Shown here: one piece after another, positions 1 through 64,000 of the stretch | Layout: every line of letters starts with the position of its first letter | How positions within the stretch are numbered: position 1 is the stretch's first letter | Assembly: GCF_010993965.1 (NCBI RefSeq) | Contig: NZ_WIXM01000001.1 | Coordinates: 62,001-126,000 of the forward strand | Length of the DNA: 64,000 nt | Origin: Gracilibacillus sp. YIM 98692 | GTDB taxonomy: Bacteria; Bacillota; Bacilli; Bacillales; Amphibacillaceae | Direction of reading: 5' to 3' | The notes under the pieces: model-generated | Told to the model about the DNA's origin: nothing | The model's database searches: none | The model's input: only the letters and a program-made list of their open reading frames with translations | Made by a program: the position numbers and the translations under genes

Positions 1-114
1 TTGTAATACTTTATCTTTCGTTTTCGGACTTACTTTTTTTACACCATTTAAAGCATACGAAGCTGTCGATACTGCAACATTAGCTTTCTTTGCGACATCT
101 TTTATTGTTACCAA
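1..114 (-). CDS. LacI-family transcriptional regulator (N-terminus only, cut by window edge)
   Basis: Only the first 38 codons are present; the gene runs off the left edge. The reverse strand translates to a LacI helix-turn-helix (VTIKDVAKKANVAVSTASYA), followed by the usual hinge-side helix. The start is a TTG at 114 preceded by AGGGGTG at good spacing. Members of this family are sugar-responsive DNA-binding repressors. Two palindromic sites lie just upstream, which suggests autoregulation. The effector and targets cannot be told from this fragment. Confidence 0.9.
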   Translation of the reverse strand, partial: MVTIKDVAKKANVAVSTASYALNGVKKVSPKTKDKVLQ

Positions 115-130
115 TTTTCTCACCCCTGTA

Positions 131-154
131 TTTCATCGAAACGTTTCGATGAAA
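131..154. promoter_or_regulatory. Palindromic LacI-type operator 1
   Basis: A perfect 24-bp palindrome centred on CGAAACGTTTCG lies 17 bp upstream of the TTG start of the LacI-type gene. A CG-centred palindrome with this core is typical of LacI-family operators. It is probably bound by the adjacent regulator (inference). Confidence 0.75.
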
Positions 155-212
155 TCGTTTTTAAAAATAGGTTTATTAAACCTATACTCTCCTAATAACA
201 CAATACTTATAA

Positions 213-226
213 TTGAAACGTTTCGA
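213..226. promoter_or_regulatory. Palindromic LacI-type operator 2
   Basis: TTGAAACGTTTCGA repeats the core of the site at 131-154 with one changed base. The centres are about 77 bp apart, which would allow looping by a tetrameric or bridged repressor. From 227 to 421 I see only AT-rich sequence without a gene. Confidence 0.65.
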
Positions 227-422
227 CAAATTGATTATAATATAGAATGTATTCGTTTTCAACATATTTTTGTGAATTTTTATTTTACTTTTAAAGAAAT
301 ACTGTAACAAAAGAGCTAATAGTCCTTCATAAAAAATTCCACGGGTATTTTCAAACATATAATAAAAACATCATTTCTCAGAAAGGAGCTGATTTTAAGA
401 TCCAACACTTTTTTATTTCATA

Positions 423-456
423 AAAAAATCACTTATCTAAAGATAAGTGATTTTTT
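423..456. terminator. Bidirectional intrinsic terminator
   Basis: A perfect hairpin with 16-nt arms (core TCACTTATCT / AGATAAGTGA) and a 2-nt loop is flanked by A6 and T6, so it can terminate in either direction. It lies downstream of the aldo/keto reductase gene on the minus strand. Confidence 0.8.
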
Positions 457-565
457 GCCCCTAGAGTTCATTCCTGTACTCATACCTCAATTTAGTAGGT
501 TGTGCATTTTTCGTTAATTATATTGAAAAACATTATCATTCGAATGTTAAAAACTTGTCAAGTTA

Positions 566-1483
566 TTATGGCAATTTATTCCCTGCGATACGATACAGAT
601 CATACCATTCTTCTCGGGTAAGTTCTACATCCGAAGCTTTCGCAATATCTGCTAAACGCTGGGTGTTCATGGTACCTAGTATTGGTTGCATGCGAGCTGG
701 ATGACGGAGAATCCATGCAATGGCAATGGCGGATTTTGACACACCATTTTTCTCCGAATATTTTGCTAACGTTTCATTTAATACAGGGAATTGATCATTA
801 TCAACAAAAACCCCATCAAAAAATCCGTGCTGGAATGGAGACCACGGTTGAATAGTCATGTCGTGAAGACGACTGTATTCTAATACGCCTCCATCACGAA
901 CAATGGCTGGATCATGCTCCATATTAACATTGAGACCGGCATCGATCATCGGTGTGAACATTAAGCTCAATTGTAACTGATTAGCAATTAAGTCTTGATC
1001 TACATATTTTTTCAATAATTCGATTTGAGTTGGATTGTGATTACTTACACCAAAATGACGAACTTTCCCACTTTGTTTTAATTCATCAAAAGCAGCTGCT
1101 ACTTCTTCTGGTTCCACTAATGTATCTGGACGATGAAGCAACAACACATCTATGTAATCTGTTTTTAAACGTTTTAAACTTCCTTCAACGGAAGATAGAA
1201 TATGTTCTTTAGAAAAATCAAAAAAACCATTTCTAATTCCACATTTGGTTTGAATTACCATTTTTTCCCGAATACTTGGATTCATATCAATGGCATCAGC
1301 AAAAATCTCTTCTGACTTTCCACCACCGTAGATATCCGCATGATCAAACATATCTATACCATGCTCAAGTGCGTTTTTAATTACAAGGTTTGCATCTTGT
1401 TTGGATAGTTGATCCATGCGCATGCACCCGAGAGACATTTCACTAACTTGTAAACCACTTTTTCCTAATTCTAGTTTTTTCAC
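566..1483 (-). CDS. Aldo/keto reductase (YdhF-like)
   Basis: NAD(P)H-dependent carbonyl reductase of the aldo/keto reductase TIM-barrel family, resembling E. coli YdhF. In the longest frame the catalytic tetrad is visible: D49 and Y54 in FDHADIYG, K82 in QTKCG and H119 in LLLHRPD. A GVSNHNP motif and a C-terminal cofactor region (ILGTMNTQRL) are also present. The longest frame begins at GTG 1489, but AAAGGAG lies only 3 nt before it and 9 nt before GTG 1483, so the latter is preferred. It is monocistronic, ending at a bidirectional terminator. The physiological substrate cannot be read from sequence. Confidence 0.9.
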   Translation of the reverse strand: MKKLELGKSGLQVSEMSLGCMRMDQLSKQDANLVIKNALEHGIDMFDHADIYGGGKSEEIFADAIDMNPSIREKMVIQTKCGIRNGFFDFSKEHILSSVEGSLKRLKTDYIDVLLLHRPDTLVEPEEVAAAFDELKQSGKVRHFGVSNHNPTQIELLKKYVDQDLIANQLQLSLMFTPMIDAGLNVNMEHDPAIVRDGGVLEYSRLHDMTIQPWSPFQHGFFDGVFVDNDQFPVLNETLAKYSEKNGVSKSAIAIAWILRHPARMQPILGTMNTQRLADIAKASDVELTREEWYDLYRIAGNKLP

Positions 1484-1554
1484 ACACACTCTCTCCTTTC
1501 CCTCATCTATTATCTATCTTAGCATAGCAAGTTTATGTAAGCGATTATATTGCA

Positions 1555-1728
1555 TTATCCCTCTGTTGATTCTTCTTTCTTTTTCCATAACATGATAATT
1601 TCAGATAATTGGCCTGATATGTATAGTAAAATAGCTATGATTAATCCAAGAAAACAGCCTAGAAATCCAAATATGATTGCTCCAGCTACCCCGCCGATTA
1701 CTAAAAGCAATAATAGATTAGCATCCAA
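1555..1728 (-). CDS. Small membrane protein, 57 aa, unknown function
   Basis: Reading the minus strand from a TTG at 1728 gives a 57-residue protein. It opens with a long hydrophobic stretch (LLLLLVIGGVAGAIIFGFLG), continues with a second hydrophobic segment (LGLIIAILLYISGQL) and ends in a charged tail, KKKEESTEG. This looks like a two-helix hairpin membrane protein. A GGGGG ribosome site sits about 7 nt upstream of the TTG. I do not recognise a family. The 21-bp repeat array at 1768-1862 lies immediately upstream. Confidence rests on the ribosome site and clean membrane topology. Confidence 0.6.
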   Translation of the reverse strand: MDANLLLLLVIGGVAGAIIFGFLGCFLGLIIAILLYISGQLSEIIMLWKKKEESTEG

Positions 1729-1767
1729 TTTATAACCCCCTTTTTGATTAGTGACTCTACTTTTTCC

Positions 1768-1862
1768 GTGTCACTTTTAAATGTTTTTGCGCCACTATAT
1801 ATGTTATTCGAGTCACTTTTTTGTGGTTTCGAGCCACTTTTTTAAAGTTTTGCTCCACTTTA
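1768..1862. repeat. 21-bp-period repeat array, locus A (five units)
   Basis: Five degenerate units share the motif GNGYCACTTTT. The CAC triplets fall at 1772, 1793, 1814, 1835 and 1856, exactly 21 bp apart. Between the CACTT cores the sequence is AT-rich and variable. The same unit recurs near 35215, 63441, 63529 and (once) 13549. The array lies between the scrK terminator and the small membrane protein gene. Confidence 0.8.
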
Positions 1863-1871
1863 TCCTAACCA

Positions 1872-1903
1872 GAAAAGGACCACACTTTTTCTAGTGTGAT
1901 CCT
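1872..1903 (-). terminator. Intrinsic terminator of the scrBK unit
   Basis: On the minus strand AGGATCACACT pairs with AGTGTGGTCCT, with one mismatched position, and is followed by TTTTC. It starts 9 bp after the scrK stop codon. Confidence 0.75.
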
Positions 1904-1912
1904 CCCATCCAT

Positions 1913-2788
1913 TTACGATTCATTTGGCATAGCTAAGTAAAGCGCACCTTTGACACCAGCTTCATCTGTTAAACCTGGTGATACAATATAGTTATCAATC
2001 TCTTTTTCTGTTAAATACGGAGAGCTGACATAACCATTTAGCATTTCTAGTACGTATTTACGAATAAGCGGGAATAGCTGCTTTTGTTTCATCACACCAC
2101 CGCCCATCACAATACGTTCCGGTGATAGAATATAAATATAGCTTGTGAGCGCTTGTGCTAGATAGTAAGCTTCCATTTCCCAAACTTTATCATCATCTGC
2201 TAGCTCTTGTCCTTTTTTGCCCCATCGCTTTTCTATTGATGGCCCGGCAGCGATTCCTTCTAAACAGTCCCCATGATATGGGCATGTACCTTGATACTGA
2301 TCATCTGGATGACGGCGCACTTTAATATGCCCCATTTCAGAGTGTGATAAGCCTTTTAAGGTTTGACCGTGAAAATAAGCTCCTGCCCCGATACCTGTTC
2401 CTACGGTAATATATAAACAAGTATCCACGTCTGTTGCATTTCCCCATTTTGCTTCAGACATCGCCGCAACGTTCACATCTGTATCAATTACGACTGGAAC
2501 GCCTAATTTTTCTTTTAATGTGGCACCTAAGGGATAATCAACCCAGTCTGTTTTTGGTGTTTTTTGCAGCTGGCCGTATGTTGGACTGTTTTCATTCACA
2601 TCGATTGGGCCAAAACCACCTAATCCGAGTCGCTCAATCCCTTTTCCTTCAAAGAATTCCAACACCTTTGGTACTGTGATATCTGGATGTTCAGTTGGAA
2701 TGACTTCTTTTTCATAGATTTCTCCTTGATCATTGCCTACAGCCAGAACAAATTTGGTTCCGCCTGCTTCAATTCCTCCTAGTTTCAT
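1913..2788 (-). CDS. scrK: Fructokinase, ROK family
   Basis: ATP-dependent phosphorylation of the fructose released when sucrose-6-phosphate is hydrolysed. The 291-residue protein has the ROK phosphate-binding loop GGIEAGGTKFVLAVG at residues 4-18. D104 in IDTDVNVAA is the expected catalytic base. The zinc-site residues H154, C169, H172 and C175 are in the CPYHGDCLEG region. The start at ATG 2788 has GGAGG nine nt upstream. It is 12 bp behind scrB, so the two are cotranscribed, and a terminator follows. Fructose specificity is inferred from the sucrose context; the same family includes mannokinases. Confidence 0.92.
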   Translation of the reverse strand: MKLGGIEAGGTKFVLAVGNDQGEIYEKEVIPTEHPDITVPKVLEFFEGKGIERLGLGGFGPIDVNENSPTYGQLQKTPKTDWVDYPLGATLKEKLGVPVVIDTDVNVAAMSEAKWGNATDVDTCLYITVGTGIGAGAYFHGQTLKGLSHSEMGHIKVRRHPDDQYQGTCPYHGDCLEGIAAGPSIEKRWGKKGQELADDDKVWEMEAYYLAQALTSYIYILSPERIVMGGGVMKQKQLFPLIRKYVLEMLNGYVSSPYLTEKEIDNYIVSPGLTDEAGVKGALYLAMPNES

Positions 2789-2800
2789 ACGTATGACCTC

Positions 2801-4195
2801 CTAGCCCTTGTTATGCAAAGACCATGCCGAGATCTTTCCTTCTCCTTCTATAGAAAGCGATGTGTTTTCAGGTTCTGCAAATATTCTTGATGTAAAAACA
2901 AGTTCTCCGTCATTTGCAAATAGCTCCAAAGAAGAATGATCGATAAAGCAGCGAATTTGTTGGAGATCTTGCGATAATATACCCACTCGTTCTTCCAACC
3001 CACTGCCATCTAGACATGGTCTTGTGATTGTTATCGTTTTCTCATTTTTATCATAATCTATTGTAGCATAATCAAATAGATTCATGTGATATTTTTCACT
3101 TTTTATATCCTCTAAAATAAGTTCACTAGATTTTTCGATCTTTCCTTGCCATTTACCGGTTGTAGTCACTTGAAGAATTGATGTTTCTCTAAGTTTTTTT
3201 AGTTCTTTTACTGGCTTCTGATAGATTTGGTTATTTTCCCATAAAAGTTCTCTTGGCAATGTCAACTGATGAATCCATTGATACTTGGTTGTTGGATGAT
3301 AGTCTTCTCCTTGGTCTGGAACCCCCATCCAGCCAAACAAAATTCTCCTTCCCTGTTCATCTAAAGTTGTTTGCGGTGCATAAAATTCAAAGCCGCGATC
3401 AAGTTCTACAAACTTCCCATATTGAAATTTCTCTTCTTTATTCCATTTGCCATGGATATAACCAGTTTGATGGACATTTCGGTAATCAATGCCAGAAGCA
3501 GAAAGGCCTTGCGGAGAAAATATTAAAACATCTTCGCCATTTAATGAGAAGAAATCTGGGCATTCCCACATGTAGCCATAACCGTTTGCCAACGTACCGC
3601 CAAACTCCCATTTTTTTAAATCAACTGAATGGAACCATACAACGCTGCCTTCATTTTGTAATTTTTGCGCGCCGATAACCATATACCATTTGTCATTTTC
3701 TTTCCATACTTTTGGATCACGGAAATGCGCGGTATAGCCTTCGGGTACTTCGATTTGTACACCTTCTTTAGTGAAATGGATGCCGTCTTCTGATACGGCT
3801 AGGCATTGATAAGCTTCCCGTTCTCCGTTTTCTTTTACATTTCCGGTATAAAAAAGATGCAGTTTGCCCTCGTGATCAATGGCACTTCCGGAATAGCAGC
3901 CATCTTTATCGAACCAATTACTTGGTGTTAAGGCGATTGGTTCGTCTTTCCAATCGACAAGGTTTTGGGATGTTACATGTCCCCAAAACTTAGCTCCATG
4001 TCCAGTTTTGAATGGCATCCACTGATAAAATAAATGATAGGTGCCGTTCCACTGAATCCAGCCGTTTGGATCGTTAATTAATCCGACCGGCGGCGCAATA
4101 TGGTAGGCTGGTCTGTATGGATCGCTTTCGGCTAATGCTTGATGTTTTTGAATAGCTTCCTGTGCTTGTTGTCTTAATTGTTTATCTCTACTCAT
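2801..4195 (-). CDS. scrB: Sucrose-6-phosphate hydrolase (GH32)
   Basis: Cytoplasmic hydrolase splitting sucrose-6-phosphate into glucose-6-phosphate and fructose. It is a 464-residue GH32 enzyme with the nucleophile motif LINDPNGW (D42), the transition-state motif FRDP (D160) and the acid/base motif ECPDFF (E211), followed by a beta-sandwich domain. There is no signal peptide, which fits a PTS-linked substrate. The longest frame opens with TTG 4216, but AAAGGGTG lies inside it, so ATG 4195 (MSRDKQ) is the start. It is separated from scrA by 0.57 kb of repeat-rich DNA, so it may have its own promoter. Confidence 0.94.
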   Translation of the reverse strand: MSRDKQLRQQAQEAIQKHQALAESDPYRPAYHIAPPVGLINDPNGWIQWNGTYHLFYQWMPFKTGHGAKFWGHVTSQNLVDWKDEPIALTPSNWFDKDGCYSGSAIDHEGKLHLFYTGNVKENGEREAYQCLAVSEDGIHFTKEGVQIEVPEGYTAHFRDPKVWKENDKWYMVIGAQKLQNEGSVVWFHSVDLKKWEFGGTLANGYGYMWECPDFFSLNGEDVLIFSPQGLSASGIDYRNVHQTGYIHGKWNKEEKFQYGKFVELDRGFEFYAPQTTLDEQGRRILFGWMGVPDQGEDYHPTTKYQWIHQLTLPRELLWENNQIYQKPVKELKKLRETSILQVTTTGKWQGKIEKSSELILEDIKSEKYHMNLFDYATIDYDKNEKTITITRPCLDGSGLEERVGILSQDLQQIRCFIDHSSLELFANDGELVFTSRIFAEPENTSLSIEGEGKISAWSLHNKG

Positions 4196-4320
4196 CTCGT
4201 CACCCTTTCGATTCAACCTGTATTACTTCAAGAGTTTTTTGATTATATTAGTAAATGGGATTCTTTCAAAAAGATATTTGCTAAAAAGTTGTTGCTACTC
4301 TCAGGTCATAAATCTTATTA

Positions 4321-4338
4321 GCAGTTTATATAAACTGC
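4321..4338. other. Perfect 18-bp palindrome in the scrB leader
   Basis: GCAGTTTATATAAACTGC is self-complementary and lies about 125 bp upstream of scrB. About 15 bp further on, TGGAATCGAT at 4352 matches half of the ScrR-type operator found near scrA. This could be an operator region or a leader hairpin; neither is shown. Confidence 0.4.
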
Positions 4339-4411
4339 GACATAGCTTGAATGGAATCGATGCTTATTCCATCTTAGATAAGTGCAGCTGTGGGATAAGC
4401 ACTTAAATACC

Positions 4412-4470
4412 GCTTCGGAAATATACTTCGCTTTCCGCGGGAGTCTACGTATATTTCCTACGCTGGTGAG
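4412..4470. repeat. Hairpin repeat with GGAAATATAC arms
   Basis: GGAAATATAC (4417-4426) and GTATATTTCC (4449-4458) are perfect inverted repeats around a loop containing CTTTCCGCGGGAGTC. A decayed relative with CCCGCAGAAGTCTCGCATATT is seen near 41860-41890. Elements of this style are common intergenic repeats in Bacillaceae, from general knowledge. Confidence 0.55.
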
Positions 4471-4533
4471 TGATTAGATTATGATATATTTCATTTTCAT
4501 GATTTTTCTCACTCAGAACGAATTTCAAACTAA

Positions 4534-4651
4534 GCTGCGGAAAAATGCGACACTCCTGGGGGAAGAGCACGAGCTGAACATCCCGCAAGCAGTGGGTTTC
4601 TGCCGAGGAAGCTGAAGCCGTGCCCCCGGAAAGGGAGCGTTTTTCCGCAGC
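4534..4651. repeat. 118-bp long-hairpin element with terminal inverted repeats
   Basis: The ends GCTGCGGAAAAATGC and GCGTTTTTCCGCAGC are 15-bp inverted repeats with one mismatch. Interior GC-rich segments also pair (CTCCTGGGGG with CCCCCGGAAAGGGAG), so the whole element folds into one long hairpin. It is far more GC-rich than its surroundings. It resembles the element at 13570-13840 through GACTCCT, GCACGAG-like and GCTGAAGCC-like blocks. No ORF is present. Confidence 0.65.
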
Positions 4652-4740
4652 GTTGGACTAGCACTCATCTTTGAAAGAATGAGAGATCGCCTCGCTGATG
4701 TGAATATTCACTATGCCGCATTTTAGTTCTACTGTTTAGA

Positions 4741-4764
4741 AAAGACCGGGGATGGCCGGTCTTT
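4741..4764 (-). terminator. Intrinsic terminator of scrA
   Basis: AAAGACCGG and CCGGTCTTT pair around a 6-nt loop immediately after the scrA stop codon, overlapping it. The run after the stem on the minus strand is short, so termination may be partial. Confidence 0.65.
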
Positions 4765-6148
4765 AGTTTTCTTCTTTGTATCCAAATAGATAGGTTAATG
4801 CAAAGGCGATACCTATTGCGACTAGGTTGACGATAACATAAAGAATTAATTGCTCATTCAAGTAAAGCAATGTTCCAGGAATTACGGTAATTGCCATTCC
4901 TGTCGCTGTTAAGTTAAATAAAGCTGCTAGGAATCCGGCAACAGCGCCTCCTATTAGCCCCATAATAAATGGTTTTCCATGACGTAAAGTGACACCAAAA
5001 ATCGCTGGTTCGGTAATACCTAAAAACGCAGACAATGAGGATGGATAAGCTAATGCTTTCATCTTTTTCTGCTTAGATTTAACCCCTACAGCTAGTGCTG
5101 CGCCACCTTGTGCAGCGATAGATGCTGTAATGATTGGATTAAACGGATTAAAGCTTAAATTTTCCAGTAATTGAATCTCTAAGAAATTAAAAATATGATG
5201 TACACCTGTGATCACAATAATTTGATGGAAGAAACCAATAACCAGACCACTTAAACCAAACGGTAATTCCAATAATGCTTTCGTTCCTTCAAAAATCCAA
5301 CTTTCTACAACATGTAAAATCGGACCTAATGCAAACAAAGATAAAGTAATCATGATTAAAAGAACTAAAAATGGTGTCACAATCAAGTCTAGTGCTTCGG
5401 GTACACGCTTTCTAAAGAATTTTTCAATTTTTGCACCAATTAAACCTGCAAAGAATGCCGGTAACACGGACCCTTGATATCCGATAACGGGAATAAATCC
5501 TAAAAAGTATAGTGGTTCTGCGTCGCCTCCTGCTACAGCCCAAGCATTTGGTAATGCTGGAGAGACAAGCATTAAACCGAGTACAAGTCCAATAATCGGA
5601 GTTCCGCCAAATACTCTAAAGGTAGACCAAGCAACTAATGCTGGTAAGAATACAAAGGCAGTGTCTGTTAACACTTGGGTAAATAATAGAAAATTATCAG
5701 AAATACTATCTGGTGTTAAGCCAAAAATAGCAAGTATTTGCTCTTGTGTTACAAGACCACGTAACCCCATAAATAAACCTGTTGCAACAAGTACTGGAAT
5801 AATCGGAACGAACACATCCCCAAATGTACGAATTGCACGTTGGAGAGCAGATCCTTGTTTCGCTGCCTCTTCTTTCATTTCTGACTTAGATGTTCCAGAA
5901 ACGCCTAATCCTGTTATTGCTTCATAAACACGGTTCACGGTACCTGTTCCAAAAATAATTTGGTACTGACCGGAATTATAAAAAGCACCTTTTACTTTGT
6001 CGATATTCTCTACGCTGTCAACGTCCACTTTCTCACGATCATGTACCATTACGCGTAACCTTGTGGCACAGTGAGCAATAGATTGGATGTTTTCATCGCC
6101 GCCGACTGCATCTACGACTTTTTTTGCTATTTCTTCATTACTAGCCAC
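4763..6148 (-). CDS. scrA: PTS sucrose transporter, EIIBC
   Basis: Membrane phosphotransferase that imports sucrose and phosphorylates it to sucrose-6-phosphate. The N-terminal EIIB domain carries the phospho-cysteine C27 in AHCATRLRV. A linker leads to a roughly ten-helix EIIC domain with the ITEPAIFGVTLR motif. No EIIA domain is fused, so it needs EIIA in trans. The start is GTG 6148, preceded by AGGAGGGG. The longer frame from GTG 6187 would put this ribosome site and an operator inside the gene. Its neighbours scrR and scrB/scrK define the pathway. Confidence 0.93.
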   Translation of the reverse strand: MASNEEIAKKVVDAVGGDENIQSIAHCATRLRVMVHDREKVDVDSVENIDKVKGAFYNSGQYQIIFGTGTVNRVYEAITGLGVSGTSKSEMKEEAAKQGSALQRAIRTFGDVFVPIIPVLVATGLFMGLRGLVTQEQILAIFGLTPDSISDNFLLFTQVLTDTAFVFLPALVAWSTFRVFGGTPIIGLVLGLMLVSPALPNAWAVAGGDAEPLYFLGFIPVIGYQGSVLPAFFAGLIGAKIEKFFRKRVPEALDLIVTPFLVLLIMITLSLFALGPILHVVESWIFEGTKALLELPFGLSGLVIGFFHQIIVITGVHHIFNFLEIQLLENLSFNPFNPIITASIAAQGGAALAVGVKSKQKKMKALAYPSSLSAFLGITEPAIFGVTLRHGKPFIMGLIGGAVAGFLAALFNLTATGMAITVIPGTLLYLNEQLILYVIVNLVAIGIAFALTYLFGYKEEN

Positions 6149-6172
6149 GATAACCCCTCCTGAATTTATTTG

Positions 6173-6186
6173 TGGTATCGATTCCA
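6173..6186. promoter_or_regulatory. ScrR-type operator, proximal
   Basis: TGGTATCGATTCCA lies 25 bp upstream of the scrA start. It is the reverse complement of the site at 6257-6270, so it is probably bound by the LacI-type protein encoded at 6340-7329. Confidence 0.7.
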
Positions 6187-6256
6187 CTTTCGGTATTTTT
6201 CTTCATTTAAGCGATTGCAACGAGTATAAATGAAAAATCAACTTAAATGCGTTTTC

Positions 6257-6270
6257 TGGAATCGATACCA
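6257..6270. promoter_or_regulatory. ScrR-type operator, distal
   Basis: TGGAATCGATACCA is identical in reverse complement to the proximal site. The sites are 84 bp apart, eight helical turns, so they are on the same DNA face and suitable for looping. A further perfect palindrome, TGAGATCGATCTCA at 6309-6322, sits between here and the scrR stop codon. Confidence 0.7.
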
Positions 6271-6339
6271 TATCAATTAAAAATATATAAACAATGTAAG
6301 ATTTAATATGAGATCGATCTCACATTGTTTACGAGTGAA

Positions 6340-7329
6340 TCATACACTATTTCGAATTAAAAGTCTATAGGTGTGTTCCATTTTTTTTCGTGCTTTTTTT
6401 CCATCTATAGCATCAAGTAAGCATTGTGCTGTTGTGGCACCAGCTTCTTCGTTTAGGAAATCGATCGTTGTTAAGCTTGGCTCGATATATTGTGATAATG
6501 TGGACGCACCTGTAGCTGCAACAGCGATATCTTTTGGTATTTGCATGTTTTGCTCTTTTATATACTGGATGGCGCCAACCGCCATATTATCTGTTACCAC
6601 AAAAACAGAATCTGGTCGTTGATCTTTACTTTCTTCCATTATTTGTTTCATCTTTTCGTAACCCGATTCGATCGCAAAATCGCCAGTCTGAACCCACTCG
6701 TCTCGGTAGGAGATGGCGTGTTTCGCTAATGTTTCTTTGTAAGCTTTTTTTCTCGTGATCCCTACTGCTGGATCTGTCTCCGGTGCCCCAATAAAACCAA
6801 TTTTCTTGTATCCTTTTTCTAACATAAATTCAATCATATGACTTGTAGCTTGAGCATCAGGATACACAACAGATGTGGTGACGGGAATTTCTTGTCCCAA
6901 TACCACGACCGGAACTTGTGCTTGATCGATAGCTTGTATCAATTCTTGGTCCTTATTCGTTCCTAATAAAATAATACCGTCCACATTACGGGATTGAAGC
7001 AAACGTATAAATTCTATTTCTTTTGTTTTTTGTAAGGACGTGTCTGTTAATAAAATTTGATATTGATTGGCTTGTAGTACATCATTAATGCCGCTAACCA
7101 CCCTGCTCGCTGTTTCTGTACTTATTTTAGGGAGAATGACACCAATCACACCGGTTTTTTTGGTGCGTAATGATTTGGCCGATTGGCTTGGCATATATCC
7201 AGTTTCTTCGATCACTTCCATGATCCGTTTGCGCGCATCTTCACTAACATATCCATTATCATTTAAACACCTGGATACCGTGGAGCGTGAAACGTTTGCG
7301 AGTCTTGCTATATCATTAATTGTCGTCAT
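6340..7329 (-). CDS. scrR: LacI-family repressor of sucrose utilisation
   Basis: A 329-residue LacI/GalR protein. The helix-turn-helix TTINDIARLANVSRSTVSRC is at residues 2-21, the hinge around 45-60 (PSQSAKSLRTKKTGVIGVI), then a periplasmic-binding-protein-like effector domain. It lies immediately upstream of scrA on the same strand, and two matching operators stand between them. It therefore most likely represses scrA and perhaps scrBK, and releases in response to a sucrose-derived sugar or fructose phosphate (inference). ATG 7329 has AAAGGAG upstream. Confidence 0.88.
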   Translation of the reverse strand: MTTINDIARLANVSRSTVSRCLNDNGYVSEDARKRIMEVIEETGYMPSQSAKSLRTKKTGVIGVILPKISTETASRVVSGINDVLQANQYQILLTDTSLQKTKEIEFIRLLQSRNVDGIILLGTNKDQELIQAIDQAQVPVVVLGQEIPVTTSVVYPDAQATSHMIEFMLEKGYKKIGFIGAPETDPAVGITRKKAYKETLAKHAISYRDEWVQTGDFAIESGYEKMKQIMEESKDQRPDSVFVVTDNMAVGAIQYIKEQNMQIPKDIAVAATGASTLSQYIEPSLTTIDFLNEEAGATTAQCLLDAIDGKKARKKMEHTYRLLIRNSV

Positions 7330-7468
7330 GCATTGGTTCTCCTTTAATGTAAAGCTATGTACGTATTATATCACGTTTGTTGTGCCTGTATTATCGAAAA
7401 CAGTGAGCGTTTTATCCGTATAAGTTCTGTTCCTTTGGGAAGTATACACTAAAAAAGGAGAAATTCAA

Positions 7469-7765
7469 ATGACATTAGATGCATTAGCAGTAATTGCTAT
7501 ATTGACCGCAAGTCTTATTATTTTCTTAAAGCACTGGCCCCTTCTTATTGCACAAGTATTATTAACGATAGGGATTTTCACTCTTGGTGGTCTTTTTCTC
7601 AACATGATATATATTGTGCAAATTATTTTCAGTTTATGGATTTTCGTTCGTTTGTGGAATGCTATCAACTATAACTACCTTCTAGAGTTAGAAAAAACAA
7701 GCCGTATCCCTCAGTCCTACACCGAAGGCAGCAGATCGGGAAGGAAGAGAAACTTTCTTTATTAG
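7469..7765 (+). CDS. Small integral membrane protein, 98 aa, unknown function
   Basis: ATG 7469 is preceded by AAGGAG at 8 nt. The first 65 residues form about three hydrophobic segments (LAVIAILTASLIIFL, LLIAQVLLTIGIFTLGGLFL and an IYIVQIIFSLWIFV stretch), followed by a basic polar tail (GSRSGRKRNFLY). I recognise no family. It stands alone on the plus strand between the divergently oriented scrR and the convergent csaA. Confidence 0.7.
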   Translation: MTLDALAVIAILTASLIIFLKHWPLLIAQVLLTIGIFTLGGLFLNMIYIVQIIFSLWIFVRLWNAINYNYLLELEKTSRIPQSYTEGSRSGRKRNFLY

Positions 7766-7831
7766 AAAACTTCCATGAGGGTTAGCTGTGTCCAATTCAA
7801 CAAAGGATATGCAAATAATTGCATCTTAGTA

Positions 7832-7870
7832 AACTGGAATATACGAGAATACCGGGAGTATATTCCAGTT
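7832..7870. other. 13-bp inverted repeat between convergent genes
   Basis: AACTGGAATATAC and GTATATTCCAGTT are perfectly complementary around a 13-nt loop. There is no T tract. It lies between the stop codons of the small membrane protein and csaA, so an end-of-transcript structure is the likeliest role. Confidence 0.5.
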
Positions 7871-7904
7871 GCGAGTACAGGCAACTTAATTTTTAATTCC
7901 TCTA

Positions 7905-8234
7905 TTATGATATCTTTGTTCCGTTTTCGACGGTTTCATCTGGTCGCAGTAATACTACATCATCTTCTCCTGGCATACCGCCCAATACAAGCACTTCTGA
8001 TTTAAATCCAGCAATTCGCAATGGCGGAAAATTAACAACCGCTGTTACCTGCCTGCCAACTAGCTCTTCTGGCTGATAACGTTTCTTAATTTGTGCAGAA
8101 GATTGCTTGATTCCCAAATCACCAAAATCGATTTTCAATTTAATAGCAGGCTTCCTTGCTTCTTTAAAAGTTTCTGCTTCTATCACTGTGCCAATTCTTA
8201 TATCTAGTTTAGTGAAATCTTCAAAAGTTGCCAT
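7905..8234 (-). CDS. csaA: CsaA, tRNA-binding-domain chaperone
   Basis: A 109-residue homodimeric protein with the EMAP/tRNA-binding OB fold, matching B. subtilis CsaA in length and motifs ([12 protein letters not shown], a [20 protein letters not shown] core). The B. subtilis protein has chaperone activity and binds SecA and peptides. It lies 18 bp downstream of the alpha/beta hydrolase gene, suggesting one transcript. Confidence 0.93.
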
Positions 8235-8252
8235 TCCCTTGGCACCACCCTT

Positions 8253-9089
8253 TCAAACAGATTTTTCTTGGTCACCTTGTGTCATCCAGTTCTCTATCCA
8301 CTCTATCGTTTGAGGATCTTTTATTATACCATCATGATTAGTGTCTTTTAAGACATGCGTCTCTGCTTTGTTATTTTCTCGGAACAACGGCTCAAAAGCA
8401 TCAGGTATAAATTCTTGATCATGCTCCCCTACTAATACTAATGTTGGCTTTTTCATATTAGCGATTACCTGCTTATATTTTTCCGGATAACGGGAAACAA
8501 ATAATCGATGGCTTAACGCTAATGTCTCTGACCCATGCCTTTTTTCTACTGGTTTATTACTTTCATATACAATCCAATGGTTCCATTTCCGAATACCAAA
8601 ACCATTCAGAATAAATAAAGGAATAAGTCTTCCCAGGTTCGCTTTTCCATAACTTTTTTCGTTTTTCTTTGGAACAGTTGGCGCACTATGATGGATAAAA
8701 GGAGCAAGTAATAAATATCGATCAATTTCGGATGATGACGGGTGTTCAGATAATCGGAGCACGGTTCCTCCGCCAGCTGAATGGCCTGCTAACGTTATCG
8801 TTGGGTTCTTATGCTTCTTCTTAATATGTTGAATAAAATCTTCGAGATCGTCTTCATGCTGTCCGATGTAATCGACATCCCCTTTTCGTTTTGCATGATC
8901 CCCATACCCTCGTAAATCTGGTGTATAGACAGTTGCTAGGTTTCGTTCTGCTATTGGTTCAGCTAGTCCCTTTAAATATTTATGATCCTCTGAGATACCG
9001 TGTAACAAAATCATGACATGATTACTTGATGCAGCGGAATAAACTTGATAATGCAACTTTTCACCATCTCTTGCAAAAAAATAATCCAA
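8253..9089 (-). CDS. Alpha/beta hydrolase (lysophospholipase-like)
   Basis: A serine hydrolase with the oxyanion-side LLHGISED loop and the nucleophile elbow GHSAGG. In the longest frame this serine is S110. Candidate acid and histidine are D in VGEHDQEF and H in DTNHDG near the C-terminus. The longest frame starts at ATG 9107, but GGGGAG lies within it, so TTG 9089 (DYFFARDGEKL) is preferred, giving 278 residues. There is no signal peptide. A monoacylglycerol or lysophospholipid substrate is plausible but not shown. Confidence 0.85.
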   Translation of the reverse strand: MDYFFARDGEKLHYQVYSAASSNHVMILLHGISEDHKYLKGLAEPIAERNLATVYTPDLRGYGDHAKRKGDVDYIGQHEDDLEDFIQHIKKKHKNPTITLAGHSAGGGTVLRLSEHPSSSEIDRYLLLAPFIHHSAPTVPKKNEKSYGKANLGRLIPLFILNGFGIRKWNHWIVYESNKPVEKRHGSETLALSHRLFVSRYPEKYKQVIANMKKPTLVLVGEHDQEFIPDAFEPLFRENNKAETHVLKDTNHDGIIKDPQTIEWIENWMTQGDQEKSV

Positions 9090-9107
9090 CTTAGAATCAC
9101 TCCCCAT

Positions 9108-9418
9108 TTTCTTTTTTCAAATTGATAGAATATATGACACTTCCGACTTTCATTCTCCTATCCTTTCTAACTATATATTCAGGCATTGGCGTTCACGTTC
9201 GACCGGTTCAAACTATACCCTCCACCTCTTTCTTACATATAATGCAATTAAAAAATCCATGAATTTACAATTTTTTATCAATCATAAAAGTTGCTACATA
9301 AGTCCCTTACCCTTATAATAAAGATCGCTGTGTCAACTTTTTCAGCCAAAATCTAATAGAAAAATATAAAAATCGCAAAATATTTTCTATTGTAAAAAAT
9401 AAAAAAATAAGATAAAAT
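9108..9418. other. AT-rich intergenic stretch, nothing recognised
   Basis: Between the divergent hydrolase and ribonucleotide reductase genes the DNA is AT-rich with no ORF with a ribosome site, no terminator and no repeat that I can support. The reductase control region begins at about 9419. Confidence 0.5.
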
Positions 9419-9460
9419 ACAATATATAGATAAATTGATCGTCAAAACATCAATATATTG
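9419..9460. promoter_or_regulatory. Paired NrdR-box candidates upstream of the reductase operon
   Basis: ACAATATATAGAT (9419-9431) and ATCAATATATTGTAT (9449-9463) each carry an ATATAT core with partial dyad symmetry. The cores are centred 31 bp apart, three helical turns. NrdR is known to bind tandem 16-bp boxes at this spacing in front of nrd operons and to repress them. The match is by eye only. Confidence 0.6.
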
Positions 9461-9582
9461 TATCGGTAAACACTGAAGCATTCATAACGAAATTTTACAT
9501 ATTTCTAAGAAATTCAGCACCCTTTGTCGCAACCAACGCTCTCGCATCAGGGCGCTTTTATTATGTATATGGAGGTTTTCTC

Positions 9583-11871
9583 ATGACAACAGAAGTACAA
9601 TCAATGAAAAATTCAATCACACTAGCATTACAAGAAGCAGAGCAAAAATATGGCCTCGACACCAAAGATATCCAACAAAAAATAGAAGAAACGACTAAAT
9701 CTTATAATGAAGCAACACAAGAAGCGTTGTTCTACTCATTAAATCGAATCTCCATGGATCAACCGAATTGGACGTTTGTCGCTGCACACTTTCACCTAAC
9801 TCAATTATACCAAGAAGCAGCCAAAAATAGAAATTATGAGGATCAACAGCAATACGGCGACTTCTATCATCTAATCCAAACATTAACAGATAAAGGTATT
9901 TATAACCCTGTACTTCTTGAATCTTATACAAAAGAAGAGATAGAAGAATTACAACAAGCAATTGAACCTAAACAAGATGGTTTATTTAATTACATCGGCC
10001 TTTTCTTATTAGCTGATCGTTATTTAGCTCGTGATCATGACCGTAACATATTTGAACTGCCGCAAGAACGTTTTATGATCATTGCGATGACACTAATGCA
10101 AAACGAAGCAAAAGAAAAACGTTTAGAGCTTATTAAAGAAGCATACTGGGCGCTCAGCCATCTATATATGACTGTCGCTACTCCAACACTATCCAACGCT
10201 GGTAAAACCTATGGACAATTATCTTCTTGCTTTATTGATACAGTAGATGATTCACTTGATGGCATTTACCTAAACAACTGGGATATTGCTCGTCTAAGTA
10301 AAGATGGCGGCGGAATTGGTATTTACTATGGTAAAGTTCGTGCTCTAGGTTCTGACATTAAAAAATTCAAAGGCAATTCATCAGGTGTTGTGCCGTGGAT
10401 TCGTTTAATTAACGATACAGCGGTTAGTGTCGATCAGTTAGGTCAACGCCAAGGTGCCGTAGCTATTTATCTAGATGTCTTCCATAAAGATATCATGAAC
10501 GGTTTCTTAGATTTAAAAACAAACAATGGGGATGAACGACGCAAAGCACATGATATTTTCACAGGCGTTTCCTTACCAGATTTATTTATGGAACAATTAA
10601 AAAAGAAAGATGAAAATGGCAAAAGTATCGGAGAATGGCATACCTTCTGTCCACACCAAGTGAAGCAATTTATGGGATGGAAAGACGAAAATGGCAATCC
10701 ATTAGGCTTAGAAGATTTCTATGATGAAAAAGATAAAAAGTACTTTACCGAAAAGTATTGGGAAGCTGTCAGCCACCCATTATTACCTAGAAAAACATAT
10801 CGTGCAATGGACATCATGGCACGCATCATGATCGCGCAATTAGAAACAGGTACACCATATATGTTCTACCGTGACGAAGTGAACCGTCAAAATCCGAACA
10901 AACATAAACGTGGTACTGGTAAAACATCAATCTATTGCAGTAACTTATGTACAGAAATTGCACAAAACATGTCACCAACCACGATTCAAAACGAATACCA
11001 AGACGAGGACGGCAATATTGTGATTGTCCGCAAACCTGGTGATTTCGTTGTTTGTAACCTATCATCTATTAACTTGCCAAATGCGGTTCGTGAAAAAGTG
11101 TTAGATCGATTAATCAGCATCCAAGTCAGAATGCTTGATAATGTAATTGACTTAAATTCTATTACCGTAGGACAAGCGCAAGTGACAAACAAAAAATACC
11201 GAGCAGTTGGTTTAGGGACATTCGGCTGGCATCACTTGCTAGCATTAGAGAGCATACACTGGGAGTCCGATGAAGCAGTAGAATATGCTGATAAAATCTA
11301 TGAAGATATCGCCTATTACACCATCAAAGCTTCCATGGAACTTGCCAAAGAAAAAGGAGCTTATTCCGAATTTGAAGACTCTGAATGGCAAACAGGTAAA
11401 TATTTCGAACGTCGTGACTATGATTCTGACCGCTGGAACGCATTACGCGAAGAAGTGGCCGAAAACGGTATTCGCAACGGCTGGCTAATGGCAGTTGCAC
11501 CAAACTCTTCTACCGCTAAAATTGGTGGTTCTACAGACGGCATTGACCCATTATATGCAGTCGAATTTGCTGAAGAAAAGAAAAACTTCAAATTTAAAGT
11601 AACTGCACCAGACTTAGATCACGTAACTTACAACTATTACCGTCGTGCTCGTCACGAATTGGATCAAGTTTGGAGCATTAAACAAAATGCCAAAAGACAA
11701 CGTCACGTAGACCAGGCAGTAAGCTTTAACTTCTATGTCCGTCACGATATTAAAGCGAAAGAATTGTTAAATTTACACTTTGCTGCATGGGAAAATGGAC
11801 TAAAAACAACTTACTATGTTCGCAGTACATCTCAAACAGAAATCGACGAATGTGAAGCATGCCATAGCTAA
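9583..11871 (+). CDS. nrdE: Class I ribonucleoside-diphosphate reductase, alpha subunit
   Basis: Reduces ribonucleoside diphosphates for DNA synthesis, with the beta subunit encoded next door. Expected residues are visible: the redox cysteines C216 (SSCFIDT) and C491 (VVCNLSSINL), the radical-site trio N454, C456 and E458 (SNLCTEI), and the C-terminal shuttle pair C757/C760 (CEACHS). At 762 residues it is as long as class Ia NrdA. Its N-terminus enters the ATP-cone-like region late, without the usual VxKRDG start, so dATP feedback may be absent. ATG 9583 follows GGAGG. Whether NrdA or NrdE is the better name is uncertain. Confidence 0.94.
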   Translation: MTTEVQSMKNSITLALQEAEQKYGLDTKDIQQKIEETTKSYNEATQEALFYSLNRISMDQPNWTFVAAHFHLTQLYQEAAKNRNYEDQQQYGDFYHLIQTLTDKGIYNPVLLESYTKEEIEELQQAIEPKQDGLFNYIGLFLLADRYLARDHDRNIFELPQERFMIIAMTLMQNEAKEKRLELIKEAYWALSHLYMTVATPTLSNAGKTYGQLSSCFIDTVDDSLDGIYLNNWDIARLSKDGGGIGIYYGKVRALGSDIKKFKGNSSGVVPWIRLINDTAVSVDQLGQRQGAVAIYLDVFHKDIMNGFLDLKTNNGDERRKAHDIFTGVSLPDLFMEQLKKKDENGKSIGEWHTFCPHQVKQFMGWKDENGNPLGLEDFYDEKDKKYFTEKYWEAVSHPLLPRKTYRAMDIMARIMIAQLETGTPYMFYRDEVNRQNPNKHKRGTGKTSIYCSNLCTEIAQNMSPTTIQNEYQDEDGNIVIVRKPGDFVVCNLSSINLPNAVREKVLDRLISIQVRMLDNVIDLNSITVGQAQVTNKKYRAVGLGTFGWHHLLALESIHWESDEAVEYADKIYEDIAYYTIKASMELAKEKGAYSEFEDSEWQTGKYFERRDYDSDRWNALREEVAENGIRNGWLMAVAPNSSTAKIGGSTDGIDPLYAVEFAEEKKNFKFKVTAPDLDHVTYNYYRRARHELDQVWSIKQNAKRQRHVDQAVSFNFYVRHDIKAKELLNLHFAAWENGLKTTYYVRSTSQTEIDECEACHS

Positions 11872-11923
11872 TCGTTATGGCTTGCTTTCTCCATTTGAAT
11901 TTGAAAAAGGAGGCCCCCCTGTC

Positions 11924-12973
11924 ATGGCACAAACGGATCAACCATTATCGAAAATTAAATTATTAAACCCGACTTACCCGAACAAATCAACAGGGATTAT
12001 TAACGGGGAATCTTCAGGACTATTAAACTGGAACGACATCGCTTATCCGCAAATGTACGACTTGTATCAAACATTGCTTGCAAACTTTTGGAAAGCACAA
12101 GAAATCAACATGCAAGATGACATTAAGCAATGGGACTATTTAACAGATACAGAAAAAGATGTCTTCCTTCGTATAAATACACAGCTAGCTTCACTAGACA
12201 GTTTACAAACACCAACGATGACACATGTGATGGACTATGTAACAGACTCTAGCTTCAAAGCCATCTTCGCTGTTATTTCACAGCAAGAAGCAGTGCACAA
12301 TGAGTCTTATTCCTATATTTTAAGCTCACTTGTTCCATTACGTGAGCAAAATGAACGATTCGACCAAGCGAAAAACGATCCAATCGTTCAAAAACGAAAT
12401 CAGCTTATTTTAGACAGCTATGACGAGTTCCGTGAAAATCCAACACCACAACGCTTATTTGAGCTAGCTATCAATTCGATCAACTTAGAAGGTATCTATT
12501 TCTATGCAGGGTTCGCCTTTTTCTATCACCTTGCACGCCAACAAAAAATGTTAAAAACAAGTACGATGATTAGCTATATCCAACGCGATGAAATGCAGCA
12601 CGCATACTTCGTTTCCCAATTCGTCCGTATCTTGTTAACCGAAAATCCAGAACTAAACACAGAAGAAAACATTAAGTTCGTTTATGATACCATTGATCAA
12701 GCTGTTCAACTAGAAAAAGAATGGGCAGACTATATTTTAAAAGACATCGACGGCATTGATTTAGACGAATTCCACGGCTATGTCGAATACCTAGCCAACA
12801 AACGTTTCCGTCAAATCGGCCTTGATAACTATTACCCAGAACGCGAAAACCCAATGCAATGGATCCACGTCTTCAGTGACGAAATGATGAACGAAACAAA
12901 ATCCGACTTCTTCGAACAGAAATCCAGAACCTATACGAAAGTATCATCATCTAACGGATTTGACGAACTATAA
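11924..12973 (+). CDS. nrdF: Class I ribonucleoside-diphosphate reductase, beta subunit
   Basis: Carries the dimetal centre and radical that activate the alpha subunit. Counting from ATG 11924, all six metal ligands are present: D92, E122, H125, E189, E223 and H226. The radical tyrosine is expected at Y129 (EAVHNESY). It is therefore not a ligand-lacking variant. The start follows AAGGAGG; the longer frame from 11816 overlaps nrdE and has no ribosome site. There are 52 bp between the genes. The FDEL tail fits docking to the alpha subunit. Confidence 0.94.
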   Translation: MAQTDQPLSKIKLLNPTYPNKSTGIINGESSGLLNWNDIAYPQMYDLYQTLLANFWKAQEINMQDDIKQWDYLTDTEKDVFLRINTQLASLDSLQTPTMTHVMDYVTDSSFKAIFAVISQQEAVHNESYSYILSSLVPLREQNERFDQAKNDPIVQKRNQLILDSYDEFRENPTPQRLFELAINSINLEGIYFYAGFAFFYHLARQQKMLKTSTMISYIQRDEMQHAYFVSQFVRILLTENPELNTEENIKFVYDTIDQAVQLEKEWADYILKDIDGIDLDEFHGYVEYLANKRFRQIGLDNYYPERENPMQWIHVFSDEMMNETKSDFFEQKSRTYTKVSSSNGFDEL

Positions 12974-13052
12974 AAATGTGAGAGGAAATACGATAGCCAG
13001 TGCTTGTAACAGCTATCGTCACTGCCTCTAACCAAGGAGGATCGATCAAGCA

Positions 13053-13493
13053 ATGAAAGCAGCCATTATTTATACGTCCGTGACAGGTAACACGTCTACC
13101 CTTGCTGACATTATCCATGAGCGAATGGAAAAGCGCGGTATAGACACAGATTTAATCCCAATTGATGAATTTCACGCTAACCAATTAAAAGAATATGACC
13201 TTATTGCTGTCGGCACGTACTCATGGGATAATGGCGACTTGCCGCTTGAAATGGAAGATCTTTATGAAGCATTTGAAATAGAAGATGTTAAGCATGTAAC
13301 AACCGGTGTTTTTGGTACTGGCGATAGCTTCTACCCCTATTTTTGCGGTGCGGTAGATCTATTTCGTGATATGCTGTATGTGCATACGAACCTAGCCGTT
13401 ACCTTAAAGGTGGAACTCATGCCACAAGATGACGACCTTGATCGCTGTGACAAATTCTGTGACAGACTAACAAGAGAACTCATTCCAGCATAA
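13053..13493 (+). CDS. Flavodoxin, third gene of the reductase operon
   Basis: A 146-residue flavodoxin with the FMN phosphate loop TSVTGNTSTLAD near the N-terminus, the 50s-side YSWDNGDLP loop and the FGTGDSFYPYFCGAVD loop around the isoalloxazine. It follows nrdF by 79 bp after an AAGGAGG site and is closed by a strong terminator. Position suggests that it serves the reductase, as NrdI or flavodoxin does elsewhere, by metallocofactor assembly or electron supply. Its sequence looks more like YkuN/YkuP flavodoxins than NrdI, so the exact role is inferred. Confidence 0.88.
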   Translation: MKAAIIYTSVTGNTSTLADIIHERMEKRGIDTDLIPIDEFHANQLKEYDLIAVGTYSWDNGDLPLEMEDLYEAFEIEDVKHVTTGVFGTGDSFYPYFCGAVDLFRDMLYVHTNLAVTLKVELMPQDDDLDRCDKFCDRLTRELIPA

Positions 13494-13534
13494 AAGGCAG
13501 AGGATACGAACTTACCGTATCCTCTGCCTTTTTT
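13492..13534 (+). terminator. Intrinsic terminator of the reductase operon
   Basis: AAAAGGCAGAGGATACG pairs perfectly with CGTATCCTCTGCCTTTT across a short loop, followed by further T residues. It begins at the flavodoxin stop codon. Confidence 0.9.
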
Positions 13535-13548
13535 CGTTTTAAAAGAAA

Positions 13549-13840
13549 GTGGCCTGTTTATGAATTAGCATTTATTAGTTCGGGAGAGTGGAAGGCGGCG
13601 ACTCCTGCGGGAAAAGCATGAGTCCGAAGACCCCGCAGGATGCACCTGCGTCTTCTAGTAAAGCTTCGTAGTAGGCTTCCTCGGTGCAAGGGAGCAAAGA
13701 TGTTGTTTCAAGTAGTTCCCTGGCTGAGGCCATGCCAGGCGGCATAGAAAACACTACGAAAGCGATTTGTGCTTGAGTAGATGTTGCACTTGTGCCCTTG
13801 GGTGAAAGCGTCCGCCTAGAACGAACCCGAACGGTGAAAG
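13549..13840. repeat. GC-rich long-hairpin repeat with one 21-bp-family unit
   Basis: The segment starts with AGTGGCCTGTTTATG, a single unit of the 21-bp family seen at 63529. It is followed by an element bounded by AGGCGGCGACTC and GAAAGCGTCCGCCT. The interior has the blocks GACTCCTGCGGGAAAAGCATG, GACCCCGCAGG and GCTGAGGCCATGCC that recall the element at 4534-4651. The middle is longer and looks disrupted. No coding potential was found in the 360 bp between the flavodoxin and ureD. Confidence 0.5.
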
Positions 13841-13857
13841 AACAACAAACATGGGAG

Positions 13858-14667
13858 CTAACTTATGAACTCCATATATTCAGACAACTTCTCCATTTCT
13901 TTTTTCATCAATGGCAAATGGTTCGAAAGCCAACGAATTAAATAGCCATTTCCGTTCAATTTCGTAACACTCGACTGGTGGTCACTTTGTTGTGTGAGCA
14001 ATTCCTCGACATCAGACTCTATTTCTTTATCTGTTAGGTCTGGTGATACGACCCATACACTGCCGATGTATTGGAACTGTTCCATCACACCCATCGTTTG
14101 CAGCTGTTGCTTGTCCGGTGAGAGTTTCAACGAATCATAGGCCAAACAATCTTCTTCCATCCATATATTCAGATGAGTATGACATTCAGAAAAAACGAAA
14201 GACTCTCCACGTTTTTCTCTGCCAGGATAAAGAATCTCTTCCCACCATAAGGTAGAAGATGGCTTCATCTGAACCGATACATTCGCATGGTATTTGGCAT
14301 CTTCAAATGGAATCACTTCTTCGCGCTTCCATTGCAACGAACCATGTTCTCCAACCTCTATCTCCACATCCTGTCTGCTCGGATGATGGTTAAACGATGG
14401 ATACACCTTCGTTGCAGACTGAGGGTGCAAGGTGACTTTCGCGTTATCCTCTACCTTTATACGAAATTCATTCCGATCTCCTGCAACGAGTCCTCCTGAT
14501 GTTTCCACCAAATACACCGTTAAATCCTTGCTGCCATTTACGTATAAGCCCCTGCTTGCCCGTAATGGCGGCTGGTAATAGCAATCTGTCATCACCGTTT
14601 TACCGCGCCTTGCTGTAAATGTTAAATCAAGCTTTCCATAACTGTTTACCTTTTTAGAGGCTAGCAT
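13858..14667 (-). CDS. ureD: Urease accessory protein UreD
   Basis: UreD (UreH) is the scaffold that docks UreF and UreG onto apo-urease for nickel insertion. The 269-residue protein has the family pattern [24 protein letters not shown] near the start, then [10 protein letters not shown] and the [11 protein letters not shown] strand. It is the last gene of the urt-ure operon and overlaps ureG by 14 bp. The order ABCEFGD is usual in Gram-positive urease operons. Confidence 0.93.
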
Positions 14668-15286
14668 GTTCTTGATCTTCGCTTCCTTCTAATAACATAT
14701 CGTGCTGAATCCATTGAATCACCTCAGAAACGCCATCGCCTTTTTTCACATTGGTAAATACGAATGGACGCTCTTTACGTGCTTCTTTTGCATCGACTTT
14801 CATTTTATCCAGGTCCACTTCTACATATGGTGCTAAATCAATTTTGTTGACTAATAGCAAGTCGGAACGGGTCACACCAGGTCCACCTTTTCTTGGAATA
14901 TCGCCGCCTTCTGCCACATCAATCACATAAATATAGCCATCTACAAGTTCTGGACTAAACGTGGCAGATAAGTTATCACCGCCACTTTCTAATAAAATTA
15001 ACTCAAGATCAGAGAATCTATTCTTTAATTCATCGATCGCCTCAAAGTTCATGGATGCATCTTCTCGAATCGCTGTATGAGGGCATCCACCTGTTTCCAC
15101 CCCAATAATGCGATCCTCTGATAAAATACCTTGTTTAATTAAGAACTGTGCATCTTCTTTCGTGTAAATATCGTTTGTTATCACGGCTAAGCTATAGTCC
15201 TTTGCCATTTGCTTAGCAAGTTGTTGTACTAAAGAGGTTTTACCTGAACCTACAGGACCTCCAACTCCGACAATAACTGGTTTCAT
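14654..15286 (-). CDS. ureG: Urease accessory GTPase UreG
   Basis: SIMIBI-class GTPase that delivers nickel to the urease active site. The P-loop [11 protein letters not shown] is near the N-terminus, the metal-binding [15 protein letters not shown] motif (Cys-Pro-His) follows, and NKIDLAPYV gives guanine specificity. The longest frame starts at 15304, but GGAAGGAG lies in it, so ATG 15286 (MKPVIVGVG) is the start. It is 20 bp after ureF. Confidence 0.96.
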
Positions 15287-15306
15287 GTCTATGTCTCCTT
15301 CCATTT

Positions 15307-16041
15307 TTACGAAATAAATAATCGAGAATGTAAATGTTTGTGCTTCATCGACGAAAGCTCTAGCCCTAAGGCATGATTGGAAAGATCACTTAAATCCATC
15401 TCCATCACTTTTATCGCTGCTTTTTCCATCTCTGGAATCAATCGGTGAATCACTTCAATACCTGCCTTTTGCCCCAACGGGATCGCTCTGACAGCATTGT
15501 GAACTAATCCAACCGTTGACGAGTAAAGAAAAGTCAGGATCGTCGTATATAAATCAAAATCCATATCATACGTATATAACGTATAAGCAAGTGGAAAATG
15601 GCCGTGTACTTTTTTTTCTTTAAACAATTGCTTCCATTTTTCCAAAGACTCGGAATCCGTCACAGGTAACACCGCCTGTAAAAACTGCTTCCCTATCATC
15701 CGACTAGCTTCTCTTGTTTCTTCTGCGTTTTTACTTGCATCACAAATTTTTTCAAGCCTGATTAGAACACTAATATCACCCTGCTCGATTTTTTCAAACC
15801 CTTCCTTTACAAAGATCGCATCGGTATAAACAAGATTTTCATGAATATACATGGAACAAAACTGGAAAAGATCTTCTTTCGTGCGAATCACATCTTCTTG
15901 AATATAGGTTTCCATCCCAAACGAGTGGGTGTATGTGCCGATCGGGAAAGCAGAGTCATGAATGTGCATCAAATATAAAAATTTAGTGCTGATGGCCTCT
16001 GTACTTAAATGGTTCTTTAAATCTGCGTTCTGTTTGCTCAT
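15307..16041 (-). CDS. ureF: Urease accessory protein UreF
   Basis: All-helical partner that bridges UreD and UreG and gates GTPase activity. The family pattern [20 protein letters not shown] is near residues 30-50, followed by a long helical body ending [20 protein letters not shown]. Start ATG 16041 has AGGTG eight nt upstream; GTG 16050 would sit directly on that site. It overlaps the end of ureE by 59 bp. Confidence 0.94.
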
Positions 16042-16426
16042 ATTGGACACCTACTTCTTCGAAAAGTCGCTCTAACGTTTGATCATAACGAACAACGATT
16101 TCTGATTCTGAAATTAAGCAAGGTGTATGACGATTGCCTAATTCAAAAGCTGTTTTTCCCATTTGCACGATAGAATCTGGATAAGCGACATATACCTTTT
16201 CTTTTTTCGTGCGAATGACTACTTGTCGCTCCTCATCTTGATAGACCACATCGCCAACGGCTAACGGCTTTTTTTCATCTAGCGCAATCGCTACATCTGT
16301 CCCTTTATCTGTTGTTTTGCGAAGAATTCGCTTATTCAGTTCGTCCCAGTCTAATTCGACCCATTCTCTATTGGCATGATCTAGGTTCTCTGTTTCAATA
16401 TTTCCGATCACTTTTTTGGTTAACAT
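15983..16426 (-). CDS. ureE: Urease accessory nickel chaperone UreE
   Basis: Dimeric nickel-binding metallochaperone. The 147-residue protein shows the conserved GNRHTPC motif with the interface histidine and ends in a short His-containing tail (YRGHQH) rather than a long poly-His tail. Its 3' end overlaps ureF by 59 bp in another frame, a sign of tight coupling. The spacing to ureC is 18 bp. Confidence 0.93.
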   Translation of the reverse strand: MLTKKVIGNIETENLDHANREWVELDWDELNKRILRKTTDKGTDVAIALDEKKPLAVGDVVYQDEERQVVIRTKKEKVYVAYPDSIVQMGKTAFELGNRHTPCLISESEIVVRYDQTLERLFEEVGVQYEQTERRFKEPFKYRGHQH

Positions 16427-16444
16427 GGTTGTAAAACACTCCTA

Positions 16445-18160
16445 TTAAAATAAGTAATAACGTTGTGCTAGTGCCACTTCTTCAAATGGTTCGCATGTAA
16501 TTAATTCGCCATCCAATTTGACTTCATAGGTTTCTGGATTAATATCTATTTCTGGTGTTTGATCGTTATAAGGCAAATCTTCTTTTTTCACTTGGCGGCA
16601 GTTTTTCACGATACCGATCTTCTTTTGCAGACCTAATGTTTGATGCACTTTCGCTTGATGTGCTGCTTCTGAAATAAACGTGATCGCTGTTTGATATTTT
16701 GCTTTTCCTAATGAACCGAACATTGGTCGCATCATCACTGGCTGTGGAGTTGGAATCGATGCGTTCGGATCACCCATTTGCGCATAAGCGATCATACCGC
16801 CTTTTACAACGGTTTCTGGTTTGGTTCCAAAAAATTTTGGATCCCAGACAACTAAATCGGCAAGTTTTCCTGGTTCGATTGATCCAATTTCATGTCCCAT
16901 CCCGTGCGTTAAGGCAGGGTTTATCGTATATTTCGCGACATATCGCTTAATACGTGTGTTATCATTAGATGCCGACTTATCTTCTTCTAAATAGCCTCGT
17001 TGTTTTTTCATTTTATCTGCCGTTTGCCATGTTCTGGTGACACTTTCTCCTACACGTCCCATTGCTTGCGAGTCAGATGAAATCATACTGATCACACCGA
17101 CATCGTGTAAAATATCCTCTGCCGCTATTGTTTCAGGGCGAATACGAGAATCCGCAAATGCCACATCTTCTGGTACATTGTGATCTAAGTGATGGCAAAC
17201 CATTAACATATCTAAGTGTTCATCAATTGTATTTACCGTATATGGGCGAGTTGGATTTGTAGATGATGGCAGTACATTAGAATAGGAGGCGACTTTCATA
17301 ATATCTGGAGCATGTCCACCGCCAGCCCCTTCGGTATGATAAGTATGTATGACACGATCTTTCAGTGCATTTATCGTATCCTCTAAAAAGCCTGCTTCAT
17401 TCAATGTATCAGTATGAATCGCTACTTGTACATCCATTTCGTCTGCTACCGATAAACATTGATCAATCGCTGCCGGAGTAGTACCCCAATCCTCATGAAG
17501 CTTTAAACCAATGGCACCTGCTTGAATCTGTTCACGCTGCGGATCAGGTGAAGACGCATTCCCTTTTCCTAAAAAGCCAATATTGATCGGATATTCTTCT
17601 GCTGCCTCTAACATTCGCTGAATATTCCACTCACCTGGTGTACATGTAGTCGCATTAGTACCTGTTGCAGGGCCTGTCCCGCCGCCCAGCATGGTCGTAT
17701 AGCCAGCCGCTAGTGCTACTTCGATTTGCTGCGGGCTAATAAAATGAATATGTGCATCAATCGCACCTGCTGTGACGATTTTATTTTCACATGCAATCAC
17801 TTCTGTCGAGGCACCGACTACCATATTTTCATCGACACCTTCCATCACATCAGGGTTTCCCCCTTTACCAATGCCGACAATCCTCCCGTCTTTCACCCCA
17901 ATATCTGCTTTCACAATACCGGTATAATCGATAATCAATGCATTGGTTAAAATTAAATCAAGTACATGATCTTCGCGAGTTCTCGTACTGCTTTGTCCCA
18001 TTCCGTCACGAAGAACTTTACCGCCACCAAAAACACTTTCATCTCCATAAGACGTGTAATCTTTTTCTACTTCTGCCCATAAATCGGTATCTGCTAAACG
18101 CACTTGATCTCCTACCGTTGGACCGTATAATGCTGCATATTGTGAACGAGAAAGTTTCAT
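16445..18160 (-). CDS. ureC: Urease alpha subunit (catalytic)
   Basis: Hydrolyses urea to ammonia and carbamate with a two-nickel site. All key residues are visible: H137 and H139 (DAHIHFI), the carbamylated K220 (GLKLHEDWG), H222, H249, H275, the flap residues C322 and H323 (VCHHLDH) and the ligand D363 (SSDSQAMGR). The length of 571 residues is standard. AAAGGGG precedes the start. Confidence 0.98.
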
Positions 18161-18174
18161 GGCTTAACCCCTTT

Positions 18175-18528
18175 CTACTGAAATTCTTTTTTCGTCAATT
18201 GTTCTTTAACTGATTTTGTGTCAGAAATACTACCGTTTGTTAAATTATTCAATCCGAACACATGCTGTTTGCCTGCTATTTCTACTAACTCTACTTCTTT
18301 TTCCTCACCTGGTTCAAAACGGACTGCTGTCCCTGCTGCTATATTCAGGCGCATGCCTAATGCTTGCTCGCGGTCGAATTGTAAATGTCTATTGACCTCT
18401 AAGAAATGATAGTGTGAACCGACTTGAATTGGTCGATCCCCCGTATTTGCTACCATAATCGTTTTGGTTTTTCGATTTTTATTTATCTCTACCTTTTCTT
18501 CTTTTAACCGATATTCTCCTGGTATCAT
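18175..18528 (-). CDS. ureB: Urease beta subunit
   Basis: Structural subunit of urease. The 117-residue protein shows the typical start MIPGEYRL, the [19 protein letters not shown] core and [15 protein letters not shown]. It is a separate polypeptide, not fused to ureA, as is usual outside Helicobacter. The gene has AAAGGAGGG upstream. Confidence 0.97.
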
Positions 18529-18547
18529 CTGATCGCCCTCCTTTTCC

Positions 18548-18850
18548 TTAAACGATTGGTTGATGAACCGTTACTAACTTGGTGCCATCAGGGAAAGTTG
18601 CTTCTACTTGCACACTTTCAACCATCTCTGGCACACCTTCCATCACATCATCTGCGGTTAGCACTTGTTTTCCTTCTTGCATTAATTGCGCTACCGTTTT
18701 TCCTTCTCTTGCTCCTTCCAGTAAATAGCAGCTGATCAAAGCAGTCGCTTCCGGATAATTTAGCTTAAGCCCCTTATCCTTCCGCTTTTGCGCTAACTCA
18801 CCTGCTAGAAAAAGCATCAGCTTTTCTTGTTCCACTGGTGAAATCTTCAT
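18548..18850 (-). CDS. ureA: Urease gamma subunit
   Basis: Smallest structural urease subunit, 100 residues, with the family pattern [18 protein letters not shown] at the start and a TVHQPI C-terminus. It sits 15 bp after urtE, so urea import and urea hydrolysis genes are one transcription unit. Confidence 0.97.
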
Positions 18851-18865
18851 TAAAATCCCTCCGTT

Positions 18866-19555
18866 TTATACACTTAAATAACGATAGACCGCCTCATCAT
18901 CTACTTGGTCTATCGAATTTTCGTAAACGATAGATCCGTGATCGATCACGTATAAGTAATCCGCAACACTTTTAACAAAATCTAAATTTTGTTCAACCAA
19001 GATCATTGAGGTATGTGAGCTGTTTTTAATATCTACGATGACGTCTTGAATTTCTTGGACAATATTGGGCTGGATTCCCTCTGTCGGCTCATCCAACAGT
19101 AAAAAGGAAGGATTCGACACAAGTGCACGTGCAATGGCTAGCTGTTGCTGCTGACCGCCACTTAAATCTCCGCCATTTCGCTTAGCAAAGTCCTTTAAAA
19201 TCGGAAAATATTCATATACTTTCTTATCTATCTTCGTTTCGTTCCCTGCTTCTAACCCAAGTAATAAATTTTCGTAAACCGACAGTTTTGGGAAAATTTC
19301 CCGCCCTTGCGGCACATACCCTATTCCTTTCTGTGCACGCTGCGACGGTCGAATCCTCGTAATATCTTCAGAATTATAGTATATATCCCCCTTCTGCGGT
19401 TGTAAAATACCAATAATCGTTTTTAACAGTGTTGTTTTGCCGACACCATTTCTCCCCATGACACATATCACTTGATCTTGCTTTACTTCTATATTCATGT
19501 CACGGATTACCATGCTTTCTTCGTATCCTGCTTCCACTCCTTGTATTGTTAACAT
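18866..19555 (-). CDS. urtE: Urea ABC transporter ATP-binding protein UrtE
   Basis: One of two LivF/LivG-type ATPases of the urea importer. Walker A is GRNGVGKTTLL, the signature is LSGGQQQQLAIARAL and Walker B is FLLLDEPTEGIQP, the LivF/UrtE form. AGAAAGG supports ATG 19555 over the upstream TTG 19564, which leaves 1 nt after the urtD stop. Confidence 0.93.
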   Translation of the reverse strand: MLTIQGVEAGYEESMVIRDMNIEVKQDQVICVMGRNGVGKTTLLKTIIGILQPQKGDIYYNSEDITRIRPSQRAQKGIGYVPQGREIFPKLSVYENLLLGLEAGNETKIDKKVYEYFPILKDFAKRNGGDLSGGQQQQLAIARALVSNPSFLLLDEPTEGIQPNIVQEIQDVIVDIKNSSHTSMILVEQNLDFVKSVADYLYVIDHGSIVYENSIDQVDDEAVYRYLSV

Positions 19556-19556
19556 A

Positions 19557-20306
19557 TTACTCAACCTTTCTACCTAGATAAACTTCCCTAACAGTTGGAT
19601 CATTCTGCACCTGATCCATGGTACCTTCATATAACAATTGTCCTTCATGCATGACCGAAACAATATCTGAATATTCTTTCACAAAGTCCATATCATGTTC
19701 AACGATTAATACCGCACGATCCTTTGCTATTTTTGTAATCAATGCTCCTGTTTTGTCTCTTTCTTTTTTCGACATTCCAGCAATCGGTTCATCTAATAAC
19801 ACTACTTCCGGCTCTTGCATTAGGACCATTGCAATTTCTAACCATTGTTTTTGACCGTGTGCTAGAGCACCTGCTTCTTGATCTCTTTCTTCTGTTAGTC
19901 CGATCAACTCTAGCATTTCTTCTAGTTTATTTTTTTCTTCATTTGTCCATTTCGCTTTGATCATCGAAAACAAATTTTTCTTTTGTTTCATGGCGATCTC
20001 TAAATTTTCCTCCACGGTTAAATTGGCAAAGATCGAAGGTGCCTGAAATTTTCTTGAAATCCCTTGATGAACAATTTGATTTTCGCTTAATTTAGATAAC
20101 TCTTTTTGTCCCTGCAATAGAATTTCTCCATTTGTCGCTCTCGTTTTCCCGCAAATCACATCTAGTAAAGTCGTTTTTCCCGCTCCGTTAGGGCCGATAA
20201 CAAAATGAACATTATTCGGTTGAACGGTAAAATCTAATTGATTAATCGCTTTAAATCCACTAAAATCAACTATAACTTTTTTCAACTTCAACACTGTCTC
20301 TGGCAT
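19557..20306 (-). CDS. urtD: Urea ABC transporter ATP-binding protein UrtD
   Basis: LivG-type ATPase paired with UrtE. Walker A is GPNGAGKTTLL. The signature is degenerate, ALAHGQKQWLEIAM, which is normal for UrtD, and Walker B is VVLLDEPIAGMS. GGAGG precedes ATG 20306. The gene begins 41 bp inside urtC, indicating translational coupling. Confidence 0.93.
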   Translation of the reverse strand: MPETVLKLKKVIVDFSGFKAINQLDFTVQPNNVHFVIGPNGAGKTTLLDVICGKTRATNGEILLQGQKELSKLSENQIVHQGISRKFQAPSIFANLTVEENLEIAMKQKKNLFSMIKAKWTNEEKNKLEEMLELIGLTEERDQEAGALAHGQKQWLEIAMVLMQEPEVVLLDEPIAGMSKKERDKTGALITKIAKDRAVLIVEHDMDFVKEYSDIVSVMHEGQLLYEGTMDQVQNDPTVREVYLGRKVE

Positions 20307-21348
20307 CTTGTTTTTTCCTCCTATCTTTCCATTTGTCCAATAGCCCCGTTAGCCCTTTTGGTAAGAAGACAACAACAAGCACAAATAACAACCCTAAGAA
20401 ATAAGTCCAGTATTCTGGATAAGACTCACTAAAACCTGTCTTCGCTGCATTGACAAAAACAGCACCAATCACCGGACCAATGATTGTTCCTCTTCCGCCT
20501 AGAGCCACCCAGAGCACCATTTCAATAGAAGGAATAATGCCAATCATCGTAGGAGAAATAATACCAACCTGTAATACGAAAAGCATCCCGGCAATACCTG
20601 CGATCGCAGCAGATAATGTATAAATAAATGTTTTATAGGAAGAAGGATTGTAACCTAAGAACCTCATTCTATTCTCACCATCTCGAATCCCTTCTAAAAC
20701 ACGTCCGAAACGTCCCTTTACAAGTTTTCGGCAGCTTATAAATACAACACCTAAAACAAGGACTGTTATTAAATAAATGGCTGTTTGAGTGGAAGCAGCA
20801 TTGACAGAGAATCCAAACAATGTCTCAAAATTGGTTAATCCACTCGTACCGCCTGTTAAATTTTGACTACCAACAAAAAGGGTTACCACAACGAGTACAA
20901 GGGCTTGTGATAAGATCGTAAAATATACACCACTTATGCGATTACGGAAAGTAAGATACCCTAGGAAAAAAGCAACTACAGCGGGTATGATAATTCCTAG
21001 TGCTATGGCGATAATCGGATATTGGAATGGCAGCCAAATTAGTGGAAGCTCACTCATACCACTCCATGCCATAAAGTCCGGTAATCCACCGGCATTTGCT
21101 TCTAACTTTAAATACATAGCCATACAATAGGCACCTAAACCAAAGAAAATCCCGTGTCCTAAACTTAAAACACCCGTGTAGCCCCACAATAAATCCAAAC
21201 CGATAGCTAAGATTGCAAATGCTAGAAATTTCCCTAGTAAATTCAATCTAAAATCGGATAAGAAAAAGGGAGCTAACAATAATAATAGAAAAATCACACT
21301 CAATATGATTTTTTGACTCCACAACTTTTGATAGATTGTATTTTGCAT
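20266..21348 (-). CDS. urtC: Urea ABC transporter permease UrtC
   Basis: LivM-type permease of about 360 residues with eight to ten hydrophobic helices and the LGLDLLWGYTGVLSLGHG motif. The C-terminal tail is basic and polar (DKWKDRRKK) and overlaps urtD. ATG 21348 has AGGAGCG eight nt upstream; the TTG two codons earlier is too close to that site. Confidence 0.93.
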   Translation of the reverse strand: MQNTIYQKLWSQKIILSVIFLLLLLAPFFLSDFRLNLLGKFLAFAILAIGLDLLWGYTGVLSLGHGIFFGLGAYCMAMYLKLEANAGGLPDFMAWSGMSELPLIWLPFQYPIIAIALGIIIPAVVAFFLGYLTFRNRISGVYFTILSQALVLVVVTLFVGSQNLTGGTSGLTNFETLFGFSVNAASTQTAIYLITVLVLGVVFISCRKLVKGRFGRVLEGIRDGENRMRFLGYNPSSYKTFIYTLSAAIAGIAGMLFVLQVGIISPTMIGIIPSIEMVLWVALGGRGTIIGPVIGAVFVNAAKTGFSESYPEYWTYFLGLLFVLVVVFLPKGLTGLLDKWKDRRKKQDARDSVEVEKSYS

Positions 21349-21367
21349 TTTCAACGCTCCTAATCTA

Positions 21368-22270
21368 TTAATCTAGTGATCTCGAACGTGACGTCACAAG
21401 TCCTGATGGTCTCCATTGTAAAAACGCAATAATGAGTAAGAAAATTAATACTTTTCCAATCGTTGCATTTGTAAAAAATTCAAAAATCGTATTGAATATA
21501 CCAATACCAAGTGCCCCTGCAACAGCACCGAATAGTGCACCAACTCCACCAACAACAACCACCATAAAGGCATCAATAATATAGCTGGTTCCTATTGTTG
21601 GACCTATTGCACCTAATAATGTCAATGCACACCCCGCAACTCCTGCAAAACCTGAACCAATGGCAAATGTCAGCATATCTACCTTTCTAGTCGAAACACC
21701 CAAACATTCTGCCATTTGGCGATTTTGCATAACTGCTCTTACTCTTCTACCGCTTGCTGTCCGATAAAAATAATAAAAAATACTAATCAAACATATGATA
21801 GATAATGCTAAAATAAACAATCTAGAATATGGAAGGGTTATGGATCCTACGGACAGTCCCCCGCTTAAAAATGATGGGCTTTTCACCCCCACATTCGGCG
21901 CTCCAAATATAGATCTTGCCAGCTGTTGCAAAACAAGTCCGACACCCCATGTCGCTAGCAAGCTATCAAGCGGGCGTTTGTACAAATGTCTAATCAAGGA
22001 AACTTCTAATAGCATGCCAATCCCTGCTGCTACTAGCATTGCTATCGGAATCGAAATAATAAAATATAAGTCAAAATATGCAGCAGGGGCATAATCCATA
22101 AAAATATTTTGGATAACATAAGTAATATAAGCACCTACCATGATTAATTCACCATGTGCCATATTGATAACATTCATTAGACCAAAAGTAATAGCAAGAC
22201 CTAATGCTATTACTAATAGGATCGAACCAAGACTTAATCCGTTAAATAAGGTAATAATGATTTCATTCAA
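21368..22270 (-). CDS. urtB: Urea ABC transporter permease UrtB
   Basis: LivH-type permease with the diagnostic LGLAITFGLMNVINMAHGE motif near the N-terminus and about eight helices. The longest frame starts at 22351, but its first 27 residues are not family-like. AAAGGAC lies ten nt before TTG 22270, which gives the expected start NEIIITLFNGLSLGS. ATG 22291 is a possible alternative without a visible ribosome site. Confidence 0.9.
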   Translation of the reverse strand: MNEIIITLFNGLSLGSILLVIALGLAITFGLMNVINMAHGELIMVGAYITYVIQNIFMDYAPAAYFDLYFIISIPIAMLVAAGIGMLLEVSLIRHLYKRPLDSLLATWGVGLVLQQLARSIFGAPNVGVKSPSFLSGGLSVGSITLPYSRLFILALSIICLISIFYYFYRTASGRRVRAVMQNRQMAECLGVSTRKVDMLTFAIGSGFAGVAGCALTLLGAIGPTIGTSYIIDAFMVVVVGGVGALFGAVAGALGIGIFNTIFEFFTNATIGKVLIFLLIIAFLQWRPSGLVTSRSRSLD

Positions 22271-22405
22271 TCCAAACAGTCCTTTCCTCATGAGGAAGGG
22301 AAGTAAGACATAGATCCTACTTCCTTTTACTTCCTTTATAATAAATACCAAGTAATGTACTCTTTTGTTACATATGATGTGAACTATATCATAAAAAAAG
22401 AAGGA

Positions 22406-23704
22406 TTATTCTGCTAAAGAATCACTTAATTCTTTTGCCCAATCATATTCTTCTAAGTATGGATCAGGCTTGATTGCTTCGTCGGAATGCCATAATTCTG
22501 AAATCATGCCATCACTTTGGACTTCACCAATTCTAACTGTTTTATAAACGTGTTGATTATCCCCATCAATTTTTACAGTGCCATTTGGTGCATCAAACGT
22601 GATACCTTTAGCTGCTTCTTTCACAGCATCAACGTCAGTTGTCCCAGCTTCTTCTACTGCTTTTGCCCATAAGTAAACACCGAAATATCCTGCTTCAATT
22701 GGGTCTGCTGTTACAGAGTCTTCGCCGTATTCTGCTTTATAGTTTGCTACAAACTCTTCGTTCTCAGGTGTATCTGTTGTTTGATAATAGTTCCAGCTTG
22801 TTAAATGTCCTTCAATAACGTCTGCGCCAATCCCTTTAATTTCTTCCTCAGCAACACTAACTGATAAAACCGTAATATCTTCTGATGTAATACCTGCGTC
22901 ATTTAATTGTTTGAAAAAGGCAACATTACTGTCCCCATTCAAAGTGTTAAAGATAACATCTGGATTTTCACTCTTAATTTTTGCAATAACTGTGTTGTAA
23001 TCTGTATGTCCTAATGGTGTATATTCCTCGCCAACAAGTTCTGCTCCTTCTGCATCTAACTGAGCTCTAATTGCTGCGTTTGCTGTTCTAGGAAAGACAT
23101 AATCAGAACCTAATAAGAAGAAAGAATCTCCTCTATTTTCTAATAACCAATTAACAGCTGGTACAATTTGTTGGTTCGGTGCAGCTCCTGTATAGAAAAT
23201 ATTCGGTGAATCTTCCATCCCTTCATATTGCACTGGATAGAATAATAAACCATTGTTTTCTTCTACTACTGGTAACATTGCTTTACGACTAGCAGATGTC
23301 CATCCACCGAAGATTGTGGCTACCTCATCTTGCTGTAACAATTTTTTAGCTTTTTCAGCGAATGTTGGCCAATCAGAAGCACCATCTTCCACAACTGGTT
23401 CCAATTGTTTTCCTAACACTCCACCATTCTCGTTAATTTCTTTAATTGCTAGTAATTCCGCTTGTTGAACGGATGTTTCACTAATCGCCATTGTTCCACT
23501 TAAAGAGTGCAGTACCCCAACTTTGATCGTATCACTCTCTTCTTCGGAGTTACTTGCATCTTCTCCGGAATCTTCTTCTGAGTTTTCTGCGTCATCGGCT
23601 GGTTCATCTGCGTTCGCTGCATTATCTGCTGCAGAACATGCCATAACGAATACAGCCATAAGTCCTAACATGATAAGAAATAATAACTGTTTCTGCTTTC
23701 TCAT
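22406..23704 (-). CDS. urtA: Urea ABC transporter substrate-binding lipoprotein UrtA
   Basis: Captures urea outside the membrane. The signal peptide ends in a lipobox (VFVMAC, C23). An acidic Asp/Glu/Ser-rich linker of about 35 residues follows, typical of salt-adapted organisms, then a type I periplasmic-binding fold ([52 protein letters not shown]). It is first in the operon, 74 bp from a TnrA-type box. Confidence 0.95.
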
Positions 23705-23778
23705 CTGATTTCCCCCATCTCTCTGTTTTTGATTACAGTGATAAGACTAGCAAACTTCTAAAGAGCATACTAACCTAA

Positions 23779-23795
23779 TGTTAGATTTCTTAACA
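23779..23795. promoter_or_regulatory. TnrA/GlnR box upstream of urtA
   Basis: TGTTAGATTTCTTAACA fits the known consensus TGTNA-N7-TNACA with no mismatch in the specified bases. TnrA activates nitrogen-scavenging genes when glutamine is low. The site lies 75 bp upstream of the urtA start codon, consistent with control of the whole urea operon. Confidence 0.75.
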
Positions 23796-23940
23796 CAGTT
23801 TTTTAATTTTTCTGACAGATACATTTTATGGATATTGTGAAGATTTTATAGTTTTTTATATTAGATTGGTATATGTTTCTTTGTTTCAGATATATTTTGT
23901 GAGTTTTATTTTACCTTTCTCTTGTGTTTGATAGAATTAC

Positions 23941-23974
23941 AAAAAAACCAGAAAATGTCTTTTTCATTTTCTGG
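23941..23974 (-). terminator. Intrinsic terminator of ycgRQ
   Basis: On the minus strand CCAGAAAATG and CATTTTCTGG form a perfect stem with a 7-nt loop followed by T7. It lies about 90 bp downstream of the ycgQ stop codon. The rest of the urtA-ycgQ gap (23796-23940) shows nothing further. Confidence 0.85.
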
Positions 23975-24065
23975 CTTACCTTCTACCTTTTTGTTAAATT
24001 CGCTTTGCTTGGGGTACTTTTTCTTACTTCCATTACTTCCTTTCGTCATAAATACATTCTCTAAC

Positions 24066-25034
24066 TTAACCGTTCGGACTAATAATTTCAATTTGCAGTG
24101 GATAGACATAAGGTTGATCTGGCTCTTCTATAGCTTCGAATTCTGAGACTTGAATGCTTGGAATCTCCACACCTTGATATTCTGTAACAGCAATAGTTCC
24201 TGTTATTTTTAGCCATCTATCTTCTGAGAAAGAATCCGCATTATCAAATTCCGTCAAAAAGCCAATCATTCCAGCATCTGCTACACAATGTGTGATCAAA
24301 AATCTACCTAACACGAGCTGATGATCAGAAAAATCATCTTCCTTATACACAAATCCACTTAACGTAATTTCTTTCCCTTCATACAAGGAAACTTTGTCCA
24401 TAATCTCTTGATATATAGTCGCGAATAACTCTTCCTCCAACATTAAATGTGATGTATTTTTTAATTGTTCTTTTAACTGGTCATACTCTGGTTTGGATAT
24501 TTTATTACGGAAAACATTGGGGTCAATAGGATTATCATCTACTGCTCCTTTTTCTTCCACACCTGGCGGCTGATCATTTTCCTCTATATCTTCTGATATA
24601 TCCTGTTTCTCTTGGATTTCTTGTAAACTTTGATTCTTTTCTCTTGAAGAACCATAATTCGTTAAGGATAGAGAAGCTCCTTTATTTTTTGCAATAGAGG
24701 CGTCTAAACTAGATAGTGGTAAAAACATACCTGTTGTTAACGGGAACATAATAATGATATAACTGACAATTTTTTTCATGGTCATCGGTTGATCACCGTG
24801 ATCATGCTGATGAGCGTCATCTGCCATTTCTTTTCTCGGTTTAACCGGTGAAAAAACTCTCTGCATTTGAACAAGGAATAAAAATAAAAAAAGAGAGGCT
24901 CCAATTTGACTTAACGTTTCATATTTCGGATTAATTAATTTTAGTATTTCTCCACTAAAATGCAGCTTAAAAATATACAACGTAAAAAAAAGCAGGATAA
25001 CGGCACGAAGCAACTGCTGCCAGTTTAATTGCAT
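24066..25034 (-). CDS. ycgQ: YcgQ-like TIGR03943/DUF1980 protein
   Basis: Partner protein of the YcgR permease. Two N-terminal helices are followed by a short His-rich segment (DDAHQHDHGDQP near residue 75), two more hydrophobic segments, and a C-terminal domain with GKEITLSGFVYKEDDF and a metal-like RFLITHCVADAG motif. ATG 25034 is 6 nt after AAGGAGTG. It sits 15 bp behind ycgR in a Zur-box operon. A role in zinc acquisition or delivery is inferred from the box and known neighbours of this family; the reaction is unknown. Confidence 0.85.
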   Translation of the reverse strand: MQLNWQQLLRAVILLFFTLYIFKLHFSGEILKLINPKYETLSQIGASLFLFLFLVQMQRVFSPVKPRKEMADDAHQHDHGDQPMTMKKIVSYIIIMFPLTTGMFLPLSSLDASIAKNKGASLSLTNYGSSREKNQSLQEIQEKQDISEDIEENDQPPGVEEKGAVDDNPIDPNVFRNKISKPEYDQLKEQLKNTSHLMLEEELFATIYQEIMDKVSLYEGKEITLSGFVYKEDDFSDHQLVLGRFLITHCVADAGMIGFLTEFDNADSFSEDRWLKITGTIAVTEYQGVEIPSIQVSEFEAIEEPDQPYVYPLQIEIISPNG

Positions 25035-25049
25035 GTCAAACACTCCTTA

Positions 25050-26057
25050 TCAAAGGCCTTGTAACAAGCTTAATAAAATGAATGTCGTAACCGACACAAG
25101 TACGACAAAAACAACTACAAACCGGATTTTAAATACACTAAGCATCATCAACGTATTTTTCAAATCTATCATTGGTCCATAAATGAGAAAACCTAGAATA
25201 GCTGTTTGAGGGAAAATATTAGAAAAAGATGCTCCAATAAATGCATCTGCTTCTGAACAGAGGGACAACAAGTATGCTAACCCCATCATGATAGCTAACG
25301 CAGCGGCATGTCCATTCCCAACACTAACAAGAAATTCTGTCGAAACATACACTTGAACAAAAGAAGCTAATAGAGCTCCAATAATAAGATATTTCCCCAT
25401 ATCAAAAAATTCGTCTACCGCATGTAAGGTCGTTTTGCCCAGTTTATCAAGAAAAGATTGTTTATATGTATGGGGGGCATGCAAACTGCATTGGTTTTCA
25501 TTCATAATAGAATGTTTTAATTGGTTGGAACGAAATAAAAAACTAACTAACAAAGCGATCACTAAAGCGATAAGAAAACCAAGGAACATTCTTGATAGCG
25601 CAATTTGCAGGTCGTTACCAAATGCCATATAAGTAGAAAAAATCACAATGGGATTAATCAAAGGTCCTGTCAATAAAAAACCGACTCCTGCATAAATAGG
25701 AACACCTTTTGCAATTAATCGCCGTACGATCGGTACAATGCCGCATTCACACGCAGGAAAAAGCCCACCTACCACACAACTCATAAGGACAGCTAAATAT
25801 TTATTTTTTGGTATCCAACGCTTTAATTGATCCTCTGTAATAAAGATTTGAATGAAACCAGCAATAAGTACTCCTATTAATACAAACGGCAGCGCCTCAA
25901 TTAAAATACTTAAAAAAATCGTATTCATATGAAGAAAGGAATCGGATAACATAATATTTGGCATTAGACTATCACCAAAAGTTAAAACACTAATGACAAA
26001 ACCGAATAGAAACAATATAAATAAATCAATAATAATAGACGGCAAACTCTTATTCAT
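25050..26057 (-). CDS. ycgR: YcgR-like permease (UPF0718/YraQ family)
   Basis: A 335-residue membrane protein with about eight helices. Family motifs are FPACECGIVPIVRRL, with two cysteines, and LTGPLINPIVIFSTYMAFGN, repeated in the second half as LSLCSEADAFIGASF and IYGPMIDLKN. Transported substrate is not established for the family. The Zur box over the promoter points to zinc limitation as the inducing signal. AAAGGGTAGGG precedes ATG 26057. Confidence 0.87.
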   Translation of the reverse strand: MNKSLPSIIIDLFILFLFGFVISVLTFGDSLMPNIMLSDSFLHMNTIFLSILIEALPFVLIGVLIAGFIQIFITEDQLKRWIPKNKYLAVLMSCVVGGLFPACECGIVPIVRRLIAKGVPIYAGVGFLLTGPLINPIVIFSTYMAFGNDLQIALSRMFLGFLIALVIALLVSFLFRSNQLKHSIMNENQCSLHAPHTYKQSFLDKLGKTTLHAVDEFFDMGKYLIIGALLASFVQVYVSTEFLVSVGNGHAAALAIMMGLAYLLSLCSEADAFIGASFSNIFPQTAILGFLIYGPMIDLKNTLMMLSVFKIRFVVVFVVLVSVTTFILLSLLQGL

Positions 26058-26250
26058 AACCCTACCCTTTCTATTAGTTTATTAAGTATAAAGTGATACT
26101 TCGTCAGTGGTTTTTTTAACCCACTGACGGTTAGCGAAACTTATCAAGGTGCTGGCCCCACTTATCGTTCTGTCATTATTCTAAGTTTTGAAGTAAGGGG
26201 TATTACGGATGACTGTTCACCATGATAAACATTTCCTATTAAGAACTACT

Positions 26251-26269
26251 AATCGTAATCATTACGATT
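26251..26269. promoter_or_regulatory. Zur box over the ycgR promoter
   Basis: AATCGTAATCATTACGATT is a perfect 9-1-9 palindrome matching the Bacillus Zur consensus (core TCGTAATNATTACGA). On the minus strand a perfect -35, TTGACA (26296-26291), lies upstream and puts the -10 region at about 26268-26274, against the box edge. Binding would block transcription of ycgRQ when zinc is plentiful. Confidence 0.85.
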
Positions 26270-26386
26270 GTGAGTCTATTTAATAAATATTGTCAATTAT
26301 TTATTGCATTTTTTTTAGTTTTTGTTATTCTTCAAATTATTTGTTTATGGTAAAATATTAAATGCTGCTTTTAATAAGGGAAACAT

Positions 26387-26479
26387 ATGATGGACAAGTC
26401 TTGTTGCAGAAGAAGTAATTGTGTGTGTTCATCGGATAGGGTATTTTCTTTGAATGAAGATAATGATAGACATCCTTAA
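26387..26479 (+). CDS. Cysteine-rich 30-aa mini-protein or leader peptide (candidate)
   Basis: ATG 26387 follows AAGGGAAAC and opens a 30-codon frame that begins MMDKSCCRRSNCVCSS and ends NEDNDRHP. Four cysteines in nine residues are striking. It lies 118 bp from the Zur box and 106 bp upstream of the NhaC-type gene on the same strand. It could be a cysteine-sensing leader peptide, a small metal-binding peptide, or chance. No attenuator hairpin with a T tract follows. Confidence 0.35.
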   Translation: MMDKSCCRRSNCVCSSDRVFSLNEDNDRHP

Positions 26480-26585
26480 ATAATATTTATGCTTCCCTTT
26501 GGCTAAAATGAATTGAAATAGTTTAACAATGAAAAATTGAGATTTTTGCTCAATACATGTTTGGAATGATGGGAGGAAAAGCTAT

Positions 26586-28043
26586 ATGAAACAAAATAAT
26601 AAGTTTGCTAGAGCTACTGGCAATAGTAAAATAGATCAATTGCAGTTTCGCCTTGGTGCATTCGGGGCAGCAGTCCCTCTGTTATTTTTCGTCATCTGGG
26701 CAATCAGCACAAGTGTCTTGCAGTTATCTTCTGAAATAGGTCTCGTATTAGGAGCCATTTTTGGAATTACGCTGGGTTTATTCTTTTGTAAAAGCAAATG
26801 GGCAGATTATGCGCAAGGATTGTTTGACGGGCTAGCACAGCCTATCGGGGTTGTCGCAATGGTCGCTTGGTTTTACGCAGGAATGTTCGCCCAAGTTTTA
26901 CAAGTCGGAGGATTAGTCGAAGGACTTGTATGGGTTGGTACCATTACTGGCTTTACAGGAGGACTTTTTGTTGGCCTTACTTTTATTTTAGCAGCTACTT
27001 TCTCAACAGCAGTTGGGACAGGTTATGGTACGACGGTTGCTTTTTGTACCTTAATGTACCCTGCAGGTGTTGCAACAGGAGCGGATCCGACGATATTGTT
27101 TGCAGCGATTTTAGCAGGTGCTGTATTCGGGGATAACCTAGCACCAGTTTCTGACACAACCATCGTTTCTGCGACAACTCAAAATGCAGACGTACCTGGT
27201 GTAGTTCGAAGTCGTTTTAAATATGCTGTTTCTGCAGCTATTCCAACCCTTATTTTATTTGTGGTGTTCGGCGGCGGTGGAGAAACATATGCACAGGCTA
27301 ACATTGATTCGACAACCAACCCTTCTGGCTTGTTGATGCTGATCCCATTCATTGTGGTGTTAATCTTAGCCTTGTCAGGGCATCATATCATCACATCTCT
27401 TACATGGGGTACGATGGTTGCGATCCTTTGTATTGTAATTTTCCCTGTCGGTACATTTGGCGAAATTATTCGATTTAACCCAGATTCAGATGCGGTTGTA
27501 GAAGGGGCATTAATTAATGGGATCGTCGGTTATATGAACATGGCTATTTTAATCTTATTAATCGTAGCAGCAGCTCATTTACTTCGACTTGGCGGAACAA
27601 TGCAAGCTATTACGAGTGCATTAGTGAAATGGATTAAAAACTCTGTTAGAAGAGCAGAGCTTTCCATGTGGGCGATTGTCGCATTACTAAATAGTGCGAT
27701 CACGATTAATACAGCTGCAGAGATTGCCGCAGCACCTTTTGTTCGCGAAATTGGAGAAAAATATCAGATTCATAGTTATAGAAGAGCAAATATGCTAGAT
27801 GCGATCACGTCAGCGTTAGGCTACATTTTCCCGTGGGGTGCACCAGTACTACTCGGATGGTCCACGATTAATATGATGCAGGACACGTATGAGTGGTTAC
27901 CTGTCGTAGCCCCAACTTCTGTTTTCCCGTTTGTCTTCCAAGGCTGGTTCCTCGTTATAGTGATGCTAGTCGCAGCACTAACCGGATGGGGCTTGCGCTA
28001 CCAAGGAAAAAACGGAGAAGAACTAACACAACCACCGAAATAA
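26586..28043 (+). CDS. NhaC-family sodium/proton antiporter
   Basis: A 485-residue carrier with about eleven helices and the family motif VFGDNLAPVSDTTIVSAT, where the aspartates are expected ion ligands. A second motif is AEIAAAPFVREIGEKYQIH. GGGAGG precedes ATG 26586 and a terminator follows. NhaC-type proteins exchange Na+ for H+ or, in some branches, carry amino acids or malate/lactate. The exact substrate is not decidable here. Confidence 0.88.
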   Translation: MKQNNKFARATGNSKIDQLQFRLGAFGAAVPLLFFVIWAISTSVLQLSSEIGLVLGAIFGITLGLFFCKSKWADYAQGLFDGLAQPIGVVAMVAWFYAGMFAQVLQVGGLVEGLVWVGTITGFTGGLFVGLTFILAATFSTAVGTGYGTTVAFCTLMYPAGVATGADPTILFAAILAGAVFGDNLAPVSDTTIVSATTQNADVPGVVRSRFKYAVSAAIPTLILFVVFGGGGETYAQANIDSTTNPSGLLMLIPFIVVLILALSGHHIITSLTWGTMVAILCIVIFPVGTFGEIIRFNPDSDAVVEGALINGIVGYMNMAILILLIVAAAHLLRLGGTMQAITSALVKWIKNSVRRAELSMWAIVALLNSAITINTAAEIAAAPFVREIGEKYQIHSYRRANMLDAITSALGYIFPWGAPVLLGWSTINMMQDTYEWLPVVAPTSVFPFVFQGWFLVIVMLVAALTGWGLRYQGKNGEELTQPPK

Positions 28044-28050
28044 TCATTAA

Positions 28051-28089
28051 AAAGAACGGAATCACGAGAAAACGTGGTTCCGTTTTTTT
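28051..28089 (+). terminator. Intrinsic terminator of the NhaC gene
   Basis: AACGGAATCACG and CGTGGTTCCGTT pair with one mismatch and are followed by T7. It lies just after the stop codon and before the convergent mtnE. Confidence 0.88.
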
Positions 28090-28115
28090 AATGTACTCGG
28101 TTCTATCATTTTATT

Positions 28116-29288
28116 TCAAAACAAATCCAATGTTCCGATTCGTTCGCATGCTTCGATTAAGCGTTCTTCTTCGTCGAGTAAGCCGATTCGAACATAGCCC
28201 TCTCCTGATGGGCCGAATCCATTTCCTGGCGCCACGACAACATGCACTTTTTCCAAGAGAAGATCAGCAAATTGTTCAGACGTATAACCTTCCGGTGTCG
28301 GCATCCATACAAAGAACGAGCCTTTGGATACTTTGCCCTCCCAGCCGATTTCTCGTGCCTTTTCGATAAAAGCATTTCTTCTCTTTTCATACGTGTCCAC
28401 TAACTGTTTCGCTTCTTTCTGATCACTTAACAACGCTTTCTCTGCCGCTTTTTGAATAGCGCCGAAAATACTTACATAATAATGATCCTGGATTAAATTC
28501 AAACTCTCAATCACCGATTGATTCCCGACAGCAAACGCAATCCGCCAACCAGCCATATTGTACGTCTTGGATAAAGTATACATTTCAACCCCAATATCCT
28601 TCGCTCCTTCTGACTGCAAAAAGCTTTGTGGCTTCTCACCGTCAAAACCGATCGAACCATAAGCAAAATCATGCACCACACAGATGTTATGCTTTTTTGC
28701 CAACTCAATCGTTTCATCAAAGAATGCTTTGGTCGCTGTCGCAGCTGTTGGGTTATTGGGATAGTTTAAAAACATGAGCTTGGCTTGATCGAGTGCTCCC
28801 TCTTGCAAATCATGGTAGTTTGGCAAAAAGTCATGCTCCTGTTTTAGCGGCATGTATACAGGGTTGGCGTTTGTCAGTGCAATACCTGACATATAATCCG
28901 GATATCCCGGGTCTGGTACGAGTACGGCATCATTTGCATTTAACAAACATTGGCTAATTTCCACTAATCCTGTTTTGGCACCAAATAAAATCGCCACTTC
29001 TTTTTCTGGATCAATGTCTACGTCATATTCTCTTTTATAAAATGCGGCGACTGCTTCCTTTAAAAAGGGATATCCTGAAAAGGGCGGATACTTATGGAAG
29101 TTTGCCTCTTCACTTGCGGATTTTAACTCTTCCACAATAAATTCAGGTGTTGGCAAATCAGGGTTTCCTTGCCCTAAATTAATCACATCGTGCCCTTGAT
29201 CTTTTAATTGTTTCGTTTTTTTAACGAGATTGGCAAAAAATTGATCAGGGAGTCTTTTCAGCGCATCTGAGAAGTCAAATGAATACAA
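28116..29288 (-). CDS. mtnE: PLP-dependent aminotransferase, MtnE-like
   Basis: Fold-type I aminotransferase. In B. subtilis MtnE converts 2-oxo-4-methylthiobutyrate to methionine, preferring glutamine as donor. Visible motifs are NLGQGNPDLPTPE, the PNNPTAA loop, HDFAYGSIGFDG and the PLP lysine in TLSKTYNMAGWRIAF, with arginine in GYVRIGLLDEEE. AGGAGTGA is 9 nt before TTG 29288 and only 3 nt before TTG 29294. It is cotranscribed with the omega-amidase gene upstream. The other salvage genes are not in the window. Confidence 0.85.
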   Translation of the reverse strand: MYSFDFSDALKRLPDQFFANLVKKTKQLKDQGHDVINLGQGNPDLPTPEFIVEELKSASEEANFHKYPPFSGYPFLKEAVAAFYKREYDVDIDPEKEVAILFGAKTGLVEISQCLLNANDAVLVPDPGYPDYMSGIALTNANPVYMPLKQEHDFLPNYHDLQEGALDQAKLMFLNYPNNPTAATATKAFFDETIELAKKHNICVVHDFAYGSIGFDGEKPQSFLQSEGAKDIGVEMYTLSKTYNMAGWRIAFAVGNQSVIESLNLIQDHYYVSIFGAIQKAAEKALLSDQKEAKQLVDTYEKRRNAFIEKAREIGWEGKVSKGSFFVWMPTPEGYTSEQFADLLLEKVHVVVAPGNGFGPSGEGYVRIGLLDEEERLIEACERIGTLDLF

Positions 29289-29303
29289 TGTCAATCACTC
29301 CTA

Positions 29304-30095
29304 TTACAAGTCATATAGATCAGCAACACGACTAGTAAAGACCGGGATATTTTTTCTTATTTCCTCGACCTTATCTAATTGAATCGCAGCTTCAATCGTT
29401 GCTTCTTGTTCGCTTGGTCCGCTTGCTACTTCGTCTCCAGATGGACCGACAATATAAGATTCGCCAGCAAAATTCGTTCCATCACATGAACCAGAACTGT
29501 TCGCAGAAACGATGTAGCATTGGTTTTCAATCGCACGGGCATGGATTAAATGTTTCCAGTGCGTTCTTCTTGCGGTTGGCCACTGTGCCACAATATGTAT
29601 CACTTCTGCTCCTTTTAATGCTAATGAGCGCATCAATTCAGGAAATCGCAAATCATAACAGATAATAATGCCCATTTTAATCCCATCTAGTTCAAAAATT
29701 TCTCCTTTTTCTTTACCACCTTGTAAAAATTCAGGCTCATTGAGCATTGGAACTAAATGCATCTTATCGTATTGATGGACCTTCTCTCCTTCTCTATTGA
29801 AAATAAAGCTGGAATTATAGATGCCGTCCGCCTTTTGGTTGGCAACAGATCCTCCAATAATGTTAACCTCATACTTTTTTGCTAAATGACGTAAAAAAGG
29901 GATGGTTTCTTTGCCGTCATGATCTGCAATGCCTTCAAGACGGTCTAAGGCGTAGCTGGTATTCCACATTTCTGGCAGCACGACCGTGTCTGGCTTATCG
30001 TGTGCTACTGTATGTTTGAACCAATTTTCAATTTTTTCACGGTTGGCTTGCGGGTCGGCTACTTCCACATCCATTTGATAGATTGCATATTTCAC
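29304..30095 (-). CDS. mtnU: Omega-amidase of the nitrilase superfamily, MtnU-like
   Basis: Hydrolyses 2-oxoglutaramate, the by-product of glutamine transamination. The nitrilase triad is visible: E in VVLPEMWNT, K in YDKMHLVPM and C in IICYDLRFPE, plus the second conserved Glu in NEPEFLQGG. GTG 30095 is 7 nt after GTAGGTG, better than GTG 30104. Pairing with a glutamine-type transaminase just downstream fits the glutaminase II route. Confidence 0.88.
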   Translation of the reverse strand: MKYAIYQMDVEVADPQANREKIENWFKHTVAHDKPDTVVLPEMWNTSYALDRLEGIADHDGKETIPFLRHLAKKYEVNIIGGSVANQKADGIYNSSFIFNREGEKVHQYDKMHLVPMLNEPEFLQGGKEKGEIFELDGIKMGIIICYDLRFPELMRSLALKGAEVIHIVAQWPTARRTHWKHLIHARAIENQCYIVSANSSGSCDGTNFAGESYIVGPSGDEVASGPSEQEATIEAAIQLDKVEEIRKNIPVFTSRVADLYDL

Positions 30096-30292
30096 TCTGT
30101 TCACCTACTTCTTGATCATGATTGTTCCTTAACTATTGTATAGCATTTAGATAGATTTTGCATAGATAGAAGAATTTCCAATCGGGGCACCTGATTGAAA
30201 AGTAGTGTGGATTTTTTAAATAGATCGACAATGAATATTCCTTCCAGCTATGGGGAAAGTAGTAAAAGCAATTTTGAAGGAGGATAAGGGAA

Positions 30293-31852
30293 ATGGATGA
30301 GAAGAAAAACCCGCAAAACAAAGAAAAAATGACCAACCAACAAGGTCACAAGGTGACAGATAACCAAAACACAAGAACGGTAGGAAATCGTGGACCAATG
30401 ACGTTAGAAAACTATGATTTTCTTGAAAAAATCAGTCACTTTGACCGCGAAAAAATCCCAGAGCGAATTGTCCATGCTCGGGGTGCTGGTGCTCATGGGT
30501 ATTTTGAGTCCTATGGAACGGTAGGTGATGAGCCTATCTCAAAGTACACTCGGGCTAAAGTTTTTACCGAAACAGGAAAGAAAACTCCTCTATTCGTTCG
30601 TTTTTCTACTGTCGTACATGGCAAGCACTCACCAGAAACATTACGAGATCCACGTGGTTTTGCGATCAAATTTTACACAGAGGATGGGAATTGGGATTTA
30701 GTCGGGAATAATTTAAAGATTTTCTTTATCCGTGATCCTTTAAAATTCCCAGACATGATTCATGCTTTCAGACCAGACCCAGTTACCAATGTACAAGATA
30801 CTGAACGCATGTTTGACTTTGTCAGCTCTTCCCCTGAAGCGATGCATATGGTTACATTTGTTTTCTCTCCATGGGGCATCCCAGCCAATTATCGTCAAAT
30901 GCAAGGTTCAGGTGTACATACTTATAAGTGGGTAAACGAAGAAGGCAAAGCTGTTCTTGTCAAATATCATTGGGAACCGGTGCAAGGAATCAAGAACCTA
31001 ACGCAAGAAGAAGCCGATAAGATTCAAGGCATGAACTTTAACCACGCTACTCAAGATTTATATGAAGCCATTGAAAAAGGAGAGTATCCAGAATGGGAAC
31101 TTTATGTCCAAATCATGGAAGATGGCGAACATCCTGAATTAGATTACGATCCGCTTGACCCAACGAAATTATGGTACAAAGAGTACTACCCTTGGCATCT
31201 TGTTGGTAAAATGGTATTAAATAAAAACCCAGAAAACTATCATGCAGAAGTCGAACAAGCTGCTTTTGGTACAGGGGTGTTAGTTGATGGATTAGATTTT
31301 TCTGATGATAAATTGTTGCAAGGACGTACTTACTCCTATTCAGATACACAACGATACCGTGTTGGCGCCAACTACTTGCAACTGCCGATCAACCGCCCTC
31401 ACAAAGGTGTGGCGACAAATCAAGATGGCGGACAGATGGATTATCGTCAGGACTATGGCAAGGAGAAGAATCCTCATATTAATTATGAACCCTCAACATT
31501 AGATGGATTAGAAGAATCCGAAAATCCTGGTGTAGAGCATGAGCCATATGTAGAGGGGCATCTGCAGCGGGAAGCTATTTCACGAGAGAACAACTTCGGG
31601 CAAGCTGGTGAAACTTATCGTAGACTGAACGATTGGGAGCGCAATGAGCTAATCTCCAATTTAGTTTCCCATTTATCTAACTGCCATGAGATGATCCAGA
31701 AGAAAATGATTGATATGTGCTACCAATGTGACGACAATTACGGAAAACGGTTAGAAGAAGGATTAAAAATGGCAATGGATGGCCAAAAAGATCAAATGGA
31801 AAGAGCTGTTGAACAAGCAGAAGAAATGGGGCATCCTTCCGATCCGTATTAA
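30293..31852 (+). CDS. Haem catalase (KatX/KatE type)
   Basis: Monofunctional haem catalase splitting hydrogen peroxide. Catalytic H61 ([15 protein letters not shown]), N139 ([19 protein letters not shown]) and the proximal haem ligand Y349 ([12 protein letters not shown]) are all present, and the 519-residue length is that of small-subunit enzymes. GGAGG precedes ATG 30293. A polar, Asn/Gln/Lys-rich first 35 residues is family-typical. KatX-like spore catalases look similar, so katX is possible. I see no PerR box in the 188 bp upstream. Confidence 0.93.
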
Positions 31853-31924
31853 TAACCACTCTTCGAATCAGTAAATTGAAATGGTTGAGTTATGTTAGCA
31901 CGACCGTTTTGAAATTACTTAAAA

Positions 31925-32036
31925 TAGTCGCTAGAACAGCTATTATGTCGATTTTCAGCTGGGAAACCACCTAAAATGGTAGATAGAACGGCTCTATCTA
32001 CCATTTTCAAAGATGAAGCCACTCTAAATTAACGAG
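31925..32036. repeat. 52-bp-period repeat, two degenerate units
   Basis: TAGAACAGCTATTAT at 31932 and TAGAACGGCTCTATC at 31984 are exactly 52 bp apart, with a shared TTTTC block 20 bp into each unit. The second unit sits in the perfect hairpin ATGGTAGATAGA / CTCTATCTACCAT. Spacing and core match the five-unit array at 53085-53335. Confidence 0.55.
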
Positions 32037-32072
32037 AAAAAACGTAAAGAATTCAAAAAATGGCATGGGATT

Positions 32073-32110
32073 AAAAAAAGAGGCTGATCGATATATTTTC
32101 AATCAGCCCT
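32073..32110 (-). terminator. Intrinsic terminator of namA
   Basis: On the minus strand GGCTGAT and ATCAGCC pair around a 13-nt loop and are followed by a CTC and T7. It follows the namA stop codon by under 10 bp. Confidence 0.8.
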
Positions 32111-32117
32111 CCTTCAT

Positions 32118-33146
32118 TTAATTTTTGACAAATCCACGTTGATATTGTTTTGGCACTTCTATTTCTTTGTTAAGCTCACCTGCTGCTGTTAGTACCCAGT
32201 AAGGATCACGCAGCATGCCGCGTCCAACTGCGACGAGATCAGCATCTTGATTTCCGATAACCGCATTGGCAAGTTGCGCATCTTCTAAACGGCCAACTGC
32301 AATCACTGGTACATCTAATGCTTGTTTAAATGCACGAGCAAATGGCACCATATAGCCTTCATGGGATCCTGGGTTTCGAGATGGGTGAATCGGCCCTTCC
32401 CCACCAGCGCTAATATGGAACATATCGACTCCGGCTTCTTTATATACTTTCGCAAATTCTAAGCAATCTTCTACCTCATAGCCATCCTCAGCAAATTCTG
32501 TTGCCGAAATTCGCATCACCAATGGCATGTCTTCAGGCATTTCACACTTTGCCGCACAAATCACTTCTTCCCCAAACTTCGTTAATTCACGATATTCATC
32601 CGTTCGTTTGTTCGTTAAGCAGGATTGAAATTGATGGATTAAATAACCATGCGCGCCGTGTAACTCGATCATATCCACTCCGGCTTTAACAGCACGACGA
32701 ACTGCTAAACGGAAATGTTCCACCATTTGTTTCACTTCTTCTGTTGTTAACGCTCTTGGAGTTTTATATTTATCACTAAAACGAATCGCTGATGGTGCGA
32801 CAGGTGTATCGGCATCCTCTGCTTTACGGCCGGCATGAGCGATTTGGATTCCGATCTTAGACCCTTGTCGGTGGACCGTTTCTATAATTTTGGCGAACGC
32901 AGGTACTTGCTCATCAGACCATAAACCTAAGCAATTATTGGAGATCCTGCCATCTGGTTCGACATTGGTCATTTCCATAATGACAAGTCCTGCTCCTCCA
33001 ACAGCACGGCTTACATAATGCGTATAGTGCCAATCATTCGGTGTCCCATCTTCCTCCGTGACAGAATACTGACACATTGGTGGCATCACCACTCTATTTT
33101 TTAACTCTAAATTTTTTATTTGGAATGGGCTAAATAAATGCTCCAC
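32118..33146 (-). CDS. namA: NADPH dehydrogenase NamA (old yellow enzyme family)
   Basis: FMN-dependent ene-reductase acting on activated C=C bonds such as enones and nitro compounds. The 342-residue barrel matches B. subtilis NamA/YqjM: C25 and Y27 in MPPMCQYS, the substrate-binding HGAHGYL pair, AHAGRKAE, and a C-terminal VAVGRGMLRDPYW phosphate site. GTG 33146 is 7 nt after AAGGAGG. It forms its own transcription unit. Confidence 0.93.
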   Translation of the reverse strand: MEHLFSPFQIKNLELKNRVVMPPMCQYSVTEEDGTPNDWHYTHYVSRAVGGAGLVIMEMTNVEPDGRISNNCLGLWSDEQVPAFAKIIETVHRQGSKIGIQIAHAGRKAEDADTPVAPSAIRFSDKYKTPRALTTEEVKQMVEHFRLAVRRAVKAGVDMIELHGAHGYLIHQFQSCLTNKRTDEYRELTKFGEEVICAAKCEMPEDMPLVMRISATEFAEDGYEVEDCLEFAKVYKEAGVDMFHISAGGEGPIHPSRNPGSHEGYMVPFARAFKQALDVPVIAVGRLEDAQLANAVIGNQDADLVAVGRGMLRDPYWVLTAAGELNKEIEVPKQYQRGFVKN

Positions 33147-33258
33147 CTGTCTTCCTCCTTATGTAGCGTTTTGCTTACGCCTAGCACATTAATGAAGACA
33201 TTATAACAAGATTTGGACATTCAAGCACTTGATTGAACTTGCGAATCTCTCTATCTGC

Positions 33259-34122
33259 TTATTCATTCGAGTATGGTCTATTCACAAGATATATACCTGT
33301 CAGAATAATAGCTCCTCCTATCAACGTCGATGGAGAAAAACTTTCATTTAATAGAACAATGCCGCTTAACACACCAAATAAAGGGGCTAAAAAGAGAAAG
33401 GAGCTAACCTTTCCTGGATCATTTTTTTGCAGCAAATAAAACCAAATGGCAAATTGAACGATGGATGCCATAATGGCCAGCCATAGTAAAATAAAAGAAG
33501 AAAACGGAGACCACACCATCTCAATTTGTTCCAAAAATACACTCCCTATAAGAAGCACAATGCCTCCAGATAACATTTGATAAGCAGTCAGCACCCATAC
33601 ATCTAATGCAGCACTCCATTTTTTCATTAATAAAGTGGCAATGGCCCATGATACGGCAGAGAAGAAGCCTAATATTGTACCAATTTGCTCCACATTTAAA
33701 CTGGCACCTAACGTAATATAAACTCCAATAAAACCAATCACCACACCTAACCACTGAAAACGATGATATTTTTTACCCACAAAAAGTGTGCCGAAAAGCA
33801 CCACTAAGAGTGGGTTGGTAAATGTTAATATCGATGCTTCGCCAGCAGTGATAGTACGTAAACTGAGAAAAATACAGCCCATCACTCCTGCTGTTTGAAA
33901 AAGTCCAATTACGCAAATATGAAACCAATCTTTTTGGCGCTTAGGATGTGGTCTTTTCAAAAACCACACAATGGGTGCCATCATCACACCGGCAATCGTA
34001 AATCGTAAACCAACTAATAATAACGGAGAAAAATAGGAAATTCCTATTTTTCCTATCGCAAAAGAAGAGCCCATCAACCCTGTTGTAGTGATTAATAATA
34101 AAACAAATATCCACCTATTCAA
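33259..34122 (-). CDS. EamA/DMT-family transporter
   Basis: A ten-helix exporter of the drug/metabolite superfamily with two EamA repeats; the first half includes GSSFAIGKIGI and LRFTIAGVMMAPI, the second LLMKKWSAALDVWVLTAYQ. AGGGG touches ATG 34131 but is about 9 nt from TTG 34122, so the later start is preferred. The substrate is unknown; members export amino acids, nucleosides or xenobiotics. Confidence 0.85.
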   Translation of the reverse strand: MNRWIFVLLLITTTGLMGSSFAIGKIGISYFSPLLLVGLRFTIAGVMMAPIVWFLKRPHPKRQKDWFHICVIGLFQTAGVMGCIFLSLRTITAGEASILTFTNPLLVVLFGTLFVGKKYHRFQWLGVVIGFIGVYITLGASLNVEQIGTILGFFSAVSWAIATLLMKKWSAALDVWVLTAYQMLSGGIVLLIGSVFLEQIEMVWSPFSSFILLWLAIMASIVQFAIWFYLLQKNDPGKVSSFLFLAPLFGVLSGIVLLNESFSPSTLIGGAIILTGIYLVNRPYSNE

Positions 34123-34420
34123 AGAGTTCATCCCCTTGCTGTTTATGTAGCTGCGTTACTATATCATGTTGATCTATAATTAGTAAAGCAAGGGAACTTC
34201 ATGGCATTGATGTGACACTTTGAGTTGTTTTCTCCATATATGATTTTGTGGCAAAACGATGTAAATTTCCTCACTTTTTGTTACGTTCTTGTAATCAAAT
34301 ACATTAAAGACTGCCATGACAAGCTTTAGCATGACTTATCCAATAATGGGGAATACTTGCAATCGATACTCGAAACGTGTTTGAATAGAAGAACAATATG
34401 GAATATGGAGGTAACGGAAA

Positions 34421-35194
34421 ATGAAGAAGTTGTTAATGATGGTTTTAGCCATCGGTTTTGCCATGGTTTTAGCTGCATGTAATGGTGAAGAACAGACAGA
34501 TGAAGAAACAACCCCTGAGTCAGGTGAAGAGCAACCTGAAGAAACAGAAGGGGAAGAAAATCCAGAGGCTAATGCCGAAGGAGATAACGCTGCAGCTGTA
34601 AGTGACGAAGAATTGGTAGAAGAAGATCAAGCAGTGGTTAGTGTAAACGGCGAAGAAATTTCAGGAGAGCAATACAATCGTATTTATCCGCAAATGAAAA
34701 AAATGATGCAACAATATGGACAAGATGTTGGTGACACTGATGCTGTCAAAGAACAAACCATTAGCGAACTTGTAACACAGCAACTAATTGTACAAGATGC
34801 TGAGTCAAAGGGATTAGAAGTAACGGAAGAAGAAATTAATGCAGAAGTAGAAAGTGTTAAAGAAGAATTTGGTGACCAATATACAACGGTTCTTGAATCC
34901 TCTGGTTTTACAGAAGAATCCTTTAAAAAGCAGCTGCAAACTGATTTATTAAGAGATAAATATATGCAATCAGAACTTGATGTCGAAGTAACAGATGAAG
35001 AAATTGAAGAATATTACAATCAAGTCAAGAAGCAGCAAGGCCAGCAAGAAGGAGAGCAAGCTCAAGAACTACCTGAACTTGAAGAAATTAGAGATACCAT
35101 TGAAGAACAATTAGCGAAGCAAAAACAACAACAGCAACTAGGACCAAAAATAGAAGAATTACGCGAAAACGCTGAAATTGAACACCTTATTTAA
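34421..35194 (+). CDS. SurA-N-domain lipoprotein, PrsA-like without PPIase domain
   Basis: A secreted lipoprotein: signal peptide with lipobox VLAAC (C20), then a strongly acidic linker (residues 22-70), then a SurA/PrsA N-terminal helical domain (ISGEQYNRIYPQMKKMMQQY, LVTQQLIVQDAESKGLEVTEEEI). A Gln-rich coiled coil and C-terminal helix follow. No parvulin prolyl-isomerase domain is seen, and the 257 residues leave no room for one. It probably assists folding of exported proteins on the outer membrane face. ATGGAGG precedes the start. Confidence 0.85.
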   Translation: MKKLLMMVLAIGFAMVLAACNGEEQTDEETTPESGEEQPEETEGEENPEANAEGDNAAAVSDEELVEEDQAVVSVNGEEISGEQYNRIYPQMKKMMQQYGQDVGDTDAVKEQTISELVTQQLIVQDAESKGLEVTEEEINAEVESVKEEFGDQYTTVLESSGFTEESFKKQLQTDLLRDKYMQSELDVEVTDEEIEEYYNQVKKQQGQQEGEQAQELPELEEIRDTIEEQLAKQKQQQQLGPKIEELRENAEIEHLI

Positions 35195-35210
35195 TGAAGT
35201 AGATTTAATG

Positions 35211-35288
35211 GCGTCACTTTAAAGTGGAATCGAGCCACTTCTTATAAGAATTGCGCCACTTTTAAGCATTTTCGAGTTACTTTTTATA
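35211..35288. repeat. 21-bp-period repeat array, locus B (four units)
   Basis: Units GCGTCACTTT, GAGCCACTTC, GCGCCACTTT and GAGTTACTTT have their CAC/TAC at 35215, 35236, 35257 and 35278, exactly 21 bp apart. The array lies between the lipoprotein stop codon and its terminator, so it is transcribed as 3' untranslated RNA. Confidence 0.8.
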
Positions 35289-35293
35289 TTTAC

Positions 35294-35354
35294 AAAAAAA
35301 GAGGCTGTCTCCTAGTGTAAATTGTAATCGACACTGTGAGACAGCTCTTTTTTT
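35294..35354. terminator. Bidirectional intrinsic terminator
   Basis: GAGGCTGTCTC and GAGACAGCTC pair, flanked by A7 and T7. An inner AGTGT/ACACT pair extends the stem. It serves the lipoprotein gene and could also end minus-strand transcripts from the aldolase cluster. From 35395 to 35440 a partial copy of the interspersed element of 53374-53453 is seen. Confidence 0.85.
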
Positions 35355-35483
35355 ACCATATCATAATTTATATCGTGTTACAGTTGAAAGGAATTCGACG
35401 TAGCTACCACGATGAGGTAGATAGATAAGGGCAACTACGTCTCTAACTTCGCTAAAAGCTCGTTAATCGACGAGTTTTCTTTA

Positions 35484-35636
35484 TCATATTTTATGAACTT
35501 GCTTTTTTAAGGTATAAGCTAATACTAAGGCCAAAATGCCGAGCAATATATTTTCATCCAAAATGCTTCGAATTAAAAGATATACCGCAATCACCACAAG
35601 TAAGCCCCACAACCATTTATGGATCAAATGAATCAT
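35484..35636 (-). CDS. Small membrane protein, 50 aa, unknown function
   Basis: ATG 35636 follows GAGGAG at 9 nt and begins just 6 bp after the aldolase stop codon. The 50-residue product has a short basic N-terminus (MIHLIHKW), a hydrophobic helix (LWGLLVVIAVYLLI), a short acidic turn (RSILDEN) and a second helix (ILLGILALVLAYTL), ending in KKQVHK. I recognise no family. Tight spacing suggests that it is the last gene of the PTS-aldolase operon. Confidence 0.65.
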   Translation of the reverse strand: MIHLIHKWLWGLLVVIAVYLLIRSILDENILLGILALVLAYTLKKQVHKI

Positions 35637-35642
35637 CGTCCA

Positions 35643-36287
35643 CTACTCCTCTAAATTGTAAGCAAAAGATGCTTTGCTAGGCTGATATTCACCTAAAGCT
35701 TGGAACAGTTTGGCTTGAATATTGACATAAGCGTTATACTCAATTCTTTCTAAGATGTCATATCCTTTTCGTAATGTTTTATCAACGACTAATATGCCGT
35801 GTTCACGCAGCAATGTCGCAACTGGTAAGGTATCCTGCCTGCTTTTTAAATACTCCGACACCGTTGCCGCAAGCTCTGAACTTGTTGCAGGTGCAAAAGG
35901 CAATGTTTTAATTTCCCCTAGTTTACGTGAAGCTTCGGTTAAATGAGGTAGTTCTAAACCGAGAGAGGCAAACACCATCGATTCCTTTGGATGTGCATGT
36001 AACACAGCACCAGCATCAGGACGTGCATCATATGCGGCAATATGCATATTGAACTCTCTTGTCACCTTCCCGTTCCCTTCTAATACTTCTCCATCTCGAT
36101 TAATGACAATGATCTCTTCCGGCTTTAATCGGCAAAATTTTGCTTGCGACATAAGCGTAGGGGTCATAATATAATGCTCCTCATTGATTCGCACACTAAT
36201 ATTGCCGCCAGCCGCATTAGTGATAAAACGGTCAAACATCATCCTGGTTACTTCACATAAATCTTTTCGCTCTTCTGCATACAACAT
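35643..36287 (-). CDS. Class II (zinc) aldolase/epimerase, fuculose-phosphate-aldolase-like
   Basis: A 214-residue member of the AraD/FucA family, which cleaves ketose phosphates to dihydroxyacetone phosphate plus an aldehyde, or epimerises pentulose phosphates. Zinc ligands H97 and H99 (LHAHP) and H163 (REHGI) and the acid E78 (TREFNMH) are present. NAAGGNIS is the phosphate-binding start. It lies 1 bp from the PfkB-type kinase stop side and follows a galactitol-type PTS. The exact sugar cannot be told. Confidence 0.87.
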   Translation of the reverse strand: MLYAEERKDLCEVTRMMFDRFITNAAGGNISVRINEEHYIMTPTLMSQAKFCRLKPEEIIVINRDGEVLEGNGKVTREFNMHIAAYDARPDAGAVLHAHPKESMVFASLGLELPHLTEASRKLGEIKTLPFAPATSSELAATVSEYLKSRQDTLPVATLLREHGILVVDKTLRKGYDILERIEYNAYVNIQAKLFQALGEYQPSKASFAYNLEE

Positions 36288-36288
36288 A

Positions 36289-37242
36289 TTAATGGACCTC
36301 CTTTATATTCCACTTTTCTATCTCTACTTTCTCCATCCAATTCATCGTTTGCTCAATAGAAAAGTCAGAACTATTATCATGATTCGCTTTTGATGCGCTC
36401 ATTGCTGTTGCTCTCTTTAACATATCCTCCACCTTTAACTCTTGCACCATCCCTGCTACAACGGCACCTACGAAAACATCGCCGCATCCCGTATCATTGA
36501 CTTCTTGCACTTTGGGCGGGACAACTCGATAAATATGATTCTTATATCCTACTAAACTTCCTTTCTTACCTAGTGAAACAAATACATACGTAATCCCTTT
36601 ATCTAGCAGACGCAAAATTTGCTTCTCATACTCTTTTACTCCCTGCAATTTCCTCCCAACGAGCTCTTCCATTTCATATTCATTGGGTTTAATCATAAAT
36701 GGTTTCCATTGAATGGCTTCTTTTAACCAATCGCCTTTCACGTCTAAAACAACTTTCGCACCTTTCTTGGAAACCACTGCAACTAACTCTTGAAATTGTA
36801 CTAAGGTAAATCCAATTGGAGGACTGCCAGCAAATACAACGATATCCTCGCTTGTCACACGATTATTTAGTTTCTCTAGCAACCTTTGATAAGTAGAGGG
36901 CTGCACTTCAAAACCGTTTTCTGTGATCATGAAACTCCCTTTGCCAGATGGATCGACCATCACGATCGTTTCTCTCGTTGATGATCCCTGTTGAGAAACA
37001 AAATGACATTGGACCCCTTTATCTTCCAGCATGTCAACTAACCGATGCCCATTTTCTTCGCCAACAAAACCGGTGGCTACATTTGGAATATTTAATTGAG
37101 ACAGCACAACCGATACATGTGTTGCCTTACCGCCAATATCATACGTAACCTGCTTGATGCGATTATTTTTCTTTCTCGTTAGCGGCTCATACAGCTGTAA
37201 TACCTTATCGATGGCTGTGTTTAAGGTAACGGTATAAATCAG
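36289..37242 (-). CDS. PfkB-family sugar-phosphate kinase (1-phosphofructokinase-like)
   Basis: Phosphorylates a sugar phosphate, by analogy fructose-1-phosphate or tagatose-6-phosphate. The N-terminus IYTVTLNTAIDKVLQL and the C-terminal catalytic motif DTGCGDVFVGAVVAG mark the FruK/LacC group; the usual DTTGAGD alanine is cysteine here. GGGGGG lies 6 nt before a CTG at 37242 that would start the protein exactly at the family N-terminus. The only earlier start, TTG 37269, has no ribosome site and would include that GGGGGG. A rare CTG start is therefore proposed. Confidence 0.83.
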   Translation of the reverse strand: MIYTVTLNTAIDKVLQLYEPLTRKKNNRIKQVTYDIGGKATHVSVVLSQLNIPNVATGFVGEENGHRLVDMLEDKGVQCHFVSQQGSSTRETIVMVDPSGKGSFMITENGFEVQPSTYQRLLEKLNNRVTSEDIVVFAGSPPIGFTLVQFQELVAVVSKKGAKVVLDVKGDWLKEAIQWKPFMIKPNEYEMEELVGRKLQGVKEYEKQILRLLDKGITYVFVSLGKKGSLVGYKNHIYRVVPPKVQEVNDTGCGDVFVGAVVAGMVQELKVEDMLKRATAMSASKANHDNSSDFSIEQTMNWMEKVEIEKWNIKEVH

Positions 37243-37376
37243 AGGAATCCCCCCTTTTTTACTATGCAATCATTTCAATAATTTCACACCTTTTTGCATA
37301 TAATGGAAAGGGGTTGAAAAACCATTTCTCCAACCCCTATTCAAATATTTGTTATGGAACAGATTGCAGCACCCCG

Positions 37377-38744
37377 TTACGCAGTCTGTTCTTCTTTTTC
37401 TTCTGCTTCAAACCTTCTATTTCTTGCAGACATCCCTTTATAATACCAAAAGAATAATCCAATCCAAATGATAGAACCAATAACTCCTAACATATTAAAA
37501 TCCGTTGCATGGGCAAATAGATAGCGATAAGCTGGTAACTCTAAACTGCTCCATGACATTAACTGCCCTGCTGGAACTTCTAATGCACCAGTATCTTCCG
37601 CTAAATTTGTAATCGTCGGCGCAAAGAAGGTTGCCACATATAGGAAAATGGGAGTGGTCATAATACTGAGTAAAATCATTCGAACCAAATTTCCGCCTGT
37701 CACAATCAAGGCAGGTACAGCGATCGATAGATTAATAATGCCGGCAAAAGGTAAAATCTTGTTATCTGGTAAAATAACCGCTAAACCCAATATAATCGGC
37801 ACTAACACAATCGTTGTCACCCAAATTTCATTACGCCCGGCAAGAAATGGCCAATCCAAGCCGATGTAAAATTCTCTTCCTGCATAACGTCTTTTCATAT
37901 AATCAGAAACTGCATCCGATAATGGAGCTAGTGCTTGCATAAACAACTTCGCCACCATCGGGAATAACGTCAGCGCTGCAGCTGATTGGACACCAAGCAT
38001 TAAAATATCCTGGAAGCCGTACTGTGCGAAAATACCGATTAAAATCCCTATCATAAAGCCCATTACATGGTTTTCAGCAAATACCCCAAGTCTTGCTTTT
38101 AACCAATCTGCATCGATATGCTTATCATTAATGCCAGGAATGAAATCCAGCAATTTATTTAAAGGCCATAATACTACATTAATGAAAGTCATCGCATGTG
38201 TCGTGGTCACACCAGGGATTTGCGTCAACCTTTCTATCTGTCTTTGATTCACATCAGCAAGCTTCAACTCAATAATCACTTGCAAGGAAGCAACAATAAA
38301 GGCAAGCGGCACATTGCCAGATACCCCAATCACTAAGACGGCTGTAAAAATCTTGCCCCAAACATTCCATAAATCTACGTTTAACGTATTCGTCTGCTTT
38401 AAAGCCAACATAATTAAATTAATCGCAATTTGAATCGGAAACATGAAAAAGGCGAGCGGCCACGCCCATGCTAGCGTAGACATCGGTGTCCAGCCACCAT
38501 CAATCGCTGTTAATTCAATACCAGTATTGGTAACAAATTGCTGTGCAGCTGGACTGATCGCATTCATCATAAATCCAACCACCATGTTCATGCCGACAAA
38601 TGCCAACCCTAGGGTTAACCCAGCCGAAAAAGCTTCTTTAAACTTCATCCGTACCAATAAACCAACTAATATCATAATTAATGGAACGAAAACAGGGGCA
38701 CCCATTCCTAATATAAAATCAAACAAATTTTCAATCATTCCCAT
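37377..38744 (-). CDS. PTS galactitol-family transporter, EIIC
   Basis: A 455-residue EIIC-Gat type membrane channel with about ten helices. Family-like features are LGLAFVGMNMVVGFM, the GWTPMSTLAWAWPLAF block and LWNVWGKIFTAVLVIGVSGN. It follows EIIB by 21 bp. Together with EIIB and EIIA it imports and phosphorylates a polyol or ketose. Specificity is not visible. Confidence 0.9.
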   Translation of the reverse strand: MGMIENLFDFILGMGAPVFVPLIMILVGLLVRMKFKEAFSAGLTLGLAFVGMNMVVGFMMNAISPAAQQFVTNTGIELTAIDGGWTPMSTLAWAWPLAFFMFPIQIAINLIMLALKQTNTLNVDLWNVWGKIFTAVLVIGVSGNVPLAFIVASLQVIIELKLADVNQRQIERLTQIPGVTTTHAMTFINVVLWPLNKLLDFIPGINDKHIDADWLKARLGVFAENHVMGFMIGILIGIFAQYGFQDILMLGVQSAAALTLFPMVAKLFMQALAPLSDAVSDYMKRRYAGREFYIGLDWPFLAGRNEIWVTTIVLVPIILGLAVILPDNKILPFAGIINLSIAVPALIVTGGNLVRMILLSIMTTPIFLYVATFFAPTITNLAEDTGALEVPAGQLMSWSSLELPAYRYLFAHATDFNMLGVIGSIIWIGLFFWYYKGMSARNRRFEAEEKEEQTA

Positions 38745-38765
38745 TAGAACACTCCCCTTTCCGAA

Positions 38766-39041
38766 TTATTTTACTGCTTCTATCACTTTGTCTAACTCTT
38801 CTTCCATCCCCATTCCTGTTAAAAAGGCAATTCCATCAATCACCGGAACTGGATAGCTTTCCTTTGGCTTCGTTATCGCAATATAAGCAGACGCTCCATT
38901 GATGTACTGATGCAAAGACTTAATATCGACTGCCTCTACTTGAGCTGTAACACCTTTTTCATTTAAAAGCTTTTGCACCTTTGATGCCACCGTTTGTGAT
39001 GTTGCAACACCAGATCCACAAGCTACAATAACTCGTTTCAT
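38766..39041 (-). CDS. PTS galactitol-family EIIB
   Basis: A 91-residue cytoplasmic phosphocarrier. The phospho-cysteine is C8 in the N-terminal loop IVACGSGVATSQTV. ATG 39041 has AGGAGGGG 7 nt upstream, and its first four bases overlap the EIIA stop (ATGA). The earlier TTG 39047 is too near the ribosome site. Confidence 0.91.
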   Translation of the reverse strand: MKRVIVACGSGVATSQTVASKVQKLLNEKGVTAQVEAVDIKSLHQYINGASAYIAITKPKESYPVPVIDGIAFLTGMGMEEELDKVIEAVK

Positions 39042-39523
39042 GAACAAACCCCTCCTCGATTAATCTTATCCTTTAATAATTGATAAATCGCACTCTCCTG
39101 ATCAAGCTGTAACAAGGCATCCATCGTCTCTTTATCTAAAAACAATTGAATCACATTTTGTAACAAACTCACTTGTTTCGTAGGCTCCGTTATACCTAAC
39201 ACAAACAGAAATTCCGCCTCCACTACCTTATCGTCTGACCCCATTGCCTGAAACACCAACGCTTCTCTAGGTTTAACAACCGCAATAAATGGCTCAACAA
39301 CATGCTTAGGATCCGTATGCGGAATGGCCACTTGATATGGATTTGCATCAAGGCCTGTCGGATAGCGCCTCTCCCTTTCCTTAATTGATCGCGCAAAACC
39401 TTCCTTCACATATCCCTTCTCCCTTAACACATTCGAAAGCTGCTCAAAGAAATCTTCCTTGCTTTCATAGCACACATCACAAAAAATCAGATCTTCCTTC
39501 ACATACTCATTGAATCCCTTCAT
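39038..39523 (-). CDS. PTS EIIA, fructose/galactitol type
   Basis: A 161-residue EIIA with the phospho-histidine H69 in GLDANPYQVAIPHTDP. It accepts phosphate from HPr and passes it to EIIB. The gene is first of the PTS set, 90 bp behind the BglG-type regulator, and overlaps eiiB by 4 bp. Its ribosome site is weak (AGGGA). Confidence 0.91.
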   Translation of the reverse strand: MKGFNEYVKEDLIFCDVCYESKEDFFEQLSNVLREKGYVKEGFARSIKERERRYPTGLDANPYQVAIPHTDPKHVVEPFIAVVKPREALVFQAMGSDDKVVEAEFLFVLGITEPTKQVSLLQNVIQLFLDKETMDALLQLDQESAIYQLLKDKINRGGVCS

Positions 39524-39613
39524 TCACATTCCCTGCCTTCTATCACAAAATATCTATTTTTTATTGCAGGCCTTTTCGCCTCCTTTCCCATTTTGGCAAA
39601 CGATTGGCTCAAC

Positions 39614-41692
39614 TCATATGCCAACCCCCCCTATGTCTGCTGCACTAATAGCATCAATCAAATCTCTAATTTGATTTACCTCACACGTTTTTTTCCATTT
39701 TCTTACGTTTTCTTCACTTGCTAAGAAGTCATTCAGCTGAGCAAGTGCCTTTAAATGTTTTTGACGGTCTTCTGCTGCCAGCATTATGCAAATGTCTATC
39801 GGAAATCCTGGTGCTATTTCTACCGGGTGATCCAATCGTAACAAACTCATCGCTGTTTCCTTCACCCCATCCTCTGGGCTTGCATGAGGGATCGCAATGC
39901 CTGGTCCTAACAGCATATACGGTCCATGCTCCTCTAGTTGATTTAAAATCGCGGACACATACCGCTTTTCAATCACCTTTTCCCCTAATAAAGGCTCTGC
40001 CGCCACTTGCACCGCCTCCGCAAAATTACGCACAGAAGATCTTATCAACAACCGATTTTCGGTAAGCAACTCGTTTAAATCAGGAGACGTTGTATGGACT
40101 TTAGGCTGATGAGGCCTTTTCATCGTTGGGAAAAAGTATTGTTTTAAATCATGTAAGAGCTCCTGTTGATTATCGATAGTCGCATGTTTCTGAATCAGTT
40201 GTAATAATGCAGAAAAGTCGATGTGCTGATGATCAAATCCGTATAATTCTTGATTGACTCGCTCTTTTAAGCGTTGTTTTTCCATTTCGGATATATAGGG
40301 TTTGACGAGAAATTGCTTTTTGGTTGTTTGCAGGAACACAGTTGAAAAAATCACATCATAATGCTGTTCATACTGGTTAAAGTCTCTAACAGACATATTT
40401 TCGATAAAAGCGATATGTGGGAATAAATCTTTTAAGGTTTCTAGTAATAATTTGGATACAGACACACCATTTGGACAAATCACGATCGCTTTTAAGCTTT
40501 CCGACACTTGTTTCCCATGTTTTTGCAGCCAGGCTGTAATCAGAATGGTAATAAAACCTATTTCATCCTCTGACATTTTCGTATTTAAAACATGTTCTAA
40601 TGGAGTCACGCTTTGCTTTACTAACCGATGAGTGGAGGCATGCTCCTTTTTGATTTCAGACAGCAAAGGGTTTTTCAAGGGGATGTTATATTTCATGCGA
40701 TAGCTGGCTGGCTTCATATGTTGATAGATTTTTTCCATTAATTCTTGATAACCGGTGAAGGATAAACATGCTAATTTTTCGAATGTTGCTAGCATCTGAT
40801 GAATGGCTTCTCTTAACCTGTCATCATTTGGTTTGATAGCTGATGATGAAAAGACACTAGATGATAGCAGCTGCAATGCGATAAATTGTTTCTCATTGGG
40901 ATCATGAATGGCTAGATCCTCTGAAAATAGGTGTTCGATAGCTTGATATTCTTTGGTTTGGACAAGTTCTTCTCTATTGGGATGATAGAATCGAATATAT
41001 TTGCCATACTCCATTCTTCTATAAAGCAACAAGAAGATGAATGGTAATTCGTCTAATTTCTCATCGGTAAAACGGGCGTTGAGCACCTCCTCAATCGTTT
41101 CACATTTCTCTCTGATATGGTGTACTTCTTCATTTGTAATATTGGTTAAAGAGAGCAATTGTTGAAATCCATTGGTAATGTTTAATAGTTTTGGGACTAA
41201 TTCTATTAATAGTTTGCGTTTATCGAATTCCTCTCCTTTAAGAAAGTAGCCTTTTCGTCTTGTATAGGCTAGTTCTAAATGATAGGCATGTGTGATGTCG
41301 TCTAGTTTTTTTAAGTCTTTTATTACGGTGTTCCGGCTTACTTTGAGTTGATCGGAAATATGGAAGAGAGAAATGATTTCTTGTCTTGATAGTAATAGAA
41401 TAAGAATAAAATAGGTTCGCTCCTCTGCTGACAGTACATATTCGCTGACTGTTGATTCCATCATTAATTCGGGGAATTTCTCTCGTACAGCTGGATCTAA
41501 TGTAATCCCTAGCTGACGATCCATTTGCATTGTTGGATAATGATGATGGGATAACCAATCTTTTATTTTTTCTATGCTGTAGTTGACTTGGCTTCTCGAT
41601 AACTGAAACTTTTTGCATAGATGATTCACCTTCACCCGCGGAAATAGCAGCAATTCTTTTAACAATAATGTGCTTCGTTCATCTAATTGCAT
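39614..41692 (-). CDS. BglG-family PRD-containing transcriptional activator with EIIB and EIIA domains
   Basis: A 692-residue PTS-controlled activator. Order: N-terminal helix-turn-helix domains (about 1-150; KKFQLSRSQVNYSI and LKVSRNTVIKDLKKLD), two PRD modules (about 190-400) whose histidines take PTS phosphate, an EIIB-Gat-like domain (AIVICPNGVSVSKLLLE near 415) and a C-terminal EIIA domain with GPGIAIPHASPEDG near 600. It probably activates the adjacent PTS operon when the sugar is present. AGGAGG precedes the start and a cre site lies upstream. Confidence 0.9.
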   Translation of the reverse strand: MQLDERSTLLLKELLLFPRVKVNHLCKKFQLSRSQVNYSIEKIKDWLSHHHYPTMQMDRQLGITLDPAVREKFPELMMESTVSEYVLSAEERTYFILILLLSRQEIISLFHISDQLKVSRNTVIKDLKKLDDITHAYHLELAYTRRKGYFLKGEEFDKRKLLIELVPKLLNITNGFQQLLSLTNITNEEVHHIREKCETIEEVLNARFTDEKLDELPFIFLLLYRRMEYGKYIRFYHPNREELVQTKEYQAIEHLFSEDLAIHDPNEKQFIALQLLSSSVFSSSAIKPNDDRLREAIHQMLATFEKLACLSFTGYQELMEKIYQHMKPASYRMKYNIPLKNPLLSEIKKEHASTHRLVKQSVTPLEHVLNTKMSEDEIGFITILITAWLQKHGKQVSESLKAIVICPNGVSVSKLLLETLKDLFPHIAFIENMSVRDFNQYEQHYDVIFSTVFLQTTKKQFLVKPYISEMEKQRLKERVNQELYGFDHQHIDFSALLQLIQKHATIDNQQELLHDLKQYFFPTMKRPHQPKVHTTSPDLNELLTENRLLIRSSVRNFAEAVQVAAEPLLGEKVIEKRYVSAILNQLEEHGPYMLLGPGIAIPHASPEDGVKETAMSLLRLDHPVEIAPGFPIDICIMLAAEDRQKHLKALAQLNDFLASEENVRKWKKTCEVNQIRDLIDAISAADIGGVGI

Positions 41693-41738
41693 GATGTCAT
41701 CCTCCTTATCACATTCATATGAACAAATCTCTTTACTT

Positions 41739-41752
41739 TGAATACGTTTTCA
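41739..41752. promoter_or_regulatory. Candidate cre (CcpA) site upstream of the PTS regulator
   Basis: TGAAAACGTATTCA on the minus strand fits the catabolite-response consensus TGWAANCGNTNWCA with one mismatch. It lies 47 bp upstream of the start, where CcpA would repress the regulator during glucose growth. Confidence 0.55.
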
Positions 41753-41931
41753 TCACAAAAAATACAAAAACCCACACACATCAAAATACCCAACATGACT
41801 TACGAAGTGGCCGGAAAGGGGTTATTGGGTTAGAGCATAACTGACGTTGAGGAAAAATACTCGTTTTCCCGCAGAAGTCTCGCATATTCTGCCTACTGAT
41901 AGATAATCTGCTAAGGCACTAGGTAATATCA

Positions 41932-41967
41932 AAAAAACCACTTGGCTTATGTCCCAAGTGGTTTTTT
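41932..41967. terminator. Bidirectional intrinsic terminator
   Basis: CCACTTGG and CCAAGTGG pair with A6 and T6 flanks. It ends the two-component/ABC cluster on the minus strand and lies directly after the kinase stop codon. Between 41810 and 41930 a decayed hairpin repeat related to 4412-4470 is visible. Confidence 0.85.
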
Positions 41968-41968
41968 A

Positions 41969-43708
41969 TTAACTTATCTTTTCTTGTTTTGTTTTTTCTA
42001 AAGGGAGGATGAGAGTAACGGTTGTTCCTTTGTGTTCTTCGCTATCAATTTGTATTTCTGCTTCTTTTTGATAAAAGGATTCAAGCATTCTTCTCACATA
42101 ATTCATCCCGATGCCGATACGGCCTTTATCTGATTTTTCCTCTCGATATAGCATTTTATGGATCTCTTCTTTTGGAAATCCAATCCCATTATCATGAACG
42201 GATATATGGATATAACCGAATACTTGATGTACGGTTACTGTAATAGCACCACTATCATCTAAACCATGATAAATCGCATTTTCTACAATGGGTTGTAGAA
42301 TAAATTTTGGCACCTTCGTTTTTAAGGCCTTTTGAGGTACTTGGATTTCTAGATAAAACGAAAATTGGTACCGCATCTCTTGCAGATTACAATATTGCCT
42401 TAAAGAATCCAGCTCTTCTTCGATAGTGGAAACCTTCCCTCGGCGCAAATTATAGGCAAGCAATCGGTTTAATGAAGTCACGACATGATCGATTTCATCT
42501 TGCTGTTTGATCATCGCTAGCCAATGAACGGTATTTAATGTATTCATTAAAAAATGCGGATTGATTTGATACATTAACTTCTCAATTTCTAAATCTGCCC
42601 GATTTTTCTCTTTATCTTCTACTTCTGCAATTAACTCTTTTATTTGCTTTTTCATTCTTTGTAATTGTTCTAAAACATCGTCAAACTCCTTTATGTAAGT
42701 TTGGTCTGCTTTGGAATGAAAGTTATTAGACGAAATAGACACAATCTCATGATCAAATTGCCTTAGCGGTTTATACACCATCTTCCAAACAAGCAGTGCG
42801 ATTAAGATACTTAACACACCGAAGACAATCGCTAGTAAAAAAATTTGCTTCATCCAGGTATTTTTCTCTTTGTTAAATTCCATCAATGGAATTAACGAAA
42901 CAACACTCCAGCCATGATTATTCGTTTCCAAAAACCAATAATAGTTTTGTGTCACTCCATAATTGCTACCATCATCATTCTCATGAAAGGCACTGTTACG
43001 TGGAAAAAGGCTGCTTAACTCACTATAAGCAATTCGACCTTGATCGTCTAAAATCAAATAGAATGAATTATTCCCCTCTTCATTGCGCCTTTGCACTAAA
43101 CTTTTTCCAAACGTATAATGAGATTCCAAATAGATATATATCGTTTCATCACTAGGCAAGTCAATTTCTCTTACCATAGAAATAACCATTTGACTATGTA
43201 ACCGGCTGTTAGACATATGAGGCCCAAAAAAAGACGTACGATCATATTGATAGAGTGGCTGCATTTGGTTAACATCGACCCTTTTAGTTAATGAAACATT
43301 ATGGAAAAGAGATTCTCCATTCTCATCAATGTAAGCAGTTAACCCAATGTTAGAATTTGTATAAGAGATATATTCCAACTCTTGTTGTACTTGTTCTTTT
43401 AAAGACGTTCTCTTCGCTACGTCCTCGGTTTCTAAATATTCACTTAAATTCAGTGCAATGGCTCGAGGATAATTAAATTGATGGGACACTTGCTCTAAAA
43501 TATCTAATGTATGATTCATCGATAATTCAATCTGTCCAAGATGACTTCTCGCATTATCTCTCCACTTATTGTCGATCATAGAGTTCATCGATTCATGCGA
43601 AAGAAACACGGTAAAAATAAATGGAATAAAGGCCGCGATGGTAAATAGGTAAAAAATTCGCTTTCTTAAAGATAAGGACCGATAGAAGTTTAATAGCTTA
43701 TTTTTCAC
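41969..43708 (-). CDS. YesM-like sensor histidine kinase
   Basis: Membrane sensor: helix at about 20-38, a large extracellular sensing domain (about 40-285), a second helix near 288-310, a HAMP-like linker (VYKPLRQFDHEI), and a His_kinase domain with IEKLMYQINPHFLMNTLNTVHW (phospho-His at about 385). A C-terminal ATPase region has VENAIYHG and DNGIGF. This is the YesM/LytS-type kinase that pairs with AraC-type response regulators. Start GTG 43708 is 6 nt after AGAGGG. The likely partner is encoded at 50727-52085. Confidence 0.9.
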   Translation of the reverse strand: MKNKLLNFYRSLSLRKRIFYLFTIAAFIPFIFTVFLSHESMNSMIDNKWRDNARSHLGQIELSMNHTLDILEQVSHQFNYPRAIALNLSEYLETEDVAKRTSLKEQVQQELEYISYTNSNIGLTAYIDENGESLFHNVSLTKRVDVNQMQPLYQYDRTSFFGPHMSNSRLHSQMVISMVREIDLPSDETIYIYLESHYTFGKSLVQRRNEEGNNSFYLILDDQGRIAYSELSSLFPRNSAFHENDDGSNYGVTQNYYWFLETNNHGWSVVSLIPLMEFNKEKNTWMKQIFLLAIVFGVLSILIALLVWKMVYKPLRQFDHEIVSISSNNFHSKADQTYIKEFDDVLEQLQRMKKQIKELIAEVEDKEKNRADLEIEKLMYQINPHFLMNTLNTVHWLAMIKQQDEIDHVVTSLNRLLAYNLRRGKVSTIEEELDSLRQYCNLQEMRYQFSFYLEIQVPQKALKTKVPKFILQPIVENAIYHGLDDSGAITVTVHQVFGYIHISVHDNGIGFPKEEIHKMLYREEKSDKGRIGIGMNYVRRMLESFYQKEAEIQIDSEEHKGTTVTLILPLEKTKQEKIS

Positions 43709-43797
43709 AGGCATCCCTCTTTCGATTATCAGACACCTTTTATTGTAACCGTTTTCTAGTTATTTTGCACGGCCTTATATGACAATATCGTTAGCCC

Positions 43798-44790
43798 TTA
43801 TAAGCTTTTTTCTAATGATAATTTAGGAGTTACCCCTTCATTAACGAGATACTTTGGATATTTTCCTAAATGAACAGCTGCTATATTCTCGGCGGACTTC
43901 CGTTTCAACTCTTCTTGTGACTCTTCTGAATACCAAGCAATATGTGGTGTGAAAAGGACATTGTCTAACTGAAGTAATGGATGTTGTGGATCAATTGGCT
44001 CTTTTGCTAAAACATCTAATGCCGCACCTGCTATTTGGTCGTTCTTTAAAGCATAGTACAAGGCATCCTCATTTATAATACCACCTCGGGAAGTATTTAC
44101 AATTACGGTATCTTTCTGCATCAATTGGAACATCGAGTGATCGATTAAGTTTTCTGTCTCGTTTGTTAATGGAACATGTACTGAAAGAAAATTGGATGTT
44201 TCACACAACTCTTCTAAAGACAAAGAAGCTACACCTTGCGTTTGAAAAACTTGTTCTGGGATAAATGGATCATAGGCCGCCACGTCCATGCCAAAAACTT
44301 TTGCCTTCTCGGCTAGCTGCTGGGCAATGCGTCCGAATCCTACAAGTCCTAATCTTGTATTCTTTAAACGATAAATCGGGACTCCTTCATTAAAATCCCA
44401 AACTCCTTCTCTAATTCTATTATTCAGTTTCGTTACTTTGCGGTTAGCCGATAACATCATCGCAATGGCATGATCCGATACCTCATCCATACAGTAATCG
44501 GTTACATTACAGACAAGCACTTGATTTTCGGTTGCTGCTTCTAAATCGACCGTATTTACTCCTACACCGTAACGAGCGACTGCTTTAAGATTAGGTAAAC
44601 GTTCGATTACTTTTCTAGTGATCGGTGCATATTGATTTAAGATCGCATCAGCATCTTTACATGCTTCAATCACTTCATCCTCTGTCTGACACTGTGCTTT
44701 TTCGAATGTAATATCATATTGTTCAAATACATCTAGTTCTGGCTTAAACGTCTTATACTCGTAATCACTTACTACTACTTTAAAAGTCAT
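43798..44790 (-). CDS. D-isomer-specific 2-hydroxyacid dehydrogenase, CtBP-like
   Basis: NAD-dependent dehydrogenase of the D-hydroxyacid family, C-terminal-binding-protein subgroup. The nucleotide loop is LGLVGFGRIAQQLAEKAKVFG. Arg in VNTSRGGIINEDAL, Glu in DVLAKEPID and His in FTPHIAWYS form the catalytic trio. ARYGVGVNTVD is the substrate-side motif. It overlaps the epimerase gene by 4 bp (ATGA). Family members act on D-lactate, glyoxylate, phosphoglycerate or sugar acids; the substrate here is unknown. Confidence 0.86.
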   Translation of the reverse strand: MTFKVVVSDYEYKTFKPELDVFEQYDITFEKAQCQTEDEVIEACKDADAILNQYAPITRKVIERLPNLKAVARYGVGVNTVDLEAATENQVLVCNVTDYCMDEVSDHAIAMMLSANRKVTKLNNRIREGVWDFNEGVPIYRLKNTRLGLVGFGRIAQQLAEKAKVFGMDVAAYDPFIPEQVFQTQGVASLSLEELCETSNFLSVHVPLTNETENLIDHSMFQLMQKDTVIVNTSRGGIINEDALYYALKNDQIAGAALDVLAKEPIDPQHPLLQLDNVLFTPHIAWYSEESQEELKRKSAENIAAVHLGKYPKYLVNEGVTPKLSLEKSL

Positions 44791-45818
44791 CTAGCATTCT
44801 CCTTACCAATATTTTTTATCTGTACGAGACTATCATGATGAAAAGCCACTAATAGATCTTCTAGCCAAGCTTTCTTCTGATCCACTAGCTTTTGTTCAGC
44901 TTTATACCATTGTACCATCATTTGAATCCCTTTTTCTAATGAAATAGTCGCTTCGTAATCGGGAAGTACTTTTCTTAACTTGGCATTATCGAAAAGTCCT
45001 GCATAGCATTTTTCATAATAGATATGATCAAATAAAGACGTGTTAACTTCATACAACCATGATGATGGAATATACACGATTTCTGGTTCTTTGTGAACCG
45101 CTTTGCCAAAGGCCTCATACAAATCCTTCCACGTACTGTGCTCTTCGTTTGTAATATGAAAGTCCTCTCCATATGCTTCTTTATTACCGACTAGGCCGAC
45201 ATAGGCTTTTGCTAGATCAGGAACAAAAGTAAAGTTCCAAGGGGTTGTGCCATCTCCGAATAGAACTAACGGTTTTCCTTGTTCGATTCGATGCACAATA
45301 TTCACATTTTGCCGAAGTACTCCTACATTCATGCCGCCGACACCAAAAGTTAAGGATGGGCGAATGATGGTAATAGGCAATGATTCTTCCTTTATTTTTT
45401 GTTGTAAATAACGTTCCATTTCCGCCTTTTCATATGCATAACGAAAAGAAGGATCTTTGGTTAATGATAATTGCGCTTCTCTAGCAGGCAAAAATGGATA
45501 GGGCCTTTGATAAGCAGCAACAGAAGAAGTAAAAATGATTTGTTCTGCTTTTGAGGAAAAAGCCTCCAATGTTGTTCGTGCATCTTCTTCATGAAAACTA
45601 ATCATATCAATGACAATCTCTACATCCACTTCATGCATTTGCTCCATAAATGTCTGCTTCTGTCCTTTATCCCCATAAATATGTTCTACTTTGTCTTGAA
45701 AGAGTGTCTCTTTCTTATTGCCTCTGCTAAAAACAATCACATGATGATTTGCTTCCGCTAGTTGTTTTACGACTTCCCTGCTGATAACACCTGTTCCGCC
45801 AATCACCAATACCTTCAT
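44787..45818 (-). CDS. NAD-dependent epimerase/dehydratase family protein
   Basis: An extended short-chain dehydrogenase-like protein. The N-terminal Rossmann loop is VLVIGGTGVISREVVKQL, FTSSVAAYQRP supplies the serine, and YEKAEMERYLQ gives a Y-x3-K-like catalytic pair. It acts on a sugar or sugar acid in cognate families. The 343 residues are standard. AAGGGGAG precedes ATG 45818. It lies between the YesL-like gene and the dehydrogenase in the same transcript. Confidence 0.82.
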   Translation of the reverse strand: MKVLVIGGTGVISREVVKQLAEANHHVIVFSRGNKKETLFQDKVEHIYGDKGQKQTFMEQMHEVDVEIVIDMISFHEEDARTTLEAFSSKAEQIIFTSSVAAYQRPYPFLPAREAQLSLTKDPSFRYAYEKAEMERYLQQKIKEESLPITIIRPSLTFGVGGMNVGVLRQNVNIVHRIEQGKPLVLFGDGTTPWNFTFVPDLAKAYVGLVGNKEAYGEDFHITNEEHSTWKDLYEAFGKAVHKEPEIVYIPSSWLYEVNTSLFDHIYYEKCYAGLFDNAKLRKVLPDYEATISLEKGIQMMVQWYKAEQKLVDQKKAWLEDLLVAFHHDSLVQIKNIGKENAR

Positions 45819-45844
45819 AACGAAAACTCCCCTTACATTAATTA

Positions 45845-46498
45845 TTATTCGATTACAGGTTGTGACAACCCTTCCCGCTCAGCAGAAATCTTTAACTGTA
45901 CTTTTTCAAAAACATGATTGGTCATATACATGATGACAAAAGCCATCACACTGCCTAAAAAGAAAAACTTAAATTGTATAAAATCTAAAATGAGATAGGT
46001 TGTAAAGATTCCAACAAATAGACCAATGGTGTGGAAAGGGTGAGCAATACCTAAAATAAAGGATTGTTTAAGTGTTTCCTTCCAGCTTGTTTGGTATTGA
46101 ATATAAACTGGTATAGCAAAGCAGACTACCATTAAGTAAAGAAACACTAGGCTAAAGCTAGAAAAATATAAAAGAAAATAGATAAACCCTTGCATTCCCT
46201 GTAATAAAACCAAACACGCATATAATAGATATCCAATAGCTAGTATGACGATCCCAAGCCCATTAGCCTTTATCCACTCTTTTTTAAAGGTTCTCCAGAA
46301 TGTTTTAAAAATGGGTACATCCTCCTGATGGTGCAGCCATTTCCTTATAATCGTACACATTGCTACCGTTGCAGGAAAAAAACCGAATAAGAAAAGTCCT
46401 ATGATGGTAAACAGTATCCATAATAGATTGATATAGGCAAAACGGACAAACCAAGAACATATTTTATGAAATACACCTGCTAAGCCGCCGATCTCCAT
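45845..46498 (-). CDS. YesL-like DUF624 membrane protein
   Basis: A 217-residue protein with about five helices, matching the DUF624 family that accompanies sugar ABC transporters and YesM/YesN pairs in Bacillus. The conserved N-terminal block is INLLWILFTIIGLFLFGFFPATVAM. Function is not established. It follows the second permease by 64 bp. AAAGGGGTG precedes the start. Confidence 0.83.
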   Translation of the reverse strand: MEIGGLAGVFHKICSWFVRFAYINLLWILFTIIGLFLFGFFPATVAMCTIIRKWLHHQEDVPIFKTFWRTFKKEWIKANGLGIVILAIGYLLYACLVLLQGMQGFIYFLLYFSSFSLVFLYLMVVCFAIPVYIQYQTSWKETLKQSFILGIAHPFHTIGLFVGIFTTYLILDFIQFKFFFLGSVMAFVIMYMTNHVFEKVQLKISAEREGLSQPVIE

Positions 46499-46562
46499 TA
46501 TTTTTCACCCCTTTAAGTTACTCTCGAAGAAAAGTGTGAAGGTTACAATTCCCATTGCAACC

Positions 46563-47420
46563 TTATTTCACAGCTCCACTTGTCACTCCGTTCACGACAC
46601 GCTTTTCAAAAATCAAATATAAAATTAATAATGGCGTAATCGTTACTAATGTAAAGGCAAGCATCATCGGCCAATCTTGCATCCCTAGGCTTTCTTGTAA
46701 CATAAACAATTGATAAGGGAGTGTACGCATTTCCGAAGAAGTAGTAAACGCTAACACAAATGGAAACTCATTCCACGCTTCTCTTAGTGAGAAAATACTA
46801 ACCGTTAAGATAGCTGGTAAAGAAATTGGAATCACCACATACCAAATCATCTGCCATGGTTTTGCCCCATCAATTTGTGCCGCTTCCTCCAGCGCTTTTG
46901 GTATGACTTTAAAGAACCCAGCTAAAATCCAAGTACCTAAAGGAATAGCTGTTGCAACATAGGTGATAATTAACGCTGTATACGTATCTAGTAACTTTAA
47001 AGCAGAAATACCTGTAAACAACGGAACAATCAAACTAGCTCTTGGTATGATACGTGGTACTAGAATTAACATGAGTAAAATATGACGCATCCGGAATGCA
47101 TATCTAGCAAAACCGTAACCTGCTAAAATACTAATAATAACCGCTAAGACCGTGGTGGTGACGGATAAGAAAATACTGTTTAAAAGAAATCTTAAAAAGC
47201 CATCATATTCAAACACTTTCATATAATTGGCAAAGTTAAAATCAGTTGGAATTAACTGCGGCGGTGTTTGATACACTTCTGCTGGTTTTTTAAAGGACGA
47301 TGAAAATGCCCATAATAAAGGGAAAATGGTCCACACAGCTAGAATGGCTAATGGAATAAAGTGTAATCGATTATTTATAAATTTGGTAATTTTAGCCTTA
47401 TTCATTCCACTTTGACTCAT
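46563..47420 (-). CDS. Sugar ABC transporter permease (MalG/LacG type)
   Basis: Inner-membrane permease with six helices and the cytoplasmic EAA loop LEEAAQIDGAKPWQMIWYVVIPIS. GGAGTGA supports ATG 47420 rather than the GTG 9 nt earlier, leaving 5 bp after the preceding permease stop. No ATPase is encoded in the cluster, so a shared MsmX-type ATPase is probably used, as in B. subtilis. Confidence 0.92.
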   Translation of the reverse strand: MSQSGMNKAKITKFINNRLHFIPLAILAVWTIFPLLWAFSSSFKKPAEVYQTPPQLIPTDFNFANYMKVFEYDGFLRFLLNSIFLSVTTTVLAVIISILAGYGFARYAFRMRHILLMLILVPRIIPRASLIVPLFTGISALKLLDTYTALIITYVATAIPLGTWILAGFFKVIPKALEEAAQIDGAKPWQMIWYVVIPISLPAILTVSIFSLREAWNEFPFVLAFTTSSEMRTLPYQLFMLQESLGMQDWPMMLAFTLVTITPLLILYLIFEKRVVNGVTSGAVK

Positions 47421-47425
47421 ATTTA

Positions 47426-48334
47426 TCACTCCGCTGATTTAAAGATTTTTAAATAAATAACACTTAATGTGACATTAAAGAATAAAATAACAACCATGAC
47501 CGTACTGCCTAATGAATATTGGAATTCGGTGAATGCCACATTATACATATAAACGGCTAAGTATTCCGTTGCACGTAAAGGTCCTCCACCTGTTAGAGGC
47601 AAGATCACATCAAACATGTTAAAACTGGCAAAGCTTAGCCAAATTAAGGCAATCCCCATCATTGGTGAAATTAATGGTAATAAAATTTTAAAAAGCAAAT
47701 TCAATTTACTGGCCCCATCAACTATCGCTGCTTCAAATAATTCCGAATCGATAGCTTGAATACCAGAAAGTAAGATTAACACTGTAAAAGGGACGATCCC
47801 CCAAACATTCGCTAATACTGTAACGAAAAGTGCCCAATTAGGATCTGCTAAAAACAACACTTGCTCCAAGCCAAATGTATCTAAGATCATATTGATAAGC
47901 CCGACATCACTTGCAAACATAAAACGAAACATGACTGCCGTCGCAACACCAGAAACTAAATAAGGAATTAAGGAAAGCCCTTTGAAAAAATCTCCGTATT
48001 TTGTCGTTCGATACAGACTAATAGCAAAAGCAAGCCCTAGTATAAGGCCAATAATAACGCTTAATGCAACAAATATAATCGATCGCATTAATGAATTTAG
48101 AAAGGCAGAGTTGGTAAAAAGATAAATGTAGTTTTGAAACCAAACAAATGGCCTGCCAATGGTATTTAAGTCATATTGAAAAAAAGAGAGCAAAATACCT
48201 GAAATCACCGCATAAGCCAGAACACCTGCTACAAAAAGAACTGCTGGAAAGATTAAAAGATAAGGAACGGATTTTTTTCGAAATGTTGAAGACTTTGTAC
48301 TCGGTCCTGCTGTAACCTGTTGATTCACTGACAC
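47426..48334 (-). CDS. Sugar ABC transporter permease (MalF/LacF type)
   Basis: Six-helix permease with the EAA loop LFEAAIVDGASKLNLLFKILLPLISPM. The longest frame from 48367 contains AAGGAGG, so GTG 48334 (VNQQVTAG) is the start. It works with the MalG-type permease and the lipoprotein encoded on either side. Confidence 0.92.
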   Translation of the reverse strand: MSVNQQVTAGPSTKSSTFRKKSVPYLLIFPAVLFVAGVLAYAVISGILLSFFQYDLNTIGRPFVWFQNYIYLFTNSAFLNSLMRSIIFVALSVIIGLILGLAFAISLYRTTKYGDFFKGLSLIPYLVSGVATAVMFRFMFASDVGLINMILDTFGLEQVLFLADPNWALFVTVLANVWGIVPFTVLILLSGIQAIDSELFEAAIVDGASKLNLLFKILLPLISPMMGIALIWLSFASFNMFDVILPLTGGGPLRATEYLAVYMYNVAFTEFQYSLGSTVMVVILFFNVTLSVIYLKIFKSAE

Positions 48335-48405
48335 GGATATATACCTCCTTCTTATCCAAATGGACAATCAAAACCATATGTGGCTTTGATTGCCCACTTT
48401 TTCAT

Positions 48406-49758
48406 TTAACCTAAATCGTCTAACTGAGCCTGATATGTTTCCGCAATACTAGCTGGATCTTCATCAGGATTGGTTATTGTATATTGCATTAGTTCTAAAA
48501 GCACGCTCATCACTTGTGGGTGAACTGTACTACTTGGGATCATTTCCGCTTCACCGAATGGTTCAGCTAGTTCTTCCTGCCATGGCTTCGCTTCAAAATA
48601 TTCTTGTTCTGTCATCACTTCACTGTTAGTCGTCGGCTGATAACGGTGAGCAACTTCACGCACGGTTTCGGTATCGATAAGATACTGTAATACTTTTGTT
48701 ACAGCTTCAGGATGCTCGATATCTTGACTAACCACCATTGGCCAAGAAGACGCATTTGGTCTCCACTTATCTTCGGCACCTGGACGATGTGGCTGCGTAG
48801 AAGCTACCCATTTTTCCCCATATTCAGATAGATCTTCTTTGATAACTGGGAAAATATTATCTCCAATCGTAGCCATAGCTGCGTTTTCCCCAATAAACGC
48901 TCCTCGCATTTCACCGGATGTCCAAGAAATCGATTCTGGGTGAATTAATTCTTCTTTTTTCAACGTTTGATAGAAATCAATTAAATAGTGCCCAGCTTCT
49001 GTATCCATTTGTGGAACACCATCTACATATTCTCCACCCATTGCTTGGAATTGAGATTGGAACCAGTTAGGCGCATTGTCCGCACCGGCAACAATTGCAT
49101 AGGCATATTGACCGTCTTCTAATAACCCACTGTCACGTAAGGCAATACCTGATTCAATCACATCATCCCACGTTTCTGGGAAATCTAATCCAGCCTCTTC
49201 AAATAAGTCATTACGATAGACATGCCAACGAGGTCCCATATGAACACCTAACCCGTGAATGGCTCCATCATAACTGGTAACATCAAAGGCTTGCGGCATT
49301 AATTTATTATAGCTATCCGGATCATTTGCTTCCCATTCCTCATATTGCGAAGTCATATCATATAACGCATTTTGAGTATTGAGCGCTGGAATGTTTTCAT
49401 GATAAGTCTGGAAGATGTCAGGTGCATTCCCTGCATTAAAATTACGAATAAAGTCAGAAACACTTTGCTCTAATGGGATAACATCTGTTTCGACGGTAAT
49501 GTTTGGATTTTCCTCATGGAACGTTTCAAAATTATCTTCTGGAATAAAATCACCGCGGCCAAACCAAACCGTTAACGTAATATTTTCTCCATCATCTGAA
49601 GATGCCTGCTCATTATCCTCCCCACTGTCATTGGAATCATTATCCACAGATCCTTCATCAGTTGATGCATCTTCCTCGCCTCCATTAGATGAACAAGCTG
49701 CTAATGTAAGCATTCCAATTAGTAAAAAAACAAATAAAAACAATAAATTCTTTTTCAT
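48406..49758 (-). CDS. Sugar ABC transporter substrate-binding lipoprotein
   Basis: Extracytoplasmic solute-binding protein, family 1. Lipobox LTLAAC (C22) is followed by an acidic Ser/Asp/Glu linker and a two-lobed fold (ITLTVWFGRGDFIPED, NAGNAPDIFQTYHENIPAL, FIGENAAMATIGDNIFP). The 450 residues suit oligosaccharide binders. It is second in the operon after the SDR gene. Confidence 0.92.
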   Translation of the reverse strand: MKKNLLFLFVFLLIGMLTLAACSSNGGEEDASTDEGSVDNDSNDSGEDNEQASSDDGENITLTVWFGRGDFIPEDNFETFHEENPNITVETDVIPLEQSVSDFIRNFNAGNAPDIFQTYHENIPALNTQNALYDMTSQYEEWEANDPDSYNKLMPQAFDVTSYDGAIHGLGVHMGPRWHVYRNDLFEEAGLDFPETWDDVIESGIALRDSGLLEDGQYAYAIVAGADNAPNWFQSQFQAMGGEYVDGVPQMDTEAGHYLIDFYQTLKKEELIHPESISWTSGEMRGAFIGENAAMATIGDNIFPVIKEDLSEYGEKWVASTQPHRPGAEDKWRPNASSWPMVVSQDIEHPEAVTKVLQYLIDTETVREVAHRYQPTTNSEVMTEQEYFEAKPWQEELAEPFGEAEMIPSSTVHPQVMSVLLELMQYTITNPDEDPASIAETYQAQLDDLG

Positions 49759-49783
49759 TTTGTTAGCACTCCCTTTTTAAAAA

Positions 49784-50542
49784 TTATCTACCCATCCAAC
49801 CGCCATCTACGGTTAACACATGGCCGTGAACATAGGATGCTGCATCTGATGCTAAGTAGATCGCGCTTCCTTTAAAGTCATCTGGGCTGCCCCATCTGCC
49901 AGCAGGGATTCGATCAAGAATTTGGACAGACCTTTCTTTATCATTAATAAGTGCCTCATTCATATCTGTTGCAATGTACCCAGGAGCGATGGCATTAACA
50001 TTGACATTATGCTTAGCCCATTCATTGGATAGAGCTTTGGTTAACTGTGCCACACCACCTTTTGCCGAAGCGTATGCAGGAATATTAATCCCGCCTTGGA
50101 ATGATATTAAAGAAGCAATATTGATAATTTTACCGCTTTCTTTTTTTACCATTTCTCTACCTGCTGCTTGTGCTAAGAACCATACTGCATTTAAATTAAC
50201 GCTAATAACGTCATCCCAATCTTGTTCTGAAAATTCAACAGCTGGAGATCTTCTTTGAATGCCTCCATTATTCACCAAAATGTCAATCGCGCCAAATTCA
50301 GAAATAATACGAGGAATACATGCATGTAAATCTTCTCGTTTAGATAAATCACATAATATAATTTCACACTTTACACCTAAATCTTCTACCTCCTTTTTGA
50401 CATCGTCTTGATTATGGCGTTGAATCAATGCGATGTCTGCACCAGATTCAGCTAATCCTAACGCAATAGATCTTCCAATCCCCCTTGTTGGTCCTGTTAT
50501 GGCTGCAACTTTTCCACTTAAATCAAACGGGTTTTCTCGCAA
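49784..50542 (-). CDS. Short-chain dehydrogenase, KduD-like
   Basis: Classical SDR of 252 residues: cofactor loop AITGPTRGIGRSIA, NNGGIQ, catalytic S in NIASLISF and Y-x3-K in PAYASAKGG, and the C-terminal VDGGWMGR. This pattern resembles 2-deoxy-gluconate/2-keto-3-deoxygluconate dehydrogenases (KduD). The start is TTG 50542 with GGAGG 8 nt upstream; the longer frame contains that site. It is the first gene of the ABC operon. Substrate is inferred only. Confidence 0.87.
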   Translation of the reverse strand: MRENPFDLSGKVAAITGPTRGIGRSIALGLAESGADIALIQRHNQDDVKKEVEDLGVKCEIILCDLSKREDLHACIPRIISEFGAIDILVNNGGIQRRSPAVEFSEQDWDDVISVNLNAVWFLAQAAGREMVKKESGKIINIASLISFQGGINIPAYASAKGGVAQLTKALSNEWAKHNVNVNAIAPGYIATDMNEALINDKERSVQILDRIPAGRWGSPDDFKGSAIYLASDAASYVHGHVLTVDGGWMGR

Positions 50543-50624
50543 ATCTATAGCCTCCTTCCTTCTATAATAGACGTACATTTGATTGTTTTCCTTTAACGTC
50601 TACAAATTAAATTGTACATTATTT

Positions 50625-50656
50625 TAAGCGCTTACAAATATGAATGTAAGCGCTTA
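50625..50656. promoter_or_regulatory. Tandem cre-like sites forming an inverted repeat
   Basis: TAAGCGCTTACA (50625-50636) and TGTAAGCGCTTA (50645-50656) are mirror copies with centres 20 bp apart, about two turns. Each is close to the CcpA consensus with the TGTAAGCG half intact. They precede the SDR-ABC operon by about 85 bp, suggesting catabolite repression. Confidence 0.6.
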
Positions 50657-50726
50657 TAGGTAGGTCATCTGTATTTGCGATTTTTTCCATTTTTGATCGA
50701 GAAACCATTTGTCTACCTAACCATAG

Positions 50727-52085
50727 TTATTTTGCATACCTGCGATACAATTTTCGATAAACACTCGGGTTTTTCCCGGTATGTTGTCGAAAAATTCGGC
50801 TAAAATATTTTTCATCTAAATAACCACATTCCTCCGCAATCATTAAAATAGATTGATTCGAGTTCTCCAACAGTAATTTTGCCCTTGCAATCCGTGCGTC
50901 CGTCAAATATTTATGAAAGGATTTTCCGACAATCTCTTTAAAACTTTTATTAAAATAACTTCTGCTCATATTTACCCGGCTGGCTAAATCATCAGCGGTA
51001 AGCCCTTCTTTTAAATGTTCATTCATTAAATCAACCGATTTTAATATACTACTGACAATCTCATCTCCATAGCTCGTCCCAATCGACAGAGCCACATTAT
51101 CCTTAAAACTTTGCATCCACTCACATACATCGATCCAATGATGAAAATCGATTCTATGCTCTAGCTTTACAGCGTTGATAAAGGATTGTTGATTCCATTC
51201 GATGATTAAATCTGTAAACCAATCCTCTAGCTGAGGCTTTGTTAATTTTAATTGATGCAAATTTTCTTTTAACTGGATGTATACGTCTTCTTCATATATC
51301 CATTTAAACGAAAATAAGGACCGCTTCACAGTAAAAGTTTGTTGTGCAGATGGAGTAGTTTCTTTTTCTAAATCTGTCACCGTTTTATGTAGGATCTTGG
51401 AAAAGTCATAAAAGAATAGCCTTTCTTGATATTCGGAAAGTAAACGATAAATAAGTCCTTTAAATCGATCTTTTAACCCTTTTAAGTGGATCATATAAAA
51501 GTTGTTATGTTTCACATCATGTTGAATCTCAAGATATTTTTCCTCTAAATCCCAATAGTTTTCTTGTTCTTGAATAGCTATGTTTGTATCTAATGGTTCC
51601 ATCCCTAAAGATAATTCCCGTAAATCATGATTCTCTAAGCACAACACGACTGCTTGATCATAGCTAAAATAGGCTTCGTCTTTTACTTCTTTACGATCTT
51701 GCCTTTTCTCCATCATTCTTTGATGTAATCTTTCTAATACTTGTGAAAAGTTTTGCTTTTCTAACTCCGTCTTTGTGATAAAATCAATGGCACCTAATCG
51801 CAGTGCTTCTTGTACATATTCAAATTCTTGATACAATGTCAAAAATGCGATGTCAACGGACGGATATTTTTCTTTCGCAAGTCCTAGGAATTCTAAGCCT
51901 GACATAATGGGCATATGGATATCTGATATCACAAGATCGACTGGATGATTCTCTAAAAATTCTAATGCTTTTTTGCCATTAGATGCCTCCCCAACCACTT
52001 CCATTTCAAAGTTGCTCCACGGCATAGCGGATATTAATCCTTTTCGAACCAATTGATCATCTTCAACTACTAAAACATTAAGCAT
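50727..52085 (-). CDS. YesN-like response regulator with AraC DNA-binding domain
   Basis: N-terminal receiver with D55 as phosphoacceptor (LVISDIHMPIMSG), acidic pair D9/D10 and K106 region (FITKTELEKQNF), a poorly conserved middle of about 220 residues, and a C-terminal AraC/XylS double helix-turn-helix (LASRVNMSRSYFNKSFKEI and IAEECGYLDEKYFSRIFRQ). It should be phosphorylated by the YesM-like kinase at 41969-43708 and drive the ABC operon. It is 150 bp upstream of that operon. Confidence 0.92.
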   Translation of the reverse strand: MLNVLVVEDDQLVRKGLISAMPWSNFEMEVVGEASNGKKALEFLENHPVDLVISDIHMPIMSGLEFLGLAKEKYPSVDIAFLTLYQEFEYVQEALRLGAIDFITKTELEKQNFSQVLERLHQRMMEKRQDRKEVKDEAYFSYDQAVVLCLENHDLRELSLGMEPLDTNIAIQEQENYWDLEEKYLEIQHDVKHNNFYMIHLKGLKDRFKGLIYRLLSEYQERLFFYDFSKILHKTVTDLEKETTPSAQQTFTVKRSLFSFKWIYEEDVYIQLKENLHQLKLTKPQLEDWFTDLIIEWNQQSFINAVKLEHRIDFHHWIDVCEWMQSFKDNVALSIGTSYGDEIVSSILKSVDLMNEHLKEGLTADDLASRVNMSRSYFNKSFKEIVGKSFHKYLTDARIARAKLLLENSNQSILMIAEECGYLDEKYFSRIFRQHTGKNPSVYRKLYRRYAK

Positions 52086-52230
52086 TCCTCTCCCCCTTCA
52101 TTATGAAACAAACTATTTGATTTGCTCTTTTTTCATTATACTGTTTTTCTCACTACAATTAAAACTACCATACAAATTTCGACATGGAACCCCCATCTTT
52201 TCTATGACGTAAAAAAGGACCGCTAAGGCG

Positions 52231-52587
52231 CTAGTTACCATCAACTGGTGGCTCTTTGATGATTTTCGGCTTTTTCGAAATATTGAGCAGAATAACGCCT
52301 CCTATTATTAACAGCAATCCAGATAGTTTGATGAAGGTGATTGCTTCTCCCCATATTAATATCCCTATTAAGGCAGTTAAGGCCGTTCCTGCACCAGCCC
52401 AAATAGCATAAGCAATACTTAATGGAAGAGGCTTTAACACAATAGCGAGAGATATAAAAGAAACGGCATATCCAGCTATTGCACCAATGGAAGGCAGCAT
52501 ATTCGTAAAACCTTCTGACATTTTCAACATGGCTGTCCCAACAACTTCTGCTACAATCGATAAAAATAAGATCAAATAATTTCTCAC
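52231..52587 (-). CDS. Small multidrug resistance (SMR) transporter subunit 1
   Basis: Four-helix proton-coupled exporter of cationic compounds. E14 in SIVAEVVGTAM is the essential charge, and the helix 3 motif is LSIAYAIWAGAGTALTALIG. The C-terminus carries a polar extension (KKPKIIKEPPVDGN), as in paired SMR proteins such as EbrA/EbrB or YkkC/YkkD. GGAGGTG precedes GTG 52587. It is 21 bp after the other SMR gene, so a heterodimer is likely. Confidence 0.9.
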   Translation of the reverse strand: MRNYLILFLSIVAEVVGTAMLKMSEGFTNMLPSIGAIAGYAVSFISLAIVLKPLPLSIAYAIWAGAGTALTALIGILIWGEAITFIKLSGLLLIIGGVILLNISKKPKIIKEPPVDGN

Positions 52588-52608
52588 TTCTCTTCACCTC
52601 CTTTTCCA

Positions 52609-52929
52609 TTAATGAGAACCTTCTACATTAAGAAGGATAACACCGCCAATGATAAGGATTAACCCAAGCGCTTTATTCGTTGTCAGTTTTTCTTTATATA
52701 TGACAATACCAACTAATGCGGTAAGGGCTGTCCCAACACCTGACCAAATAGCGTAGGCTACTCCAAGAGGGATAGATTTTAAGGTTAATGATAATGCATA
52801 AAAAGCAACTATATAACCAATTCCAACTCCTAGGGACGGTATGACTTTTTTCAAGCCATTAGAAGCTTTTAACATGGAGGAAGCAAACACTTCACTGATA
52901 ATAGCAATACCTAATAATACATAATGCAT
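52609..52929 (-). CDS. Small multidrug resistance (SMR) transporter subunit 2
   Basis: A 106-residue SMR subunit with E13 in AIISEVFASSML and VAYAIWSGVGTALTALVG. ATG 52929 (MHYVLLG) has AAAGGAG 8 nt upstream, inside the longer TTG frame. It is first of the two-gene operon. No guanidine (ykkC) riboswitch-like structure was recognised upstream, so the substrate is open. Confidence 0.9.
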   Translation of the reverse strand: MHYVLLGIAIISEVFASSMLKASNGLKKVIPSLGVGIGYIVAFYALSLTLKSIPLGVAYAIWSGVGTALTALVGIVIYKEKLTTNKALGLILIIGGVILLNVEGSH

Positions 52930-53084
52930 ATGATTACTCCTTTTCAAAAGTTGTTTAACAATCTCGTTAAAATGGCGATATATAATGATGGTTGAAGTCG
53001 TGACATCTATGTTATCGTTTGCTAATTTAAAAATAAAGACGATACTTTTACCCCGACATTTAATTTTTGAAAACTTTCATAGAT

Positions 53085-53335
53085 GCTGAGAGCACTCCTA
53101 TCGGTAGTTTCTCCTCGATTTGCTGTGTTTCTCTGCTGATAGAGCGCTTCTATCAGCAGTTTCTTCCCGATTTGCTGTGCCTTTCTAATGTTAGAACGCT
53201 TCTATCGGCAGTTTCTTCCCGATTTACTGTGCCTTTCTGCTGTTAGAGCGCTTCTATCAGCAGTTTCTTCCCGATTTGCTGTGCCTTTCTAATGTTAGAA
53301 CGCTTCTATCAGCAGTTTTCCACGAATTCACCTGT
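53085..53335. repeat. 52-bp tandem repeat, five units
   Basis: The mark CGCTTCTATC (first copy CACTCCTATC) falls at 53093, 53145, 53197, 53249 and 53301, each 52 bp apart. Units share CAGTTTCTTCCCGATTTGCT. At unit junctions CTGCTGATAG and CTATCAGCAG are complementary across AGCGCTT, so each junction can form a hairpin or cruciform. No ORF with a ribosome site is present. Confidence 0.85.
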
Positions 53336-53373
53336 CCATTCTGCTATAGAATCCCCATCAATTAACCATTACA

Positions 53374-53453
53374 GATAAAGAAAACTTAGGCTTAGCCAAG
53401 CCTTATGGCGCAGTCGGTAGCCTAGTTGCCCTTATCTATCTTCCTTGCTCACC
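53374..53453. repeat. Interspersed element, copy 1
   Basis: Contains AAAGAAAACTTAGG, the hairpin GGCTTAGCCAAGCC, GGCGCAGT and TAGCCTAGTTGCCCTTATCT. The reverse complement of 62281-62350 matches over about 67 bp with roughly seven differences. A shorter match (TAGTTGCCCTTATCTATCT) occurs in reverse near 35405-35435. Confidence 0.7.
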
Positions 53454-53474
53454 ATTTATACCTGTTGATACGGT

Positions 53475-53510
53475 AAAAAACCACAGAGAAACTAATTCCC
53501 CGTGGTTTTA
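53475..53510 (-). terminator. Intrinsic terminator of opuA
   Basis: On the minus strand AAACCAC and GTGGTTT flank a 17-nt loop and are followed by T residues. It lies 16 bp past the opuAC stop codon. Confidence 0.7.
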
Positions 53511-53525
53511 TCTAACAACTTATTC

Positions 53526-54419
53526 TTATTCTACGCCTTCTGTCCATTCAGATACTTTATCTTGGTTTGCTTCTACCCAGTCTGCTGCTGCATCTTCTGG
53601 GTCAGCTCCTTCGTTCACTTCTAGCATTACGCCTTCCATATCTTCTGTAGTCCAGTTAAACTGGTCTAATACCTTATAAGCATTTGGAAGATCTTCTTCT
53701 AATCCTTCTCGAACCATTGTCCCGATGATTTCTTCGCCACCAAAAGTTTCTTCAGGATCTTCTAAATATTTAAGATCATATTCAGCGAATTTCCAGTGTG
53801 GCGTCCAACCAGTTACTACAATTGGTTCTTCCGCATCAATTGCTTCACCTAATGCTGTTGTCATGGCACCGCTAGAAGAAGTTTGCACTTCCCAACCTTC
53901 TAAACCGTAATCTTTAACAGATTGTTCTGCTGCTGCCACAACACCTGCACCAGAGTCGATACCTGTAATTTTTTGACCTAACTCATCTCCATATTCCGGA
54001 AGATCGCCAATAGAATCAATCTCCATATAAGACGGAACAACTAAACCGATTTTTGCACCTTCTAAGTTTTCACCAAGATCTAATAAGTTATCTTTGTGTT
54101 CATCATAAAGATCTCCATGAGTTCCTGGCAACCATGCCGCAACCATACCGTCAGCTTCTCCATTAGCTACTGCTTCCCACATGGCAGCATTACCTAAAGA
54201 AGTTAAGGTAACTTCATAACCTAAGTCCTCTAATACATTTCCTACAACGTGTGTAGATGCAATTTCGGAGTCCCAGTTTACATACACTAACTCAATTTCT
54301 TTGCCTGACCCTACTGTTGCTTCTTCATTGCCTTCTTCTGAGTTGCCACATGCAGCAAGTAAAAGAACCATTGAAAGAATACTTACAATGCCAAATACTT
54401 TCCACGTATTTTTTAACAT
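53526..54419 (-). CDS. opuAC: Glycine betaine ABC transporter substrate-binding lipoprotein OpuAC
   Basis: Captures glycine betaine for osmoprotection. Lipobox LLAAC (C24), a short acidic linker, then the OpuAC fold (ELVYVNWDSEIASTHVVGNVLEDLG, aromatic-box tryptophans in MVAAWLPGTH, VVTGWTPHWKFAEYDLKYL). The 297 residues match the family. AAAGGGAG precedes ATG 54419. It is the last gene of opuAA-AB-AC. Confidence 0.95.
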   Translation of the reverse strand: MLKNTWKVFGIVSILSMVLLLAACGNSEEGNEEATVGSGKEIELVYVNWDSEIASTHVVGNVLEDLGYEVTLTSLGNAAMWEAVANGEADGMVAAWLPGTHGDLYDEHKDNLLDLGENLEGAKIGLVVPSYMEIDSIGDLPEYGDELGQKITGIDSGAGVVAAAEQSVKDYGLEGWEVQTSSSGAMTTALGEAIDAEEPIVVTGWTPHWKFAEYDLKYLEDPEETFGGEEIIGTMVREGLEEDLPNAYKVLDQFNWTTEDMEGVMLEVNEGADPEDAAADWVEANQDKVSEWTEGVE

Positions 54420-54482
54420 CTAATCAACTCCCTTTTTCATATTTTTATTTATCTAAACTTCCCTACTGGAAAGCTGATAAGC

Positions 54483-55328
54483 CTATTCATTCTTATCTTT
54501 ATTTAAATTTTGTGTAATTCTGTCAATAATGATTGCTAAAATAACAATACCTAAACCAGCAACGAACCCTTCTCCTTCTCGGGCACGTTCTAATGCAGTC
54601 AATACGTTATCCCCTAAACCAGGAGCACCGATCATCGAAGCAATAACAACCATGGATAGAGACAGCATCACCGTTTGGTTGACACCTGCCATAATCGTTT
54701 TCCTTGCCATTGGTAGTTCCACTTTAAATAATTTTTGTTTTCCTGTTGTACCAAATGCATCAGCCGCTTCTACTAATTCATCGGAAACTTGACGAATTCC
54801 TAAGTTAGTAAAACGTACTACCGGTGGTGTTGCGAATACAACTGATGAAAACACACCTGGAACCATTCCGATACCAAAGAACACAACAGCTGGAATTAAA
54901 TAAACAAATGCTGGCATTGTCTGCATAAAGTCTAAGATCGGTGTCATGATGCTTTGTACCACTCTACTTTTCGACATCCAAATACCTACAGGCACCCCGA
55001 TAATAACCGAGATTAAACTCGCAAAAAATACGAGCGTAAAAGTAAACATCAATTCTTCCCATAGACCTTGATTGGATACAAACCAAAGCCCAATAACAGA
55101 GAAAATAACTAGACCAAATCGTTTGCCTGAAATAAAGAAGGCTATAATTGCAACAAGTGCAATAATGACCCAAGCAGGCACAGTGCTTAGCCATTCAGCA
55201 GTACTTTCAATAAAATCTCCAAAATCATTTTTTATCGGGTCGAAAATAAATGAAAAAGTTGTCTGCATCCACTCCACCAGTGCATCGATCCAATCTGCTA
55301 CTGGAATGCCGGCTACCATATTATGCAT
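54483..55328 (-). CDS. opuAB: Glycine betaine ABC transporter permease OpuAB
   Basis: Permease of 281 residues with about seven helices and the coupling-loop region DAFGTTGKQKLFKVELPMARKTIMAGVNQTVML. It overlaps opuAA by 8 bp. The first ATG 55328 and ATG 55319 are both possible starts beside GAGG. Confidence 0.94.
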   Translation of the reverse strand: MHNMVAGIPVADWIDALVEWMQTTFSFIFDPIKNDFGDFIESTAEWLSTVPAWVIIALVAIIAFFISGKRFGLVIFSVIGLWFVSNQGLWEELMFTFTLVFFASLISVIIGVPVGIWMSKSRVVQSIMTPILDFMQTMPAFVYLIPAVVFFGIGMVPGVFSSVVFATPPVVRFTNLGIRQVSDELVEAADAFGTTGKQKLFKVELPMARKTIMAGVNQTVMLSLSMVVIASMIGAPGLGDNVLTALERAREGEGFVAGLGIVILAIIIDRITQNLNKDKNE

Positions 55329-56520
55329 GATCCTCTGTCACCCCATTTCCACTTGCCAATGCAGCAATAACTGCACCTCTTACAATAACGCCTCTTAATT
55401 TGCCTTCTTCGACTACAGCAACGGGAACAGGCGTATCTTGAATGATTTCCATAATATCTTGTGTTGGTGCATCTGTTTCTACTGTTGGCATATCTGTACG
55501 TAAAATATGATGTAAATCTTTTTCCTCACGCTTTCGAACTTCTGCTACATCGTCTGCAGTCACATAGCCTTTCAATTGTTTCTTTCGATTGACAACATAA
55601 ATGCTCGAAAGACCTTGTTCACGCATTCGCTCTAAGGCAACGCGAGGACCGTGTTTTTCAATATTTACCGTTTCAGGACGCTGCATAATGTGATGTGCGG
55701 TTAACACTTTGGATCGATCCACATCTTCCACGAATCTTTCTACATAATCATTGGCAGGGCTCATTAAAATTTCTTCAGGACTGCCAATTTGTACAATCGA
55801 TCCGTCTTTCATCAGTGCAATGCGATCTCCAATTCTCAATGCCTCATCTAAATCGTGTGTGATAAAGACTATCGTTTTCTTCATTTTTTCCTGTAAATCT
55901 AGAAGTTCATCTTGCATATCTTTTCGAATTAAAGGGTCTAACGCAGAAAATGCCTCGTCCATTAACAATACTTCTGGATCGTTTGCTAGGGCGCGCGCAA
56001 GTCCAACACGTTGCTGCATACCACCAGAAAGCTGATTCGGATACTGATTCATAAAGCTTCCAAGTCCAACAAGCTCTAAGGCTTCCTTTGCTTTATTCGA
56101 ACGAGTTTCCTTATCTACTCCTTGAATCTCCAGACCGAACTCTGTATTTTCTAAAACCGTTCGAAAAGGGAATAAAGCAAATTTTTGGAAAACCATACTC
56201 ATTTTTTCACGACGAACTTTTCGCAATTCTTCTTTCCCGATCTTCGCTAGTTTTTGACCACTAACTTCCACTTCTCCTTCTGTTGGTTCAATCAACCGAT
56301 TTAAAAGGCGAACTAATGTTGATTTACCACTTCCGGAGAGACCCATGATCACGAAGACCTCTCCCTCTTCTACTTCAAATGTCGCTCGGTTAACACCGAC
56401 CGTACAACCTGTTTTTTCTAAAACTTCTTCTTTTGAATAGCCCTCATCTAATAAAGATGTAGCAGCTTTCGTTTTTTTGCCGAATATTTTCGATAAGTTA
56501 TCTACTTGTATAACGGGCAT
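55321..56520 (-). CDS. opuAA: Glycine betaine ABC transporter ATP-binding protein OpuAA
   Basis: Energises betaine uptake. Walker A MGLSGSGKSTLVRLLNRL (about 59-76), Q-loop MVFQKFALFP, signature LSGGMQQRVGLARALAND and Walker B LLMDEAFSALDP. A C-terminal pair of CBS domains (about 280-390) is known in OpuA homologues to sense ionic strength. First gene of the operon, divergent from the GbsR-like regulator. Confidence 0.95.
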   Translation of the reverse strand: MPVIQVDNLSKIFGKKTKAATSLLDEGYSKEEVLEKTGCTVGVNRATFEVEEGEVFVIMGLSGSGKSTLVRLLNRLIEPTEGEVEVSGQKLAKIGKEELRKVRREKMSMVFQKFALFPFRTVLENTEFGLEIQGVDKETRSNKAKEALELVGLGSFMNQYPNQLSGGMQQRVGLARALANDPEVLLMDEAFSALDPLIRKDMQDELLDLQEKMKKTIVFITHDLDEALRIGDRIALMKDGSIVQIGSPEEILMSPANDYVERFVEDVDRSKVLTAHHIMQRPETVNIEKHGPRVALERMREQGLSSIYVVNRKKQLKGYVTADDVAEVRKREEKDLHHILRTDMPTVETDAPTQDIMEIIQDTPVPVAVVEEGKLRGVIVRGAVIAALASGNGVTEDHA

Positions 56521-56673
56521 TTGGAACCATCACCTCATCTTTTTTATCTATGACTTTATATCGATTTTTGTCGTCTGCTTAATCACTTATCCCACTTTAA
56601 CGGTTTTTCATACAAATTACAACATGTAAATTCAATCAATTCAGTTTAATAATTTCGTTCAGTTCAAACTTTA

Positions 56674-56703
56674 CAAATTTAACATGCCATTATGTTAAAT
56701 TTG
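56674..56703. promoter_or_regulatory. Perfect 12-bp inverted repeat in the opuA/regulator intergenic region
   Basis: CAAATTTAACAT and ATGTTAAATTTG flank a 6-bp spacer, giving an 18-bp centre-to-centre dyad between divergent opuAA and the GbsR-like gene. It lies 103 bp upstream of the regulator start and about 155 bp upstream of opuAA. It is the best operator candidate for the regulator. There is no T tract, so it is not a terminator. Confidence 0.6.
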
Positions 56704-56806
56704 CTTGCTTTTACTGCCGATTTCGTTTGAATAGGATAATTTGATTTTTAATTTAAGTTGTGTAAAGTAGTACGTAACGACATCTGAAGGAGGGAGCTTT
56801 TGCCAA

Positions 56807-57301
56807 ATGACCAATCAAACTCCAGATAACGAAATATTAGATGATATAAATAATAAAATTATTTCAGAATTTTCCAAAACATTAGAGATGTTTTCCTTAA
56901 ATCAAACCGAATCCAAATTATTTGTCACCTTATACTTAACAGCAGAACCGATGACATTGGACGAAATGAAAGATGTGCTTGGAAAGAGCAAAACAGCAAT
57001 GAGCTATGCAGTACGCACATTGCTTGATTATAATTTAGTCGAACGTGTTTGGCGGAAAGGTGTTCGGAAGGATCTCTATCAAGCAAAGCAAAATTTATAT
57101 GAAAAGTTCATGAAGACATATGTGAACCGTTGGTTGGAAGCATTAGACCAGCAAATTAACAGCTTAGGAGAAATTCAGCAGGAACTTGGTGAACTTCAGA
57201 ACGGTGAAAAGGAACTAGTTGATCATAAAATCCATGAAGCTATCACCTTTCACCGCTCATTAGAAGATGTGTTTCAAAGAATCAAAGAGAACGATTTTTA
57301 A
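56807..57301 (+). CDS. GbsR/MarR-family regulator of glycine betaine uptake
   Basis: A 164-residue winged-helix protein: MTLDEMKDVLGKSKTAMSYAVRTLL is the recognition helix region (about 45-70), followed by a wing (NLVERVWRKGVRKDLY) and a C-terminal dimerising helix. GbsR-type proteins sense choline or betaine and repress opu or gbs operons. Divergent placement beside opuA supports this role. AAGGAGGG lies somewhat far (about 13 nt) from ATG 56807. Confidence 0.87.
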   Translation: MTNQTPDNEILDDINNKIISEFSKTLEMFSLNQTESKLFVTLYLTAEPMTLDEMKDVLGKSKTAMSYAVRTLLDYNLVERVWRKGVRKDLYQAKQNLYEKFMKTYVNRWLEALDQQINSLGEIQQELGELQNGEKELVDHKIHEAITFHRSLEDVFQRIKENDF

Positions 57302-57327
57302 ATCAGGCTTTATGGCCTGATTTTTTT
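57300..57327 (+). terminator. Intrinsic terminator of the GbsR-like gene
   Basis: AATCAGGC and GCCTGATT pair around a short loop and are followed by T7, starting at the stop codon. Confidence 0.85.
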
Positions 57328-57415
57328 GATACAAAGACGTTTTTTTATTTAAGAGCATAAAAAGATCCAAATAGAAAAAACTATGTTTAAAAACTACATT
57401 AAACGGAGGTGAACC

Positions 57416-57451
57416 TTGACGAAACGTCTTGGATCACATGATTACAATTAA
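57416..57451 (+). other. 11-codon leader ORF overlapping the start of the CNNM-type gene
   Basis: The strong site ACGGAGGTG is 6 nt before TTG 57416, which opens [11 protein letters not shown] and stops at 57451. The true protein frame starts at TTG 57429 or ATG 57438, within this mini-ORF and too far from the same ribosome site. The arrangement suggests translational coupling or re-initiation. It could also be fortuitous. Confidence 0.4.
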
Positions 57452-58751
57452 GCTTCTCACTGTCGCGTTATTAATTATACTAACTGCCTTTTTTGTTGCT
57501 TCAGAGTTTGCCGTTGTCAAAGTACGAAAAACGCGAATCGACGCACTTGCGGAAGAAGGCAACAAAAAGGCAAAGGCTGGGCAAAAAGTTTTATCTAATT
57601 TAGATGGCTATTTGTCTGCATGCCAGCTTGGGATTACCCTTACAGCTTTAGGGTTAGGTTGGTTAGGGGAACCAACGATTGAGCGGATTTTACTACCATT
57701 ATTTCACACATGGCATATCCCTGAATCTGTTTCCCATATTCTATCGTTTTCCATTGCTTTTGCGACTATCACTTTTTTACATGTCGTGATAGGGGAACTG
57801 GCTCCCAAAACAGTGGCAATACAAAAGGCCAAACAGCTTACGTTATGGCTTTCACCACCCCTAATATTATTTTATAAAATTATGTATCCATTTATCTGGG
57901 CATTAAATGGATCTGCTCGTTATTTTGTAGGACTATTCGGAATAAAGCCCGCTTCCGAACATGAAGTAGCTCATAGTGAAGAAGAGCTTCGTACAATTTT
58001 AGCCGAAAGTTATCGCAGTGGTGAAATCAATCAAGCAGAATTAAACTATGTCAACAAAATCTTCAAGTTTGATAATCGCATTGCAAAGGAAATTATGATT
58101 CCGCGAACTGAAATGGCCACACTTTCTAGGGATGATTCAATAGATGAAGTATTAAGTAAGATTAAGAAGCAGGCATTTACTCGTTATCCGGTCGAGAATG
58201 GGGATAAAGACCATATCAAAGGAATCGTCAATGTGAAAGAATTGTATGCTTCTATTGCGGATTTAACACCAAGTGAACTTCGTGATATTCAATTAAAAGA
58301 TTTCATTACACCCGTTACTAAGATTATTGAGACAACTCCAATTCATGATTTGCTTCTCAAAATGCAGGAAGACAGAAAGCATTTAATTATTCTTATTGAT
58401 GAATATGGCGGGACCGCTGGATTGGTAACTATTGAGGATATTTTAGAAGAAATTGTGGGGGAAATTCGTGATGAGTTTGATCATAAAGAAAAAGTCCCCA
58501 TTCAACAAAAAGGGGAAGGACACTATATTGTCGATGGCAAAGTGTTGTTAAGTGAAATCAATCATTTATTAGATATTGATCTAGATGCAACCGATATCGA
58601 TACGATCGGTGGTTGGATGCATACACAGAATTTTGATTTAGATATGGATCGTAAAATCCTGCAAGACGATGTTGAATTTACTATATTAGAAACAGATGGG
58701 CAGGTCATTAAGACAGTTGAAATAGTGAAAAAAAATAAGGAGCAGTCCTAA
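57429..58751 (+). CDS. CNNM/HlyC-type membrane protein with CBS domains (YhdP/YrkA-like)
   Basis: A DUF21 transmembrane domain of about four helices (residues 1-190; [50 protein letters not shown]) is followed by a CBS pair (about 200-350; [44 protein letters not shown]) and a CorC_HlyC domain. Homologues export Mg2+ or alter metal tolerance; haemolysin naming is historical. The ribosome site fits a leader ORF rather than this frame, so the start is uncertain. Confidence 0.9.
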
Positions 58752-58792
58752 AAGTCTGCTCCATTGTCCAATATGGCTTAACTTCTAAAATA

Positions 58793-59020
58793 CTACTCTT
58801 TTTTAATCCAAAATGTCAGCACTCCATTTTCTTCTGTTTCTTGCATCAACTCGTGTCCTCCTGATTTGGTCCATGCGGTAAGATCACTTTTTGCCCCTTG
58901 GTCTGTCGCTTGCACTTCTAAAATGTCTCCACTTTCTAACTCCTGCATTGCTTTTTTTGTTTTCACAATCGGCATCGGACACGCTAATCCTTTTACGTCT
59001 AATACTTTTGCTGCATTCAT
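58793..59020 (-). CDS. TusA-family sulfur carrier protein (YrkI-like)
   Basis: A 75-residue sulfur carrier with the persulfide cysteine C14 in LDVKGLACPMPIVKTKKAM. It passes sulfane sulfur between rhodaneses and acceptors. GGAGG is 8 nt before ATG 59020, the third of three consecutive ATGs; ATG 59023 is nearly as good. It is 26 bp behind the rhodanese-MBL fusion gene and belongs to its CstR-type operon. Confidence 0.9.
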   Translation of the reverse strand: MNAAKVLDVKGLACPMPIVKTKKAMQELESGDILEVQATDQGAKSDLTAWTKSGGHELMQETEENGVLTFWIKKE

Positions 59021-59046
59021 CATCATTTCCTCCATTAAAATTAAAT

Positions 59047-60174
59047 TTATTGAATAGCACAGCGGTTTGGACCGATTTCCATCTCACGCTGTTTGTCTTC
59101 TTCCGGGTTTTTCTTCCCCATATTTGTTTGTCTAATTTCATCAAAAGCGTTTGGCTGTGGTGGTAAATTTTCTGTTACTAAGGTTCGAAATGTTGCTTCA
59201 TCTTCCACATTTAGACCATGATTGTCAACATATAGTTGACCTAATCTCTCTGCAACCGTTCCATCCTCATTTAATTCTTCGATTTTCATAAAGTGCGCTG
59301 GCAGTACAATGAAATCCTCAGAAAGCTCTTTATATCTTCTATATAAACTATCTCTTAAATCTGTAACCCAGTCCTCTGCTTTCCCAGCTAAGTCTGGTCT
59401 GCCAATCGAATCAATGAACAAAATATCACCTGTTAGTAAATATTGCTCATCGATGATAAAGGATGTAGAACCAATCGTATGTCCAGGGGTATATAATGCT
59501 TGAATATCAATAGTTGTTGCCCCAACCGTTAAAATCTTGCCATCTTCTAGAGGTTGATAAGGATAGGTGACTTCTGTCGCATCTTTTGGCGGAAGAAAGT
59601 ATGTCGCATTTGTGTTCTCTGCAATGTTTCTCCCACCAGAAATATGATCTGCGTGTAAATGTGTATCTATTACATGGATAATCTTTGCATCTAGTTCATC
59701 TGCAAAATCGGTAAAAGTCTCGACCATTCTTGTTGGATCAATAACCGCTGCTTCTCCATCAGATATCACCATATAGGACAGGCATCCTTTCCCAATTCGA
59801 ACAAATTGGTATAGCTCTCCACCATCGTTTAAATCCGCTACTTTTATTGGTTCCAAGTGTTCACTCCATGCCCTCATGCCGCCTTGCAGATAAGCGACAT
59901 CCACTCCTTGTTCGGAGAGCATGTCCGCAACCATTACTGACGAAGGCTCTTTCGCACATACAACTACAATATCTTTATCTGTTGGAAGTTGATCTAAAAT
60001 GTCATATACTCCATCGAGTAATTCAAAATAGGGTATATTTAAATGTCCAAAATGTTCTCCTTCTATATGCCAATCCTGAAAAGCATCTTGATTGCGGACA
60101 TCTAATATAAATAACTCTTCTTTATTCATCATTTTTCGTGTTATTTCTTTCGCTGTCATCACTTTTACTGTCAT
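59047..60174 (-). CDS. Rhodanese-metallo-beta-lactamase fusion (YrkH-like persulfide dioxygenase candidate)
   Basis: Residues 1-105 are a rhodanese with C73 in [10 protein letters not shown]. Residues 120-310 are an MBL fold with H172, H174, D176 and H177 (THLHADH), H232, D250 (LLTGD) and H294, as in persulfide dioxygenases of the ETHE1 type. The order rhodanese then MBL is that of B. subtilis YrkH, the reverse of S. aureus CstB. It probably oxidises low-molecular persulfide to sulfite, with rhodanese sulfur transfer (inference). An operator lies just upstream. Confidence 0.9.
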
Positions 60175-60251
60175 CTCACATACCTCCCTACCCTTTTTGC
60201 ATCTAGTACCATATCTATTTTGATTTCTGTCATGATCATTCCTCCTCTCAA

Positions 60252-60270
60252 ATTACCTATAGGGGTATCT
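60252..60270. promoter_or_regulatory. CstR-type operator upstream of the rhodanese-MBL gene
   Basis: ATTACCTATAGGGGTATCT is a near-palindrome of the ATACC...GGTAT type known for CsoR/CstR regulators. Related sites occur at 61105-61124 and 61561-61579, one ahead of each transcription unit of the sulfur cluster. Confidence 0.7.
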
Positions 60271-60286
60271 GAATCATGAAAAAAAT

Positions 60287-60583
60287 TTACTCCACATGAC
60301 CTTCCCAATCGAGCATACCACCTGTCATATTAATCGCATCATAGCCTTGATTCTCTAAGAAATAGACAGCCTTGGCACTTCTGCCGCCAGACCGGCAAAC
60401 TACCACATATTCTTTCGATTTATCCAATTCATTCAACCGAAACTCTAACACCCCTAACGGTATATTTGTTGCTTTTGAAATTTTCCCTTCTTTAACCTCT
60501 TCAGCTTCTCGCACATCAAGCAGATTTAATTTTTCTCCCGCTTCCAAACGTTTTTCTACTTCTTTTGCTGTATAAGTTCTCAT
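60287..60583 (-). CDS. Single-domain rhodanese
   Basis: A 98-residue sulfurtransferase with the active loop CRSGGRS (C63). Nucleophile loop length and the LLDVREAEEVKEGKI start are standard. It follows the DsrE-like gene by 17 bp, with AAAGGAG before ATG 60583. It moves sulfane sulfur to TusA-like carriers or thiols. Confidence 0.92.
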   Translation of the reverse strand: MRTYTAKEVEKRLEAGEKLNLLDVREAEEVKEGKISKATNIPLGVLEFRLNELDKSKEYVVVCRSGGRSAKAVYFLENQGYDAINMTGGMLDWEGHVE

Positions 60584-60600
60584 TTTTATCTCCTTTCCTC

Positions 60601-61080
60601 CTATATAAATAAGTTGATATTGCCTTCTTCTGCATCCCCAATATAAGCCGCTACACCTGCATAATCGATATCTTCTATTAATTCATCCTTCTTTAGTCCA
60701 AGCAAATCCATGGTCATCGTACAAGCAATCAGCTTCACATCTTGCTCTTGAGCCATTTCTGCCAATTGCGGAAATGGCATCGCTTGATGCTTTTTCATCA
60801 CTTTCTTGATCATTTTCGGCCCCATTCCCGCAAAATTCATCTTCGAAAGGCCCATTTTATCAGCACCTCTCGGCATCATTTTCGCAAACATTTTCTCCAA
60901 GAACCCCTTTTGAACTGGCACTTGTTCTTCCTTTCTAAGTGCATTTAACCCCCAAAAGGTATGGAAAATCGTCACCTCATGATCATATGCAGCCGCTCCA
61001 TTCGCAATAATATAAGCAGCCATCGCCTTGTCATAATCCCCACTAAACAAAACAATCGTCGTTTTCTTTTTATCTGACAT
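60601..61080 (-). CDS. DsrE/DsrF-like sulfur carrier protein (YrkE-like)
   Basis: A 159-residue DsrE-superfamily protein, B. subtilis YrkE type. IVLFSGDYDKAMAAYIIANGAAAYDHEVTIF forms the first fold unit, and a conserved cysteine lies in KLIACTMTMDLLG near residue 122. A Met-rich middle (EKMFAKMMPRGADKMGLSKM) is typical. It heads a two-gene unit with the rhodanese, behind a CstR-type operator. Confidence 0.9.
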   Translation of the reverse strand: MSDKKKTTIVLFSGDYDKAMAAYIIANGAAAYDHEVTIFHTFWGLNALRKEEQVPVQKGFLEKMFAKMMPRGADKMGLSKMNFAGMGPKMIKKVMKKHQAMPFPQLAEMAQEQDVKLIACTMTMDLLGLKKDELIEDIDYAGVAAYIGDAEEGNINLFI

Positions 61081-61104
61081 ATTTTCACCCCCTTCACACT
61101 AACA

Positions 61105-61124
61105 GTATACCGGTATGGGTATAT
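61105..61124. promoter_or_regulatory. CstR-type operator upstream of the DsrE-like gene
   Basis: GTATACCGGTATGGGTATAT lies 25 bp upstream of ATG 61080 and matches the ATACC...GGTAT spacing of the other two sites. Confidence 0.7.
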
Positions 61125-61136
61125 AAAAATTTAAAT

Positions 61137-61161
61137 AAAAAAGGATAATCCATCCTTTTTT
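61137..61161 (-). terminator. Intrinsic terminator of cstR
   Basis: AAAAAGGAT and ATCCTTTTT pair around 5 nt, with a T tract on the minus strand. It separates cstR from the DsrE-rhodanese unit. Confidence 0.75.
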
Positions 61162-61228
61162 ATATTGTAAAAAGGTTAGAGGAATAACGGGAATATCTGC
61201 TTTTGTTTATTACCGTCAGTGCCTCCTC

Positions 61229-61489
61229 TTATCTGCTTTTCACCAGCATATTGACTGCTTCTTTCACAAGCTCTTCACTATTTTCCCCATTCTTCTCAGC
61301 TTCTCTGACACATTCAATCAGGTTGGTACTAACGAGCACACCAATCGTACGATCAATTGCGGTTCTGCTTGCCGAAAGCTGTGTTATAATATCTTTACAA
61401 TCTTTATTTTCTTCCATCATGCGCAAAACGCCTCGAATTTGTCCCTCAATCCGTTTCAAACGATGTTTCGTTTGATCATCGTATTGCAT
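61229..61489 (-). CDS. cstR: CsoR-family persulfide sensor CstR
   Basis: An 86-residue all-helical repressor (HRLKRIEGQIRGVLRMMEENKDCKDI). C31 and C60 are present, the same positions as in S. aureus CstR. The histidine that makes CsoR bind copper is replaced by N56 (NLIEC). It should form di- or tetrasulfide bridges with persulfides and release DNA. The start is ATG 61489 after GGGGGTG; the longer frame adds 32 unrelated residues. Three matching operators surround the cluster. Confidence 0.92.
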   Translation of the reverse strand: MQYDDQTKHRLKRIEGQIRGVLRMMEENKDCKDIITQLSASRTAIDRTIGVLVSTNLIECVREAEKNGENSEELVKEAVNMLVKSR

Positions 61490-61560
61490 AGCAACACCCC
61501 CTAGCATTTCGATAGTATCTATTTGAACATGTATGTTCTGGTGAATAACTGCCTCTATTT

Positions 61561-61579
61561 TATACCCCCACAGGTATAT
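61561..61579. promoter_or_regulatory. CstR-type operator upstream of cstR
   Basis: TATACCCCCACAGGTATAT lies about 70 bp upstream of ATG 61489, suggesting autoregulation. Confidence 0.7.
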
Positions 61580-61698
61580 TGTCAACTCTTCTTATTTTTT
61601 ATTTGTAAAAGAATGCTTTATTCGCCTTGGAATGTTTATAGACGTGCACCTATATAAATCTTCTTCATAGAATGTAGAAGAAAAAGGAGGGATGATAG

Positions 61699-62127
61699 AT
61701 GTATGCTCCTATCCATAGTTCATCAAATCATTCATTTATAGATGATTTACAACATGCTATTAATGGGGAATATAGCGCAATCCAATGTTACAGCCAACTA
61801 GCAACATTTGCACGAAACGAAGAAGAACAGCAGCAAATTTTGGAGATCAGACAAGACGAAATCAAGCATTATCGGCAATTTGTGCAAATTTACATCCAAA
61901 TGACCGGAATGGAGCCTTGCCCTCAGATCATAGAATCTTGTCCATCTGATTACTTAAAAGGACTGGAATTTTCTTTAAAAGATGAACAAGAAACAGTAGA
62001 CTTTTACTTAGACATAGCTGATCGTTGCGAAAACCCTAATATAAAGGAAGTTTTCCAACGTGCAGCCGCAGACGAACAAAATCACGCCGTTTGGTTCCTC
62101 TACTTTTTTACCAAGCAGATGATGTGA
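61699..62127 (+). CDS. Ferritin-like domain protein (rubrerythrin/YhjR type)
   Basis: A four-helix ferritin-like protein of 142 residues. Candidate dimetal ligands lie in helix 1 (AINGEYSAIQCY), helix 2 (RQDEIKHYRQF), helix 3 (LKDEQETVDFY) and helix 4 (AADEQNHAVWF), the E..EXXH pairs of the family. No rubredoxin domain is present. It may store or oxidise iron or scavenge peroxide; the role is inferred. AAAGGAGGG precedes the start. It is divergent from cstR. Confidence 0.87.
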   Translation: MYAPIHSSSNHSFIDDLQHAINGEYSAIQCYSQLATFARNEEEQQQILEIRQDEIKHYRQFVQIYIQMTGMEPCPQIIESCPSDYLKGLEFSLKDEQETVDFYLDIADRCENPNIKEVFQRAAADEQNHAVWFLYFFTKQMM

Positions 62128-62130
62128 CAA

Positions 62131-62160
62131 CTCCCACAGCTAAATCAGTGGGGTTCTAGG
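62131..62160. mobile_element. Possible IS200/IS605-type end remnant
   Basis: CTCCCACAGCTAAATCAGTG followed by GGGTTCTAGG resembles the conserved right-end hairpin of IS605/tnpB elements (form CTCCCACGGC...GTGGGTTCTTGG). No tnpA or tnpB is near, so this would be a solo relic. It is based on recall of the motif only. Confidence 0.35.
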
Positions 62161-62170
62161 GTACTAAAGT

Positions 62171-62214
62171 AAAGAAGGTGTCCCATAAAGTTACTTATGA
62201 GACACCTTCTTTCT
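62171..62214 (+). terminator. Intrinsic terminator of the ferritin-like gene
   Basis: AAAGAAGGTGTC and GACACCTTCTTT pair, with ATAAGT-type loop complementarity inside, followed by CTTAA. It works for plus-strand transcripts. Confidence 0.75.
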
Positions 62215-62280
62215 TAACGTATAGGAATGTATAAATTGTCAGCAAGGTAGTTATTACGGCGTAGCGGGCAATTTTAGGAA

Positions 62281-62350
62281 TATAGATAAGCGTAACTAGG
62301 CTATCGCACTGCGCCTAAAGGCTTGGCTAAGCCCAAGTTTTCTTTATTTA
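62281..62350. repeat. Interspersed element, copy 2 (inverted)
   Basis: The reverse complement matches 53374-53453, including AAAGAAAACTTGGG, GGCTTAGCCAAGCC, GGCGCAGT, TAGCCTAGTT and CTTATCTAT. Its distal flank carries about 30 extra bases before matching again at TTGCTGACAATTTATAC. The 5' edge overlaps the last codons of the hydrolase at 62348. Confidence 0.7.
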
Positions 62351-63310
62351 TTGTCCAACATGCTGCTGTAAAAATTCGGTCAATTTCTTTTCATATGGTT
62401 CTGGATTAATCGCATAGGCTTCTCCATGCCCAGCTTGATCAAATAGCAACATATCTGTTTCCGTTTCTGTATGATTTTTTAATTCCATTGCCATATCTGT
62501 TGGGACAAACGTATCTTCTTTCCCATGAAAATATAAAACTGGTACTCGTGCATTTTTCACTTGATTCAATGCGGATGCCTCTTTAAGAGAGTACCCCGCC
62601 CGCACCTTCGTTATAAGGTTCGTTGTTGGCAAAATGGGAAAAGATGGCATGTTATACATGCGATTCATTTGGTATTGAAACATGTCATAAACGCTAGTAT
62701 AAGCACTATCTGCCACAATTGCTTTCACATTTTCTGGATGATCTTCTCCACTCGTCATTAAAACTGTTGCCGCTCCCATGGACAAGCCATGCAGCACAAC
62801 CTCTGCATTCTCTCCAACCTTATCTATCACTTTATCAGTCCAATCTAAATAATCGAACCTGTCATGCCAGCCAAAGCCAATATACTCTCCTTCACTATCA
62901 CCATGGCCGCGCATGTCTGCCATAAAGATGTGATAGCCTAATTCTTCATAATAATAGCGTGCATACAATCCCATATCCTTTGCTTTGCCTAGATAACCAT
63001 GGGCAAAAATTACTGCTTTATTTGTCGGTTCTTCTGCTTCAAGAAAATACCCAGTAAGGTTTAGGTCATCATATGACTGCATTTCCCATGTTTCAAATTC
63101 TTGTTTGGACATCCAGTCACGCCAGCTTCCTTCTATAAAAACATCCATCGCTGAAGCAGAAACCGTTAAATCCTCATTCCCCTGTAAAAAATCTTTTTGT
63201 TCACGTTTTATCGCTAAATTATAAAAATAATTTCCTGCTATCATATCTGATATTAAAAGAAGACTCAAAACAATTGCAGCACCTATTTGTAATCGCTTTC
63301 TCCACTTCAT
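62348..63310 (-). CDS. Membrane-anchored alpha/beta hydrolase (YqkD-like)
   Basis: A 320-residue serine hydrolase with one N-terminal helix (LQIGAAIVLSLLLISDMIAG) that anchors it with the catalytic domain outside. The nucleophile elbow is GLSMGAATVL, the acid is D in YFHGKEDTFVP and the histidine is in FDQAGHGEAY. It closely resembles B. subtilis YqkD. GAAGGGG precedes ATG 63310. Substrate unknown. Confidence 0.88.
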   Translation of the reverse strand: MKWRKRLQIGAAIVLSLLLISDMIAGNYFYNLAIKREQKDFLQGNEDLTVSASAMDVFIEGSWRDWMSKQEFETWEMQSYDDLNLTGYFLEAEEPTNKAVIFAHGYLGKAKDMGLYARYYYEELGYHIFMADMRGHGDSEGEYIGFGWHDRFDYLDWTDKVIDKVGENAEVVLHGLSMGAATVLMTSGEDHPENVKAIVADSAYTSVYDMFQYQMNRMYNMPSFPILPTTNLITKVRAGYSLKEASALNQVKNARVPVLYFHGKEDTFVPTDMAMELKNHTETETDMLLFDQAGHGEAYAINPEPYEKKLTEFLQQHVGQ

Positions 63311-63439
63311 ATTATTGACCCCTTCTCTCTTTATCTCTTACTTCCATTATAACAGGAAGTTGGGGCTATGACGTTGGTAATTGTTGTATGTTGTCGAATA
63401 ATAATGCCTAATTTAGAATACTTGCACTCCTCGTGTTAA

Positions 63440-63471
63440 AGTGGCGCGAAACTGCTTAAAAGTAACGCATT
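63440..63471. repeat. 21-bp-period repeat, locus C (two units)
   Basis: AGTGGCGCGAAAC and AGTAACGCATT have their GTG/GTA at 63441 and 63462, 21 bp apart. On the minus strand they read GCGCCACTTT and GCGTTACTTT, identical in form to loci A and B. Confidence 0.65.
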
Positions 63472-63504
63472 AAAAAATAGCAGACTCTCGCGAAGAGTCT
63501 GCTA
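63472..63504 (-). terminator. Intrinsic terminator of the DUF421 gene
   Basis: TAGCAGACTCT and AGAGTCTGCTA form a perfect 11-bp stem around a 5-nt loop, followed by T6 on the minus strand. It lies 140 bp past the DUF421 stop codon, so the 21-bp array at 63528-63633 is inside that transcript. Confidence 0.85.
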
Positions 63505-63527
63505 TCCTTACTATCATTATATTGGAA

Positions 63528-63633
63528 AGTGGCCCGTTTATGTATTATAGTGACCTGTTTTATGTAAAAAATGACCCGTTCATAAGAAATACTGGCCCAT
63601 TTCTCCCAAATAGTGACCCGTTTATCGAAACTG
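63528..63633. repeat. 21-bp-period repeat array, locus D (five units)
   Basis: Units AGTGGCCCGTTTATG, AGTGACCTGTTTTATG, AATGACCCGTTCATA, ACTGGCCCATTTC and AGTGACCCGTTTATC start at 63528, 63549, 63570, 63591 and 63612, exactly 21 bp apart. Each translates as a seven-residue repeat in a plus-strand frame, but there is no ribosome site. Confidence 0.85.
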
Positions 63634-63645
63634 CAACACACTTCC

Positions 63646-64000
63646 CTAATGAAGTTGCTTCGGATTATGTACTTCATCACTTTTTTGCTTTAATTCTTCA
63701 AATAAGTGACCAGTTTGTTGCTGACTAGATGCCTGCTGCTGTTGCGGAAAGGTGTATCCCAGCTGTGCCATTAATTTTTTAAATTCTCCTACCGTTAATG
63801 GTTCGGCATCTGGTTTTAACTCATAGCCTAACTGACCGTTTGCTTCCATTGTTGCAACTTTGACATCGGATATTTGTTTGACTCCTTTTTGACGCAAGTG
63901 CATTTCCAGTTTATCTGAGGTTAGGCGCATCTTCTTTAATGTATTGATATCAATTTCACCATTTTTAATTACTACTTTGGACTTCCCTGTAATCAACTTT
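63646..64000 (-). CDS. DUF421 membrane protein, C-terminal part (cut by window edge)
   Basis: C-terminal cytoplasmic part of a YetF/YrbG-type DUF421 protein; the N-terminal helices lie beyond the right edge. Recognisable are ITGKSKVVIKNGEIDINTLKK, RLTSDKLEMHLRQKGV and DVKVATMEANGQLGYELKPDAEPLT. A Gln-rich tail (PQQQQASSQQQTGHL) follows. The first Met-like codon in the window is not the real start. The family is linked to spore or membrane functions without a known reaction. Confidence 0.85.
   Translation of the reverse strand, partial: KLITGKSKVVIKNGEIDINTLKKMRLTSDKLEMHLRQKGVKQISDVKVATMEANGQLGYELKPDAEPLTVGEFKKLMAQLGYTFPQQQQASSQQQTGHLFEELKQKSDEVHNPKQLH

Follow-up and report, generated by a model that had tools for sequence, protein, structure and literature searches.

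Tandem repeats of 20–21 nt and 52 nt have been published from Bacillus genomes as an unexplained class of satellites (Subirana and Messeguer 2021, PMC8161180), a class that is also treated in PMC6749651 and PMC8625621. With a search setting of at least four repeats per array, 781 arrays of 20–21 nt and 1886 arrays of 51–53 nt were counted there in 176 Bacillus genomes (PMC8161180). In the accessible text of that article, the authors propose a nucleoid protein or a small RNA, name no partner protein and state that they have no indication of any Cas-like protein that interacts with repeats of 52 nt. For B. weihaiensis, the published signal is TCGCGG. As far as these satellites are characterized in that text, the arrays described here resemble them in their constant length and variable sequence, in forming several families per species, in being non-coding and in carrying short conserved signals, but differ in being tied to genes for NERD-domain proteins (treated in PMC9040797), with the two lengths going to two NERD subfamilies. 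The preliminary description of the window, i.e., of the whole 64-kb stretch of DNA analysed, had known of no named element of this form, which is half right, since the repeat class is in print, albeit as unexplained satellites (PMC8161180). Compared with the four-repeat setting, the window holds arrays of 5, 4, 2, and 5 units plus one lone unit, so that some lie under that limit.

REP and BIME elements are short extragenic repeats that occur dispersed in genomes together with one cognate gene for a DNA-processing protein (RAYT, TnpA-REP), a gene that has these repeats on its own flanks. The REP unit is palindromic, and the enzyme acting on it is an HUH transposase. As in these REP/RAYT systems (PMC8266576, PMC3686654, PMC3733652), a NERD gene is flanked by its own repeats, with dispersed extragenic copies. 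Unlike REPs, the arrays consist of direct phased cores with folding z-scores near 0 (three window arrays and the array of NERD gene L017), only GTGGCCAT folding well, and the linked gene encodes a NERD domain (PF08378) with a winged helix and no HUH transposase. Plasmid iterons are directly repeated units, each spanning about two turns of the helix, that adjoin the gene of the winged-helix Rep protein binding to them. The present arrays share this spacing as well as the neighbouring gene for a winged-helix protein, but they are dispersed in chromosomes, with no replication protein and no relative in 72,556 plasmid records. In CRISPR arrays, a constant and a variable part alternate beside a nuclease gene. 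The same alternation is seen here next to a nuclease-type gene, but the constant part has about 8–12 bp, the fillers measure about 10 bp, and each genome contains many sites; among three NERD proteins scanned, the only Cas match was a weak one to Cas8b for the type-2 protein (E = 0.0074).

A literature search, with subscription papers and preprints outside its coverage, found no published link between NERD proteins and repeats. We take the pairing of NERD gene and array to be new, the repeats themselves belonging to a class that is known but unexplained. This class thereby gains a candidate partner protein, with its two lengths mapping onto two subfamilies, while NERD proteins gain candidate binding sites readable from the genome for each gene, and about a hundred natural protein–array pairs become usable for working out a recognition code. 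We consider it probable that the arrays serve NERD-domain nucleases as docking sites, the core being read by the winged helix, with a REP-like spread to gene ends.

Arrays in the window and in the Gracilibacillus genome

The repeat arrays of the window are compiled in Table 1, for which genes were taken from ORF lists and hairpins were judged by eye.

Table 1. Repeat arrays and their surroundings in the 64-kb window
Feature	Position	Strand	Core starts	Context
5-unit array, GTGRCKCGAAA family	1767..1858	-	1767, 1788, 1809, 1830, 1851	21-bp steps exact; past T-run hairpin of gene 1913-2788 (minus strand), ahead of 57-aa ORF
Lone unit, second family (GTGGCCTG)	13549..13556	+		3' of gene 13053-13493 (presumably flavodoxin-like) and hairpin (by eye)
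4-unit array, GTGRCKCGAAA family	35210..35280	-	35210, 35231, 35252, 35273	Between stop of gene 34421-35194 (257 aa; presumably a foldase-like lipoprotein) and hairpin
52-bp tandem array, 4.4 copies, intergenic	53089..53318	-		Sister class; flanks presumably a small-multidrug-resistance-type transporter gene pair and a substrate-binding-protein gene
2-unit array, GTGRCKCGAAA family	63441..63469	+	63441, 63462	Past hairpin ~63481-63504 (by eye)
5-unit array, second family RTGRCCCGTTT	63529..63620	+	63529, 63550, 63571, 63592, 63613	Between minus-strand stop 63646 and hairpin ~63481-63504

All arrays were found where the preliminary description had placed them, with exact 21-bp spacing, and the position of those at 35210 and 63529 between a stop codon and a T-run hairpin was borne out. 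The core that it had given, GTGRCNCG, is exact in 7 of the 17 window units, the real core being looser, and its unit at 13549 is present but one base off. Instead of the single repeat family that it had assumed, we found two, namely GTGRCKCGAAA (at 1767, 35210, and 63441) and RTGRCCCGTTT (at 63529 and 13549). Taken alone, the 8-mer GTGRCNCG shows little enrichment in the window, with 8 matches compared to a mean of 4.1 in shuffled sequence and 5 of 100 shuffles reaching 8; phased core pairs with at most 3 mismatches numbered 12 against a shuffle mean of 2.7, and none of 100 shuffles reached 12.

Decisive counts were obtained for the whole genome (G000; 4.37 Mb in 69 contigs), in which the exact core-13-core pattern occurred 27 times and its backwards control not once, while allowing up to 2 mismatches gave 79 matches compared to 6. 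A loss of the spacing or a lack of core enrichment on the genome scale, either of which was to speak against the phasing according to the preliminary description, was thus not observed. Successive cores at most 70 bp apart at the loci of this genome were spaced by 20 (2 cases), 21 (38), or 42 bp (5) for one form and by 21 (18), 42 (2), or 63 bp (2) for the other, and 130 of 133 successive GTGGCC cores within the same distance lay 21, 42, or 63 bp apart. The strict window pattern was found in 2 of 61 genomes, the second with a single locus. With its two repeat families, the genome agrees with the 20–21-nt satellites of Bacillus, which form several, species-specific families.

Placement relative to genes was mixed: among 12 arrays of the genome, 3 ran opposite to the sense of the nearest gene and 5 were nearest to a 5' end, sense and antisense positions being found both before and after hairpins (8 of 32 arrays in this survey lay inside a mechanical ORF of at least 80 aa, taken as spurious). 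For the role at the RNA level that had also been suggested, a conserved structure is not supported as a shared feature, since three window arrays revealed folding z-scores of -0.99, -0.90, and +0.85; the NERD-linked array of L017 scored +1.26. Five GTGGCCAT arrays tested do fold (z of -3.6 to -6.5), the GTGGCCAT core forming a palindrome by itself.

The core of the array at 1767 is that of the array of NERD gene L017 on a different contig of the same genome, and the RTGRCCCGTTT core of the array at 63529 was found on none of the five NERD genes of this genome. The window arrays are best explained as dispersed members of two families, one with a NERD gene in the genome (contig C29) and the other without a NERD gene found. 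By eye, the region 35211–35440 is similar to locus L013 from about position 1459 over the array, the hairpin, and about 100–150 bp beyond, so that a larger element may travel along with the array. Beside the lone unit at 13549, a GC-richer stretch (13580–13800; GGAGAGTGGAAGGCGGCGACTCCTGCGGG...) bears some resemblance to another dispersed intergenic element of bacilli.

Linkage of arrays to NERD genes

Locus L017 (= L038) is an intact gene of 321 aa with a NERD domain (PF08378, E = 3.9e-17, 63.2 bits compared to a curated cut-off of 22.1). Its protein ends in ...EVARKS, the codons of V-A-R (GTG-GCG-CGA) forming the first of six units in an array that continues beyond the stop codon. Altogether, the genome carries five NERD genes. 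The second, L036, has a terminal array with equal period and a different core (CTGACSGATAA), L034 and L037, both of type 2, have upstream repeats of 51–52 bp, and the fifth, L033 (C66:170544), which is of another type, has neither a 20/21-bp nor a 52-bp array nearby, so that arrays are not a feature of every NERD subfamily. Among 146 genomes of the family, at least 115 had relatives of the L017 protein (E ≤1e-10, both types), frequently several each; of the loci from this search, those studied were the 30 best plus 40 chosen among the top matches listed. Another NERD locus, L095, belongs to Alkalihalophilus pseudofirmus OF4.

Counting all lags from 10 to 70 at 57 named NERD loci (mostly from genera of the Bacillaceae, decayed genes included), we found 58 lag-21 self-matching segments in the 56.8 kb within 500 bp of a NERD match and 24 in the 760.5 kb more than 1 kb away, i.e., 102 compared to 3.2 per 100 kb or about 30-fold enrichment at NERD genes. 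The next most frequent lags near NERD were 20, 40–42, and 60–63, and lags 22–38 and 43–59 gave only 0–2 segments each. An array with a lag of 19–22 was present at 50 of the 57 loci, or at 53 counting multiples. In a set of 116 type-1 genes, obtained from 124 loci (122 readable proteins) by removing 2 with more than two stops and 6 duplicates, the decayed loci L118, L121, L123, and L124 being excluded ahead of the count, 105 had an array with a period of 20 or 21 bp at most 600 bp away. Such an array was absent at threshold in the other 11, one of which (L049) has an array inside its coding tail. The NERD-linked arrays lay downstream in 68 cases and upstream in 37, often starting at the stop codon or, in some genes, within the NERD reading frame (TDK, VAR, and SGHK repeats), and their cores varied by gene. 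The best lag was 21 in 79 and 20 in 26 of the 105, the constant 20–21 nt length of the satellites. A coding repeat (21 bp being 7 codons) was rejected as a general rule in view of stop codons in units and of the arrays with lag 20.

The suggestion that phase is under selection is strongly supported, given 20- or 21-bp spacing over many cores and many genera. Spread by slippage, offered as another reading in the preliminary description, fails on its own for arrays with a constant core and fillers that differ from unit to unit, although some arrays did spread by copying. Any tandem array can grow by slippage, and a few long arrays near NERD genes (L105, L113) have near-identical units; plain slippage or chance periodicity with no partner protein is nevertheless highly improbable, as a period of 20/21 (or 52) bp is held over different cores and differing fillers with the enrichment at NERD genes given above.

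Random 100-kb samples from four NERD-rich and four NERD-poor genomes gave equal numbers of arrays with lags 20/21 at the preset threshold (8 and 8), and 7 compared to 1 with lags 51–53; a stricter cut chosen post hoc left 8 strong arrays of both classes in the NERD-rich and 0 in the NERD-poor samples, in a comparison that is small and in which NERD genes, probably of another type, are nonetheless present in two NERD-poor genomes (one in G027, two in G138).

The second repeat length goes with the type-2 proteins. Of 120 genomes of the order, 47 contained relatives of the type-2 protein L034, and 29 of 30 type-2 loci (corrected for contig ends) had a 51–53-bp array within 700 bp of the gene, amounting to 136 segments per 100 kb, other lags giving 0–2 segments each; at the single locus without an array, just 138 bp of downstream sequence were covered. 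The repeat of type-2 locus L145 is 96% identical to the B. thermoamylovorans satellite family 30_53_11 as far as that family is given in the published account, the next best of 720 pairs reaching 79% and the maximum of 720 shuffled ones 61%. Judging from the 20/21-bp arrays at type-1 genes, the 51–53-bp arrays at type-2 genes, and the L145 match, the two fixed satellite lengths in print appear to fall on the two NERD subfamilies. A motif close to AAACTGCNGATAGRAGCGYTCTA, about 23 bases long, is common to the 52-bp array of the window and to that of the type-2 NERD gene L125 on the same contig.

With respect to other origins, a plasmid element and a phage element were rejected, the NERD protein matching none of 72,556 plasmid (E 1e-5) and none of 50,697 phage records. 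In the NERD proteins scanned, similarity to known defence systems was limited to the NERD domain of PglW and MADS6, far under NCBIfam cut-offs, and this candidate was rejected as well.

The winged helix and the array core

An AlphaFold2 model of the L068 protein (48 aligned sequences, pLDDT 91) may be read as a nuclease-like domain, a zinc ribbon, and a C-terminal winged helix made of helices and strands. Residues E38, D70, E83, and K85 (L068 numbering) as well as four cysteines do not vary among the 48 intact NERD proteins aligned, and the first four are taken as a putative nuclease site. A Foldseek search against the PDB resulted in no match at E ≤0.001; the best matches, an R2 retrotransposon protein (0.0082, TM 0.23) and Can2 nucleases, are too weak for naming a relative. 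The conservation of these residues bears on the alternative that the arrays are structural nucleoid sites and the NERD protein is a nucleoid-organising protein rather than a nuclease in use. Such a protein is proposed in the accessible text of Subirana and Messeguer (PMC8161180), and the fixed helical period and the many sites per genome would suit it, but the invariant putative nuclease residues speak for catalysis, and a global organiser would hardly be expected to have several different cores in one genome. We regard this alternative as quite unlikely.

A natural swap of reader and array is seen between the sister species G. suaedae (L070) and G. lacisalsi (L072). While the bodies of their NERD proteins are 92% identical over 273 residues, the winged helices share only 55% over 42, and the core is GTGTCCAGA in the former and GTGCCCGAT in the latter. 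DNA identity amounts to about 93% until the winged-helix codons, 37–67% over winged helix and array (gaps scored as differences), and about 92% from the terminator on. At the level of these alignments, winged helix and array are thus seen to have been replaced jointly, as a cassette, between the two species. L036 and L068 have the same core, with bodies 40% and winged helices 62% identical; some of the 12 pairs compared point in the opposite direction, such as L070 and L074, which have winged helices that are 67% alike and different cores.

In 22 register-anchored genes of one clade, not independent since several share one core in related species, core similarity was correlated with that of the winged helix given the body (r = 0.48, p = 2e-4) and, less strongly, with that of the body given the winged helix (0.17, p = 0.036), the clade and register having been picked after the global result, the cores of L044 and L048 set by hand from units, and the first 60 alignment columns left out of the body. 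The top three columns and 11 of the best 22 fell in the winged helix, which makes up 38 of 272 informative columns. A cruder global Mantel test on 90 genes, in which core and winged helix given the body reached 0.10 and core and body given the winged helix 0.19, did not place the specificity in the winged helix.

Recognition of DNA by protein is the best explanation on account of the direct phased cores, the one protein with winged helix and putative nuclease site, and the joint change of reader and array. Genomes of this group possess several NERD proteins, each combining a NERD domain of the PD-(D/E)XK kind with a zinc ribbon and, at the C-terminus, a winged helix. Next to most of their genes, usually at the gene end, lies an array with a gene-specific core. 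According to the mechanism that we propose, the winged helix would recognise this core. The period of 20–21 bp, or 52 bp in the sister subfamily, would put successive sites on the same side of the DNA, and protein copies could then bind side by side, assemble cooperatively, and cleave. Arrays with the same core across the genome would serve as further docking sites; in GTGGCCAT, the one family examined in full, they lie directly behind stop codons and share the direction of the gene. A joint change of winged helix and array as a cassette can occur, and the remaining arrays would then follow or, having lost their partner, decay. In outline, this would resemble REP sequences with their RAYT protein, but with an unrelated nuclease in its place.

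Dispersed arrays and gene ends

Dispersed arrays often, but not always, match a NERD gene of the same genome. Pairs of GTGACTGA occurred in 2 of 17 genomes of the genus (G008 and G014), precisely those with a NERD gene bearing GTGACTGA; in G008, all 3 matches were at the NERD gene, and in G014, 2 of 4 were elsewhere. Pairs of GTGGCCAT were found in 9 of the 17 genomes, with zero backwards matches, and in 6 of these 9 one cluster adjoins a NERD gene. Arrays more than 1.2 kb from NERD at 34 named loci matched the locus's own core 4 times, compared to once in 340 trials with the core of a foreign locus. G012, G014, and G016 have GTGGCCAT arrays, the exact GTGGCCAT core being on no NERD gene among the matches listed; the core of the NERD gene in G016 is GTGGCCAG. 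Arrays for which no NERD partner was found, i.e., GTGGCCAT in these three genomes and RTGRCCCGTTT in the window, speak against the proposed pairing; they may be fossils.

Seven further loci of the own genome carry the L017 array including its fillers and partly its flanks, and L006, L007, L014, L022, and L304 contain, in addition to the array, pieces of the NERD 3' coding end of variable length. The upstream ends of these five copies are cut at differing points. L006, L007, and L022 have a foreign sequence in common (TTTAACGTCACTTCCGAGCAGG). Copies with varying ends would agree better with copying through break repair than with the action of a transposase, for which fixed ends would be expected. 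They also suit a purely selfish spread, in which NERD gene and array form a minimal mobile pair that is copied via nuclease breaks and repair and has no host function. Neither fixed ends nor target duplications were seen for such a pair, NERD genes look chromosomal, with no match in the plasmid and phage records, and the GTGGCCAT arrays were not copied recently, as their fillers mostly differ. Erosion fails to separate orphan arrays (9.2–10.0 of 11 core positions matched) from other L017-family arrays (8.75–10.3), copies of the L017 array reaching 10.3–10.8. We give selfish spread clearly less than even chances.

The position and sense of dispersed arrays can be seen in the GTGGCCAT family. 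Apart from those at NERD genes, we found 39 GTGGCCAT clusters (38 loci in nine genomes), of which 38 followed a gene read in the same direction, 31 between tandem and 7 between convergent genes, with none antisense between tandem genes. The start lay at most 62 bp past the stop codon in 35 of these 38 and at most 1 base past it in eight; independent events are fewer than 39, because many clusters have orthologs in other species, the purF junction alone accounting for six. This preference, together with a purF-purM slot that stays constant while its core differs by species, is also expected if the arrays are elements of transcription or mRNA at gene 3' ends (roadblock, insulator, 3'-end or intercistronic processing) at which NERD acts, the slot being selected whatever the core. 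The cores have no common RNA structure, own-genome arrays lie in sense and antisense before and after hairpins, an array inside the pur operon could hardly be a full terminator, and with many of the 39 clusters orthologous, the position may reflect tolerance or the mode of insertion. A 3'-end role of this kind appears possible but doubtful.

Returning to docking sites, we tentatively suggest, and hold to be rather unlikely, that the chromosomal nuclease system writes and renews its own address code, winged helix and array being exchanged as one cassette and arrays with the new core then replacing old ones genome-wide in the same post-stop slots as changing, lineage-specific marks of gene ends, with the nuclease acting in step with transcription. 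The purF-purM junction was compared in 17 genomes (L240–L256). Nothing was recognised in G007 and G005, G003 had only a hairpin with GTGGCG, G016, G009, and G013 had remnants, and G002 and the own genome one unit each. Six genomes harbored GTGGCCAT arrays, G014 a GTGTCCARTAA array, G004 a GTGGCGG array, and G006 two repeats of about 51 bp. At this one operon junction, at least three different 21-bp cores plus a repeat of about 51 bp are found across species.
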